This document shows, in pieces, positions 1 through 39,098 of a stretch of DNA of 39,098 bases. The position numbers and the translations under genes were made by a program. Position 1 is the first letter of the stretch. Each line of letters starts with the position of its first letter. This stretch comes from an uncultured Bacteroidia bacterium (GTDB lineage Bacteria; Bacteroidota; Bacteroidia; Bacteroidales; Prolixibacteraceae). The notes under the pieces are model-generated. The model saw nothing but the letters and a program-made list of their open reading frames with translations, searched no databases and was not told the origin of the DNA. Where the stretch lies: contig CAIYPA010000283.1 of NCBI GenBank assembly GCA_903927965.1, positions 1 to 39,098 of the forward strand, in the 5' to 3' direction.

Positions 1-550
1 AAAATAATTTTGATTTTCTTTGTTTTATGCTTATTATATTTTTATTTTTTTTTATATATTAGTTGTTAACACTGTAACGAATTATAAAATAATGATTTAT
101 ATTTCTATCAACAATTGGTTTGTAAATGTTATGAGCATTTACGTTTTTTATTCAATTATTTGTGGATTTGTGAATAGTCGTTTAAAAATATGTGATTTTG
201 ATATACTTATTTTTTTTGATAATTGGATTATTATTCTATTACATTTAATGGATTATTTTTTTTGAAATTTTTATTATGAATTAATAAAAGTTTTAAACTA
301 TTCTTAAACAATTATTATCAACACTATTTCTGAACAATGCTTTTGATACGCAAAAAAAGGTTTATCTTTGTAAAAAATTGAGTATTGTGATTATTTTTTC
401 TTTATATATATGCTTTATTTTTCTAAAATATTGATTAGTAAAGTTTTAGATAATTATATTTTAAAAAAGTTTTTATTAGTTGTTTATAAAATGTTTACTT
501 TATATAAAGATTTGTGTTAAATATATTGGGTATATTTTATTTTATTTTTA
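1..550. other. Extremely AT-rich gene-free region, possible oriC-like segment
   Basis: No convincing gene. An open frame at 20-265 is low-complexity (Phe, Ile and Tyr rich) and is what random AT-rich DNA gives. The stretch has long T-runs and a few DnaA-box-like words: TTATCAACA at 315-323 (one mismatch to TTATCCACA), CTATCAACA at 105-113 and TGTGGATTT at 161-169 (two mismatches each). In the context of the nearby parS-type site and mnmG (gidA) this could be a replication origin or origin-proximal spacer, but the boxes are weak and such words arise by chance at this composition. The right part holds the promoter for the hemW operon. Confidence 0.3.
342..370 (+). promoter_or_regulatory. Bacteroidota-type promoter for the hemW-ybeY-mnmG operon
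   Basis: TTTG at 342-345 and TATCTTTG at 363-370 match the TTTG / TAnnTTTG consensus with 17 bases between them. Transcription would begin near 376, leaving a leader of about 175 nt before hemW. A closer, weaker start cannot be excluded in DNA this AT-rich. Confidence 0.45.
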
Positions 551-1672
551 ATGAGTGGAATTTATTTTCATATACCATTTTGTCATAAAAAATGTAATTA
601 TTGTGATTTTTTTACAGTTAGCAATAGTCTAAATATTGATAAACTCGTAAATTCTGAAATAAAGGAATTAATTATTCGAAAAAATTATCTTAATGATAGT
701 ATAGTGGATACTATATATTTTGGAGGGGGTACTCCATCTATATTAGATTCTAAGCAATTGGATAAAATATTAAAAACTGTTCATTCTAATTTTCAAATTA
801 ATCCAAAAGCTGAGATTACTCTTGAAGCTAATCCAGAAGATTTAAATGAAATATATTTAGAATCTTTGTTGAAGTCAGGAATAAATAGATTAAGTATCGG
901 AGTTCAAAGTTTTAATGATGATGTTCTGGAATTTCTCAATCGTGGTCATAAGTCTAAGGATATAAAAAAAAATATTGATGCAGCAAAAGAAATTGGATTT
1001 TGTAATATTTCGGTTGATTTAATATTTGGAATTCCTGGATTCAGTTATGATTCTTATTTTGATTCTTTAAAGTCACTTGTTGAGTTGAATATACAGCATA
1101 TTTCTGCATATGGTTTATCAATCGTAGAGAATACCTTGTTTTATAAATGGTTAAAATCCAAATATGTACGTGAAATAGATGAAGATGAATTCGTAAAACA
1201 ATTTGAACAAACAATGGATTTTTTAAACATTTGTGGATTTGAACAATATGAGATTAGTAATTATTGTAAAAAAGGTTTTGAATCCATGCACAATAGTAAT
1301 TATTGGAATAACTCACCCTATTTAGGAATTGGTCCATCTGCTCATAGTTATAATTTGGATTCAAGACAATGGAATGTTAGTAATTTAATAAAATATATCA
1401 CATTAATTGATCAATCAAAGGGCTTCTTTGAAAAGGAATACCTTACAAATAATGATAAATTTAATGAATATATTCTAACAAATATTAGAACGATTAGAGG
1501 TATAAATTTAGAATTTATAAAAAAATATTTTTTTATTGATATAAAAAAGCAGTTGTTTGCTTTGGAAAATGATGGATATTTAAAGAGAATAAATGATCAG
1601 TTTATTTTGACAAGAAAAGGTATTGTTTTGAGTAATTTTGTAATCGAAAAATTGTATTCAGATGGCAATTAA
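551..1672 (+). CDS. hemW: Radical SAM heme chaperone HemW (coproporphyrinogen III oxidase-like)
   Basis: 373 residues, the usual length for HemW. The N-terminal radical SAM motif CxxxCxxC is present as C11, C15 and C18 in HIPFCHKKCNYCDFF, followed by FGGGTPS and the LEANPEDL segment typical of the HemN/HemW group. The short C-terminal winged-helix part (residues about 300-370) fits HemW rather than full HemN. The known role of the family is heme binding and delivery in the cytoplasm rather than the HemN oxidase reaction. The first ATG is used; its stop overlaps the start of ybeY by 11 bp, suggesting translational coupling. Base composition is extremely AT-rich, more so than the genes downstream. 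Confidence 0.93.
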   Translation: MSGIYFHIPFCHKKCNYCDFFTVSNSLNIDKLVNSEIKELIIRKNYLNDSIVDTIYFGGGTPSILDSKQLDKILKTVHSNFQINPKAEITLEANPEDLNEIYLESLLKSGINRLSIGVQSFNDDVLEFLNRGHKSKDIKKNIDAAKEIGFCNISVDLIFGIPGFSYDSYFDSLKSLVELNIQHISAYGLSIVENTLFYKWLKSKYVREIDEDEFVKQFEQTMDFLNICGFEQYEISNYCKKGFESMHNSNYWNNSPYLGIGPSAHSYNLDSRQWNVSNLIKYITLIDQSKGFFEKEYLTNNDKFNEYILTNIRTIRGINLEFIKKYFFIDIKKQLFALENDGYLKRINDQFILTRKGIVLSNFVIEKLYSDGN

Positions 1673-2087
1673 ATTTATTGGTGAGCAGGTAAAGCGTCCC
1701 ATATTAAAATACAATAGTGTAAAGAAATGGTTGAATTTCGTATTAAACACAAATGGATTTAAAACTGGTGATATTTGTTATGTTTTTTGTAATGATGAAT
1801 ATTTAAAAGATATTAATATAAAATTTCTTAATCATGATTATTTTACGGATATTGTAACTTTCGAATATTCGAATGAAAACATAATCCATGGAGATATGTT
1901 TATTAGTATGGACAGGGTCATAGAAAACGCATCAAATTTTGAGTGTAAGATTGAAGATGAGTTCTTGAGAGTTATGATACATGGATTGTTGCATTTGATA
2001 GGATATGCTGATGGAGATGAAGAGCAAAAAAAAATGATGAGAATTATGGAAAATGAATATTTGAATATTTTCAATAAATTGGAATAA
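1662..2087 (+). CDS. ybeY: Endoribonuclease YbeY (rRNA maturation)
   Basis: 141 residues. The UPF0054 metal site is visible near the C-terminus: H107 and H111 in [13 protein letters not shown], with Asp117 at the position where the canonical third ligand His stands (HGxLHLxGYDH). From memory, Bacteroidota YbeY proteins commonly carry Asp here, so this is probably lineage-typical rather than a defect. YbeY acts in 16S rRNA 3'-end maturation and ribosome quality control. It overlaps hemW by 11 bp and its stop shares one base with the mnmG start (TAATG), so the three are almost certainly one transcript. Confidence 0.92.
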
Positions 2088-3973
2088 TGTTGCTTGATGA
2101 ATATGATATAATAGTAGTTGGTGGAGGTCATGCGGGATGTGAGGCTGCTATGGCATCTGCAAAACTAGGTTCTAAGGTTTTGTTGATCACCATGGATTTG
2201 AACCGACTAGCTCAAATGAGTTGTAATCCTGCGGTGGGAGGGATAGCGAAGGGACAAATTGTTAGGGAGATCGATGCATTAGGCGGACAAATGGGAATTG
2301 TTACTGATTTATCAACGATTCAATTTAGAATGTTGAATAGCTCGAAAGGTCCCGCAATGTGGAGTCCCAGGGCTCAATGCGATAAGATTCAATTCTCAGC
2401 CAATTGGAAACTTATTTTGGAAAGAGAAATTAATATTAGTTTTTGGCAGGGTAATGTAGTTAAACTTCTTTTATCACACGATAGCAGTGTTGTAGTTGGT
2501 GTTGAAACGGAAATTGGTATTCAATTTAAATCCAAAAGTGTAGTATTAACAAATGGTACTTTTTTGAATGGTATAATTCATATTGGTTTAAATAGCGTTC
2601 AGGGTGGAAGAATATCCGAAGCATCTTCACATGGAATTACTGAGCAACTTGTTTCTTTAGGTTTTAAAACCGGTAGGATGAAAACAGGTACACCGGTTCG
2701 AATTGATAAAAGAACAATTGATTTTTCAAAATTGCAAATTCAATATGGGGATGAGAATAGAAAGAAATTTAGTTTTTTGCCTGATTCTGGTAATGATTTA
2801 GAACAATTGCCGTGTTATATTACCTATACGAATTCTAAGGTACATGAAATCATTGAATCTGGTTTTAGTGAGTCACCCCTGTTAAATGGAACAATTACTG
2901 GTATTGGACCCAGGTATTGTCCTAGTATTGAAACCAAGATTATTACATTTGCCGATAAAATTCAACATCAACTTTTTTTGGAGCCTGAGGGAATTGATTC
3001 TATTGAGTATTATTTGAATGGGTTTTCATCTTCGTTATCATGGAAGATTCAAAATGATGCCATGCATTTTATACCAGGTTTGGAATCAGCAAAAATGTTG
3101 AAACCAGGTTACGCGATTGAGTACGATTATTTTGATCCTACTCAATTATCGAGTAACCTGGAAACCAAAACTATCGAAGGGTTATTTTTTTCTGGTCAAA
3201 TCAATGGTACAACTGGTTATGAAGAAGCCGGTGCTCAAGGTATTATGGCTGGTATAAATGCTCATTTAAAAATTAATCAACTCGATCCTTTTGTATTGAA
3301 TAGAAATGAAGCCTATATCGGTGTTTTAATTGATGATTTGACTACAAAAGGTGTGGATGAGCCGTACCGTATGTTTACTAGTCGTGCTGAATATAGGTTG
3401 TTACTAAGGCAAGACAATGCGGAGGAAAGATTAACCCCAATAGGTTATAAATTAGGTCTGGCAGATGATCATCGTTACAACTTATATATGAATAAAAATG
3501 AGGCAAAAAATAGTGTTGTCGAATTTTGTAAATCATTTTCTATTAGGTCGAATTTTGTAAATGATTTACTTATTTCAAAAGATTCAGCAATTTTAAAGCA
3601 AGGAACTAAACTTGAAAATTTAATATCCAGACCTCAATTGTCTATTTGGGATTTTGTGGATGTAATTTCACCTTTTTCGAAATTAGTTGATTCTATTGAT
3701 TTGTCAATAAGAAAGGAAGTATTGGATTTGGTTGAAATCTACATAAAATATTCAGGCTATATTGATCGTGAAACTGTTGTGGCGGATAAATATCTTAGAT
3801 TGGAAAATATTAATATAATAAATAGATTCGATTATTTAAATATTAGTTCATTATCTACTGAAGCAAGACAAAAGTTGCATAAATTGCAACCAATTAATAT
3901 TGGGCAAGCTAGTAGGATACCTGGAGTTTCACCGAGTGATATCAATGTGCTTTTAATTTTATTAGGTAGATAG
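2087..3973 (+). CDS. mnmG: tRNA uridine-5-carboxymethylaminomethyl modification enzyme MnmG (GidA)
   Basis: 628 residues, full length. The N-terminal FAD-binding Rossmann motif is [15 protein letters not shown], followed by [19 protein letters not shown] and [10 protein letters not shown], all landmarks of GidA/MnmG. A C-terminal helical domain ends [16 protein letters not shown]. With MnmE it installs the cmnm5 group on wobble uridine 34 of certain tRNAs. It starts on the last base of the ybeY stop. A parS-type palindrome begins three bases after its stop; in many bacteria gidA lies close to the replication origin, which adds weight to an origin-proximal location here. Confidence 0.96.
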
Positions 3974-3975
3974 AT

Positions 3976-3995
3976 AATGTTCCACGTGGAACATT
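3976..3995. promoter_or_regulatory. parS: parS-type ParB binding site
   Basis: A perfect 20-bp palindrome with core TGTTCCACGTGGAACA at 3978-3993. This core is a known functional parS variant (for example in Pseudomonas) and differs from the Bacillus-type TGTTTCACGTGAAACA only at the symmetric position 5 and its partner. It sits in the 51-bp gap between mnmG and apt, where a terminator would usually have a T-tract; none follows. The likely role is ParB loading for chromosome segregation. parA and parB are not in the window. Confidence 0.85.
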
Positions 3996-4024
3996 TTAAA
4001 TAAAAAAAATAAATTTGAGATTTT

Positions 4025-4549
4025 ATGGACATAAACTCATTAAAAAAATCAATTCGAAATATACCGGATTTCCCGAAACCTGGTATTCATTTTAAAGACG
4101 TCACTTCAGCTTACCAGGATGCAAAAATCTTTAGTTTTATCTCCGACGAAATTTCGACTTATTACATGAATAAGGGAATTACGAAAGTTGTGGGAATTGA
4201 ATCCCGTGGTTTTATTTTAGGAAGTATAATTGCATATAAACTAAATGCAGGATTTATACCAATACGTAAACCCGGTAAACTTCCATCAGAGGTATATTCC
4301 CAATCGTATGAATTGGAATATGGATTTGATACCTTGGAAATTCATCAGGATGCTCTTTATCCAAATGATATTGTTTTGATTCATGATGACTTGTTAGCAA
4401 CCGGAGGAACAATAGGTGCTGCCATTGATTTGGTGAAGAAATTTGGAACAACAAAAATTTATGCCAATTTTTTTGTTGAACTTGATTTTTTAAAGGGAGT
4501 CCAAAAAATCGAGGGTTCCGTTGAAGTAATGTCTTTGGTCCATTTTTGA
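4025..4549 (+). CDS. apt: Adenine phosphoribosyltransferase
   Basis: 174 residues, the normal length. The PRPP-binding motif is VLIHDDLLATGGT, and the N-terminal IPDFPKPGIHFKDVT segment is the hallmark of bacterial Apt. GIESRGFILG forms the adenine pocket region. The enzyme converts adenine plus PRPP to AMP in cytoplasmic purine salvage. It follows the parS-type site and its stop overlaps the earliest possible uvrC start, so it is co-transcribed with uvrC. Confidence 0.95.
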   Translation: MDINSLKKSIRNIPDFPKPGIHFKDVTSAYQDAKIFSFISDEISTYYMNKGITKVVGIESRGFILGSIIAYKLNAGFIPIRKPGKLPSEVYSQSYELEYGFDTLEIHQDALYPNDIVLIHDDLLATGGTIGAAIDLVKKFGTTKIYANFFVELDFLKGVQKIEGSVEVMSLVHF

Positions 4550-4557
4550 AAACCGAT

Positions 4558-6381
4558 ATGACGATTGAAAATACAACATTAAGTAAGCTAAAGGAAATCG
4601 TACATCTTTTACCGGAGTTGCCGGGGGTTTATCAATATTTCAATTCGGAGGACAAAATTATTTACGTTGGGAAAGCAAGGAATCTACGAAAAAGAGTAAA
4701 TTCATATTTTTCAAAAGTTCACGAGAATCGTAAGACGGCAATTCTTGTCAAAAACATTTCTTCTATTAAGCACATAGTCGTCGATTCTGAAGAGGATGCT
4801 CTATTGCTCGAAAACAACCTGATTAAAAAATATCAACCGCGGTATAATGTTTTATTAAAAGATGATAAATCATTTCCCTGGATTTGTATAAAAAATGAAA
4901 ATTATCCTCGTATATTTTTTACGAGAAATGTAATCCGGGATGGATCATCCTATTTTGGACCCTATACTTCTATTCCGATGGTGAGAACAATACTGGATGT
5001 TATCCGGAGGTTATTTCCAATAAGAACATGTAACCTTAATTTAGCCGAAAATATTATTTCTAAAGGAAAATATAAGGTTTGTCTTGAATTTCAAATTGGT
5101 AATTGTAAGGGACCCTGTGAAAGGTTGCAATCCCATGGTGATTATTTAGAAAGTATCAATCAGGCCAAGGAAATATTAAAGGGGAATTTGACAACGGTAG
5201 TAAGTTATTTAAAAGAACTCATGAATCAATCAGCCAATCAATACAAGTTCGAGGAAGCTGAGATTTTAAAAAATAAAATTTCCATATTGGAAACTTACAA
5301 AAGCAAATCAACAATTGTTAGTGCTTTGATCTCGAATATTGACGTGTTTTCTTTTGATGAAGATGAATCTTATGGATATGTGAATTTTCTTCGCGTAGTG
5401 GATGGTGCAATTGTACAAGCACATACATTGGAAATAAAAAAGAGGTTGGATGAATCAAAAGAGGAACTGCTTTCTTTGGGAATTATCGAAATCAGGCTAA
5501 AATTTCTTCTTATTTCAAAAGAAATTTTAATTCCATTTCCAATTGATATACAATTGAAGGATGTAAAATTTACTGTACCACAAATAGGGGATAAACGTAA
5601 ATTGTTGGAATTGTCGGAGCGAAATGTGAAATTTTATAAACTTGATAAGAATAAGCAATTGTCTCTGAAAGCACCTCAAAGTAGAACGAATCAGTTAATG
5701 GAACAAATGCAAAAGGATTTGAGATTGTCTGAGATTCCTATTCGCATTGAGTGTTTTGACAATTCAAATATTCAGGGAGCCCAACCAGTTGCTGCTTGTG
5801 TCGTTTTCATCAACGGAAAACCTGCAAAATCGGAATATCGACATTTTAATATTAAAACCGTAGAGGGGCCGAATGATTTTGCCTCAATGGAAGAAATATT
5901 GTACCGTCGATATAGTAGAATAATTAGTGACAATGAAAAATTGCCGCAATTGATTGTCATAGATGGTGGAAAAGGGCAATTAAGCGCGGCAATAAAAATA
6001 ATGGAACAATTGGGCATCAGAGGATCTGTTGCCGTAATTGGAATTGCGAAAAAACTGGAAGAAATAATTTACCCGGATGATCCAATTCCTTTGTATTTAG
6101 ACAAGAATTCGGCGACATTGCGTGTATTGCAACAATTGCGAAACGAGGCGCATCGTTTTGGAATAACATTTCATCGTAACAAAAGATCAAATGAATTCAT
6201 CGTGAATGAGCTGAGCAATATCAATGGAGTTGGTGATAAAACGATTGAAGTATTGATGCGCAAATTTAAGTCAATTAAACGGTTAAGAAGTTCAACAAAA
6301 ATAGAAATAGCAGACGAAATTGGAGTTTCAAGAGCTGAAAAAGTATGGAATTATCTAAACAAGGATCTCAATAATCTTTAA
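4558..6381 (+). CDS. uvrC: Excinuclease ABC subunit C
   Basis: 607 residues from the ATG at 4558, full length for UvrC. An upstream in-frame TTG at 4546 overlaps the apt stop but is less likely. Domains in order: GIY-YIG nuclease (about residues 10-95, LPGVYQYF and IIYVGKARNLRKR), a UVR motif (about 195-235), the RNase H-like 5'-incision domain (CFDNSNIQG and VIDGGKGQL) and a C-terminal helix-hairpin-helix pair (NINGVGDKT). It makes both incisions flanking a DNA lesion together with UvrB. It ends the plus-strand operon and converges on lplA. Confidence 0.96.
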   Translation: MTIENTTLSKLKEIVHLLPELPGVYQYFNSEDKIIYVGKARNLRKRVNSYFSKVHENRKTAILVKNISSIKHIVVDSEEDALLLENNLIKKYQPRYNVLLKDDKSFPWICIKNENYPRIFFTRNVIRDGSSYFGPYTSIPMVRTILDVIRRLFPIRTCNLNLAENIISKGKYKVCLEFQIGNCKGPCERLQSHGDYLESINQAKEILKGNLTTVVSYLKELMNQSANQYKFEEAEILKNKISILETYKSKSTIVSALISNIDVFSFDEDESYGYVNFLRVVDGAIVQAHTLEIKKRLDESKEELLSLGIIEIRLKFLLISKEILIPFPIDIQLKDVKFTVPQIGDKRKLLELSERNVKFYKLDKNKQLSLKAPQSRTNQLMEQMQKDLRLSEIPIRIECFDNSNIQGAQPVAACVVFINGKPAKSEYRHFNIKTVEGPNDFASMEEILYRRYSRIISDNEKLPQLIVIDGGKGQLSAAIKIMEQLGIRGSVAVIGIAKKLEEIIYPDDPIPLYLDKNSATLRVLQQLRNEAHRFGITFHRNKRSNEFIVNELSNINGVGDKTIEVLMRKFKSIKRLRSSTKIEIADEIGVSRAEKVWNYLNKDLNNL

Positions 6382-6403
6382 AGGCAATCTATTTATTATT
6401 TTC

Positions 6404-7384
6404 TTAAAAGAAATAATTACAGAATTCTGAAATATCCATTGTATTTAGTGGTTCATTATCTATTTGATTTTTCAGCATATTATAGATTGAAAAATAGTCA
6501 TGCCTGACATCAACAAGCGAATTTATTTTATTTACAAGAACGCTATCTATCATTCTACTTGATATTTTTACATCCTTAATTACACCTTTTATCACGCTTA
6601 ACTGGAATTCTAACGGAACTGTTCCATTAGGAATGCAATTACTAAAATTGTATTTAGGGGAATAACCATAAATCCACTCCCAGGAATGGTATTTTTCATT
6701 GGCCAATTTATCAATTTGGTTGGTTTCATCCAATGTGAATTTCTTAATTTCAAGTATCGGTTTGTCCAACTCAATTTTATCTAAAATCAAATGGCAAAAC
6801 TCCAAAGTGTTTAACTCACTTTTTAGGTAGGTATTGATATTGGTTACTTTCGATTTAACTGATTTAATAGACTTATCTGTATATTTAGTTGGGTTGTTCT
6901 TTAATGCTTGTGAAAGATGTGTTAAATCTGATCTATAAAGTAAAGTACCATGAGAGAGGATCCGATTTCTATAAACGTGCATTGCATTTCCCGAAATTTT
7001 TTGGTCATCAATTAAAATGTCGTGGCGTTCCGAGAATTTCGCATTTAAATTTAATTGATTTAGCGCTTTTAGAATTGGATAAGTAAACTTTTCAAAATTT
7101 ATTTTTTCAATGTTAAGGCAATTGTGAATAAAACAAAAATTGACATTGTTTAGATCCTGATACACGGTACCACCACCGGAAACTCTTCGGGCTAATTTTA
7201 TTTTATTTTCCAATACATAGGCAAGGTTTATTTCGGAAAGCAAGTTTTGGTGTTTGCCTGCAACAATGCATGGCTCATTAATATAAAGCAGAAAATAATC
7301 TTCGTTGCTGTTTTTAAGGAGATATTCCTCAGAAGCCAAATTGAAATAGGGATCATTACTTTCCGATATAAGACAGTGCATCAT
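6404..7384 (-). CDS. lplA: Lipoate-protein ligase A
   Basis: 326 residues with the N-terminal ligase motif RRVSGGGTVYQD, the downstream KISGNA lysine motif, and a C-terminal accessory domain of about 90 residues containing SWEWIYGYSP. This is the two-domain LplA layout: lipoate is activated with ATP and transferred to the lysine of lipoyl domains in 2-oxoacid dehydrogenases and the glycine cleavage system. The start could be the first or the second Met (adjacent codons). It converges on uvrC with only 22 bp between the stops. It is as AT-rich as the other left-block genes, so it belongs to the native core, not the GC-richer island that begins upstream of it. Confidence 0.93.
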   Translation of the reverse strand: MMHCLISESNDPYFNLASEEYLLKNSNEDYFLLYINEPCIVAGKHQNLLSEINLAYVLENKIKLARRVSGGGTVYQDLNNVNFCFIHNCLNIEKINFEKFTYPILKALNQLNLNAKFSERHDILIDDQKISGNAMHVYRNRILSHGTLLYRSDLTHLSQALKNNPTKYTDKSIKSVKSKVTNINTYLKSELNTLEFCHLILDKIELDKPILEIKKFTLDETNQIDKLANEKYHSWEWIYGYSPKYNFSNCIPNGTVPLEFQLSVIKGVIKDVKISSRMIDSVLVNKINSLVDVRHDYFSIYNMLKNQIDNEPLNTMDISEFCNYFF

Positions 7385-7418
7385 GTCTATTTTTTGATGA
7401 TTAAATGAATTTATGATG

Positions 7419-7426
7419 TAAAGATA
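7419..7426 (-). promoter_or_regulatory. Possible -7 element of the lplA promoter
   Basis: Reading leftward the bases are TATCTTTA, seven of eight to TAnnTTTG, about 35 bases before the lplA start. No clear TTTG was found at the expected upstream distance, so support is weak. Confidence 0.3.
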
Positions 7427-7553
7427 TTGTTTTTAGGGGTCTATATAAAACTTTTACGCACATCTTAACAATATTGAGCCTGAATTGTAAGCATAACCTT
7501 GAATCATCTACAAATTTAAAAGTTGTGCACGACACGGCCAAGTTCGCGTCAAC

Positions 7554-7721
7554 ATGCTCCAAATGCAAAACGAAGATGCAAAAGTAAACTTATGTTTAAT
7601 ATTGGCACTCTTCGCGGGGGTTTTTTTGCCCACCTGTGGCAACGTTCCTTACCGCAAGTTCCTCTCTTCGGTGGCAGACGAAGAGGTCTATGCTGGCACC
7701 GGAAACCCGTATGCCTGTTGA
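7554..7721 (+). CDS. Possible 55-residue lipoprotein-like small protein
   Basis: An ATG-started frame of 55 codons ending TGA. It has a short polar N-terminus, a hydrophobic run LCLILALFAGVFLP, then a Cys (TCGN) at residue 28 that could serve as a lipidation site, then a polar tail ending NPYAC. A GC-rich hairpin with a T-run begins 8 bases after the stop, which suits a real transcript end. No family is recognised, no promoter was found directly upstream, and competing frames exist on the other strand, so this may be chance. Confidence 0.3.
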   Translation: MLQMQNEDAKVNLCLILALFAGVFLPTCGNVPYRKFLSSVADEEVYAGTGNPYAC

Positions 7722-7728
7722 AAAAAAG

Positions 7729-7750
7729 AAAAGGGGTTCCCCCTTTTTTT
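7729..7750 (+). terminator. Rho-independent terminator
   Basis: AAAAGGGG, a three-base loop, then CCCC and a run of seven T. The A-run on the left makes it potentially active in both directions. Confidence 0.55.
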
Positions 7751-8249
7751 GGTCGATAACCCCACAAATCCCAACGTTGCTCCCTTTTTTCCGTAGCCCC
7801 GCTCAATGGCCTTTCCCCTTAATGGGCATCCTTCTGCTTCGGCAACGATTTTTTGTGCCGTTTTGGAATATCCCGCAACCATCCAGCTCTTTTTGGGTAA
7901 CCCACACTTCGTGTTTACCTGGTAATTTTGCGCCATGTCGGGCTTCTTTGGCGACCGGGCGACAATGCCCATCACCCTTTTGTGGCAAAAAAAAAGTCCT
8001 TCGCGTTTTGGTTGATTAATGGCTGCTGCCCCCGCAAATTCCCCTTCCCAAATTTTCCGGCATGTCCTGCTGACAGTTTTTGTTCCAAATTCCATGCAAA
8101 GGTTGTGTACCGCTACGGGTAACTGTCCCCTCATTCAAGGATTTTCCCGGCATATCCTCACTGTTTTCCGGTATTCCAGTTCCTCCTTGACTGCCCCTCC
8201 TCGGCGCACTGGTCACCTGCACATAATTTTAAACTAAAAAATCTCTGTC

Positions 8250-8570
8250 ATGAAAACATTCGTAAAAAACTACATTGGAAAAGGAAAAGGAGTTGCCGGA
8301 GGGCAAATTGCAAAGGTTACCTGCAAACTGGAAGACCTTGAGAAATTTGCCTACTTCTACAAAGATGGCAATGTGGCGTATGTCACCTTCGAGGTCGCAA
8401 AGATGAAGCAACCTGACAATTTTGGCCGCGAATACACCGTTTATGTAAACACTGAAGAAGAGGTCGATGAATCTGAACCAAAAAGGCAGGACAAGAAAGC
8501 TTCCACTCAACCGGCCACAAACAAGAAAAAAACGGTTGCCAAAGTTGATCAGGACGAATTGCCTTTTTAA
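8250..8570 (+). CDS. Phage-type small protein with SSB-like C-terminal tail
   Basis: 106 residues. The first 70 residues are beta-rich with GKGKGVAGGQIAKVTCKLE and YVTFEVAKMKQPDNFGREY, a pattern I associate from memory with conserved hypothetical proteins of Bacteroidota prophages. Residues about 72-98 are a charged Lys/Thr-rich linker. The last residues are DQDELPF, an acidic stretch ending Pro-Phe, like the C-terminal peptide of single-stranded DNA-binding proteins that docks replication and repair partners. I infer a single-stranded DNA-binding or SSB-mimicking role in phage replication. A terminator follows within 10 bases, so it appears to be a single-gene unit. Composition is GC-richer than the core genes to the left. 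Confidence 0.7.
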   Translation: MKTFVKNYIGKGKGVAGGQIAKVTCKLEDLEKFAYFYKDGNVAYVTFEVAKMKQPDNFGREYTVYVNTEEEVDESEPKRQDKKASTQPATNKKKTVAKVDQDELPF

Positions 8571-8578
8571 GGAGAAAG

Positions 8579-8602
8579 GCCCCGTTGACCGGGGCTTTTT
8601 TT
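8579..8602 (+). terminator. Rho-independent terminator after the SSB-tail gene
   Basis: GCCCCG, loop TTGAC, CGGGGC, followed by seven T. It starts 9 bases after the stop codon. Confidence 0.85.
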
Positions 8603-8963
8603 ATGGTCGCAGTCTCCACTATCCCTCTCCAGTTTCCCATCTTCGTTCTCCAGTATTCATTTTGTGTTCTGAAATATAACTAGTTATACTCAAATTACGG
8701 GGCAAAGTTATTGATCGCCGGACCGGAAACGTCAAGGGCCTTCCGGTTGCCGCAGATTGAAACCCTTGGTGCGGCAACCTCCGGCACTTCGTGTTTGTTC
8801 AGATTCCCCTTCCGGTCCCTGAGCGAAGTCGAAGGGTGAGGGAGGGGAATCAGACATTCACCCTTGACAAGAATCCGCCCGGCTCAATCTGGTTTGCCCG
8901 AAATTTAATTTTAACGGCGAGCCAGAAGCCACAATAAGTCCGCAGGGCAGCGGCAGATGTGTT
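8603..8963. other. Intergenic region with palindrome, hairpin and repeat
   Basis: No gene seen. It holds a perfect 14-bp palindrome TATAACTAGTTATA at 8675-8688, a leftward promoter-like TAACTTTG (8703-8710 on the minus strand) with TTG 22 bases upstream, and a 10-bp inverted repeat GGTTGCCGCA / TGCGGCAACC at 8745-8754 and 8770-8779. A dispersed repeat word CCCTGAGCGAAGTCGAAGGG lies at 8817-8836. The promoter-like element has no obvious minus-strand gene to serve. Confidence 0.5.
8817..8836. repeat. Short dispersed palindromic repeat
   Basis: CCCTGAGCGAAGTCGAAGGG with imperfect dyad symmetry. From memory this word recurs in intergenic DNA of many Bacteroidota and other genomes; only one copy is seen in this window. 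Confidence 0.5.
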
Positions 8964-9356
8964 ATGGGAAAATCAAGTGTTGCAGAGAAGACCGCCAATG
9001 GTGTTGCAGAAGTTGTTGAAGAAACTACCGTTGAAGCTGTTGCAGCTCCGGTGATGACGGTTGTGAAAAGCGAGATCAAGGAGGAGCCACGGAAGCTCAC
9101 CCTGGACGAGAGGATCCAACGGGTCGAGGACCTCACGATGCTGATCGACAGGTGGAGGACGTTGAACGAAAGCCGCCGTAAGTTGCAGACATTCAACATC
9201 GGGGCAGATACGATGAGTTCGGTGTTGATGCTGAAGGATGCAGCCGGCAATGAGTTCAAGACATCGAATTCGCCAGTGATTGCATCGGTGATCGACGAGA
9301 TGAAACGGACGCTCGATTCAAAAGTCCGTGAGATTGAAAACCAAATCAGTTTTTAA
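8964..9356 (+). CDS. Conserved hypothetical phage-type protein
   Basis: 130 residues starting at the ATG at 8964. The first 45 residues are low-complexity (Ala, Val, Glu rich). Residues 46-90 form a charged, probably helical segment (LTLDERIQRVEDLTMLIDRW), followed by a conserved-looking core around FNIGADTMSSVLMLKDAAGNEF and a C-terminal helix. No domain is recognised. Codon use (more G/C at third positions) matches the SSB-tail gene upstream and the portal-like genes at 15.3-16.7 kb, which suggests they came from one prophage. A strong terminator follows at once. Confidence 0.65.
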   Translation: MGKSSVAEKTANGVAEVVEETTVEAVAAPVMTVVKSEIKEEPRKLTLDERIQRVEDLTMLIDRWRTLNESRRKLQTFNIGADTMSSVLMLKDAAGNEFKTSNSPVIASVIDEMKRTLDSKVREIENQISF

Positions 9357-9357
9357 G

Positions 9358-9388
9358 AAAAGGGGAAGCGAAAGCTTCCCTTTTTTTT
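9358..9388 (+). terminator. Rho-independent terminator
   Basis: GGGAAGC, GAAA tetraloop, GCTTCCC, then eight T, directly after the stop of the preceding gene. Confidence 0.9.
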
Positions 9389-9458
9389 GATCGTGGCGGA
9401 GAAAAAACATAAATGAGATTAAAAATTCTTTTTCATTATTAATCAACATTTTAAACTT

Positions 9459-9466
9459 TATATTTG
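9459..9466 (+). promoter_or_regulatory. -7 element for the SpoIIAA-like gene
   Basis: TATATTTG matches TAnnTTTG exactly. Transcription would begin near 9472, about 80 bases before the ATG at 9552. No exact TTTG at the -33 position. Confidence 0.45.
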
Positions 9467-9551
9467 CCAATTATTCATTTATTTGGAGAAACCAAAAAAA
9501 ACTGAGTAATTGAAAAAAGTATATTATAAATTTAATGTTCGTTTTGAAAAC

Positions 9552-9923
9552 ATGATAGAATATAAATTCAATGAAACTGATGAAATTTTGTTTATTACCG
9601 TGAGTGGTACCTTTGGAATATATCATATGTTTAAAGCAATTGACTCTTTTGCAGATGACAATTCATTGCCAAGAAAACTAAGAATTCTTGAAGATGCACG
9701 ATATTCAAATGTTACATTTACAGAAGAGGAAATACAATTAATAATCGAGAGATTAAAGAGCCATTTATTTAAATTCGATTCAATTCGTCACGCTTTAATT
9801 CATTTGGATCCTGTTAATACCGCTTTTGCAATGCTTGTTGGCGATAGGTTATCGGGTGGAAATTATATATTAAAAGTTTTTTCAGATGAGGATTATGCTA
9901 TTCACTGGTTGCATTTAGGTTGA
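9552..9923 (+). CDS. SpoIIAA-like (STAS-related) small protein
   Basis: 123 residues from the ATG at 9552. An upstream in-frame TTG at 9510 would add 14 residues but lacks support. The pattern (ILFITVSGTFGIYHMFKAID near the N-terminus, RILEDARYSNVTF, then LIERLKSH, and FSDEDYAIHWL at the end) fits the small stand-alone STAS/SpoIIAA-like family common in Bacteroidota. Such proteins are thought to work in signalling or stress; the exact partner is unknown. It lies next to two sensory genes but has its own promoter. Composition is AT-rich, unlike the phage-type gene before it. Confidence 0.7.
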   Translation: MIEYKFNETDEILFITVSGTFGIYHMFKAIDSFADDNSLPRKLRILEDARYSNVTFTEEEIQLIIERLKSHLFKFDSIRHALIHLDPVNTAFAMLVGDRLSGGNYILKVFSDEDYAIHWLHLG

Positions 9924-9982
9924 CAACGTCGTTATAAGATCATTAGTAACTAAAAGAATCAATAAAAATGCAAATAAACCAT

Positions 9983-9990
9983 TACCTTTG
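9983..9990 (+). promoter_or_regulatory. -7 element for the CheB-CheR-PAS gene
   Basis: TACCTTTG is an exact TAnnTTTG match. Transcription would begin near 9996, about 33 bases before an ATG at 10029 and 190 bases before the ATG at 10186. The short distance to 10029 favours that ATG as the ancestral start. Confidence 0.5.
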
Positions 9991-10028
9991 TTTAGACGAT
10001 ATGCCTTTGAACTGAAATATTTACGGCC

Positions 10029-10136
10029 ATGAAGAAATCGGACAAGTCGGAACAAGAATATAACCGGCCTCAAAAGCCAGAATCACCCCTTGTGACCAAG
10101 AAAAACAACCTACAGCCCCCCCCCAACAGGCAATAA
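10029..10136 (+). other. Out-of-frame N-terminal extension of the CheB-CheR gene with C9 tract
   Basis: ATG at 10029 opens a frame beginning MKKSDKSEQEYNRPQKPESP that runs to a TAA at 10134-10136. Nine consecutive C lie at 10116-10124. With eight C instead of nine, the frame would read on without a stop through 10153 and 10186 into the CheB domain, adding about 52 residues. The tract could be a slipped-strand phase switch, a fixed frameshift, or a sequencing/assembly error. Confidence 0.6.
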
Positions 10137-10185
10137 AAGTGCTTCAGGGGTCTTGTTGTCAGCTATATACAAAAAATACAATATC

Positions 10186-13062
10186 ATGAATCTCCAAGAA
10201 TTTCCAATCGTTGGCATTGGTGCCTCGGCTGGTGGTCTTGAGGCACTTGAGCAGTTTTTTTACAATATGCCTTTGGACAATGGAATGGCTTTCGTGGTGA
10301 TACAACACCTTGATCCAAATCATGTTGGCATTATGCCAGAATTGTTGCAACGAATTACGACCATGAAAGTCTATCAGGCCAGCGACAATCTGAAAGTGAA
10401 ACCAAATTGTGTTTATGTCATACCACCCAACAAGAATCTTTCGATCCTGCGTGGTGTCCTGCAGTTGTTCGATCAGGTCCTGACACACGGCCTTCGTTTA
10501 CCCATTGATATTTTCTTCCGTTCTCTTGCTGACGACTCACTGGATAAAAGCATCGCGATTATCCTTTCGGGAATGGGATCGGACGGCAGCCTTGGATTAA
10601 AGGCCATCAAAGAAAAGAATGGCATTGTGCTGGTTCAGTCTCCTGAGTCGGCAAAGTTTGACGGAATGCCCCGAAGTGCCATCGATGCTGTAATTGCTGA
10701 TGTTATTGCCCCGGCTCAGGAATTGCCCACAAAACTCCTTGATTTCCTGAAGTTCATTCCGATTGTTAATACTGAAGCGGAATTTGATGATAAAAGCAAA
10801 AGCAACCTTGATAAAATTATCATCCTGATCCGGGAACAAACGGGTCACGACTTTTCACTTTACAGGAAAAACACCTTGTTTCGTCGTATCGAACGGCGAA
10901 AGGGCATACACCAGATCGACAAGCTGAGTACCTATGTACGATTCTGTCAGGAAAACCCAAAAGAAGTTGAGATCCTTTTTAAAGAGATCTTGATTGGTGT
11001 GACCAGCTTTTTCAGGGATCCCGAGGTATGGGAAAAACTAAGGGAACAAATCATTCCTGAAATGATCGGTAAAATGCCCAACAGAACCCTTCTACATGCA
11101 TGGGTTGTGGCTTGCTCAACAGGTGAAGAGGCTTATTCATTGGCCATTGCATTTAAAGAGGCTCTTGTTGAAACGAAAAATAAAGCAAACCTTAGCTTGC
11201 AGATTTTCGCTACCGATCTCGACCAGGATGCCATTGAAAAAGCCCGTAAGGGGCTTTATTCATTAAACATTGTAAACGATGTTTCCCCTGAACGGCTTGG
11301 CCGTTTTTTTACCCTTGAATCTGATGGATACCGGGTTGTGGCATCCATTCGCGAGATGGTGGTATTTGCACCACACAATGTGATCAAGGATCCGCCATTT
11401 ACCAAACTCAATATTCTGACCTGCCGGAATATGCTGATCTATCTGGAGCCCGAATTACAGAAAAAGCTGATCGCATTGTTTAATTACAGCCTTAATCCTG
11501 GTGGGGTAATGGTGTTGGGAACAGCCGAATCTTTTAACAAGCAAAGCGTTGGTTTTAAAGAGATTGACGGTAAATTTAAAATTTATTCCCGTTTATCAGC
11601 ACCCTCGTTTTCTGAACTCAATGATTTTCCAAGCTCTTTTGTTCACAGGAAAGCCAGGAAAACAGACAGTTCTCCTTTACCCAAGGTTGTTGAAAATATA
11701 CAAACCATTGCTGATCAGGTAATCATTCAACGGTTTTCTCCTGCAAGTGTTTTGGTAAACGAAAAAGGCGATATCATTTACATGACCGGCCGCATCGGAA
11801 AATACCTGGAACCGGTTGCGGGCAAAGCAACCTATAATATTTATGTGATGGCGCGGGAGGGTTTACGCGACGAACTTCCTGGTGCCATTCGTAAAGCAGC
11901 ACAAAATTCCGACGAAGTTTTTTTGCGAAACCTAAAGGTTGGAACCAATGGGGGTACCCTTATTGTTGATGTTACACTTCAATGTATGGATACCCAGAAT
12001 TCGATTAAAGGACTGGTCATGGTCCTGTTTACCGACGTTACAGCAAAAGTCGAACAGGATGAAAATCTAAAGTCAGGGAAAAGGAATTCAAGCGTACTGG
12101 TAAAGGAGATGGAGGGTAAACTGAGGAGAAGCCAGGAAAACATGCAACACCTTCTGGAAGAAATGCAGACCTCGCAGGAAGAACTTAAATCAACAAATGA
12201 AGAGTTGCAATCGACTAATGAGGAATTGCAGAGTACCAATGAAGAAATCACCACTTCAAAAGAAGAGATGCAGAGCCTTAACGAAGAACTACAAGCCGTT
12301 AATGTTGAGTTACAAAGCAAAGTAGTCGATTTTGTACATGCTAACGACGACATGAAGAACTTGCTCAACAGTACGGGAGTTGCAACGCTTTTTCTAGATA
12401 AAGAATTGAAAATCAGGAAATATACGGATCAGGTAGTCAATATAATCAAGCTTCGTAATGGGGATATTGGCAGATATTTTACCGATCTTGCCTCAGATCT
12501 GAAATATCCCGAAATAGAAAATCATGCACAACAGGTTCTTGATACCCTCATATCTAAAGAAACTCCAATTACAACAGAAGATGGACGATGGTTTAATGTG
12601 CGGATTATGCCATATCGTACCCAGGATGATTTTATTGATGGACTGGTCATCACGTTCATAGACATCACTGCGGCTAAAAAGGCTGAGGCTGCATTGACCA
12701 TTTCGGAAAGTAAATACAGGGGCCTTTTTGAATCGGCGAAAGATGGAATCCTTGTCCTGGATGCTGAAACAGGGATGATTAAGGACGTAAACCCATTCTT
12801 GATCGGATTATTGGGCTATTCAAAAGAACAATTCATTGAAAAAACAATCTGGCAAATCGGTTTTTTTAAAGATATAGTCGCCAACAAAGATAAATTTCTT
12901 GAATTGCAAAAAAAAGAGATTGTCCGGTATAAAAACCTCCCGCTCGAAACTGCTGATGGACGGACAATTAATGTGGAATTTGTCAGCAATGTTTATATAA
13001 TTGCCCATATTAAGGTCATCCAATGCTTCATCCGTGAAACATTGGCAAGTGAAGAAAAATAG
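10186..13062 (+). CDS. CheB methylesterase - CheR methyltransferase - PAS fusion protein
   Basis: 958 residues from the ATG at 10186. Order: CheB methylesterase (about 5-190) with the catalytic triad visible as S14 (GIGASAGG), H41 (VIQHLDPNH) and D133 (SGMGSDGS), but no receiver domain; CheR N- and C-terminal domains (about 200-475) with STGEEAYSLAIA as the SAM-binding loop and ILTCRNMLIYL; a PAS-like stretch; a coiled coil of repeated STNEELQ heptads (about 645-715); two further PAS domains. Stand-alone CheB-CheR-PAS proteins are usually signalling modules rather than classical chemotaxis parts. The protein ends in ETLASEEK just after the last PAS fold, shorter than relatives that continue into a kinase. 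The hybrid kinase gene begins 13 bases later, so the two likely act together. Confidence 0.9.
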   Translation: MNLQEFPIVGIGASAGGLEALEQFFYNMPLDNGMAFVVIQHLDPNHVGIMPELLQRITTMKVYQASDNLKVKPNCVYVIPPNKNLSILRGVLQLFDQVLTHGLRLPIDIFFRSLADDSLDKSIAIILSGMGSDGSLGLKAIKEKNGIVLVQSPESAKFDGMPRSAIDAVIADVIAPAQELPTKLLDFLKFIPIVNTEAEFDDKSKSNLDKIIILIREQTGHDFSLYRKNTLFRRIERRKGIHQIDKLSTYVRFCQENPKEVEILFKEILIGVTSFFRDPEVWEKLREQIIPEMIGKMPNRTLLHAWVVACSTGEEAYSLAIAFKEALVETKNKANLSLQIFATDLDQDAIEKARKGLYSLNIVNDVSPERLGRFFTLESDGYRVVASIREMVVFAPHNVIKDPPFTKLNILTCRNMLIYLEPELQKKLIALFNYSLNPGGVMVLGTAESFNKQSVGFKEIDGKFKIYSRLSAPSFSELNDFPSSFVHRKARKTDSSPLPKVVENIQTIADQVIIQRFSPASVLVNEKGDIIYMTGRIGKYLEPVAGKATYNIYVMAREGLRDELPGAIRKAAQNSDEVFLRNLKVGTNGGTLIVDVTLQCMDTQNSIKGLVMVLFTDVTAKVEQDENLKSGKRNSSVLVKEMEGKLRRSQENMQHLLEEMQTSQEELKSTNEELQSTNEELQSTNEEITTSKEEMQSLNEELQAVNVELQSKVVDFVHANDDMKNLLNSTGVATLFLDKELKIRKYTDQVVNIIKLRNGDIGRYFTDLASDLKYPEIENHAQQVLDTLISKETPITTEDGRWFNVRIMPYRTQDDFIDGLVITFIDITAAKKAEAALTISESKYRGLFESAKDGILVLDAETGMIKDVNPFLIGLLGYSKEQFIEKTIWQIGFFKDIVANKDKFLELQKKEIVRYKNLPLETADGRTINVEFVSNVYIIAHIKVIQCFIRETLASEEK

Positions 13063-13075
13063 TAAATCTTACACA

Positions 13076-15181
13076 ATGGAAAAGGAAAACACAGCAGATG
13101 GGGCAAACCTTCGCAAGCAAGCCGAGGAATTGTTAAGCATCAGATCAACCAAAACAATAGCGGAACTATCAGAAGCAGAGGTATATAAACTCCTTCATGA
13201 ACCTCAGGTACATCAGATTGAATTGGAGCTTCAGAACAAGGAACTTATCCTGGCAAAAGAAGAAGTTGAAATTGTTTCTGAAAAATACATCGATCTGTAC
13301 GATTTTTCGCCATCCGGTTATTTTACACTCTCCAGACAAGGTGAAATACTTCAGTTAAACCTTACAGGTGCAAAAATATTGGGTAAAGAGCGGTCTCAAT
13401 TGATCAGGCAACGATTTCAACATTTCGTATCCAAAGATTCACAACCAGTCTTCAGTCATTTCCTGAGTTCGGCATTTGGTGATTGTACAAATGGTGGTTG
13501 TGAATTGAGCTTATCGACAATGGTAGGCGGGCCCAGAATTGCCCACCTAGACGGCATCGTTATGGAAAATGGAGAAAATTGCTACATTACTGCAACAGAT
13601 ATTACACAGCGCAAACAGGCTGAGTTGGAGCTTCAGTTGAGCCACGAGTTTAATCAATCATTGCTGAAAACCATCCCTTTTGGAATGGACATTGTGGATG
13701 AAAATGGATCCATCCTATTTTTGAGCGAAAGCTTTAAGCAACATATCGGAGAAACAGGTATTGGTAAAAAATGCTGGGAAATGTACCGTGACGATCAGAA
13801 ACAGTGCCTGGGATGTCCTTTGCATTGGGGAATTCAGGTCGGCGAGACTAAAAAATATGAAACCAGCGATGTGATGGGAGGAAGGGTATTTGAAATCAGC
13901 CACACTGGGATGATTTTTAATGACAAAAAGGCTCTATTGGAAATCTTTATTGACATCACGCAACGAAAAGAGGCAGAGTTGGAATTGATTTTTGCCAAAG
14001 AACAAGCACAGGAAAGCGATCGGTTGAAATCGGCCTTTCTGGCCAATATGAGCCACGAAATCCGTACACCCATGAATGGCATCCTGGGCTTTGCCGAACT
14101 TCTTAAAGAACCAAAGTTGACCAATGAAGAACAAATGGAATACATCGGTATCATAGAGAAAAGCGGGGTCCGCATGTTGAATATCATTAACGATATTATT
14201 TCCATTTCTAAAATCGAATCGGGTTTAATGAACGTTTTCCTTTCGGAAACCAACATCAACGAGCAGATCGAATACCTATTTACGTTCTTTAAACCTGAAG
14301 TCTATAAAAAGGGGATGCAGCTTACATTCAGGAATGGATTGGAGAAGAAAGCTGCCATAATAACTACTGACCGTGAAAAGGTTTATGCCATCCTCACCAA
14401 CCTTATCAAAAATGCGATCAAATATAGCGATACCGGTTCAATCGAATTTGGTTACGATCTTGTAGAGGCGCAATTCATTGCGCCTCTACAAGGCATTGCG
14501 ACACAGCATTGCAATACATTGCAATTCTTCGTAAAAGATACAGGCATTGGAATTCCCAAAGAAAGGCAAAAAGCCATTTTTGAACGGTTTATTCAGGCTG
14601 ATATTGGAGACAAAAGGGCTTATGAGGGAGCTGGCCTGGGTTTGGCCATTACCAAGGCGTATGTCGAAATGATGGGTGGGAAAATTTGGGTCGAAAGCGA
14701 AGCCGGCAAAGGGTCGGTATTTTATTTCACCTTACCCTACAAAGGTGAGGATCATGAAAACAACATTATCCACAATGCAATTCCTGAACTTGCCCCTGAA
14801 TATCAAATAAAACTCATCAAAATATTAATAGCTGAAGATGATGAAGTTTCTGCTGAATTTCTGAAACTGATCCTGGGTAAATATGCCAAAGATATTATAT
14901 TGGTCCGGAACGGATTTGATGCCATTGAAGCCTGCCACAAAAATACCGATATTGACCTGGTGTTGATGGATATAAAAATGCCAGTAATGGGCGGGTACGA
15001 AGGGATTCACGAAATCCGTAAATTTAACAAGGAGGTCATCATCATCGTGCAAACAGCCTACGCGCTTACAAGCGAAAGAAGAAAGGCAAAATCTGAAGGG
15101 TGCAATGATTACATTACAAAACCAATTGACCGCAATGCTTTGATGGCGTTGCTCCAAAAATATTTCAAAAAAAACTATTGA
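13076..15181 (+). CDS. PAS-containing hybrid sensor histidine kinase / response regulator
   Basis: 701 residues from ATG 13076, the first good start after the upstream stop (an in-frame ATG at 13001 overlaps the previous gene). Order: a coiled N-terminus, PAS (about 60-180), a second PAS with a Cys-rich loop (QKQCLGCPLHW), HisKA with phospho-acceptor H327 in MSHEIRTPMNG, HATPase with N-box TNLIKNAIKYS, DTGIGIP and GAGLGLAI, and a C-terminal receiver with phospho-acceptor D632 in VLMDIKMP. No transmembrane segment, so a cytoplasmic sensor. Oddity: about 19 residues (VEAQFIAPLQGIATQHCNT) between the N-box and DTGIGIP are encoded by a palindromic DNA repeat inserted in frame. A terminator follows. 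Confidence 0.92.
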   Translation: MEKENTADGANLRKQAEELLSIRSTKTIAELSEAEVYKLLHEPQVHQIELELQNKELILAKEEVEIVSEKYIDLYDFSPSGYFTLSRQGEILQLNLTGAKILGKERSQLIRQRFQHFVSKDSQPVFSHFLSSAFGDCTNGGCELSLSTMVGGPRIAHLDGIVMENGENCYITATDITQRKQAELELQLSHEFNQSLLKTIPFGMDIVDENGSILFLSESFKQHIGETGIGKKCWEMYRDDQKQCLGCPLHWGIQVGETKKYETSDVMGGRVFEISHTGMIFNDKKALLEIFIDITQRKEAELELIFAKEQAQESDRLKSAFLANMSHEIRTPMNGILGFAELLKEPKLTNEEQMEYIGIIEKSGVRMLNIINDIISISKIESGLMNVFLSETNINEQIEYLFTFFKPEVYKKGMQLTFRNGLEKKAAIITTDREKVYAILTNLIKNAIKYSDTGSIEFGYDLVEAQFIAPLQGIATQHCNTLQFFVKDTGIGIPKERQKAIFERFIQADIGDKRAYEGAGLGLAITKAYVEMMGGKIWVESEAGKGSVFYFTLPYKGEDHENNIIHNAIPELAPEYQIKLIKILIAEDDEVSAEFLKLILGKYAKDIILVRNGFDAIEACHKNTDIDLVLMDIKMPVMGGYEGIHEIRKFNKEVIIIVQTAYALTSERRKAKSEGCNDYITKPIDRNALMALLQKYFKKNY
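14459..14492. repeat. Palindromic repeat inserted inside the histidine kinase gene
   Basis: Two perfect 16-base arms (left CTTGTAGAGGCGCAAT, right its exact reverse complement) separated by two bases. The following 28 bases carry repeated GCATTGC/GCAATAC-like words, so the inserted unit probably spans about 14457-14521. Its length in coding terms (about 57-63 bp) preserves the frame. From memory, this GTAGAGGCGCAAT word belongs to a dispersed intergenic palindrome family found in several phyla. Confidence 0.8.
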
Positions 15182-15215
15182 AAAGATTCATGTCATAAAG
15201 TTGAATTTTTGAAAG

Positions 15216-15243
15216 AAGCCCGGTGATGTGCCGGGCTTTTTTG
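15216..15243 (+). terminator. Rho-independent terminator after the histidine kinase gene
   Basis: AAGCCCGG, seven-base loop, CCGGGC, then seven T, 35 bases after the stop codon. Confidence 0.9.
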
Positions 15244-15324
15244 TCCTTTCCCCCTCCCTACCTGTCATCTATTTTTGCCCAAAATTCGTACAATTCGTAA
15301 TCAATCGTGCAATCCGTAATTTTT

Positions 15325-15609
15325 ATGGCAGAAATACAATCCATCCGGCGCAACCTTGCGCTCAAAGAATTGGAGGCAAAAGAAACACCCGACGGCAAAC
15401 AGGTTGCCTTCTCGATAAGGTTCGTCACCAAAAATGGCGAAATTGTTTTTATTCCCCGAGCCGTGGCAGCAGGCCTTCGCTTCGACATGAAAAGCAACCG
15501 GATGCGGGGCGTTGTGCCAGTCGATGCGCAAAACAGGGCCACCGGCCATGTAACCCCTTTTCACATAGACGGAATGATCGAATTCAATGACATGAAAATC
15601 AAACTCTAA
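15325..15609 (+). CDS. Conserved hypothetical phage-type protein upstream of portal-like gene
   Basis: 94 residues from the ATG at 15325 (an upstream in-frame ATG at 15307 adds six residues without support). The segment beginning IRRNLALKELEA, FSIRFVTKNGEIVFIPRA and the closing IEFNDMKIKL resemble, from memory, a small conserved protein that precedes portal-like genes in Bacteroidota prophages. Function unknown. Its TAA stop shares a base with the next ATG (TAATG), so translation of the two is coupled. GC-rich third positions match the phage-type genes at 8.2-9.4 kb. Confidence 0.65.
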   Translation: MAEIQSIRRNLALKELEAKETPDGKQVAFSIRFVTKNGEIVFIPRAVAAGLRFDMKSNRMRGVVPVDAQNRATGHVTPFHIDGMIEFNDMKIKL

Positions 15610-16667
15610 TGGCAAACATCCTTTACAACAAATCGGGCATCCCGTTGATGGTCTATTCAAAAAGTTACCAGGCCAACACCACCGGAACGCCTGCCGATAA
15701 GCTCAAGAACACGGCACAGCCCAAAAACCCGTTGGAAGATTTTACCACCGTTGGCGGAATCAAAATATCATCATGGGGAGCTGCCAACGATTTCCCATCG
15801 AAGGCAGATGCGATCATCAGCAGCGTCGGTGTGCTGAACAGCGGACTGAAGTTCACGCGGAACTTCACTTTGGGCCAGGGGATATTTGCCTGCAAGGTTG
15901 CCGATTACGATGAAGCAGGGAACGAAATACTTGAGCGCGTAAAGGACAAATCGCTCGTGGTGTTCGCCAATTCGCGCCTGGTCCGCAAATACATGGCAAA
16001 AGCCCTTCGCGATTACTTGAAATTTGGGTGTGCGTTCGTGCAGGTACTCATGAACGCCGATGGATCGCAAATCGTTGGCATAAACACCATTAATGCAAAA
16101 TATTGCCGTTTGGAGTTTGCCGATCCGCAGACCGGGACGGTGAACCGCTGCGTCGTTTCGGGCAAATGGCCAGATGCACCTGCCGAAGGGCAATATCAGG
16201 TTTATGATGTGCTGGACGATTACGACCCGTTCGCCGACCTCCAGCGCCGCAGTTATGGCAACAAAACTGCCGGCAAATCGTTTGTCTATGTGATCCGCGA
16301 CAGTTGGGGCAACGGGGAGTATTACAGTTCCCCTATCTGGTGGGCCTCCTACCTGGCCGGATGGGTGGACATTGCCAAAACTGTCCCTTCGTTCCTGAAA
16401 AAAGCCTACGAAAACCAGATTACTTGGAAATGGCACATCCAGATCCCGTATGCCCTTTGGGACAAGCAGTTCCCCAAAACCGATTTCGCCAACATCGAAC
16501 TTCGCAAACAGGACATCGATAGCTACATGGACGGTATCGAGGCGAACTTGTGCGGAACGGAAGGGGCGGACAAACGGAATATTAAATGGTTAGCACTTAA
16601 TGTATTAGGACGAATTCCCTCCCGAAGTTGTCATTGCGAACCCTGCTTCTTTAGATCAAATGGTTAG
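15609..16667 (+). pseudogene. Portal-like phage protein, C-terminally truncated
   Basis: An open frame of 352 codons. The first about 325 residues look intact: SSWGAANDFPSKADAIISSV near residue 60, LVRKYMAKALRDYLKFGCAF, a long middle, then DSYMDGIEANLCGTEGADKRN. The WG..NDFP signature resembles portal-like capsid proteins of Bacteroidota prophages (from memory; not a formal match). After about 16585 the composition and style change, and the last codons read through intergenic repeat DNA (CATTGCGA followed by a hairpin). The real C-terminus, probably another 100 or more residues, is missing. No terminase, capsid or tail gene follows. I read it as a dead prophage relic. Confidence 0.6.
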
Positions 16668-16697
16668 CAGAATTATGAAGCAGGGTGAAGCAATCCC
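16634..16697. repeat. Inverted repeat at the portal truncation point
   Basis: CCCTGCTTC (16641-16649) and GAAGCAGGG (16677-16685) form perfect 9-base arms, flanked outside by CATTGCGA and TGAAGCAATCCC. These are typical words of the dispersed CATTGCG...GCAATCCC repeat family of Bacteroidota intergenic DNA. The portal-like frame dies inside it. Confidence 0.65.
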
Positions 16698-16713
16698 ATC
16701 TTTGAACCACAGT

Positions 16714-16836
16714 CCAGAACAATGTTATTGGCACAGTACTTCTTTGGATGGGATTGCTTTGGAGTGCAGGTGAACTTCTTTCAAATTTAGTCCAGTGCTG
16801 CACTCCGCGCAATGACAGGTACTGAGGGAGATGGTG
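16714..16836. repeat. Degenerate dispersed repeat, copy 1
   Basis: Begins CCAGAACAATGTT, contains GGGATTGCTTT and CCGCGCAATGACAGGT, and ends with GAGGGAGA. The same words occur in the same order and orientation in the copy at 17360-17522. Confidence 0.65.
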
Positions 16837-17359
16837 CTGAGATGCTGCTTGCAACCTTCTGCAAGCTTTTAAAACTTTGTGGCACAATCAACAATTGGAT
16901 TTTTCCGGTTTCCATTCTCCCTTCTACGGATTCCGTAATTCCCAATTCTATGGCCATCGAACTATGTTTTCTTTGCGGCGCATAGAACATTCGCTCTCCC
17001 AACGCCTGTCTGATTGCGCCTCTGTTGTATGGGTCAATCATTTATTCTACAATACTTTAACACCTACGTTGTATTGACTGTGCTAAAAGTTCATCTGGGT
17101 TTCCAAAACCGGGTAGTCCATAACTACCAATTCGGAAACGTTTCAATATCCCTCCGTGGTCAATTCCCCAGCGGGGATAAACATCAATAGCCCTGGGTAA
17201 GCGGTCTGGAAACAGAACTCTGTAATGGGTAAAAGTACCTTGGACCGCGCAACCCAAGGTAAAAGATCACCAGCCAAACCGTCCGTGATCAAAAGTCCGG
17301 AAAAGTGCAAAGCACCCTTCGGACAGGGAGAAAAGATGTTTGGAAATTGATGGCATCAT

Positions 17360-17522
17360 CCAGAACAATGTTCTTGGAATGGTGCTTCTAAGTGTGGGAT
17401 TGCTTTTCCGATGGATCCCCGAAAATCGGGGCAGGCAGGAACAAGTCGTCGTGCAGTTGATTATCTTTCAAATCTATTCTATTCCGCACACCGCGCAATG
17501 ACAGGTCATGAGGGAGAAAGTG
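17360..17522. repeat. Degenerate dispersed repeat, copy 2
   Basis: Same word order as copy 1 (CCAGAACAATGTT, GGGATTGCTTTT, CCGCGCAATGACAGGT, GAGGGAGA) but longer in the middle, where a CCCCGAAAATCGGGG hairpin is added. Confidence 0.65.
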
Positions 17523-17861
17523 CCGTTAAGTTGTTTGGTATCATCATTCAACATTTGATATTTTGTGATGCAATCCACAATTTTGCCTACTTTTCCAAGG
17601 CGTTGCCATTGTGTTAGATTTTGACAAGAGCAGTTATCGACTTGTTTCAATGGTGTTTAGGGTTGAGCAATAACCGCAAAAATGTTCAAATATTTAGGAA
17701 CGAGCTTGTGGGTCATGTGATTTCCAATCGCATTATATTTCCTCGATTGGAAATCAAGGTACCCTATCGCCCACAGCCATGCAATTCCGATTTTAGGCTA
17801 TGTTGTGGGTTCGTATTTAAAATCCTTCCTCAAAAGGCTTTTTACTGTAACTTTATCGCAT

Positions 17862-17898
17862 AAAAAATCCTGTAAGTATTTGACTTACAGGATTTTGT
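17862..17898 (-). terminator. Terminator of the initiator tRNA gene
   Basis: Perfect 12-base arms AATCCTGTAAGT (17866-17877) and ACTTACAGGATT (17883-17894) with a 5-base loop. Read leftward it ends in a T-run, directly after the tRNA 3' end. Confidence 0.9.
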
Positions 17899-17900
17899 AG

Positions 17901-17973
<73 letters not shown>

Positions 17974-18013
17974 ATATATTTTTGTTTAAGAACGTCTCAT
18001 CTTTAAGAGGGTG

Positions 18014-18044
18014 CAAATGTAGTTGATTTTTTTTAGGAATCAAA
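18014..18044 (-). promoter_or_regulatory. Promoter of the initiator tRNA gene
   Basis: Read leftward: TTTG (18041-18044), 19 bases, TACATTTG (18014-18021). An exact match to the Bacteroidota consensus in both boxes, about 40 bases before the tRNA 5' end. Confidence 0.8.
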
Positions 18045-18089
18045 ATGTTTTGGAAAAATAATCTGATAATTTAGTTTTGATCCTAAATT

Positions 18090-18121
18090 TTTGGGTATCC
18101 TGAATATTTCATGTAAGTTTG
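18090..18121 (+). promoter_or_regulatory. Promoter of the M23 peptidase-dxr-rseP operon
   Basis: TTTG at 18090-18093, 20 bases, TAAGTTTG at 18114-18121. Exact consensus in both boxes; transcription would begin near 18127, leaving a very short leader before the ATG at 18145. It is divergent from the tRNA promoter 45 bases away. Confidence 0.8.
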
Positions 18122-18144
18122 AACACGATTGAAAAACAGATAGA

Positions 18145-19011
18145 ATGTCGAAAGAGAGAAAACGGGACAAGATAAAAAAGTTATTCCAGAACCCCTATAG
18201 GATTGTGATCTTCAATGATCTTAATCTTCATATAATCAAGCAGATACGCTTTAATGCCAGAACTTTTGTAATGGCATTTGTTGTTGCGGTCATTTTCATC
18301 ATTGTTGCAGTTACAATGTTGATCGCTTTTACACCCTTACGGGAATACATTCCAGGATATCCGACTGGCAAAATGAGGCAAATGTTGATCAACAATGTTC
18401 TTGTTGTTGATTCGCTTGAAACAGAGATACAAAGGAGGGACAAGTATTTTAATGATTTCAGGGCAATGCTTGCGGGTGAAACACCTTTTGCCGATACGAC
18501 TTTAAAGCGAAATGTAGTGCCAAAGCCAGACCAGATAGAATTCAAAAAATACAACAATGACAGTCTTTTTAAAAATGAAATAGCCCAGGAGCAATTAAAC
18601 CTTGGTATTAATTCTGGAGGTACAACAAGAGGAGGAGTGGCTGGACTTCTATTTTTTCCTCCGCTAAATGGCATGGTTACGAATAAGTACAATGCAAGTG
18701 AAGGTCATTTAGGTGTGGATATCGTTGGAAAAATGAACTCACGGATTTCGGCTGCCCTGGATGGCACCGTGATTTTTTCGGGATGGACAATCGATACCGG
18801 ATATGTGATTTATATCCAACACGAGCAAAATTTGATCACAATTTATCGCCACAATTCCGAATTGCTTAAAGTACAGGGCGATAAAGTGAGGGCAGGGGAG
18901 GCCATAGCAATCATGGGAAATTCAGGAAAAGAGACAACTGGTCCGCATTTACATTTCGAGATGTGGTTAAATGGTTCGTCAATCAATCCGGAAGATTACA
19001 TCAAATTTTAA
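18145..19011 (+). CDS. Membrane-anchored M23 (LytM) family metallopeptidase
   Basis: 288 residues. A basic N-terminus (residues 1-40), one transmembrane segment (about 42-63), a short helical periplasmic linker, then a C-terminal LytM domain (about 165-288). Zinc ligands are visible: GHLGVD (HxxxD) and TGPHLHFE (HxH), with an additional His in YRHNS. An active domain is therefore expected, cutting peptide cross-links in peptidoglycan, anchored in the inner membrane with the catalytic domain outside. It is the first gene of an operon with dxr (4-bp gap) and rseP, an order I recall as common in Bacteroidales. Confidence 0.9.
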   Translation: MSKERKRDKIKKLFQNPYRIVIFNDLNLHIIKQIRFNARTFVMAFVVAVIFIIVAVTMLIAFTPLREYIPGYPTGKMRQMLINNVLVVDSLETEIQRRDKYFNDFRAMLAGETPFADTTLKRNVVPKPDQIEFKKYNNDSLFKNEIAQEQLNLGINSGGTTRGGVAGLLFFPPLNGMVTNKYNASEGHLGVDIVGKMNSRISAALDGTVIFSGWTIDTGYVIYIQHEQNLITIYRHNSELLKVQGDKVRAGEAIAIMGNSGKETTGPHLHFEMWLNGSSINPEDYIKF

Positions 19012-19015
19012 TCAC

Positions 19016-20170
19016 ATGAAAAATATTGCGATTCTCGGTTCGACAGGATCCATTGGGCAACAAGCTCTTGATGTTATTGATAACCATCCCGATAAATTTA
19101 CGGTTGAGGTACTAACTGCCAACAACAATGTGGATTTGTTGATCCGGCAAGCCAAAAAGTTCCATCCAAATGTGGTCGTAATTGCCAATGAAGAAAAATA
19201 CAATATTGTAAATGAGGCACTTGCACAAGAAAATATAATAGTTTATTCTGGTTTGTCTGCCTTGGCACAAGTTGTTGAAATGGGAAGTATCGATCTGGTG
19301 CTTACTGCAATGGTGGGATATTCGGGGCTTATTCCAACAATCAATGCGATCAAAGCGAAAAAACAAATCGCATTGGCCAACAAGGAGACCCTCGTTGTCG
19401 CAGGCGACCTGATCAATAAACTGGCAATTGAAAATAGTGTGGATATTTTACCGGTCGATTCGGAACACTCAGCCATTTTTCAATGCCTTGCTGGAGAGTA
19501 TATGAACCCCGTTGAAAAAATACTTCTAACCTGTTCGGGAGGGCCTTTTTTTGGTTGGTCCACAGAGGCAATCGCTGGTGTTACTACAAAAGACGCGCTT
19601 AAACATCCAAATTGGGACATGGGTGCGAAGATAACCATCGATTCGGCAACATTGATGAACAAGGGATTTGAAGTGATCGAGGCAAAGTGGCTATTTGGAT
19701 TAAAACCCGAACAAATAGAGGTCGTAGTTCATACCCAAAGTATTATTCATTCGATGGTGCAATTTTGTGACGGATCGGTCAAGGCTCAGCTTGGATTGCC
19801 TGACATGCGGTTGCCTATCCAGTATGCTTTTGGCTTCCCTGAAAGATTGGCTAACCAATATCCAAGGCTTAATTTTGCCGATTATCCCACCTTAACATTT
19901 GCTTCCCCTGATAAGGAAATTTTTCGTAATCTTGCACTTGCATATGAAGCCCTTAACAAGGGTGGAAATCTTGCCTGTATTTTGAACGCATCGAATGAAG
20001 TTGTGGTTGAAGCTTTTCTTAAAGGCAGGATCTCTTTTCCAAATATCTGGCATGTGAATGAACAAATTATGCAACAATCTTCTTATGTCAGGAATCCCAC
20101 TCTTGCTGACTATATTGAGACAGATCGTGAGGCACGTGCCTATACGATGGAGTTTGTGGACAAGTTGTAG
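19016..20170 (+). CDS. dxr: 1-deoxy-D-xylulose-5-phosphate reductoisomerase
   Basis: 384 residues from the ATG at 19016; an in-frame ATG at 18971 inside the previous gene is not credible. The N-terminal NADPH fold begins NIAILGSTGSIGQQALDV, followed by ALANKETLVVAG, PVDSEHSAIFQ (metal and substrate site) and KITIDSATLMNKGFEVIEA. It converts DXP to MEP, the committed step of the MEP isoprenoid pathway, in the cytoplasm. It sits between the M23 peptidase and rseP, with a 4-bp gap upstream and 25 bp downstream. Confidence 0.97.
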   Translation: MKNIAILGSTGSIGQQALDVIDNHPDKFTVEVLTANNNVDLLIRQAKKFHPNVVVIANEEKYNIVNEALAQENIIVYSGLSALAQVVEMGSIDLVLTAMVGYSGLIPTINAIKAKKQIALANKETLVVAGDLINKLAIENSVDILPVDSEHSAIFQCLAGEYMNPVEKILLTCSGGPFFGWSTEAIAGVTTKDALKHPNWDMGAKITIDSATLMNKGFEVIEAKWLFGLKPEQIEVVVHTQSIIHSMVQFCDGSVKAQLGLPDMRLPIQYAFGFPERLANQYPRLNFADYPTLTFASPDKEIFRNLALAYEALNKGGNLACILNASNEVVVEAFLKGRISFPNIWHVNEQIMQQSSYVRNPTLADYIETDREARAYTMEFVDKL

Positions 20171-20195
20171 TTAAATTATTGATATTATTATACTT

Positions 20196-21530
20196 ATGGT
20201 TATTCTTATTAAAGCTGCGCAATTAATTTTAAGCCTCTCGATACTTGTCATTATTCACGAATTCGGACATTTTATTTTTTCCAAAGCGTTTAATTGCAGG
20301 GTTGAAAAATTTTATCTCTTTTTTGATCCCTGGTTTTCACTTTTCAAATTTCGAAAAGGTGAAACTGAATATGGAATTGGATGGCTTCCTTTGGGCGGGT
20401 ATGTCAAAATATCGGGGATGATCGATGAATCGATGGACAAGGAACAAATGAAATTGCCTGCCGAACCCTGGGAATTTCGTTCAAAACCATCATGGCAACG
20501 GTTAATCATCATGATTGGTGGCGTACTTTTCAACCTCATCCTTGCAATATTATTGTATTCTGCAGTTCTTTTTGTTTGGGGCGAACAGTACCTGCCGACC
20601 AAAAATGTAAAGTTTGGGATCGCTGTGAGCGAAACCGGAAAAGAGATGGGCCTCCAGAATGGTGATAAAATTATTTCCGTAGATGGCAAAGAGGTCGAAG
20701 ATTTCAATAAAATAGTCGCTACGATTGTCCTAAACGGGGCAAAAACGATTGAGGTTAAGCGTAATGAGGAGAATATTGTTGTTCCCGTAAAGAATGAGAT
20801 CATTCCTAAGTTGCTTAAAGATAAGTTTATCATCTCATTAAGGGTTCCCTATTCCTGCAATATTGTTGGATTCGGGAAAGAATCCCCCGCAAGGGATGCC
20901 GGTCTTGAGATCGGTGATGAAATCATGACCATTAACGGTTCAGGGTTCAAGTATTACGATCAGTTCACCGATACGCTCACCGCATCCAAAGAAAAGACGA
21001 TCAGCCTGCTTATTAAACGGAAAGGTGTTGAGAAAACCGTTAATGTAAATATTGGGAAAATGGGCATTCTCGGAATTCAGCGGGAATACAATATTGATGG
21101 CCTGTTTGAATTTAAAACAATCAATTATGGTTTTTTTGAGTCGTTCCCTGCCGGTGTTTCCAAGGGTTACCATGCTGTTGGCAACTACCTGAAACAGTTT
21201 AAGTTACTTTTTGCTCCTGAAACAAAAGCCTATGAATCTTTGGGTGGTTTTATCGCAATCGGGAACATTTTTCCAAGTGTATGGGATTGGGAATCGTTTT
21301 GGAACCTGACGGCGTTTCTTTCCATTATTCTTGCAGTGATGAATATCCTGCCCATTCCGGCACTCGATGGCGGGCATGTGCTGTTCTTGCTTTTCGAAAT
21401 CGTAACAGGCCGTAAACCAAGTGATAAGTTTCTCGAATATGCCCAGATTGTTGGTATGGTGATCCTCTTCTCGTTGCTGATTTATGCAAACGGAAACGAT
21501 ATCTGGAAATGGTATTCCACCAAATTTTAG
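20196..21530 (+). CDS. rseP: RseP-type site-2 protease (M50)
   Basis: 444 residues. The zinc motif HEFGH (H21, E22, H25) lies in the first transmembrane segment, and the second catalytic motif appears as NILPIPALDGGH near residue 390. Between them lie two PDZ-like regions (GLQNGDKIISVDGKEV and AGLEIGDEIMTINGSG), the arrangement of RseP. Further membrane segments are visible near 105-125, 365-390 and 420-440. It performs intramembrane proteolysis of anti-sigma factors or cleaved signal peptides. Last gene of the operon; a terminator follows. Confidence 0.95.
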   Translation: MVILIKAAQLILSLSILVIIHEFGHFIFSKAFNCRVEKFYLFFDPWFSLFKFRKGETEYGIGWLPLGGYVKISGMIDESMDKEQMKLPAEPWEFRSKPSWQRLIIMIGGVLFNLILAILLYSAVLFVWGEQYLPTKNVKFGIAVSETGKEMGLQNGDKIISVDGKEVEDFNKIVATIVLNGAKTIEVKRNEENIVVPVKNEIIPKLLKDKFIISLRVPYSCNIVGFGKESPARDAGLEIGDEIMTINGSGFKYYDQFTDTLTASKEKTISLLIKRKGVEKTVNVNIGKMGILGIQREYNIDGLFEFKTINYGFFESFPAGVSKGYHAVGNYLKQFKLLFAPETKAYESLGGFIAIGNIFPSVWDWESFWNLTAFLSIILAVMNILPIPALDGGHVLFLLFEIVTGRKPSDKFLEYAQIVGMVILFSLLIYANGNDIWKWYSTKF

Positions 21531-21562
21531 TGAATCAAAGTATTAAATAATTGAAAATAGTT

Positions 21563-21598
21563 AAAAAGCCCTGTACGATTAAAAGTACGGGGCTTTTT
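21563..21598 (+). terminator. Rho-independent terminator after rseP
   Basis: AAAAAGCCC-t-GTAC, 8-base loop, GTAC-g-GGGCTTTTT. One G-T wobble in an otherwise paired stem ending in a T-run. Confidence 0.9.
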
Positions 21599-21642
21599 GT
21601 TGATACTACCTAAACCTATAGGTTTTTAAATTGTTTATTATT

Positions 21643-21650
21643 TACATTTG
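21643..21650 (+). promoter_or_regulatory. -7 element for kbl
   Basis: TACATTTG, an exact TAnnTTTG match 26 bases before the kbl ATG. No TTTG at the usual upstream distance. Confidence 0.5.
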
Positions 21651-21675
21651 CTGTGGTTAATCTAAAATCTTGAAT

Positions 21676-22866
21676 ATGTACGGAAAAATGCAGGAACACC
21701 TCTCAAAGGAACTCTCAAACATCAAAGAAGCTGGTCTTTTTAAAGGGGAACGGATTATTGTTTCTTCACAGGATGCAAAAATAAAGTTGGACTCTGGTCA
21801 GGAAGTATTGAATTTTTGTGCCAATAATTATCTGGGACTTTCAAATCATCCCGAATTAATCGCTGCTGCAAAAAATGCACTCGATACGCATGGTTTTGGC
21901 ATGTCGTCGGTCAGGTTTATTTGTGGTACGACCGACCTCCATAAAACGCTCGAAAAAAGGATAGCCGGGTTTTTTGGAACGGAAGATACGATACTTTATG
22001 CAGCTTGTTTTGATGCTAATGGTGGAGTTTTCGAACCTCTATTTTCAGAAGAGGATGCCATCATTTCCGATTCATTGAATCACGCTTCGATCATTGATGG
22101 TGTACGGCTTTGTAAGGCAAGGCGTTACAGGTACAACAACGCCGATATGAACGATCTTGAAGTACAATTGCAGAATTCGCAGGATGCAAGGTTCAGAATT
22201 GTTGTAACAGATGGTGTCTTTTCGATGGACGGCAATGTAGCCCCTTTGGACCAGATCGTAGCATTGGCAAAGAAATACGATGCCCTTGTGATGGTTGACG
22301 AGTGCCATTCGGCAGGTGTGGTCGGTGAAACCGGCAGGGGAGTTACAGAGAAATTCGATGTCCGTGGTCAGGTTGAAATCATTACCGGAACGCTTGGAAA
22401 GGCTTTTGGTGGTGCAGTTGGCGGATTTACAACAGGCAAGAAAGAGATCATAGCGATGTTGCGGCAGAGGTCAAGGCCCTACCTTTTTTCAAACTCAATT
22501 CCTCCTGCAGTTGTTGGGGCAGGGATCAGGATGTTTGAAATGATGACAGAAACCACAGAACTTCAGGACCGGTTGCATCGCAATACGGAATATTTCGTAA
22601 CGAAGATAAGGGAAGCTGGATTTGATATAAAACCGACAAAATCAGCTATTTGTGCTGTAATGCTTTATGATGCCAAATTATCACAGGAATTTGCGGCCCA
22701 TTTGTTGGGTGAAGGTATTTATGTGATTGGTTTTTATTATCCGGTCGTACCACAAGGACAGGCAAGGATTCGGGTGCAACTTTCAGCTACTCATAGCATA
22801 GAGAATCTTGATACTGCGATTGAAGCATTTATCAAAATTGGTAAGGAATTGAATGTTCTGCAATAA
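21676..22866 (+). CDS. kbl: Glycine C-acetyltransferase (2-amino-3-ketobutyrate CoA ligase)
   Basis: 396 residues from the ATG at 21676 (a TTG six bases earlier is less likely). Class II PLP-dependent acyl-CoA transferase: FCANNYLGLSNHPEL, SVRFICGT, NHASIIDG, VMVDECHSAG and the PLP lysine K242 in TGTLGKAFGGA. It cleaves 2-amino-3-ketobutyrate with CoA to glycine and acetyl-CoA. It is close to AONS/KBL paralogues such as BioF and Spt; ACFDANGGVFEPL and the C-terminal VPQGQARIRVQLSA favour Kbl. The partner threonine dehydrogenase is not in the window. Single-gene unit with its own promoter. Confidence 0.93.
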   Translation: MYGKMQEHLSKELSNIKEAGLFKGERIIVSSQDAKIKLDSGQEVLNFCANNYLGLSNHPELIAAAKNALDTHGFGMSSVRFICGTTDLHKTLEKRIAGFFGTEDTILYAACFDANGGVFEPLFSEEDAIISDSLNHASIIDGVRLCKARRYRYNNADMNDLEVQLQNSQDARFRIVVTDGVFSMDGNVAPLDQIVALAKKYDALVMVDECHSAGVVGETGRGVTEKFDVRGQVEIITGTLGKAFGGAVGGFTTGKKEIIAMLRQRSRPYLFSNSIPPAVVGAGIRMFEMMTETTELQDRLHRNTEYFVTKIREAGFDIKPTKSAICAVMLYDAKLSQEFAAHLLGEGIYVIGFYYPVVPQGQARIRVQLSATHSIENLDTAIEAFIKIGKELNVLQ

Positions 22867-22950
22867 TTCTATGAACTTTACCCATAGTTGGATCTCCCTT
22901 AACAGCTGGTAGGGTGGCCCTTCTGAAAAATGTAAACCGGCTTAACAAAA

Positions 22951-22957
22951 AAGGAGG
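22951..22957 (+). promoter_or_regulatory. Strong Shine-Dalgarno site, unusual for this genome
   Basis: AAGGAGG, eight bases before the ATG at 22966. Other genes in the window lack such a site, so this start stands out and fixes the start codon of the peptidase gene. Confidence 0.75.
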
Positions 22958-22965
22958 AATTTAAG

Positions 22966-23874
22966 ATGCACGCTTTTTGTAAAAATGTTACCATTCATGA
23001 TGTAAATGAAACTTTTGGTACCGGTTGGTTACCACCAATGCCCGATTTGCGCGATTATTCTGCCGATGAGCCTTCAATAAAAGCCATGGCAAAGAAATTG
23101 GGAATCCATGCCACCACTGAAACTGCAATACCTGATAAAATGGATCTGAGAAAGTGGTGTTCTCCAATTGAAAATCAGTTGACAATTGGATCTTGTTCGG
23201 CTCACGCCGGAACTGCTATGGTTGAGTATTTTCAGAAGCGTGCGAATGGCACCTACATTCCAAGTTCCCGGCTTTTCCTTTATAAAACTACCCGGAATTT
23301 AATGCAAGTCACCGGCGATACGGGCGCATGGCTTAGAAGTGTGATGGGCGCCTTGGCCCTTTGTGGTGTTGCTCCTGAAAAGTTCTGGCCATACAAAATT
23401 GAGGATTTTGACAAGGAACCTCCAGCATTTTTGTATGCCATTGCCGACAATTATGAAGCATTGAAGTATTTCTGCCATGATGCCACAAAGGCGAAAGTTG
23501 CACCCGATGCGGTATTGGCTTCAGTTAAAAAGTACCTGGCTGCAGGAATTCCTTCGATGTTCGGAATTTGGGGCTTTAATTCGATCAACAGTACGGATGT
23601 AAAAGGTGGAATCCCCTATCCTTGTCCTGGTGAAAGTGCCCAATGGGGACATGCCATCGCCACTGTTGGTTATGATGATTCGAAAAAGATTAAAAACACA
23701 CAATGTGGTGCCGAAACAACCGGAGCTTTGCTGATCAGGAATTCCTGGGGTAAGGAATGGGGAGAAAATGGTTATGGCTGGTTGCCTTACGATTATGTCC
23801 TCAATAAACTGGCCATCGATTTCTGGTCAATCCTGGGGATGGAATGGATTGACACTAAAAATTTTGGGATCTGA
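22966..23874 (+). CDS. C1 (papain-like) cysteine peptidase
   Basis: 302 residues. The papain layout is complete: the oxyanion Gln and nucleophile C77 in NQLTIGSCSAHA, H229 in AQWGHAIATVGYDD, and N259 in RNSWGKEWGENGYGW. The N-terminal part (about 1-60) is short and has no pro-domain or signal peptide, so the enzyme looks cytoplasmic or non-classically released. Such bacterial C1 proteins are widespread and their substrates are mostly unknown. It has an unusually strong ribosome binding site and a terminator after it, and no operon partner; kbl ends 99 bases upstream. Confidence 0.9.
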   Translation: MHAFCKNVTIHDVNETFGTGWLPPMPDLRDYSADEPSIKAMAKKLGIHATTETAIPDKMDLRKWCSPIENQLTIGSCSAHAGTAMVEYFQKRANGTYIPSSRLFLYKTTRNLMQVTGDTGAWLRSVMGALALCGVAPEKFWPYKIEDFDKEPPAFLYAIADNYEALKYFCHDATKAKVAPDAVLASVKKYLAAGIPSMFGIWGFNSINSTDVKGGIPYPCPGESAQWGHAIATVGYDDSKKIKNTQCGAETTGALLIRNSWGKEWGENGYGWLPYDYVLNKLAIDFWSILGMEWIDTKNFGI

Positions 23875-23920
23875 CCCACATTTTATAAGTATCTGCATAA
23901 TTGGATAATACATGTAATAG

Positions 23921-23958
23921 TAAATGGCCTTAATCGGATTAAAGATTAAGGCCATTTA
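23921..23958. terminator. Bidirectional terminator between convergent genes
   Basis: Perfect 15-base arms TAAATGGCCTTAATC (23921-23935) and GATTAAGGCCATTTA (23944-23958) with an 8-base loop. It lies between the plus-strand C1 peptidase and the end of the minus-strand glycan cluster and could serve both. Confidence 0.85.
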
Positions 23959-23980
23959 TGTTTATCCAGGAGGGTGACAA

Positions 23981-25048
23981 TCACTTACCGATCAACTGCT
24001 CGCCAATGTAACTCCCGTAACTCGTTATGCAAAAGGATGATATAAGCGTAATCAAACCAATGACCAGGACAACATAGGTTTGGATTTTAACGTTCTTCCA
24101 CTCTTTCATCAACATTCCGACTATGTAGCTAAAAAATATCAGCATCGACATGTGCAGGACCCAACTGGCAAACTGAAAATTTCCCATTTTAACATGGCCC
24201 AGGCCATAAAAGAAAAACTGGAAACACCAAAGTGATCCAGCAAATGCAGACCACATCCAATTCCTGAAAATCAACTTTCCTGTCATTCCAGAAGTAGTAG
24301 GCAAAAACTCTTTTAAGGTTCCTTGACGGATACCTGCTACGAAAAACCAGATGAAGTTGACAACAAAACATCCCGAGGTGGAGATGATCATTTTCGCGTT
24401 TCCCTGAAAATTTACCGCGCCATTTTTTGCCGCCATATCTGCAATTGGCTGACCATATTCGAGCGAAAGGTTAAAAACTCCTGAAAGGACGCCTGCTACA
24501 ATTGTAAGGAGTAAACCCAAAGTCATATTGAACCCTATTTTCTCCACTGATAGCAACCTCAGATCCTTTTCCTTTTTAAACCCGGCCCATCCACAAAGGA
24601 TCACGCCCAATAATGAGAGGATCATGCCAACCAGCACAATTCCGCCTCCTGGTCTAGCGAAATAGGTGTCCAAACCACCGAATATGATCAAAGGAAAAAT
24701 TGTTCCAATCAGAGCGGAAATTCCGATTGCAAGTGTGTAGGTCAATGAGTACCCGATATGGTTGATGGCTTTCCCAAACGACATTCCACCAAACCCATAG
24801 GCACCTCCTAAAAGGAATGCGGCCCAAAATGGTTTAGATGGGGCATTGATCAAAATTGTAAAAAAGCCTGGAACTGTTAGCCAACCTACTACGATGGGCA
24901 TAATGATCCAGGCAAACAGTGCCTGTACAAGCCAGAAAGTACCCCACGACCACTTTTTAGTTTGTGTACCAGGTAAATAACAACTTGCTGCGGATATGCC
25001 TCCAATAGCGTGAAGACCGGTCCCGATAATCGGATTAGATGTGATCAT
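23981..25048 (-). CDS. rhaT: L-rhamnose/proton symporter RhaT family transporter
   Basis: 355 residues with about ten hydrophobic helices. Segments such as GIGLHAIGGISAASCYLPG, KWSWGTFWLVQALFAW and the closing LMKEWKN region match the RhaT family rather than the fucose or hexose permeases. Predicted to import L-rhamnose, or a related 6-deoxyhexose, with a proton through the inner membrane. It is the last gene of the leftward cluster, 36 bases after the URO-D-like gene. No rhamnose catabolic genes (rhaA, rhaB, rhaD) are in the window, so the substrate is inferred from family only. Confidence 0.88.
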   Translation of the reverse strand: MITSNPIIGTGLHAIGGISAASCYLPGTQTKKWSWGTFWLVQALFAWIIMPIVVGWLTVPGFFTILINAPSKPFWAAFLLGGAYGFGGMSFGKAINHIGYSLTYTLAIGISALIGTIFPLIIFGGLDTYFARPGGGIVLVGMILSLLGVILCGWAGFKKEKDLRLLSVEKIGFNMTLGLLLTIVAGVLSGVFNLSLEYGQPIADMAAKNGAVNFQGNAKMIISTSGCFVVNFIWFFVAGIRQGTLKEFLPTTSGMTGKLIFRNWMWSAFAGSLWCFQFFFYGLGHVKMGNFQFASWVLHMSMLIFFSYIVGMLMKEWKNVKIQTYVVLVIGLITLISSFCITSYGSYIGEQLIGK

Positions 25049-25084
25049 TTGTAATACTAATTTATTGCGTTGATATTTAATTAA

Positions 25085-25630
25085 TTAATGTTTATTGTTT
25101 AAGGCGTTGAACAATGCATGGATATTGATGGGTGAAAAATAGGACAAAATAGCCTTATGGCTTGGTGAAATAATCAATCCAAATGCTGCGCAGGCATCCT
25201 GAAAATGGGGGCTCCACAAGATCCCCATCCGAATCCGGTTCTTTGGTGCATAGGTCACCATTCTCTTCGTTTCTTCGCGGTCGATGTATAAGGCAGGGTC
25301 GGGCCAGGGAAATTTCCCAACATCCTCAACATCAGAATAATCTTCAAAAAAACCTGGCGCTGTTAGGGTTCTTTCGTCAGGTGTATCAAGATGGCTCTTT
25401 TTGGCAAAATTGAACGCACAGGCAATATGGTTTGAAGGCGGATAATTGTAGGGGGCTTCTATTGGATAAATATCATCGTCTAACTTGATTTTCAGATCTT
25501 CAATTGAAGAAACCCCGAAATATTGAAACAAACCTTGGCAAGTTGAGGGAGCAGGAAACCCCAACCAACAGGCCGGCCCATCGATCGATTTGTGGTTAAT
25601 GGTAGCAAAAAACCGCTCTTGGTGAGTCAT
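25085..25630 (-). pseudogene. URO-D/MtaA-like methyltransferase-family gene with a large internal deletion
   Basis: 181 residues where the family is about 350. Residues 1-150 (MTHQERFFATINHKSIDGPA to SPHFQDACAAFG) match the N-terminal half of uroporphyrinogen-decarboxylase-like proteins found beside Bacteroidota sugar genes. The last 30 residues (LIISPSHKAILSYF onward) match the family's extreme C-terminus (GLIISPSHEAILP style). The middle, about 170 residues with most of the TIM barrel, is missing, and the two parts are joined in frame at about 25175. A folded active barrel is not possible, so this is a deletion relic although still open. Family assignment is from memory of the conserved segments. 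Confidence 0.75.
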
Positions 25631-25655
25631 AATACTGTAAATTAATACTTTACAT

Positions 25656-28025
25656 TTATAAAACTGGCTTTGTTAATTGACTCCATCCTTCACCAAAAAC
25701 CAGATCTTTCCGTCTTTCTTCCGGTACAACCTTTATTCGGATTATTTTCCCATCCTTCACTTCCCCTTCAACTGTAGTGTTCCGCATAACATGTAGTTTG
25801 AAATTCACGTCCCACTCTTTGGGCCATGCTGGCAACAGGAGAATCTTTCCGGGAACTTCCTGGACTAGCATCCGTTGAAGGGCAGTGGCACCCGACCCAA
25901 AATGGTCAAGATCCGGGCATGAATCGGGCCCCTCACGTCCGTATAGTGGAAAACGGCACATCGTTGAGGCAATACGGAACCGGCTCACCAACCCTTTTGC
26001 TGCCTCAGTGGCATTGCCGGCATATGCCCAATCAATTTGGTCCTGAGTCCAGCAACCGCAACCAAAAGCGTCTTTTACAGTACGTTGTATCATTGTCGAG
26101 GCTACAATATCGCCTGTTCCCTGGCCAACACCAAAACAGCGGAAAGGAAATACAGGATAGAGTTCACCATTTTCGGCGTTTTGTTTTTTCTCCCATTTTT
26201 CGGCAGGAGCAATTGATTTTTTACCCTCAATGGTTTGAAATGGAATCTCGGGAATTTCGTCACGGAACTTGCGCCAGCGGGACTGGTCATCGGAATTCCC
26301 CGCTTTCATTGCCAGCAATTGGTCAAGGCAAAACCGCAATCCAGCAACATCGGGTGACGGGTTGATGGCAATCCACCAGGTCTCGACAACCTGTGCCGGT
26401 TCAAGCCGAAGTTTACCGTCTGTACTACGGGGATAATGTTTGTCGAAAAACAGAAGTACCTCCCGTGCAAACGGAACAACGATGTTGTCGCGGAATGCTT
26501 TGTCATTTGAATAATTGACATTGTCGCACATCATGGCAAGTGTCTCAAGACCAGAGGTAAAATAGTAGTCATGATACCAGCCACTGTATTTTTCCCCTGG
26601 TTTTGTTTTTGGCGGAATTCCCCCATTGTCACAGTCCTGCTCCGCACCGGTAGGTTCGATATTCTCGCGGTAATAAGCACCTTCGTGCCCGAACCAGGCT
26701 TTTGTGATGGCTTTTCGCATTTCGAGAACATTGAAGTAATAACTGAAGAAGGGTTTCATCAGGTCATAATCTCCACTGGCAAGGAGCGGCCAGTAAAGCA
26801 AACGCTGGTTCTGGAAAGTGAAACGCCGTCCCCAAAGCCGGTCATCCTCGCTCGTAATCCAATAATCATTTACAGGTTGCAAATTTCCAGACCTGTTTCT
26901 TTTGTCATTTCCCTTCAATTTTAATTGTTGAGTGAACAGCCCACCATTAAACTTGACTTGTACTGTACCACGGCTCTGACAGGCCATCAGGAAACGAAAA
27001 ACATTGTAACTCTGTGCAGTTAAAGCGGCACCATCTTTTTCATCACGGGAGCCTGAAGCAGATGGTTCGCCATTCAGTTTTTCACGGTCTGCCTTTGGTA
27101 AGGTATTGTCGGCAGCTATAATCCAACTCCGGTTCCAGAAATCAGCCCACCAGCGGCAGTTGTTTTCCCAATCTTTCTTCAGGCTAATAGGCTGTGCAGC
27201 TTGGCTTTCAATAGCTTCGACCCATTTGGATGAAGTAGGCGTTTTCATAGTCAAAGCGTGAATACGGATGTCGAATGATTTTCCCTCACCTGAAAAAATA
27301 CCACCTGAGAGCTTAAGATCAGGGCTTTCGAGCAAATTGCCAAAAGTGTTGTAACGAAATGGATCGGTAACTTTTTTTGCCATCTGCCCTACGTTGTAAA
27401 ACTTTAAGTCATCGGCCAGAATGCTCCGGTCACCAACAGAATAATACCAGATCATTTTGCCGTTCTTTTCCAATTTCACGTCCTGGGTAGGTTCCGCATC
27501 GGGCAACCACCCACCGGCAGAAGTGTAGAACTTCGTCACATTGAACGACGTATGATCGAAACGTATCCAAAGATCGGGCTGAGCTGTAACTGCAATTTCC
27601 TTTATCGAATTGATTTCTACGTGAAAAACCGGTCGATTCGCATCGGCCCAGATACGCAGTTTTAATCCATCCGCCTCTATATGAATGGAACCGGTCGCCA
27701 GATCGAGTGTCTGCCGGAAAGGTTTTCCAGCTACAAAAGGATTAGGCTTTAAGGAAATACGTATGCGGCCAGTTTTAAAAATATCTCCCATATAAGTGTA
27801 GGCATCGTTCTTTGCGAGGAGAAGGAACAGGTCGCCATTTTCGATGGCATAAACTCCTGCGGCAATATCGCCGTTTCCCAATGGCATCACCCCTGTGGCA
27901 TCTTTTGATGGGGTGTTCCAGATGACATTGTAGCGGCTCACCAGATTTTCGGATCCAAAGGCTAAACTATGAATCAACAATCCCGAAATCAGGCAAATGA
28001 TAAAAATAGAATCGTTTCTTTTCAT
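25656..28025 (-). CDS. Exported GH95/DUF5703-like glycoside hydrolase-type protein
   Basis: 789 residues with a signal peptide (about 1-24, ending SLAFGSEN). The N-terminal beta domain starts YNVIWNTPSKDATGVMPLGNGDIAAGVY, as in DUF5703 and the GH95 alpha-L-fucosidase/galactosidase superfamily. The middle and C-terminal part is an alpha-helical toroid (WWADFWNRSW, LASGDYDLMKPFFSYY, MIQRTVKDAFGCGC, HFGSGATALQRMLVQE), also GH95-like. Catalytic residues cannot be assigned with confidence by eye. A periplasmic or surface exo-acting glycosidase on a deoxysugar- or galactose-containing glycan is the best inference. It lies 25 bases upstream of the URO-D-like gene in the same transcript direction. 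Confidence 0.7.
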   Translation of the reverse strand: MKRNDSIFIICLISGLLIHSLAFGSENLVSRYNVIWNTPSKDATGVMPLGNGDIAAGVYAIENGDLFLLLAKNDAYTYMGDIFKTGRIRISLKPNPFVAGKPFRQTLDLATGSIHIEADGLKLRIWADANRPVFHVEINSIKEIAVTAQPDLWIRFDHTSFNVTKFYTSAGGWLPDAEPTQDVKLEKNGKMIWYYSVGDRSILADDLKFYNVGQMAKKVTDPFRYNTFGNLLESPDLKLSGGIFSGEGKSFDIRIHALTMKTPTSSKWVEAIESQAAQPISLKKDWENNCRWWADFWNRSWIIAADNTLPKADREKLNGEPSASGSRDEKDGAALTAQSYNVFRFLMACQSRGTVQVKFNGGLFTQQLKLKGNDKRNRSGNLQPVNDYWITSEDDRLWGRRFTFQNQRLLYWPLLASGDYDLMKPFFSYYFNVLEMRKAITKAWFGHEGAYYRENIEPTGAEQDCDNGGIPPKTKPGEKYSGWYHDYYFTSGLETLAMMCDNVNYSNDKAFRDNIVVPFAREVLLFFDKHYPRSTDGKLRLEPAQVVETWWIAINPSPDVAGLRFCLDQLLAMKAGNSDDQSRWRKFRDEIPEIPFQTIEGKKSIAPAEKWEKKQNAENGELYPVFPFRCFGVGQGTGDIVASTMIQRTVKDAFGCGCWTQDQIDWAYAGNATEAAKGLVSRFRIASTMCRFPLYGREGPDSCPDLDHFGSGATALQRMLVQEVPGKILLLPAWPKEWDVNFKLHVMRNTTVEGEVKDGKIIRIKVVPEERRKDLVFGEGWSQLTKPVL

Positions 28026-28063
28026 TGATTAAGTGTTTTATTATCGATTTAAAGAAAACTGAA

Positions 28064-29002
28064 TTAATTTGAACTTCCGGAAAAATCCAATGTTCGATCA
28101 TCCTGGTTCCCGTAACCTTTAAATACCATCTTATCAGGATATACCTCCATGATTCCGTATGAAGTTTCGGATTTGGCTTCCACCATCCCTTTCAGTATGA
28201 GGTGATGAACATTATGGTACTTCTCATAACCTCCTGCATGGTGATGCCCTGATATCCATGCGACTACGGATGGATGCGTGTTGATGAGGCTCAAAACCTC
28301 CCTGTTGTTCCACAATTGGGTACCATTCTCGGGTAATAAAGGCCAATGACAAAAAATGACCACCTTTATATTGCTGGCATCGGCTTTTTCGAGGGTTTTT
28401 TCAAGCCACTTCAATTGTTTGTCACCGATCCCGCCGTTCCAGTTATAGGCATTGTTCAAGCCTGCTTTCTTAATTTCTTCTAATTTAGCTTCCCCTGCTT
28501 TCGATTGTAACGTCCCTTTAACTGATGCAAATGTACTGACTTCGGAACCATCTAAAACAATGAAAACCAAATTTTTGACTTTAAACTCAAAATACCCCGT
28601 CTTGTTATTTAAACGTTTCCGTACCTGATTTTTGTATGAATCATCAACCTCGAAATCATGGTTTCCCATCACGTTATAAAGTGGAGCTTTTAATTTAGCC
28701 AACGAAGCAAGGGGTTTATCGTAACTAAGGTAATCATGATCGATCATATCCCCAAGCGTGACCACAAAAGCAAGATCCCGGCCATAAAATTCATCCACAC
28801 TTTTTTCAAGTTTGTTCACAGAATTCCGATAGTCCCGATCCCCTTTTTTTTCTGCATCGGCATATTGAATGTCGGTAACAATTCCAAATGAGAATGTTTT
28901 TTTTGCCGGATTCTTACCTGTTTGGGTAATCTCCTGTGAACTTGCACTTTGCAGAAAAGCAAAAAACAAACAAAAGACCATTGTAAATTGGTAGGCATTC
29001 AT
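28064..29002 (-). CDS. Exported calcineurin-like metallophosphoesterase
   Basis: 312 residues with a signal peptide (about 1-22, ending SASSQEI). Metallophosphoesterase motifs in order: FGIVTDIQYAD (DxQ/H variant, dinuclear metal site), VVTLGDMIDHD (GDxxD), NVMGNHDFEV (GNHD), VIFCHWPLL and WISGHHHAGG. DIQYAD and the overall spacing resemble the ADP-ribose/CDP-alcohol diphosphatase (ADPRM-like) group, so a nucleotide-sugar or phosphodiester substrate is plausible. It is embedded between exported glycan-degrading genes, which suggests removal of phosphate substituents or nucleotide scavenging. The substrate cannot be told from sequence. Confidence 0.85.
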   Translation of the reverse strand: MNAYQFTMVFCLFFAFLQSASSQEITQTGKNPAKKTFSFGIVTDIQYADAEKKGDRDYRNSVNKLEKSVDEFYGRDLAFVVTLGDMIDHDYLSYDKPLASLAKLKAPLYNVMGNHDFEVDDSYKNQVRKRLNNKTGYFEFKVKNLVFIVLDGSEVSTFASVKGTLQSKAGEAKLEEIKKAGLNNAYNWNGGIGDKQLKWLEKTLEKADASNIKVVIFCHWPLLPENGTQLWNNREVLSLINTHPSVVAWISGHHHAGGYEKYHNVHHLILKGMVEAKSETSYGIMEVYPDKMVFKGYGNQDDRTLDFSGSSN

Positions 29003-29060
29003 ATTGCTGTGTGTTTTAAAACCATTAAGATAAAATTTTTCAGTAAGGTTGTTGTTGAAT

Positions 29061-31694
29061 TTACTGAATTTGCAATTTGTTCTTTTCGAGTAAAATCAAA
29101 TAACCCTTATTCCCCGGAATAGTCATTTTCTCTAACGAAAAACTTGTTTGTTCGGCCTGAAAGTCCTTAATTTCAGGGATTTGAACAATGTATTTTTTCG
29201 GATCCAATCCAAGTTTTGACCAGTCAATTACTACCGATGCATCCTGATCAGTGTTTGACCAATTTGCTACCGAAATAATTGCATCGTCGGAGCTTCTATA
29301 AACAGTTGCCTTAATATTAGGATTGCTGCACGAAACAGGACACTCTTTTTCCCAATAACCAACCATTATTTTTTGGGAAATCTTGTAATCATCCCAGAAT
29401 TTCCATATTTCTGAAGGTGAATTGCCCGTCCAACCAGCACGCGATGTGATCCCATAAACCATTCCACGCCAGGGATTTCCACCACCTTCGAGCATCTGTC
29501 CTGCAAGTCCGAATGGTATTCCCGATACTTCGATCAGCCAGTGATCCGGCAACCTGTTGTAATTACGCCCTTCGCCAATCCAAACCAGATCGAAATAAGG
29601 AAGCAAATCCATATAAATGTTCAGGCAGTTTGCAAATCCAGCCCATTTATTAAAGTGGTTCCAGCTGTGCAAATCCATTCTTCCTTCAGGACGGTATTGG
29701 TCAATCACTTTCCGTGCACGCCGCAACGTAAACCGGTCAAGTGCCGCATCGTCAATATAAACGCCATCAATTCGAATGTGCTGAACCATCCAGTCTAACC
29801 CGGCAATGTAAAAGTTGTTAAGACGGCTGTCGGGATTGGTTATAACCGACAGATCTGTTTCTCCTTTGAACTTTCCCTCTTTGACAAGGTTGTACCAGGC
29901 CGGAAGATATTTTTCCCTCATGTTATTGATTAGCCATTGGTTCGGACCTTTGGGATGCAAGGCTTCGGTCCTGCTTGCATTTCCCGGTCCAGGGAAAATA
30001 ACTTCCCCGTTCAAACTGTTGAACGCCCAAAACTCGGGAAGATTTTTTGTCAGTTCGCGGGTGGTATAATACAATTTCAGCCGAAGGTTTTCATTGTGTG
30101 CTTTGGTAACCAGTTGTCTAATCTCCTGAACATTGGCATCAAGATAGGGATAATTGATGAATGGATAAATATCTTCAGCGTGATGAATGTTGAGGATATT
30201 TGCACCTGCCTTTTTTGCATTTTCTACCTTTACCGAGGTGTTTGTGCCTCCGCCATGATAATACCGGTCACCAAATTTATTTTGCCTGTCAATTGTCCTG
30301 AAAGGGGTGACCAACAGTTCAAAATAGAAATTCAACTGCTCTCCCTGTTTCATTTCCCTGTTTGCAGAAAAGGCATTTATGATCACCTCATCTTTTTCCT
30401 TGCCAACATTGACTCCTCCTTTTCCTCCATTTCCCCATGAGGGTGGCAATTTTAGCGGACCAAATTCATAATAAATATTCACCAACGGCCTGACATAGTT
30501 TTCTGCTTTCCACTTGATGCGCAACCCACCGTTCACGCCACCAACCCATAGCATATCCTGATTTTTAGAGACATCCCATTTCCACTTCCAGTCGGGAGCC
30601 CGGTATCCACCTTCGTGACCCAATCCCATCATATATTCTGCCTTCTTGTCAACAATAGGAATTTCGAGGCGTATATCTTTAATTTTCAATTCATTCTTTG
30701 CAATAAGTTTTAGCCTGTAATCAACAAAACCATCAAACTCCATCTGCCCCGTACATTCGAGAGTGAACTCATCCGATGTGTTCATAACGCTCCAAACAAT
30801 TTTAGAGGGTGTTTTATCCTGGAAGGTTAATTGGCCGGGAACTAACCGGATAATATCACCATTTTCTTTTTCGATGACAAACCGGAAGGGATGATCTACA
30901 ATTGGTTCTCCCTCATTCACAAGTGATTGGTTTGATGGTCCAAAATAACTGACTATGGATGCCGGTAGTCCGTTATCTGCCAACTTTAAGGTACGGCCCA
31001 AAATTTTTATCGTATTGTCCTCAACTTCAATAGGAATATAACCTTTGGTTATTTCTTCATTAATCCCAACCGTTGAATTGAGCCGGGAAAGTCGTGAACC
31101 CTCATTATAACCATGATTGGCCACTGCTTCTCCGGATACTACCAATTGAATCGGTACCACATGTTTTTCCTTGTTTGCCAGTACAGAGACCGAACCTTTA
31201 TAATCACCAGCTTTAATAGAATCCATGTCAATGCCAACCCAAAGTGCCTGCACTCGACCGGTAGAAACATTAATTTCCTTGGAAAACGATTTTCCTTTAA
31301 AATCAATACCCCCTTTATTGAAACATGTTAATCTATTGGCAGATATTAATTTCCCCCTTCCATCTTTAAAATCTGAAAATTCAATTTGAACATCTTTGAC
31401 ATCCTGTTTTAAAGCCCAAACACCCAATTGAAATACAAAGAATTCACCAGGTCGGGGATTCAGGACAAAACTTTTCTTTTTTAGACAATCACTTATATTT
31501 CCTTCCGGAATTGAGTCAAACCATTTGATCGGCTCCTCATGCAATGCCGGAAAGACAAAGAATGACTTGTTTTTGAGAAGATTACCATATTTTTCGGCTG
31601 CTAAAGTCGTTGAAAGATTGTTTGTTGGACTGACACCAAAAGCAGGAGCACAAATCGTAACAAAGACAAACAGGCTTATATTCAAATACTTCAT
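29061..31694 (-). CDS. Exported DUF6067-like protein with TIM-barrel glycosidase appearance
   Basis: 877 residues with a signal peptide (about 1-20, ending APAFGVSP). The N-terminal 450 residues are beta-sandwich-rich. The C-terminal half looks like a TIM-barrel: NILNIHHAEDIYPFINYPY, LRLKLYYTTREL, DGVYIDDAALDRFTLRRAR (a likely acidic active-site region), MDLHSWNHFN, YFDLVWIGEG. From memory this is the DUF6067/GH123-like group common in Bacteroidota glycan loci. The reaction is not established; an N-acetylhexosaminidase-like activity is possible by analogy and by the neighbouring GH20 enzyme. The downstream gap is 58 bases, consistent with one operon. Confidence 0.65.
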   Translation of the reverse strand: MKYLNISLFVFVTICAPAFGVSPTNNLSTTLAAEKYGNLLKNKSFFVFPALHEEPIKWFDSIPEGNISDCLKKKSFVLNPRPGEFFVFQLGVWALKQDVKDVQIEFSDFKDGRGKLISANRLTCFNKGGIDFKGKSFSKEINVSTGRVQALWVGIDMDSIKAGDYKGSVSVLANKEKHVVPIQLVVSGEAVANHGYNEGSRLSRLNSTVGINEEITKGYIPIEVEDNTIKILGRTLKLADNGLPASIVSYFGPSNQSLVNEGEPIVDHPFRFVIEKENGDIIRLVPGQLTFQDKTPSKIVWSVMNTSDEFTLECTGQMEFDGFVDYRLKLIAKNELKIKDIRLEIPIVDKKAEYMMGLGHEGGYRAPDWKWKWDVSKNQDMLWVGGVNGGLRIKWKAENYVRPLVNIYYEFGPLKLPPSWGNGGKGGVNVGKEKDEVIINAFSANREMKQGEQLNFYFELLVTPFRTIDRQNKFGDRYYHGGGTNTSVKVENAKKAGANILNIHHAEDIYPFINYPYLDANVQEIRQLVTKAHNENLRLKLYYTTRELTKNLPEFWAFNSLNGEVIFPGPGNASRTEALHPKGPNQWLINNMREKYLPAWYNLVKEGKFKGETDLSVITNPDSRLNNFYIAGLDWMVQHIRIDGVYIDDAALDRFTLRRARKVIDQYRPEGRMDLHSWNHFNKWAGFANCLNIYMDLLPYFDLVWIGEGRNYNRLPDHWLIEVSGIPFGLAGQMLEGGGNPWRGMVYGITSRAGWTGNSPSEIWKFWDDYKISQKIMVGYWEKECPVSCSNPNIKATVYRSSDDAIISVANWSNTDQDASVVIDWSKLGLDPKKYIVQIPEIKDFQAEQTSFSLEKMTIPGNKGYLILLEKNKLQIQ

Positions 31695-31793
31695 TGTGAA
31701 CCGATGTAATGAATTGATATATAATTTAAATGTAATAAATTGATATATAGTAGAATATGAAATATTGGTTGCGTTTTATCTAACGATAACCAC

Positions 31794-33644
31794 TTACTTT
31801 ATCCGTTTTGCCAAATCCACAACAGGAATGGTAATTATCCTGCCAATAGGTTTCCCTTCCCTGTAAGTAATAACCCTGAATGTATCGGCATCCTTGGGTA
31901 TGGAAAGTTTTTCCCCCTTTATATACAACATACTGTGATGATCGGGATAGGTGTTGTCGAAAGTATAATAGATTGTAAGTTCTTCTATTTCAGTACTTAG
32001 CTGTATTAAAAGATTGCCTGATCTATCTTTTGTAGGTGTGACGATTGCATCAAAAAAACTTCTGGAATAATTGATATCTGCCCTTAATAATCTTTGCAAA
32101 TGGACTTCGGTCCGGCTAATAAAATCTGGCCAGTTCCTGTATGATCGTGGTGACCAGAGTATTTCGGCAAGGGCAAATGAGCGTGGCCAAAACATATATT
32201 CTGCCTGGCGGAATGTGGGCACACTTTCTGTCCATAGGTTTCCCTGTCCTCCAAGTATAAAAGCGGAGTCAACACCTGCAGGAACAGGTTCAAAATCATA
32301 GACTTTATTGAGTCGTAAAAGACTATAAGTTGGTGGCTCAATTGCAGGGTCGCCCTGATATAAATCAAGATACGCAAAATCATTTGGACTCATCACAACA
32401 TGGTGGTTTGCTTTTGTCGCTGCAATGCCACCTTCCATGCCACGCCAACTCATGACTGTTGCGTTGGGGGCTAGGCCTCCTTCAAGAATCTCGTCCCAAC
32501 CCATCAATTTTTTCCCTTTTCCCTGTAAAAGTTTTTCGAGCCGTTTGACGAAATAGCTTTGCAATTCTTTTTCATCCTTTAATCCATTGTCATTCATCAC
32601 TTTCTGACAATCTTCACACTTTTTCCAAAATCCTTTGTAACATTCGTCCCCACCAATATGGATGTATTCAAAAGGGAACAATTCGGCCACTTCGGTTAAA
32701 ACAGTATTCAAGAATTCAAAGGTAGATTCCTTCCCGGCACAAAGGGTATTGTCATCGATCCCGTAGAATTTACAACCTGGATTTACTTTAAAAGTGTTTT
32801 TTGAAGACGATAACCAGGGATAAGCTGCTATGGCGGCTAAACTGTGTCCCGGGATATCTATCTCAGGCAGAATATTTACATTGCGTTTGGCAGCATATTT
32901 GACAAGGTCTTTAATTTCCTCCTGGGTGTAAAAACCCCCATAAGTAGCTTCTTCTCCATCCTGAGGACAATCCCTATCCCACCATAGACCGGTTCGTGGC
33001 ACCCGCCATGCTCCAACTTTTGTGAGATTTGGCAACTTTTTTATTTCCAATCTCCACCCCTGATCATCAGTCAAATGCAGATGCAGAATATTGAATTTAT
33101 AGAATACCATTTGGTCAATCAAACGTTTTACTTCAGCAATCGTAAAAAAATGCCTGCTAACATCCAGCATTAAACCACGCCACGAGAAACGGGGTTCATC
33201 AGCTATTTCAAGAGCCGGAATTTTCCTATCTCCATCAACTGGAATCAGTTGCAACAAGCTTTGGACACCATAGAACATGCCCTGAGATGTAGCTGCCCTG
33301 ATTGTTATTGCTGCAGGATTAACACTCAGGAGATAACCTTCTTTTGCAGTTTTCACTTTTTTATCAATTAACAAATAGATTACCTGTGAATTATGCTGTA
33401 CTCCATCTGCTTGTTTTATTGCCAAATTCAAATTATTCAGCGATTTTATGGTTGCGGATGTATAACCTGCCAGGAATTCAAGCTGGGGATCATTGTAATA
33501 AATAGCAATATTATCATTCATTGTAAAAAATCCTTTTCCCATCTCCACCTTTTTGGGCATAGGAATGATATTGATCGTCTGGGAAAAAACCAGGTCACAA
33601 ATGCAAATCAAAAGCATGGAAATTACTATTCTACTGTATGTCAT
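31794..33644 (-). CDS. Exported GH20 beta-N-acetylhexosaminidase
   Basis: 616 residues with a signal peptide (about 1-21, ending DLVFSQTI). GH20b domain (about 25-150), then the catalytic barrel (about 150-500) starting FSWRGLMLDVSRHFF. The catalytic pair is D333-E334 in HIGGDECYKGFW, the hallmark of substrate-assisted GH20 enzymes. HLTDDQGWRLEIKKLP, NILPEIDIPGHSLAA, MGWDEILEGGL and YMFWPRSFALAEILWSP complete the signature. A short beta domain closes the protein. It removes terminal GlcNAc or GalNAc from glycans in the periplasm or at the surface. It is the clearest indicator of the locus substrate. A separate promoter may lie just upstream. Confidence 0.95.
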   Translation of the reverse strand: MTYSRIVISMLLICICDLVFSQTINIIPMPKKVEMGKGFFTMNDNIAIYYNDPQLEFLAGYTSATIKSLNNLNLAIKQADGVQHNSQVIYLLIDKKVKTAKEGYLLSVNPAAITIRAATSQGMFYGVQSLLQLIPVDGDRKIPALEIADEPRFSWRGLMLDVSRHFFTIAEVKRLIDQMVFYKFNILHLHLTDDQGWRLEIKKLPNLTKVGAWRVPRTGLWWDRDCPQDGEEATYGGFYTQEEIKDLVKYAAKRNVNILPEIDIPGHSLAAIAAYPWLSSSKNTFKVNPGCKFYGIDDNTLCAGKESTFEFLNTVLTEVAELFPFEYIHIGGDECYKGFWKKCEDCQKVMNDNGLKDEKELQSYFVKRLEKLLQGKGKKLMGWDEILEGGLAPNATVMSWRGMEGGIAATKANHHVVMSPNDFAYLDLYQGDPAIEPPTYSLLRLNKVYDFEPVPAGVDSAFILGGQGNLWTESVPTFRQAEYMFWPRSFALAEILWSPRSYRNWPDFISRTEVHLQRLLRADINYSRSFFDAIVTPTKDRSGNLLIQLSTEIEELTIYYTFDNTYPDHHSMLYIKGEKLSIPKDADTFRVITYREGKPIGRIITIPVVDLAKRIK

Positions 33645-33675
33645 AATGTAACGATGATGTGTTTTTCGAATTTTC

Positions 33676-33683
33676 CAAAATTA
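33676..33683 (-). promoter_or_regulatory. Possible internal promoter before the GH20 gene
   Basis: Read leftward TAATTTTG, an exact TAnnTTTG match 32 bases before the GH20 start. The -33 box is poor. It lies between the broken fucosidase-like gene and GH20 and may keep GH20 expressed independently. Confidence 0.4.
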
Positions 33684-33721
33684 AATATAATTAGACTGTC
33701 TTTAGGCAATTGTTTTTTCAT

Positions 33722-35002
33722 CTATTCCCTTTTTATTTTTTCGAATACCCTTCTAACCGCCATGGCCTGATCGATGTGATCCTGAATGATGGCGCCTCCC
33801 TTATCTACATGAACATCAAAACAGATCACCCCCTCTTTTGAAAAAACCTTTTCTGCCCATTGTTCAAGTTGGTTTGTTTCAAGCCGTTTTCCGGCTTTGC
33901 TCCATGATTCCCCAAGATACGTGAACAGGAACCATTGCACTCCATCGACTACCCAACGGTTTTGGGGCACCTGAACGATTTTACCCTCTTCACCTGCACT
34001 ATAATCATCGTAAGGAGAATTAGATTGAATTTGTTTCACGCCATAATTGTAGGTAACTATGCTGTTGTAATTCCCTGCTTTTGCGGCAAGGGTATGCGTA
34101 CTGATGTTGTGCGCCAGGCTCATATCGGAACGTGTTTCAATAATACCGCCACGATACACCCCATCGAACCACCATCCGGAAAGCTTTTCCCCATAGCGAA
34201 GACTCCATTCCCTGATTACTGATTCCCAACAAGTCTGGGTGAATTGCGAAGTGGGGGAATCTTTTCCGTAGGTATATTAAAACTTCTTATCAACCAGCTC
34301 ATTCCGAATAGGAGGATTTCCAGGGAGGTAAAACATCATCCGGATACCCCTTTTATTCAACGCCTTGTAAAGATCGGCCGGAAGGTCGCGCTTACTGCAA
34401 AGTTCTCCGGGAGATACACCTACAATTGAATCATAGGCCGAATTGGGTGAACAATAATATCCATCATTCTGACCAAGGGCAAACATCACAAAACCGGCTC
34501 CGGCATCCTTACAATTCCGGGCAAAAAGCTCAACATCAAATCCGTTAACGACATCGTTGTACTCTTTTGAACCACCTTCTTTTGCGTAAACGTCTTTCAA
34601 AAAATGGATCATAACACCCATTCCTGCATTTTTAAACCATTCGGTATTTGGGTTTCCATTCAATACAATGGGAGTTTCAGTGATTATTGAAACAGAACCA
34701 GTTTTATTCCCACTTTTTGATCTTGATGTGATCGTACATTTCAAATACTTTCCAACATAATTGGTTAGCAAAACGATCTCTTTGGAATGAATTCCGGGAA
34801 GCTCTTCCCATTTTCCATTCTTTGAATCAGAAATTGCCCAGACAATGTTCTGTTCAGCGATATCTTTCGAGGATTTGAAAACCACCTTTAATACAGTCTT
34901 GGCCAACGGTTTTCCTACAATAGACAATTCACCGCTTTTCCCAGGCTTGAACGAACAAAACACTAAGAAGATACAAATTAGATAAACAAAAGAGTTTTTC
35001 AT
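33722..35002 (-). pseudogene. Exported GH29 (alpha-L-fucosidase)-like gene interrupted by one in-frame stop
   Basis: The reading frame from 35002 to 33722 is continuous apart from a single TAA at 34277-34279, and both halves are in the same register. Start chosen at ATG 35002, giving signal/lipoprotein sequence MKNSFVYLICIFLVFCSF with a possible lipidation Cys. An Ig-like N-terminal part precedes the GH29-like barrel (NTEWFKNAGMGVMIHF). Reading through the stop gives VIREWSLRYGEKLSGWWFDG, with the GH29-type nucleophile Asp in WWFDG after the stop. A truncated product would lack the nucleophile. The stop is one base from CAA (Gln), so a single transition could explain it. Without readthrough the gene is inactive. 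Confidence 0.75.
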
Positions 35003-35076
35003 ACCTGAGATTTTTTTGTTGGTATTAAACATCAGATTAAGCAATGGATATGATATATAATAATGTTGCATTTAAC

Positions 35077-35103
35077 ACCCCTAAATCCCCAAGCGGGGAC
35101 TTT
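35077..35103. repeat. Short dispersed intergenic repeat
   Basis: CACCCCTAAATCCCCAAGCG followed by GGGACTTT. From memory this is a common intergenic repeat word of Bacteroidota. One copy here, between the fucosidase-like gene and the large secreted protein gene. Confidence 0.45.
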
Positions 35104-35132
35104 CTATATTTGCCTATATTTGAACTTGTTAT

Positions 35133-35183
35133 ATGGACACCCCTTCAGATGGTCAACAAGCTTATTTTTTCCCAAGTGTCCAT
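35133..35183. repeat. Inverted repeat, possible remnant of insertion-sequence ends
   Basis: ATGGACAC (35133-35140) and GTGTCCAT (35176-35183) are perfect 8-base inverted repeats around a 35-base spacer. The words resemble the ends of some IS3/IS481-type elements, but no transposase lies between them. Confidence 0.4.
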
Positions 35184-35227
35184 CCCCTTGAACTGTTGGA
35201 CTCCCTTATAGAATAATCACTTTGTAA

Positions 35228-37681
35228 TCAGTTTTTTATTGCTGAAACAGGTTCAGCTTTGCCGATGGTTTTCATCTCTATTTTCAATTTTGAAGCACCT
35301 TCACCGGTGAATTCTGCATCAAAAATGATTTTGTTTTTACCTTTTGAAAGAAGGGGTATCTTGCCTTCAGGAACAATCGTTTTAATCAATTTCCAGTTCT
35401 TGTCGAATAGGTTCAACTTTCCGGTTTCGTCAAGCTTAAGGACCTGTGAGGGCTCCATGGTGATGGGAATCTCAATTTTGTAATAATCATTGACTTCCAG
35501 GGATATTTTGCTTACTGACGATCCATTGTTTTTTTCAACAGGGAGGAGATTGATCAGGAACATCATTGGTTGGGCATCGAAAGTATTATCGAATTCATAG
35601 GTGCTGAATACCGGTTCACCAGGCTGTCCTACCTTTTGTTCATGGACATACCTTTTTATCTGATAGGGGAACAGGTTCCACTTCCCCGGACCCACATAGT
35701 CAAGGTGATATTCGTTATTGATGTCTTCCATCTTCAATTTCTGCTCAGTAGAAAAGGCTCCCGCCATTCTTGCTGTTTCCCAGGTATTGATCGCTTTGAA
35801 TATTGCGTTGCTCTCCCCGTTTTTTGTCACATTGTCGAAATTCAGGTTGAAGGCAAAACCTGCGTCAAACCCCGCAGCACGGGCGAGCAACCATTCTGTA
35901 TCTTCAACACTTGTCTGGGACGACATGCTAAACCACCCCAGCATCGGGGGGATAAAATTACGGCGATAAAAATCCTGATTCATAAGCCGATAGGAGGTCT
36001 GACTTTCACGAAACCCCGCATACCATGGCTCACCCCAGTTGTAACGGGTGTTGATGTGCCAGTTAAAGTGGGATGGATTGCTGGCATCATTGATCACCTT
36101 CCCTTTTAATTCAGGATTCAGGTTGTCGAACCATGTTTTTGTGAACAGGCTTCTGGCATATTGTCCCATGCCTGTTGACCACACTCCCTCCAGGCCATCG
36201 AATGAAATTTGCATAAGGCCAGTTTCATTGAATAACCTGGCGATGTTTTTTGAAATCTCCTCCGAAAGACTGGCATTGCTTAAAAAAACTTTGTAACCAT
36301 GGTCCATGAGCTTTCCGATCACCTCGCCTTTTTGATGGGCAGAGACTTTTGTATTAAATGCCCCTCGAACACAACCTGTTAATTTCCAGGGTTCAGTGGC
36401 GGATACATCTTTGTACCTGATTATTTCATTGCCAATTACGACCGAATGAAGTGAATTATTTTTCATCTGATTAAAAAACAGAGGAGCCTCAATCGGGATC
36501 TCTTCAGAATCAGCGGTGATGCCAGCAGAAATTTTACTCTCTCCCACTTTTGCCAGCCTGTTATCCGGGACCGGAGAAACATATGCATCATTGGTGGTGA
36601 TAAAATTGGAAAGTGTATGAACGCCCAACTTTATCCCTTCAACTTTTGCCCTGTCAACGCATTTTTTCATGCTGACCCAATTTTCAGGATACGATTTTTC
36701 ATTCAATACAAAATGACCCCATGTTTTGAAGGGGTCGCTTTGATAAAGGTATTTCAGGCCGGCTTTTTTTGTAAGTTCAATTGCCTGATCCAGGTTACTC
36801 TCACCAAAACCAATAATGAGATAGGAAGCTGTAGCTGAGCGTACTGTTTTACCCCATTCTCCATCAATAAGAGGATGAGGCAGTCCTTCTGCTACTTCAA
36901 TTTTCCCGATGGTCTCCAATGCCTTTTCAGGAGTGCAGCCAAACAGTGCAATTTTGGATCCGATTGCTCCACCGTCAATATACTTAGGCGCTACATAAGC
37001 ATCGTGTGCCCAGTTCGCGATGATCCGCTCTTTGTTTCTGTTGCGGCAATAAGCCTGTACGATGCTTCCAAAATCCTGAACCCTTGCAGTCTGTCCCCTG
37101 TAGTTTTTCTTATTTTTCCAATTTGCTGTCAAATCAACCGCACTACCACCTGTTGCGAAAATGTCAAACGAAGGCTCAATATCATTCTCCTCTGAGGGGT
37201 ATCCTCCAAGGGTTTTTACATTCAACGATTGAATTCCGATGGCAAAATGTTTGTCACGGACCACGCCAACACATTCGCCGATGGTTTCGCGGATTGTTGT
37301 TGGAAATGGCCCCCATACGACCAGCTCCACGATATCAGCTTTGGTTATTCCTGTCAACTCAAAAGAAAAATAACCTGCCTTTATACTTGCCTTAACCTGC
37401 GCTTCCACCTTGTTACCAGGAAAAGTGAAAGTCAGCATGTTGTTTTTTTGTTTGACTAGTGAGGGACGTTCAAAAACGTTGTTGACACGGATGCTTAAAA
37501 GCGAATTAACCTGTCCTACAGGAAGATACTCGTTACGATTCAGCTTATCGAACAGACTTACAATTTCGCCCTTATCATTTAGCTCCATTTTAAAAGTTGA
37601 AGTTTCAAAAGAAATATTCCTGGCAGACAGGGTGAGTACCAAAAAGAATCCAGCTATTAATAGGATAGTGTGTTTTTTCAT
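35228..37681 (-). CDS. Large exported protein of unknown family, probably glycan-active
   Basis: 817 residues with a signal peptide (about 1-20, ending LTLSARNI). I do not recognise the family. The N-terminal 250 residues are beta-rich (ISFETSTFKMELNDKGEIVSLFD), as in beta-sandwich domains that precede glycosidase barrels. The middle (about 280-600) has barrel-like segments: GLKYLYQSDPFKTWGHFVL, GIKLGVHTLSNFITTND, LMQISFDGLEGVWSTGMGQY (a candidate acidic site), ARAAGFDAGFAFNLNFDNV. The C-terminus returns to beta structure. It is the first gene of the leftward cluster. An alpha-galactosidase-like or lyase-like role is possible but unsupported. Confidence 0.6.
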   Translation of the reverse strand: MKKHTILLIAGFFLVLTLSARNISFETSTFKMELNDKGEIVSLFDKLNRNEYLPVGQVNSLLSIRVNNVFERPSLVKQKNNMLTFTFPGNKVEAQVKASIKAGYFSFELTGITKADIVELVVWGPFPTTIRETIGECVGVVRDKHFAIGIQSLNVKTLGGYPSEENDIEPSFDIFATGGSAVDLTANWKNKKNYRGQTARVQDFGSIVQAYCRNRNKERIIANWAHDAYVAPKYIDGGAIGSKIALFGCTPEKALETIGKIEVAEGLPHPLIDGEWGKTVRSATASYLIIGFGESNLDQAIELTKKAGLKYLYQSDPFKTWGHFVLNEKSYPENWVSMKKCVDRAKVEGIKLGVHTLSNFITTNDAYVSPVPDNRLAKVGESKISAGITADSEEIPIEAPLFFNQMKNNSLHSVVIGNEIIRYKDVSATEPWKLTGCVRGAFNTKVSAHQKGEVIGKLMDHGYKVFLSNASLSEEISKNIARLFNETGLMQISFDGLEGVWSTGMGQYARSLFTKTWFDNLNPELKGKVINDASNPSHFNWHINTRYNWGEPWYAGFRESQTSYRLMNQDFYRRNFIPPMLGWFSMSSQTSVEDTEWLLARAAGFDAGFAFNLNFDNVTKNGESNAIFKAINTWETARMAGAFSTEQKLKMEDINNEYHLDYVGPGKWNLFPYQIKRYVHEQKVGQPGEPVFSTYEFDNTFDAQPMMFLINLLPVEKNNGSSVSKISLEVNDYYKIEIPITMEPSQVLKLDETGKLNLFDKNWKLIKTIVPEGKIPLLSKGKNKIIFDAEFTGEGASKLKIEMKTIGKAEPVSAIKN

Positions 37682-37832
37682 TTGAATGTCAGTTATTCAT
37701 TTTTTTAGAACATATTTTTTGTCATTATTACTGGTAAAAATACCCATTTTGACATCAAAAATTGAGTTAGGTTCGAATTTTTATTTGGGCATCCATGGAT
37801 TGACGTAGTAGCCGACTGTTGCCGTCAATCCT

Positions 37833-38018
37833 TTACTGACGCTGAGTTGATACCTGGATTTTTTGATCCTGGTAGGTTGGATAATTTACTTTACATGAAG
37901 CCTCACGAGTCCTGACTGGTGAATAGGGCTGTCCGAAAGAACAACTTCCTCCTAAAGGAAAATAGAAGCGCAGGGAACGGTGAACATCGTGTTTTTTTGC
38001 AAATTGCCCGTATGAAAT
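37833..38018 (-). pseudogene. Possible 5'-truncated gene remnant
   Basis: An open frame of 61 codons plus stop, without an ATG, reading ISYGQFAKKHDVHRSLRFYF, then GGSCSFGQPYSPVRTREASC and ending QKIQVSTQRQ. Residue mix is protein-like, but no family is recognised and chance is possible at this length. A second minus frame overlapping its end (TRIKKSRYQLSVSKGLTATV, ending NPWMPK) is also open, so the true frame is uncertain. Confidence 0.3.
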
Positions 38019-38063
38019 TTACGGAAAAATTAACCCCATTTTCGACACTCTTTACGGAAATAT

Positions 38064-38267
38064 TCACCTTTCGGCTATTTCACTGAATAAAAGATCGCCT
38101 TTCCTGCTAAGTTTATAGATTTCAGGATTACTCAGTGGCAATTCCAGAACTATATGGTTGATATGCTCCAATAAATCGCCAAATTCGATTGTCTCTTCAA
38201 GATTGAAATTGAAAACAGCTTTTTCAAGGATGAGGTCTTTGGATTATTCCCCTCAATCTTTGTCCAT
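38064..38267 (-). pseudogene. Decayed small gene with two early in-frame stops
   Basis: Begins ATG at 38267 and reads MDKD-stop-GE-stop-SKDLILEKAVFNFNLEE and on to KLSRKGDLLFSEIAER before its final TGA. The stops are at 38253-38255 and 38244-38246. After the stops the frame is helical and charged like a normal protein C-terminus. Family not recognised. Translation could only give the intact part from a different start, and none is evident. Confidence 0.4.
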
Positions 38268-38457
38268 TATTTCTTTTTTCGGTTTCAAAGCAAAGTTTCA
38301 TACAAAGTTAAAAACTTGCGGAAAATGTAAAAAGTAATTTACTTTTCAAATACGTATATAGAGGTTGATTTGAAAACAAAGCCATACCCTTTCAGAAGAA
38401 TTTTTTATGGGGAATAAAAATTATTTAAAGGCCTGAATATCAATGGAAAAAAACCAA

Positions 38458-38571
38458 TTAACAATTTTGATCCAACGTGTTTATTGTACTTTTCGATTTC
38501 AAAGATTTGCATTTTGGGCACCACAGGTTAGAATGAACTGTTCCGCAAATTGGGCATGTATTGTTTTCCAT
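38458..38571 (-). CDS. 37-residue zinc-ribbon micro-protein
   Basis: ATG to TAA on the minus strand, reading MENNTCPICGTVHSNLWCPK then CKSLKSKSTINTLDQNC. Two CxxC knuckles (C6/C9 and C18/C21) spaced 8 residues apart form a compact treble-clef or ribbon-type zinc site, followed by a basic tail and a final Cys. An exact TAnnTTTG element lies about 30 bases upstream. The gene is isolated, with debris on both sides. Role unknown; nucleic-acid or protein binding is the usual job of such knuckles. Too short for standard gene callers. Confidence 0.55.
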   Translation of the reverse strand: MENNTCPICGTVHSNLWCPKCKSLKSKSTINTLDQNC

Positions 38572-38601
38572 CTTTTATCGTCGTAAAGTTTAATTTTGAC
38601 G

Positions 38602-38609
38602 CAAATCTA
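38602..38609 (-). promoter_or_regulatory. -7 element of the zinc-ribbon micro-gene
   Basis: Read leftward TAGATTTG, exact TAnnTTTG. A TTTG lies 25 bases upstream (38635-38638), somewhat far. Expected transcript leader is about 25 nt. Confidence 0.5.
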
Positions 38610-38932
38610 AGTTGAAGTTGTTACAGAACTGTTACAAAGTTGTTAAGTTTTGAAAAAACAATTTTCCAGGGTCCGTCATGTTTTGTTGAAGTCGTTGCAC
38701 CGGCATTATGTCGCAGGAGCCTTTTTTCGGGATCAGAACTGCTGCCTATATAATAATGATCTGATTTAGAACTAAATAGGATATAAACGTAGTAGGACAC
38801 GGTTAAACGATTTAATGTTTTGCTAAATCACAGGCTAATATACCAATAATCGGGGAAATTGCCAAATACCATATTGGAAAAGAAGGTGCCAGCGTATGAA
38901 TTTTTAGCTTGAACAGTTCAACCGGATTTATG

Positions 38933-38971
38933 CAAAAAAAAGAGTCAGTAAGTTTTGCCTACCTGACTCTT
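38933..38971 (-). terminator. Terminator of the degenerate tRNA gene
   Basis: Perfect 9-base arms AAGAGTCAG (38940-38948) and CTGACTCTT (38963-38971), followed leftward by a run of eight T on the minus strand. Confidence 0.8.
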
Positions 38972-38981
38972 CTAACTTTTA

Positions 38982-39059
38982 TGGTAGCGAGAGCCGGGTA
39001 TGATCCGGCGACCTCCCCGATTTTGATCGGGACGCTCCAACGAACTGGGCTGTAAGGTT
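38982..39059 (-). pseudogene. Degenerate tRNA (tRNA-like relic)
   Basis: On the minus strand the layout of a tRNA is still visible: D-arm region GCCCAGTTCGTTGGAGC, an anticodon-arm region TCCCGATCAAAATCGGG, GGAGGTC, T-stem GCCGG/CCGGC, 3' half ending GCTA and an encoded CCA. Key features are lost: the D-loop GG is CG, the T-loop is ATCATAC instead of TTCGANN, the anticodon arm has no regular 5+7+5 fold, and the 5' acceptor strand does not pair with CTCGCTA. Closest by appearance to a tRNA-Met/Ile-type gene. The terminator after it is intact. Confidence 0.6.
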
Positions 39060-39098
39060 AACTTTTGGGATTTTTCCGGATCAGGTTTTCAATGAACA

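Follow-up and report, generated by a model that had tools for sequence, protein, structure and literature searches.

A dispersed REP-like palindrome carried in frame at a beta-hairpin of histidine kinases, probably a mobile element repeatedly tolerated there

The GTAG and CGTC REPs, their intragenic copies and the palindromic elements of Rickettsia (RPEs) were described by Di Nocera et al. 2013 (PMC3733652), whose main text is the source for the statements made here on these systems. RPE-4 and RPE-6 were placed there with the CGTC repeats and RPE-1 was called longer. The authors suggested that loops or linkers may tolerate intragenic REPs, and argued that insertion into varied and unrelated proteins speaks against functional constraint. 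The only same-site pair given in that text is recB of two Xanthomonas species; otherwise genes of the same category are hit at different sites. Bacteroidetes are mentioned once, for CGTC repeats, and the words "histidine kinase" are absent from the main text. Our searches of the open literature on kinase, palindrome and in-frame insertion, Rickettsia and cyanobacterial repeat topics did not give the kinase hairpin as a recurrent palindrome site among the matches listed, and a search with the letters of the palindrome gave only unrelated papers among its listed matches. In-frame REPs are already known, and the new part is the recurrent kinase loop. Here we surveyed a palindrome of this kind, which is very probably a dispersed REP-like mobile element inserted in frame at the tip of a kinase beta-hairpin, repeatedly tolerated at that place and predicted to be moved by a RAYT.

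The window is the whole stretch of 39,098 nucleotides which was analyzed, from an uncultured Bacteroidia bacterium of the Prolixibacteraceae. Its forward strand has an open frame at 13001-15181 (likely ATG start at 13076, by our choice) which codes for a hybrid histidine kinase with the Pfam domains PAS, HisKA, HATPase_c and Response_reg (receiver) around the insert. The palindrome at 14459-14492 has a total length of 34 bp, with arms of 16 nt (14459-14474 and 14477-14492) which are 100% complementary around a 2-nt centre, as an earlier note on this DNA had read it in coding sequence. Ten inverted repeats of at least 14 nt with arms up to 60 nt apart were listed in the window, and this palindrome is one of the two among them with perfect arms. 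The core which it shares with the dispersed family, GTAGAGGCGCAATTCATTGCGCCTCTAC, is at 14462-14489. The GCATTGC-like words claimed to follow it were found as CATTGC at 14494, 14507 and 14517, in a CATTGC-rich stretch at 14493-14526, with another at 14476 inside the palindrome; palindrome and words are all within the open frame. Folded as RNA, 14440-14540 reaches -39 kcal/mol, while its shuffles average -19.4 (z -7.2) and 0 of 200 were as good.

The peptide over the insert region is VEAQFIAPLQGIATQHCNT, flanked by NLIKNAIKY (14399-14425) and DTGIGIP (14537-14557), which we take to be the N box and the G1 box. The palindrome codes for VEAQFIAPLQ at 14462-14491 in phase GTA GAG, the phase of VETxxxxSLQ in other kinases, and GIATQHCNT comes next, in agreement with the opening VEAQFIAPLQG which had been read before. 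Both boxes are intact and have invariant columns in an alignment of 18 kinases, and the His of SHEIRTP (codon 14054-14056; H21 of the alignment), presumably the phospho-acceptor, is intact and invariant there. The window kinase thus has all three boxes (His, N and G) and also the fold of HisKA/HATPase_c kinases, which upholds the earlier placing of the insert between N box and DTGIGIP with the motifs on both sides preserved and suggests that the kinase may still work with the insert.

An AlphaFold2 model was made of the 266 residues coded by 13994-14791 (mean pLDDT 80.8), and its best fold matches were kinases of the HK853 type (HK853 complexes). The model has strands at residues 149-158 and 174-182 with the insert between them and pLDDT below 50 at 160-170; the insert is thus modelled at the tip of a beta-hairpin, with the low confidence expected of a flexible stretch. 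In the ATPase domain as predicted, one strand of this hairpin follows the N box and the other runs into the G1 box.

The family has fixed outer arms, GTAGAG(A/G)C...G(T/C)CTCTAC, and a variable core which is mostly still palindromic. Searching the window's own genome (G000; 7.57 Mb, 584 contigs) with a 101-nt segment gave only the window locus and the same palindrome on the opposite strand, so degenerate arm patterns were needed. The pattern GTAGRGRCG...CGYCYCTAC then gave 11 copies in this genome and 0 for the reversed control; only one other copy (C138) fits the stricter form TTGTAGAG..CTCTACAA. A noisy search with a single arm and up to 2 mismatches gave 14 matches against 5 for its reversed control. 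The genome G084 has 21 copies, and a stricter pattern had matches in 58 of the 140 genomes searched from the taxonomic family of the window's genome, with 0 control matches. The palindrome called dispersed in the earlier note therefore does have other copies, in its own genome and in family genomes, although it is a modest family of 11 copies in the former. REP-rich genomes of the literature have more copies than the 11 or 21 counted here. With a size of 28-34 bp and many dispersed copies, the element is within the 20-40 bp of dispersed palindromes of the GTAG REP kind.

Inner parts of 12 bases were compared in 125 copies, the outer arms of which (and partly the outermost inner bases) were set by the search patterns. 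There were 56 different sequences; 86 of the 125 are perfectly self-complementary, with 20 different perfect sequences, and 120 have at most one mismatched pair. As the inner part varies and is mostly still self-complementary, the family is kept as a hairpin with a changeable paired core. The subtype GGATAATTATCC makes up 12 of 19 copies in genome G156 and 8 of 12 in G157 by our count, and is also found within kinases of both. One subtype may thus dominate a genome, and the sharing of the resident subtype by the kinase copies is counted for the reading as a mobile palindrome. We give practically no weight to a chance palindrome or an artefact of metagenome-bin assembly: although the window's genome is an assembly of 584 contigs and single-arm matches with mismatches are partly chance, the same arms recur in many independent assemblies and in the strain-titled Fischerella muscicola PCC 73103 and Pollutibacter soli JS81. 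The reversed-pattern controls gave 0 for G000, for a set with G084, G022 and G093 in it and for the family search, the exception being a further three-genome scan (G156 and G157 included) with 1 forward and 1 reverse control match in one genome.

For a view of where copies lie regardless of genes, 131 palindrome copies were taken from 18 genomes in two sets (89 and 42), ten of these genomes being sampled with the stricter pattern; the copies taken were, for example, 11 of 14 in G022, 5 of 8 in G093, 1 of 5 in G001 and 4 of 6 in G021. Frames were read by us, and 20 of the 131 copies are inside genes. Frames below about 150 aa were left out, and copies near the start or the end of a frame were not counted as in-gene, since the frame there is probably a 5′ extension or a tail (examples are L099, L107, L108, L111, L128, L133, L160, L161, L166, L294, L300, L305, L307, L309, L311, L312, L322 and L331). 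A domain scan was done on all 20, the window kinase included, and L124 was kept despite having no Pfam match. Histidine kinases hold nine of the 20, in each case between N box and G1 box. Eight of these nine are in the hairpin (the window, L088 on contig 47 and L094 on contig 391 of the same genome, L100, L106, L118, L151 and L293); the ninth, L143, belongs to a different class of kinase and has the palindrome in the loop directly ahead of the first hairpin strand. Four further copies are in RAYT-like transposase genes (L110, L137, L172, L324), and two (L299, L320) occupy the corresponding place of UDP-glucose/GDP-mannose dehydrogenases in two genomes with different cores. Single cases are an FGE-sulfatase (L093), a PP2C (L113), an MR_MLE (L127), an ACT protein (L132) and L124. 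HATPase_c matched 804 times in 11 genomes (41-111 per genome), and the hairpin, counted as 17 residues, is about 0.07% of their DNA, by which share 0.075 of 107 copies would be expected in it and 8 were seen; this test treats copies of related genomes as independent, which they are not fully.

The same hairpin was also surveyed from the side of the kinases. The two kinases with the highest protein similarity (57% and 56% identity) have an empty hairpin of 17 residues without the segment: they read GYLKKGATLEFYVK and GYLKKGETLEFYVK opposite GYDLVEAQFIAPLQGIATQHCNTLQFFVK of the window. A similar non-palindromic loop in all orthologues, or a repeat without another copy, had been named beforehand as speaking against an insertion; what was found is the empty hairpin in the closest kinases and further copies of the repeat. 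The survey covered 90 kinase loci from a protein search with the window kinase, 30 direct and 60 more chosen down the match list, with the near-copies L077/L078 and L280/L282 among them. Hairpins were read by alignment in all 90, which superseded a first loop parser giving 61 loops from 61 of the loci (60 of them different). Counted from the SIEFGY strand up to the one preceding DTGIGIP, the commonest hairpin has 17 residues (41 of 90 kinases). Inverted repeats scoring at least 10 were found in 17 of the 90 hairpins, the window kinase being one of these, against 4 of 1845 control segments of equal size from other parts of these aligned genes. Each of the 17 has a hairpin of at least 20 residues, a length reached by 44 of the 90, and none is among the 45 of 17-18 residues. 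The other 27 of the 44 show no palindrome scoring 10, being decayed cases or having some other source, and they count against the preferred reading.

The palindromes in the hairpin are of at least three families. The first is the GTAGAGACG type; the second is GTAGAGACAA and the like, ending TTGTCTCTAC (L240, L244, L256, L065, L070, L289); the third is TTGCAGCAA.GGAGCATGCTCC (L066, L255, L284). A weaker case with a score of 8 is GTTCGTCAGG..CCTGTCGAAC in L063.

We scanned 84,980 species genomes for the palindrome with G1-box-like codons 11-71 nt downstream of it; since this downstream box was demanded, the 57 matches and the 34 kinases recognized among them by inspection are no measure of enrichment. 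The 23 others were set aside, namely 21 of Symploca and one of Westiellopsis in short non-kinase frames, and L212 at a contig edge in the closed phase; L185 has no N box as its fetched slice begins there and is still counted among the 34. Some loci overlap by equal letters with those above (for example L179 with L151, L208 with L106, L221 with L100, L228 with L293). By record title the occupied kinases belong to four phyla, many of them to Bacteroidota; the titles are mostly those of metagenome bins, so that single placements may be wrong. Four are cyanobacterial (Coleofasciculus L178 and L192, Fischerella L184, Leptolyngbyaceae L224), and others are from Desulfatirhabdium (L206, L220) and a planctomycete (L210). 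The palindrome reads in phase GTA-GAG (VETxxxxSLQ) in 26 of the 34 and in a shifted phase (xRDxxxxVST) in 8; the third phase is closed by its own TAG, so two of the three phases can be open, on both strands. We assigned the strands by eye, using the model and the pattern. The palindrome is between the two hairpin strands in 25 of the 34 kinases, and in 9 (L185, three in L187, L188, L196, L198, L216, L224) it precedes the first strand, in the loop which comes after the N-box helix. Some kinase copies are thus away from the hairpin tip, namely 1 of 9 in the unselected sample and these 9 of 34, which counts against the preferred reading.

These placements also bear on whether the element actively prefers this DNA site, by its sequence or by a single-stranded structure at the hairpin codons, with no part for a selection filter. 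A number of Bacteroidota kinases do have like junctions (GY-x-x, VET..SL, LQF/LEF), and T is frequent in the flanks of copies in general outside GTAG, where it is the first base in 154 of 250 cases. This hairpin, however, also holds palindromes of other sequence (TTGCAGCAA... and, as a weaker case, GTTCGTCAGG...); hits are found too in kinases, cyanobacterial and others, whose hairpin sequences differ, and in the neighbouring loop. Tolerance is favoured over targeting for these reasons, and we consider targeting quite unlikely. The concentration of copies in the kinase hairpin would then come from selection, because two phases are open, the tip is tolerant and 41-111 such domains are present per genome.

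On a tree of 104 kinases which was built without the loop, at least 16 present/absent changes are needed, with 20 rows of unclear long loops excluded. The commonest insert type (P0) needs 19 changes, and 7 of these are already forced by the starred branches. The tree was built quickly; 39 of its 101 inner branches are weakly supported, and some rows have long branches. Insert labels are more clustered than shuffled labels (0 of 500 shuffles as low for type P0), so there is some inheritance too. This clustering, and sister pairs such as L183/L211 which share the same palindrome, would fit one old insertion in an ancestral kinase, inherited by its paralogues with the arms kept paired by gene conversion. 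Such a history is very unlikely in our view, as it is opposed by the at least 16 changes and at least 7 forced for type P0, by close kinases which differ in phase and palindrome family, and by the presence of inserts in unrelated kinase classes and four phyla. Across the tree, palindromes of at least three families have entered the hairpin many times. These repeated hits on one hairpin, by several families and in several phyla, go beyond what the earlier note described. The claim that the palindrome can enter genes and be carried as a protein loop is thus strengthened by the empty hairpins of homologues, by the copies inside and outside genes and by the scatter on the tree; that it can move is suggested by the same distribution.

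Inserted copies also differ in their later state. Over the stretch compared, L069 and L213 differ by little more than a 45-nt tandem expansion of a half-element, with VETQH repeated (an array of four), and in L088 VETHGH occurs four times before an intact palindrome. By comparison with these tandem expansions, the CATTGC-rich stretch of the window is possibly a decayed partial duplication of the right half of the palindrome. Arrays of coded peptide, together with the strong RNA hairpin and the strong recurrence at one spot, might be taken as signs that the peptide or the mRNA hairpin was recruited to tune the activity or the expression of the kinase. Yet each phase and each family gives a different peptide, and 41 of the 90 hairpins are empty at 17 aa, by which no particular sequence is required, and the loop is predicted at low confidence, as expected for a flexible stretch; recruitment is for us an unlikely explanation.

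The predicted mobiliser was looked for among RAYT-like and Y1 transposase genes. In four genes of related genomes which match NF047646, the palindrome is within the gene itself, after HxH and before the C-terminal part. All four score below the cut-off of NF047646, and two of them pass Pfam Y1_Tnp; L172 and L324 were assigned by the below-cut-off match and a PNHxH motif, which we take as a sign of such a transposase. The putative pairing of REP and RAYT as classically described has against it that the palindrome was within about 1.5 kb of only 1 of 38 Y1 transposase loci (8 of the 11 Y1 matches of the window's genome and 30 from ten other genomes), in a search which listed none of the four split RAYT-like genes and is biased against them accordingly. 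The form GTAGAGAC...GTCTCTAC was found in 0 of these 38 loci. One of them, L347, has GTAGAGGC and GCCTCTAC 12 nt apart, and the inverted repeats around four of the Y1 genes include none of the palindrome family. The RAYT route is supported by the GTAG foot, by the conserved hairpin with a variable core and by the RAYT-like genes which bear the palindrome.

Under the preferred reading, that of a mobile palindrome tolerated at the hairpin tip, the element would probably move as a single-stranded hairpin via a tyrosine transposase of RAYT type. Copies landing elsewhere in genes would mostly be purged, and the flexible tip, which is offered 41-111 times per genome, would tolerate them. Half-elements, once inserted, may expand by tandem duplication, as in the arrays of VETHGH and VETQH, and then decay as in the window. 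We also put forward, as a tentative and somewhat doubtful extension, that tiny mobile palindromes of many bacterial phyla use the hairpin tip with the preceding loop as a general site of docking and diversification, where they land, are read as loops in either of two phases, expand into peptide arrays and decay; mobile DNA would in this way continually rewrite one surface loop of the kinases, and the mobilising RAYT genes would themselves hold their substrate as a loop read in frame.

In-frame palindromes were earlier described as scattered over varied proteins, whereas here one structurally defined loop of a large bacterial superfamily is hit repeatedly. If true, this would give a natural map of insertion tolerance in the kinase catalytic domain and a series of fresh, expanded and decayed stages of mobile DNA becoming protein. 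The many occupied and empty alleles will be helpful for asking whether such loops alter signalling, and the palindrome inside RAYT-like genes is a clue to the mobiliser.

The small dispersed repeats described in cyanobacteria by Elhai et al. 2008 are reportedly very small mobile repeats of which some are in genes; the likeness to our element is one of description. The element is like the GTAG REPs, as presented in the main text of PMC3733652, in being a short dispersed palindrome starting with GTAG, with alternative complementary stem bases and with some copies inside ORFs; 24 families of GTAG REPs have been published. It differs in that GTAG is an unpaired tag at one end of a GTAG REP (PMC3733652), whereas in the window copy it pairs with CTAC at the other end; the other copies were searched with both ends fixed and have no bearing on a free or a paired GTAG. 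As its GTAG is paired and not free, the element is not filed as a GTAG REP, though it seems to work like one. In the RAYT/REPtron arrangement of the same text REPs flank or overlap the ends of the gene, while here the palindrome is inside RAYT-like coding sequence. Like the palindromic elements of Rickettsia (PMC3733652), it is palindromic DNA in frame in protein genes whose motifs stay intact; those elements are from other hosts and are likened here by description, and the resemblance drawn in the earlier note is fair as an analogy.

The palindrome was also found within the frames of other protein genes. An FGE-sulfatase domain gene on contig C360 of the window's own genome (locus L093) contains a palindrome of this kind, which is in frame and reads VETHGRASLP. 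In the UDP-glucose/GDP-mannose dehydrogenase genes of two genomes (loci L299 and L320) it lies in the C-terminal domain, after the segment ending SYHDPYIP, and the palindrome cores differ between these two genes. Four genes of RAYT-like transposases (L110, L137, L172 and L324), which match the REP-associated tyrosine transposase model NF047646 below its cut-off, contain, within the coding frame and 3′ of the HxH motif, either the palindrome itself or arrays that arose by its expansion; long degenerate peptide repeats follow this motif in L324 and L137.

Among the histidine kinases, those at loci L185, L187, L188, L196, L198, L216, L224 and L143 have the palindrome in the loop which precedes the first strand of the ATPase-domain hairpin and not at the hairpin tip, and their N box is NAFYA-like or NAIDA-like. 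Locus L216 of Pollutibacter soli has two kinase domains, one of which contains the palindrome; the other has a loop, TERSRNNSTGNN, close to the palindrome's place in the first, and this loop may be derived from another repeat. Three kinases of genome G085 (L066, L255 and L284) carry an unlike palindrome, TTGCAGCAA.GGAGCATGCTCC.TTGCTGCAA, in the same kinase hairpin.

In 21 matches from two Symploca genomes (for example, loci L181, L186 and L189) the palindrome is a portion of a larger repeat, having short frames with the ending YSGYIDTGFGI or similar. The window itself has a further perfect inverted repeat at 23921-23958, with arms TAAATGGCCTTAATC of 15 nt each and a spacer of 8 nt.
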